Source: a bacterium (GTDB lineage: Bacteria > T1Sed10-126). Taken from it: 6,220 nt of DNA. The notes beneath the pieces are model-generated. The model did not search any database. It worked only from the letters and a program-made list of their open reading frames with translations, and was not told where the DNA came from. Positions 1-6,220 of this stretch are shown one piece after another; the first letter of the stretch is position 1; each line of letters opens with the position of its first letter. The DNA lies in the NCBI GenBank assembly GCA_003557545.1, contig PWOD01000089.1, positions 1-6,220 on the forward strand, given 5' to 3'. The position numbers and the translations under genes are program-made.

Positions 1-47
1 AAACCTTGAGGGGTTGCTCCCTCAAACTCCCTTGAAGACAGGGGCTT
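1..47. repeat. Intergenic hairpin element next to tRNA-Glu
   Basis: This non-coding stretch holds a perfect 7 bp inverted repeat, TTGAGGG at 6-12 and CCCTCAA at 19-25, around a 6-base loop. Just beyond it, TGAAGACAGGGG (33-44) is the exact reverse complement of 119-130 inside the tRNA. Read on the minus strand, the hairpin lies downstream of the tRNA and is followed by GGTTT at the window edge. It could therefore be a terminator for the tRNA transcript, but the T-run cannot be judged because the window stops there. It also resembles the GC-rich intergenic hairpins that recur in some clostridial genomes; that is an impression from memory. No open reading frame of note lies in 1-98. Confidence 0.4.
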
Positions 48-98
48 ACGATTTTGTTAATTTTTTAGGAAAAGAAAAGTCGTCAGGTACATAAAAAA

Positions 99-173
99 TG
101 TCCCCGAGGGGATTTGAACCCCTGTCTTCAGGATGAAAACCTGATGTCCTGGGCCGGGCTAGACGACGGGGAC
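99..173 (-). tRNA. tRNA-Glu (anticodon UUC)
   Basis: The minus strand folds into a complete cloverleaf of 75 bases. The acceptor arm pairs GTCCCCG with CGGGGAC over 7 bp. The D-stem pairs GTC with GAC. The anticodon stem TCAGG/CCTGA encloses the 7-base loop TTTTCAT, placing anticodon TTC at 135-137, which reads GAA and GAG. The T-arm is AGGGG-TTCAAAT-CCCCT. The variable region is short, the discriminator base is A (position 99), and no CCA is encoded. The overall sequence closely resembles known bacterial tRNA-Glu genes. It lies downstream of and co-oriented with the fbp operon, but has its own promoter. Confidence 0.96.
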
Positions 174-216
174 TAAACTTAGCCAGTTAATTATTTAAAA
201 GATTTAACGGATAGAT

Positions 217-245
217 ATAGTATTAATAGAAACCACAATTGTCAA
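217..245 (-). promoter_or_regulatory. Sigma-A type promoter for tRNA-Glu
   Basis: On the minus strand a perfect -35 box TTGACA (245-240) is followed after exactly 17 bases by TACTAT (222-217), which matches 4 of 6 positions of the -10 consensus. The -35 overlaps the TGA stop codon of the DUF2905 gene (244-242). The predicted transcript would start around 210, some 35 bases before the mature tRNA. No intrinsic terminator is visible between the DUF2905 stop and the tRNA, so read-through from the fbp operon could also feed the tRNA. Confidence 0.7.
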
Positions 246-460
246 CTAAAAATTTGGAAAATTATCGTTAAAAAAATACTGATCACCAAACTACTGGTCA
301 GAGGAAAATAAAAACTTATCCCTTCACGCTCAATTCTAATATCACCGGGCAACCTTCCCAGGTACGGAATCTGGGAAAAAAGATTTAAAATAAATCCACT
401 GAGAATCAACACAATTCCCAAAAAAATCATCAATCTAACCAGAATCTCTTCACCCATCAT
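242..460 (-). CDS. DUF2905 family small membrane protein
   Basis: This 72-residue protein has two predicted membrane helices, about residues 8-27 and 52-70. They flank the conserved, basic loop PYLGRLPGDI (32-41), followed by IRIEREGISFYFP. That architecture and loop are characteristic of the DUF2905 family, whose members are usually around 65-75 residues, so this copy is full length. The biochemical role of the family is unknown. The start is one of two adjacent ATG codons (460-458 or 457-455). A GGAGGA ribosome binding site (473-468) lies inside the end of fbp, 7 bases before the first ATG. The fbp stop codon TAA directly abuts that ATG, so the gene is almost certainly translated from the fbp mRNA, probably by coupling. 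The family call is strong; nothing here shows a functional link to fructose bisphosphatase. Confidence 0.85.
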   Translation of the reverse strand: MMGEEILVRLMIFLGIVLILSGFILNLFSQIPYLGRLPGDIRIEREGISFYFPLTSSLVISIFLTIIFQIFS

Positions 461-1498
461 TTAGCTGTCCTCCGACCAATCTCGATAAAGCTCTTCAACT
501 CGTCCTACCAGTTTCTTGCTGCCGGCAAACAGGGGTGTTTTGTCATGTAAATTTTCCGGCTGCTTATTAACTATTCGCTCAAATCCATCCGACCCGGCAC
601 CGCCGGCATTCTCAATAATAAAGGAAACGGGAGCAGCTTCATAAAGTAGCCGCAGTTTACCCTGCCGTTTGCCGGGAACATCTCTCTCAGCCGGATACAT
701 AAAAATCCCTCCGGCCAGCAGATTACGATGAAAATCCGCTACCATTGTTCCAATATAACGGGAGGAATATAGGCCAGACTCCCGAAACTCCTTTACCGCC
801 TGCTGGACCGGTTTATCCCAGTTAGAAAAATAACTCTCATTAAAACTTAAATATCCCTCATTCTCAGGGATTTTTATATTGGGGTAAGAGAGTAAAAATT
901 CGCCTATTGAATTGTCCAGGGTAAAACCGTACACATGCTGGCCGGTGGTATAGACCATTACAGTTGAAGCTCCATAAATAATATATCCGGCAGCGACCAG
1001 GTCACGGCCCGGCTGTAACAGATCAGCAAGATTGGCCGATTTTTCCGTGCCGGGGGATGAAATCTTTCGATAAATTCCAAAAATTGTCCCAATGCTGGCG
1101 TTATAATCAATGTTTGATGAACCATCCAGCGGATCAATCGTGATCACATATTTTCCCCGCAACTCAGGCTGCCGCACAGCAATCGGATCAGATTCCTCCT
1201 CACTCCCAATAATACAGATACCGCCATTATGAATTAACGCCCGGGTAAAAACAGCATTGGCATATAAATCTAGCCTGGCCTGGCGCTCACCATGAATATT
1301 TTCTTCCTTACTTTTTCCGAGAATATCTCCCAGCCCGGCCCGGTTGACCTCACGGGAAACAATCTTTCCGGCCAGAGCTATCTGTCCCAGTAACTGGCTG
1401 AATTCACCGGTCGCCTGGGGGTAGTCCCGCTGTGTAATGGCAATATGCCGCCGAAGATCTATCCCTTTTTTTATTTCGCGACTAACTGGATCGTTCAT
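461..1498 (-). CDS. fbp: Fructose-1,6-bisphosphatase, class I
   Basis: This cytosolic enzyme hydrolyses fructose 1,6-bisphosphate to fructose 6-phosphate and phosphate (EC 3.1.3.11), the committed step of gluconeogenesis. At 345 residues it has the usual length of class I enzymes. Visible signatures are the acidic metal-binding stretch SEEESDP (99-105), the core motif DPLDGSSNID (122-131), the substrate-binding segment RYIGTMVADFHR (247-258) with the GGIFMYP that follows, and GKLRLLYEAAP (280-290) carrying a further metal-ligand Glu. The C-terminus has the typical TPLFAGS. The ATG at 1498 is preceded by GGAGGT about 7 bases upstream, which supports this start. It is the first gene of an operon with DUF2905. 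Class I enzymes are less usual in Firmicutes, where class III (B. subtilis type) or class II forms are commonly described. No key residue appears to be missing. Confidence 0.95.
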   Translation of the reverse strand: MNDPVSREIKKGIDLRRHIAITQRDYPQATGEFSQLLGQIALAGKIVSREVNRAGLGDILGKSKEENIHGERQARLDLYANAVFTRALIHNGGICIIGSEEESDPIAVRQPELRGKYVITIDPLDGSSNIDYNASIGTIFGIYRKISSPGTEKSANLADLLQPGRDLVAAGYIIYGASTVMVYTTGQHVYGFTLDNSIGEFLLSYPNIKIPENEGYLSFNESYFSNWDKPVQQAVKEFRESGLYSSRYIGTMVADFHRNLLAGGIFMYPAERDVPGKRQGKLRLLYEAAPVSFIIENAGGAGSDGFERIVNKQPENLHDKTPLFAGSKKLVGRVEELYRDWSEDS

Positions 1499-1550
1499 CT
1501 ACCACACCTCCGCGATTGATTGTCCAAACAGCTTCGCTCGCTCAATTTAG

Positions 1551-1588
1551 ATTCTATTAAATATCTTCCAACTTTACCAGATTGACAA
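1551..1588 (-). promoter_or_regulatory. Candidate fbp promoter
   Basis: On the minus strand TTGTCA (1588-1583) precedes GATATT (1565-1560) by 17 bases, a plausible sigma-A pair with 5/6 and 4/6 matches. A better -10 by sequence, TAGAAT (1556-1551), lies slightly further downstream but lacks a good -35 at the right distance. One of the two probably serves fbp, leaving a leader of roughly 50 bases before the ATG at 1498. The region is AT-rich, so chance matches are likely and the exact choice is uncertain. Confidence 0.4.
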
Positions 1589-1612
1589 CTGGAGATTTTT
1601 TTCTTAAGCTAT

Positions 1613-1639
1613 CTAACTTTCTGATTGGAATAAAGTTAG
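1613..1639. repeat. Inverted repeat upstream of fbp promoter
   Basis: CTAACTTT (1613-1620) and AAAGTTAG (1632-1639) form a perfect 8 bp inverted repeat with an 11-base spacer. It lies about 25 bases upstream of the candidate fbp -35 box. The dyad could be an operator or activator site for fbp. It is followed by a short T-run on the plus strand, but nothing is transcribed into it from that side, so a terminator role is unlikely. Confidence 0.35.
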
Positions 1640-1763
1640 CTATTTTTCTGAAACTACAACAGATTGAAAACAGCCGGTTTACAGATTTTAAACACCTGCT
1701 GGTATTTTAGTCATTCCCGTTCTGAATAACTGTAGATTTTATGTTGATATTAATTAAAAGCCT

Positions 1764-1807
1764 ATTAGTGATTTTTCTTTATTTATTGTTTTTGCAAAAT
1801 TACTAAT
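1764..1807. repeat. Imperfect 12 bp inverted repeat in AT-rich gap
   Basis: ATTAGTGATTTT (1764-1775) is mirrored by AAAATTACTAAT (1796-1807), matching at 11 of 12 positions around a 20-base T-rich spacer. The arms are AT-rich, so a stable RNA hairpin is doubtful; a protein-binding dyad is another possibility. It lies about 160 bases upstream of the XRE promoter and 175 bases upstream of the candidate fbp promoter, too far to be an obvious classical operator for either. Confidence 0.35.
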
Positions 1808-1965
1808 CGCTTAATCAGGTTTTATTTTGTATTTTATTAATTTAGTTTTTTGATATTTCCGCCATTCTTATCGTACAGTGGTCCCTTGTTTTTTTAAAAA
1901 TCTTGATTAATTATAAAATTCTAATTAAACAGTTTATAAAAAAATAATTGAATGATAGATTTTAG

Positions 1966-1994
1966 TTGAATTATTAAAATCTTTCGCTTATAAT
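1966..1994 (+). promoter_or_regulatory. Sigma-A promoter of the XRE regulator gene
   Basis: TTGAAT (1966-1971) is followed after exactly 17 bases by the perfect -10 hexamer TATAAT (1989-1994). Transcription would start near 2001, giving a leader of about 65 bases to the ATG at 2066. A short dyad, TATCA (2002-2006) and TGATA (2015-2019) with an 8-base spacer, sits at the predicted start site. That is a common location for a repressor operator and would suit autoregulation by the encoded HTH protein; this last point is inference. Confidence 0.7.
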
Positions 1995-2065
1995 TTTGTT
2001 GTATCAGTTATTTGTGATATTTTTGAGTATTAGTTTAATAATTTTATATAAGTGAGGTTTTTGTT

Positions 2066-2362
2066 ATGAAGGAATTAATCAATGAACCACAAGCTCTTCT
2101 GGATAAATCAACCAAATTCTGGTTGATGCAGCAGATCCGCTCCCAGTTAAAAAGAATGCGTCATGAACTTAACATGACCCAGGCCGATGTTGCCGAAAAA
2201 CTTGGTAAAGACCAGGTTTACATCTCCAACTGTGAATCAGGCCGGCGCCGGTTAGATCCTATTGAGTTCATGGCCTTTGCCTCGATTTATGGCACAACAA
2301 TCGATGAGATTCTCAGCAACCTCGATCTGGAAGAAGCAAAACGGCGTGATTACAGCTTCTAA
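2066..2362 (+). CDS. XRE-family helix-turn-helix transcriptional regulator
   Basis: This small cytosolic DNA-binding protein has 98 residues. An N-terminal extension of about 22 residues precedes a single Cro/C1-type HTH domain (about 24-83). Helix 1 is IRSQLKRMRHEL. The scaffold and recognition helices are in TQADVAEKLG (38-47) and QVYISNCESGRR (50-61), followed by the family-typical RLDPIEFMAFASIYG and TIDEIL. No sensor or enzymatic domain follows; the tail is short and charged. GTGAGGT lies some 8-10 bases before the ATG. The gene has its own sigma-A promoter and an intrinsic terminator, so it is a single-gene unit. No toxin gene adjoins it, which argues against an antitoxin role. Its target is unknown; self-regulation or control of the flanking genes is possible. 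Fold call is strong, function is open. Confidence 0.9.
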   Translation: MKELINEPQALLDKSTKFWLMQQIRSQLKRMRHELNMTQADVAEKLGKDQVYISNCESGRRRLDPIEFMAFASIYGTTIDEILSNLDLEEAKRRDYSF

Positions 2363-2399
2363 TCGCTGAATTTCGATTTTTAAAATCAGTACAGTGAGG

Positions 2400-2448
2400 A
2401 CAACCGGACCACGGGCTATTAACCAGCTCGTCGTCCGGTTGTTTTTTT
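2400..2448 (+). terminator. Intrinsic terminator after XRE gene
   Basis: CAACCGGAC (2401-2409) pairs perfectly with GTCCGGTTG (2433-2441), and A2400 extends the stem with the first T. After a 2x2 internal loop a further 6 pairs form (CGGGCT 2412-2417 with AGCTCG 2425-2430), closed by a 7-base loop. Seven T residues follow at 2442-2448. This is a textbook Rho-independent terminator 38 bases after the XRE stop codon, and it separates the regulator from the L,D-transpeptidase transcript. Confidence 0.93.
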
Positions 2449-2604
2449 CTTTCTTACCGGTTATTTTTTAATTCCCCCAACCTTTTAATTTAAATCTCTC
2501 CCCCGGTTAATTTCAGATTAATTTTCTGCACTATTCTGCCGACCCTCAATATAACCGTACTTTTAACCATACAACCAGACACAGCAATCAATCACAGTAG
2601 CGAA

Positions 2605-2612
2605 CGGTGGAA
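2605..2612 (+). promoter_or_regulatory. Ribosome binding site deciding the L,D-transpeptidase start
   Basis: GGTGG (2606-2610) lies 8 bases before the ATG at 2619 and is a reasonable Shine-Dalgarno match. The upstream in-frame GTG at 2607-2609 falls within this same motif and has no good site before it. The ATG also gives a cleaner signal peptide beginning MKKYL. No convincing promoter was found in 2449-2604, though TATAAC in the 2550s is a possible -10 without a good -35. Confidence 0.55.
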
Positions 2613-2618
2613 TTGAAA

Positions 2619-3164
2619 ATGAAAAAATATTTAATTATCGGACTGCTCATGGCAGTCAGCTTATTCTTCACTACAGGCAGAGTCCACGCCAATCTTGAAA
2701 GTTCGCCGGGGGCCACGATTACTCGAATCTACGTTGAGTTAGAAACCTTCCAGCTACTGGCTTTCTCCGGTGATCAGTTTGTCCGACGTTATCCGATCTC
2801 CACCGGTAAGGATAGCAGCCCCACACCAACTGGAGAGTTCACAATCATCAACAAGCTTAAAAACCCCTGGTATACACCGGCCAGCCGGCCAGCCAAGGCA
2901 CCCAGTGATCCGAACAACCCGATCGGAACAAGGTGGATGGGGATAGATAAACCAAGTTATGGAATCCATGGAACAATCGAACCGGAAAAAATCCAGATGC
3001 CGGCCTCCCGGGGCTGTATTAGAATGTTAAACGAAGATGTCGAAGAGCTTTATGAGATGGTACAGATCGGCACCCGGGTAATCGTCCAGGAACAGTTTGC
3101 CCCGGAGACCGTCATGCGGCTGGCCGGTTATCTCAAAGAGCTGGAGATTTCAGAAAGGAACTAA
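2619..3164 (+). CDS. Secreted L,D-transpeptidase (YkuD domain)
   Basis: L,D-transpeptidases form 3-3 cross-links in, or attach proteins to, peptidoglycan outside the cytoplasmic membrane, using a catalytic cysteine. This 181-residue protein starts with a signal peptide, basic MKK then a hydrophobic core, with likely cleavage after GRVHA. A YkuD domain follows: the early strand IYVELETFQLLAF, the PISTGKDSSPTPTGEF region, IHGT with the conserved His (117), and the active-site motif SRGCIRM with Cys133. The motif has Arg where many members have His, a variant known in the family. There is no LysM or peptidoglycan-binding module, so this is a minimal enzyme. The ATG at 2619 is preferred over an in-frame GTG at 2607 because of ribosome binding site spacing. 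Its stop codon overlaps that of the convergent propeller gene. Confidence 0.92.
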   Translation: MKKYLIIGLLMAVSLFFTTGRVHANLESSPGATITRIYVELETFQLLAFSGDQFVRRYPISTGKDSSPTPTGEFTIINKLKNPWYTPASRPAKAPSDPNNPIGTRWMGIDKPSYGIHGTIEPEKIQMPASRGCIRMLNEDVEELYEMVQIGTRVIVQEQFAPETVMRLAGYLKELEISERN

Positions 3165-5401
3165 TCATCCAGGAGATGTTTAACTATTCTCCTGTTCCCA
3201 CTGGCATCAATAACCATGATTTCCAGCAGTTCAACCGACTCGGTTTGATCGATCAGCAGTTCAAACTCCTCCAACCGTGAATCAAGCATACCATCGAGCG
3301 ACCGCAGGGTTTTCCAATCCCCACCATCCAGCCGGTAATAAACGGTTATTATCCGACTTGTCTGATCAACTGCTGTAAAACTAACCAGGCCGTTTTCATA
3401 GTTTAGATTTTCAACGCGGGGGGCACTATTATCAACCACAACCGGACCAATTGTCCGACTGACTACAAAACTTTCTCCCGGAGGATTGGACAGCTCATCC
3501 GAAACTCGCAGTTTTAACTGGTATCGACCATCGGCGAACTGCCGGGGATCCCAACGATCCTCCTTGCCATCGGCAAGCTGCCGCGGACCTGCCAGTTTTA
3601 TCCAGTTCTCGGCGGCCAGCGGACGGTAATATAATGACACAATAAGCTGGTCACCATCGGGGTCAACCGCCTCCCATCTGACTGTGCGCTGGCGTTCCTC
3701 GCCATCACCCACCAACCGGCGAAAAATCTCGGTAGGAGCAGCTTCTGAAGGACGTAAAATACGTTCTTCAGACAATCTTTTTGAATCATCAAAAATAATC
3801 TGCTGCCGGGGATCGGGGGAGATCTCAAACTCTACAATACGGGGGGACTGGTTGCTTGCCAGCCGGGCAATCTCAACCCGGTTCAGCTCAGCTTCCGGAC
3901 TCAGAAACTCCATCTCAAACTGTAAAAATCGTGCCGGTTTAGAAGTTATTTTGAAAAATCTTTTTTCCTCCCAGGCAGACCACTCGCTCCACTCCTCTCC
4001 CGGCTGATCGGTTAATCCTGATCGGGTACGAACTCTTACCGGACCCGAAACATAGCTGGCAAACTCTCCCCAGCGGGAGAGCAGTTGGGCATCAAATACC
4101 GGGGAGAGATAGCTGGCAGTTCCAACCTCGAACTTACTTACCCGGTAAACCACACCACCGTTGGCGGTGGTAAACCCCTGGAGTTTCCCGCCCGCTCCAT
4201 GCAGCGAAGTTACCTGCCGCTGGTCGGTTGAATAAAACACTGTTTTACGATGCTGCCGGTCGATCTTCACCAGACGCCCCTCGGCGCCACTTCCTAGATA
4301 AAGAGCGGTATCGGTCGCAAACAGATCAAATATTTCCAGACGCTCCGACTCCAGCAGCAACTGCATACCATCGGGGGGAGTAAACTTTACAACCAGCCCG
4401 CCGGTCCGTGCTTCAAACAGTTGATCGACCGTCTGTTCGCCGCGCTGCCGAACAGTCTCCCGAAATAGTTCATCAATCTGTTCCGCCTGTGGAGCTGGTG
4501 AATGATCAGTCAATTCCCCATCGTACTGGGCTGCTTGCTCGCCCACCGGCGCGCCGGCATCTCTCTGCCCCATCTGCCGTTCGATCATTTCACGGGTAAT
4601 TCGCTCAGACGAACCACGATTGCCCAGCTGACCGTTCCTCGGCTGAAACCTGTTTATTCCAAGATATAACGAGCCATTTTGAACAGCCATCGACCGGATC
4701 TCCCCCCGGGGGAAACCATAAACAGCTTCAATCGGTTCCTCCGGTTCAACCAGCGACTGTCGGTAAAGCATTCCCCGGGCGGTGCCGGCATAAAGATAAT
4801 CATCCAGTTCGACCAGACTCAAAACAATCTGATCCGATAACTCAGCCAGAAGCTGTGGTTCCTCGCCCGGCTCCAGATAATAGATCCTTCCCGGATCACC
4901 TGTACCCACAAATAGCCCTCGTTCCTGATTGTCAGGCAGCATGGCCAGAACAAACTCACCCTCCAGTTCCACCTGTTGACTAAAATCTTCCGCCTCATAA
5001 CCACTATATATTATTGCCCCCGGAGTAAACCCGGCATAGATTTTTTCAGAGACTGAAGCCAGGGCTGTAAAACCCATTCCCGGCCGGTCAATCACCTTCT
5101 GGGGGGTGGCACCATCATCTTTTGAGAGCCAGTACAGGGCAGCAGGCTGTGAACTACCAACCATCGTCCCGGCAATATTTTCAGCTCTATCCCAGACCAC
5201 TCTTGCCGGAATCGTATCCTTTTCCGTGCTGATTGACGGTTTAACAACCCCCTCGGAGCTGAGACCGGTTCCACTGAATCGCCCCTGCTGGAACCCCTCA
5301 AACGAATCCAGTTCCCAGAACCTTGTAGACGCACCATGGACCGGTGATAACAAACTAACCAGGATTAATATCATGCACAGATTAATTAGAATTTTTTTCA
5401 T
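3161..5401 (-). CDS. Exported beta-propeller / Ig-like multidomain protein, partner of an S55-like protein
   Basis: This 746-residue protein of unknown function carries a signal peptide (about 1-24: MKK, hydrophobic core, VHGA) and should act outside the cytoplasmic membrane. Next comes a short motif, GRFSGTGLSSEGVVKPS (40-56), typical of the start of these proteins. Repeated propeller-blade strands follow: YAGFTPGAIIYSG (122-134), FVGTGDPGRIYYL (164-176), YAGTARGMLYR (204-214), YLGSGAEGRLVKID (368-381) and TANGGVVYRVS (412-422). A polar, Gln/Glu-rich insertion (about 251-333) interrupts the propeller. Residues 430-515 look like a jelly-roll-type sandwich (WSEWSAW, ARFLQFEMEF), then come Ig/fibronectin-like domains (about 573-655 and 660-746; WEAVDPDGDQ, DASGN). 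The ATG at 5401 has a strong GGGAGGT site 4 bases upstream. It begins 19 bases after the S55-like gene, so the two form an operon. No catalytic motif is seen; a binding or scaffold role is inferred. Confidence 0.75.
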   Translation of the reverse strand: MKKILINLCMILILVSLLSPVHGASTRFWELDSFEGFQQGRFSGTGLSSEGVVKPSISTEKDTIPARVVWDRAENIAGTMVGSSQPAALYWLSKDDGATPQKVIDRPGMGFTALASVSEKIYAGFTPGAIIYSGYEAEDFSQQVELEGEFVLAMLPDNQERGLFVGTGDPGRIYYLEPGEEPQLLAELSDQIVLSLVELDDYLYAGTARGMLYRQSLVEPEEPIEAVYGFPRGEIRSMAVQNGSLYLGINRFQPRNGQLGNRGSSERITREMIERQMGQRDAGAPVGEQAAQYDGELTDHSPAPQAEQIDELFRETVRQRGEQTVDQLFEARTGGLVVKFTPPDGMQLLLESERLEIFDLFATDTALYLGSGAEGRLVKIDRQHRKTVFYSTDQRQVTSLHGAGGKLQGFTTANGGVVYRVSKFEVGTASYLSPVFDAQLLSRWGEFASYVSGPVRVRTRSGLTDQPGEEWSEWSAWEEKRFFKITSKPARFLQFEMEFLSPEAELNRVEIARLASNQSPRIVEFEISPDPRQQIIFDDSKRLSEERILRPSEAAPTEIFRRLVGDGEERQRTVRWEAVDPDGDQLIVSLYYRPLAAENWIKLAGPRQLADGKEDRWDPRQFADGRYQLKLRVSDELSNPPGESFVVSRTIGPVVVDNSAPRVENLNYENGLVSFTAVDQTSRIITVYYRLDGGDWKTLRSLDGMLDSRLEEFELLIDQTESVELLEIMVIDASGNRRIVKHLLDD

Positions 5402-5420
5402 CAGTACCTCCCAAAAAATA

Positions 5421-6220
5421 TCAGTTTAGCCGGACTGGCAGCCGCACCGACCGCCGACCGGTCAACATATAATCAACGTCGCGCTGTTTTCTGCTAATAT
5501 CTGGTTTGGTGATTATTCCACCGGACGAATCAGTTAAAATAGTATTTAACATAGTCCAGGGGGTCCCCGAAATCTGCTGTCCATCCATCTGCAGCACAAC
5601 CTCCGGCGTTACCAGGGCTATCGCCAGCTGATTGGCTCGTTGCTGCTGGTTAAGATTTCTAATTAAATCTTCCAACGAGCGGGGGGCAGGTTTTTCGCCC
5701 GCAAACCGTTCGGCCGGCACTGCAATTATCTCGATTTCCCCGCCTTCCAGTCCCTCCGGCAGCCGGAGATTAAACGTTTCAATAAACGGTTCCGCACGAT
5801 AGGGATCAAGTTCAACATAAACCGTCAACTTCTCCCCCGGTCGGGCCACCGACGGTTGACTCCAGACTCTATTGATCACAGCCCGGTTATCGCCGGGATG
5901 GAGCGTGATATCAACCTTTACCCCACTGATTTCCGGGGTTTCAAAAGGATTATTCCAGATACTGTCCAACGGAAAGATCGCCCGTGGATCGTAGGAACTA
6001 ACCGCCGAATGGACTCTTTCCATTGTTAAATCAGGCTGACCCTCCAGCTCGATCCGCAACCTGGTTTCCACCAGGTTAACCCCTGAACGGGCAAGCTGCG
6101 TGATGGCAAATTCGGCCACCACAAGATTCAATAACGACGGCGATAGATACTGATTTTTAACAACTTCCACCTGGTAGTTCTCGTCAAAACCCTCCTCGGT
6201 GCTGATCAAACTTAGCTCCA
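5421..6220 (-). CDS. SpoIVB peptidase S55-like protein, C-terminal part (partial)
   Basis: The reading frame stays open to the window edge, so this is the last 265 or so residues of a longer protein whose start lies beyond 6220. The visible part resembles the C-terminal half of large secreted proteins of the SpoIVB peptidase S55 family, as I remember them from Acidobacteria and other phyla. Matching landmarks are a YQVEVV...LSPSLLNLVVAEFAI segment, WNNPFETPEISGVKVDI, the basic-hydrophobic stretch RVWSQPSVARPGEKLTVYVELDPYR, and RSLEDLIRNLNQQQRANQL. The peptidase domain itself, expected toward the N-terminus, is not in view, so catalytic residues cannot be checked. A TTG at 6209-6207 could be taken as a start, but the frame continues upstream (ELSL...), so it is unlikely to be one. 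Stop TGA lies 19 bases before the propeller gene, with which it forms an operon. Family membership is probable, not proven. Confidence 0.7.
   Translation of the reverse strand, partial: ELSLISTEEGFDENYQVEVVKNQYLSPSLLNLVVAEFAITQLARSGVNLVETRLRIELEGQPDLTMERVHSAVSSYDPRAIFPLDSIWNNPFETPEISGVKVDITLHPGDNRAVINRVWSQPSVARPGEKLTVYVELDPYRAEPFIETFNLRLPEGLEGGEIEIIAVPAERFAGEKPAPRSLEDLIRNLNQQQRANQLAIALVTPEVVLQMDGQQISGTPWTMLNTILTDSSGGIITKPDISRKQRDVDYMLTGRRSVRLPVRLN

Follow-up and report, generated by a model that had tools for sequence, protein, structure and literature searches.

Among described proteases, the closest relative of the proteins considered here is SpoIVB of family S55 (PF05580, TIGR02860; PDB 9lnf). 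Its crystal structure has no canonical catalytic triad: Asp363 lies ~24 Å from His236, and the third catalytic residue was left unsettled, with Thr393 suggested (PMC12502668). A second described protein is Vpar_0521 of Veillonella parvula, which has an N-terminal SpoIVB domain. It is described as conserved among diderm Firmicutes, and all three outer-membrane extractions of the V. parvula proteome contained it, along with the DUF2233 (NAGPA-type) protein Vpar_0519 (PMC5491611). Vpar_0521 is probably among the unassigned proteins of the outer-membrane cluster described by Antunes 2016 (PMC5007114). It is very probably a member of the family we call A, as judged by its description and synteny rather than by its sequence. 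That a Firmicute member exists, is conserved and was detected in outer-membrane fractions has already been published. A literature search found no account of a permuted S55 protein, of a role for Asn290 of SpoIVB, of a spread across phyla, or of an A-B pair with a propeller partner.

The gene pair in the window and the architecture of B

The window analysed here is a stretch of 6,220 nucleotides that forms an entire contig (G000:C142) from a 2.15 Mb bacterial bin. It contains two minus-strand genes, A and B, whose spacing and coordinates agree with the initial annotation (Table 1). B is preceded by a GGGAGG ribosome-binding site immediately 5' of its ATG. Gene A is cut by the contig end, so its S55 domain was tested in relatives; a search of the rest of the assembly for the missing N-terminal ~300 residues did not find them. 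A Pfam scan of the A fragment and of B from the window gave no significant match, and the S55 label of A therefore rests on relatives. The closest homologue of the fragment is found in G001, the only other genome of the same family, where a complete A of 555 aa is followed by B. The window fragment shares 44% identity with residues 301-554 of this protein, which matches PF05580 at 28.2 bits (cut-off 25). A YkuD gene converges on B in the window, and G001 likewise has a YkuD gene ~3 kb away from B (L041:12930-13496), although no recurrent YkuD neighbour was seen elsewhere. The other genes of the window are ordinary.

Table 1. Features of the window, with positions counted from its first letter.
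Feature	Position	Strand	Remarks
tRNA	99-173	-	
Class 1 fructose-bisphosphatase	461-1498	-	
Small HTH_3 regulator	2066-2362	+	
YkuD L,D-transpeptidase	2607-3164	+	Convergent with B; stop codons overlap by 4 bases
Gene B	3161-5401	-	746 aa; exported, propeller / WSxWS / Ig-like (predicted)
B Ig-like domain 2	3170-3418	-	Residues 662-744; weak OmpL47-type NCBIfam match
B Ig-like domain 1	3434-3688	-	Residues 572-656; model strands, Pfam matches in relatives
B WSxWS domain	3857-4126	-	Residues 426-515; conserved, without Pfam family
B seven-bladed beta-propeller	4127-5239	-	Residues 55-425; predicted structure and structural matches
Low-confidence insert in B propeller	4397-4654		Residues ~250-335
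B signal peptide	5330-5401	-	Residues ~1-24; hydrophobic N-terminus in sequence, helix 2-18 in model
Gap between A and B	5402-5420	-	19 bases; ribosome-binding site for B
Gene A, 3' part	5421-6218	-	265 aa; last 265 codons and stop, cut by contig end at 6220; part after the permuted S55 region, macroglobulin/Ig-like end domain

From its N-terminus, B is predicted to have a signal peptide followed by a seven-bladed propeller, then the conserved WSxWS domain and a pair of Ig-like domains. In its AlphaFold model (pLDDT 85.7), residues 55-425 match seven-bladed propellers with Z ~31 and an rmsd of 2.5 over 278 residues, which bears out the exported propeller protein proposed at the outset. The two C-terminal Ig-like domains, also part of that proposal, are visible as strands in the model and as weak Big/Ig Pfam matches in relatives. 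PQQ_2 was seen in one B homologue at 14.7 bits, against a cut-off of 27.6, and was absent from the B protein of the window. The segment EWSEWSAW lies inside a conserved domain marked by the motifs WSxWS and RF-Q, for which Pfam and PDB profile searches returned no consistent family and no identity. Matches to this domain were also seen within other open frames of very large size that lack a propeller (G072:C69 and G094:C26), and so it looks like a mobile extracellular domain without a Pfam entry.

Order of the two halves of A and its candidate catalytic residues

PF05580 matches occur in 55 of 241 genomes. One covers SpoIVB at full length, and the other 54 cover the second half of the profile only (~104-210). 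Matches above the gathering score are found in 47 genomes, or 46 without the genome of the canonical SpoIVB (G052). The match sits near the N-terminus of the A proteins, which are usually 540-800 aa long. The profile itself has its His block early and its GMSGSP block late. Full-length A homologues have the opposite order to SpoIVB, with the half containing GMSGSP (the nucleophile) first and the half containing GHP (the histidine) second. Two motifs of the second half, 'GD-s--A-GTvT---gd--lAFGHPf' and 'G-i-QDR--Gi-G-lG--P-mIPv', align with 'RDSAAGiGTmTFY---YGALGH236' and 'iGdInrN290--GIFG---ALPVA' of SpoIVB.

The His half of A was also compared with SpoIVB separately from the Ser half. Scanned against 24,736 Pfam families, it recovered PF05580 in 11 of 68 members, with the next families reaching 2; the best PF05580 match (E 0.0087, profile positions 15-80) falls below the curated cut-off. 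An HMM of the His half located the correct site in a set of 30 SpoIVBs (best E 3.5e-5), the SpoIVB HMM matched one A protein, L201, in swapped order, and sliding windows along A map to SpoIVB in rotated order. When A was re-ordered as SpoIVB, the profile score rose from 123 to 137 and the alignment grew from 85 to 177 columns, against a maximum score of 133 among 200 shuffles of the His half; when the test was confined to Firmicute sequences, the re-ordered profile failed to exceed the best shuffle. For the His half alone the pairwise profile P value comes to 0.0024; of 200 column shuffles, 3 scored as well. When the His half was searched against the PDB, 9lnf was not recovered, and citrate synthase and other unrelated chains ranked highest. 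TIGR02860 scores for A are 26-51 bits, far from the equivalog cut-off of 305. Overall, both halves of A are homologous to SpoIVB and stand in permuted order, and the case for A as a circularly permuted relative of S55 is strong as a claim about fold. Derivation of SpoIVB from the Firmicute A proteins was considered and rejected; a tree of the Ser half gives SpoIVB its own long branch, and either order may be the ancestral one.

A model of a Poribacteria A protein (pLDDT 90) superposes at residues 29-141 on SpoIVB 313-426 and on the C-terminal barrels of HtrA. Foldseek found no significant match for the whole model, VIA listed mainly matches to the Ser barrel, and residues 429-594 matched complement C3 in VIA with a Z of only 5.5. 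Among 134 sequences, no exception to Ser94, His256 and Asp299 (L092 numbering) was seen. The S55 domain, in permuted form, and the catalytic residues were thus both present when sought in relatives. A probably uses these three residues as a Ser-His-Asp triad, in which case the two halves would join into one active site. Asp299 aligns with an Asn that is invariant in 30 SpoIVBs; counted from His236 in the 9lnf sequence, this residue is Asn290. At the position of SpoIVB Thr393, A proteins mostly have Ala, Gly or Ser. From this alignment we offer Asn290 as an alternative candidate for the third catalytic residue of SpoIVB. The initial annotation had left a choice between a regulated protease and a PDZ-type scaffold. 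Pfam scans of the full-length A homologues tested found no PDZ domain, and the invariant catalytic residues make an active protease the more likely of the two.

Spread of the pair and its link to the outer membrane

An early search for related loci with the B protein of the window as query gave no match. Profiles built for each protein identified A in 57 member genomes (plus one canonical SpoIVB) and B in 46 genomes with convincing full-length members, as judged from the match list, among the 241 genomes. A is present in all 46 genomes with B (Fisher p 3e-39), although the genomes, mostly one per family, are still related, so that Fisher values for this set overstate independence. The two genes are adjacent on the same strand with A first in 39 of the 46. 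A scan of GTDB contigs returned at least 578 relatives, and of the 80 loci kept, 66 have B directly downstream; of the remaining 14, roughly half are truncated by a contig end. The named groups among these loci are Zixibacteria, Planctomycetota (Brocadia, Kuenenia, Scalindua), Poribacteria, Acidobacteriota, Latescibacterota, Gemmatimonadota, Aminicenantes and WOR-3, and A is found in at least 7 named phyla. The earlier suggestion that the pair is conserved far from sporulating Firmicutes, with the two genes as neighbours in other genomes, is upheld by these counts, and its mention of similar pairs in Acidobacteria is matched by record titles.

Several loci depart from this pattern. Two or more A paralogues occur in G039, G120, G184 and G218, and G184 has two A genes in tandem on contig C32. 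A occurs without B in the flank at L132, L147 and L151 (Pyrinomonadaceae) and at L139 and L148 (Acidobacteriaceae/Terriglobia), which suggests that B was lost or relocated in some Acidobacteria. Three contigs labelled Acidimicrobiia or Bifidobacterium breve (L145, L152, L164) encode A proteins that fall inside an Acidobacteria group of the tree, and these Actinomycetota names probably reflect mislabelled bins.

We compared A with outer-membrane genes in the 61 genomes that share a phylum with the canonical SpoIVB carrier, a phylum we infer to be Bacillota from the SpoIVB and SpoIIID genes of that carrier. Full A is present in 12 of the 61. Omp85 is found in all 12 of these, compared with 1 of the 49 genomes without A (p 7e-12); put the other way, A is present in 12 of 13 genomes with Omp85 and in 0 of 48 others. 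Omp85 lies within 10 kb of A in 9 of the 12 genomes. The neighbours of Firmicute A genes encode FlgH, FlgI, FlgJ, an AMIN/NAGPA protein, TamB/AsmA-like proteins and Omp85, and several genomes have A in a cluster in the order flgHIJ, NAGPA, A, TamB-like, BamA. These neighbours match the outer-membrane locus of diderm Firmicutes (PMC5007114). In the wider set, Omp85 is present in all 57 A genomes, and A is present in 57 of 226 Omp85 genomes, or a quarter. B was absent from the Firmicute-phylum A loci examined and from 11 further A genomes (of the 57), which indicates that A can work without B.

Proposed role of A and B and comparison with known systems

We consider it fairly probable that A is a serine protease of the diderm envelope, tied to outer-membrane assembly or surveillance, built as a permuted S55 protein without a PDZ domain, and served by B as a recognition partner. 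A would be an exported protease of the PA (chymotrypsin-like) fold, with a chain that runs from the Ser-bearing barrel through a linker joining the old termini to the His-bearing barrel and a C-terminal macroglobulin/Ig-like region. Its most likely task would be to cleave or clear clients in the envelope, as part of outer-membrane assembly or quality control. In diderms other than Firmicutes, where A is usually encoded beside the secreted propeller/WSxWS/Ig protein, A and B may be co-expressed and form a complex, and B would most likely bind A or present its clients, which is the job of the PDZ domain in other envelope proteases. With somewhat less confidence, we lean towards a wider view of the family. 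It may be an ancient outer-membrane-linked protease family of diderms, founded when a serine protease of the chymotrypsin fold underwent circular permutation in nature, and now spread over many phyla, where its members usually operate together with a propeller protein as a machine of two proteins. SpoIVB and the A family would then be alternative permutants, and Asn290 would be the missing triad acid of SpoIVB, the counterpart of the invariant Asp of A.

Four other readings were weighed. One is that A acts on B, as a client or even as its main substrate; B might, for instance, be displayed on the surface after maturation by A. The A-then-B gene order and the presence of A without B in some phyla would fit this reading too, but B never occurs without A in the 241 genomes, while a protein that was no more than a substrate should sometimes be processed by other enzymes, and we regard this reading as unlikely. 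Also unlikely, and ranked next, is that A is a non-proteolytic relative that uses the S55 fold as a binding module within a structural A-B envelope complex. Proteolysis by A is a prediction, the repeats of B suggest binding, and SpoIVB itself crystallized without a canonical triad (PMC12502668); against this, a degenerate enzyme would not be expected to keep Ser, His and Asp in every one of 134 diverse sequences. We give less weight again to A as a site-1 type signalling protease like SpoIVB or DegS, switched on by B as a ligand sensor to release a membrane-bound regulator. SpoIVB does activate pro-sigma-K processing (PMC12502668), and the propeller and Ig layout of B resembles sensor ectodomains such as BT4663, a Foldseek match. 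However, neighbours beyond A and B are lineage-specific, with no site-2 protease, anti-sigma factor or sensor kinase conserved beside the pair across phyla, and the Firmicute neighbours are outer-membrane assembly genes. Least credible is that A has the S55 Ser half only, followed by an unrelated domain with a coincidental GHP, a reading that would explain why Foldseek and VIA see mainly the Ser barrel and why the His half alone scores modestly, but which we judge improbable given that this second block recovers PF05580 most often of all Pfam families, that windows of A map to SpoIVB in rotated order, and that the GT-T, GH and G-I-G motifs follow one another as they do in SpoIVB.

On the preferred reading of A as an envelope protease, a quarter of the sampled genomes with Omp85 encode an unstudied predicted enzyme, whose link is to TamB/BamA in diderm Firmicutes and, in other groups, to a propeller. 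A candidate member has already been detected in a tractable laboratory organism. The family gives a natural example of a classic protease fold with its order swapped, and makes Asn290 a testable candidate for the catalytic residue left open by the 2025 crystal-structure paper (PMC12502668).

SpoIVB and A share homologous halves, with a GMSG(S/A)P nucleophile motif, a GT-T...GH histidine block and a G-I--(D/N)...GI-G block in common. They differ in that A has the halves in reverse order, no detected PDZ domain and Asp in place of Asn290, is found with outer membranes rather than sporulation, and scores far under the TIGR02860 cut-off. Vpar_0521 is close to A as a SpoIVB-domain protein of diderm Firmicutes that was detected in outer-membrane fractions and has the DUF2233 protein Vpar_0519 nearby; the available text of PMC5491611 mentions no permutation, wide spread or propeller partner. 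The HtrA proteases (DegP/DegQ/DegS) have a chymotrypsin-like C-barrel that matches residues 29-140 of the A model and an analogous envelope protease role, but their order is His-Asp-Ser followed by PDZ, whereas A has its Ser half before its His half, no PDZ and no significant sequence match to them. B is likewise comparable to BamB and other periplasmic propellers, since Foldseek finds BamB and one B homologue has a weak PQQ_2 match, but its scores place it outside the PQQ/BamB family, and it has WSxWS and Ig-like domains in addition to its propeller.
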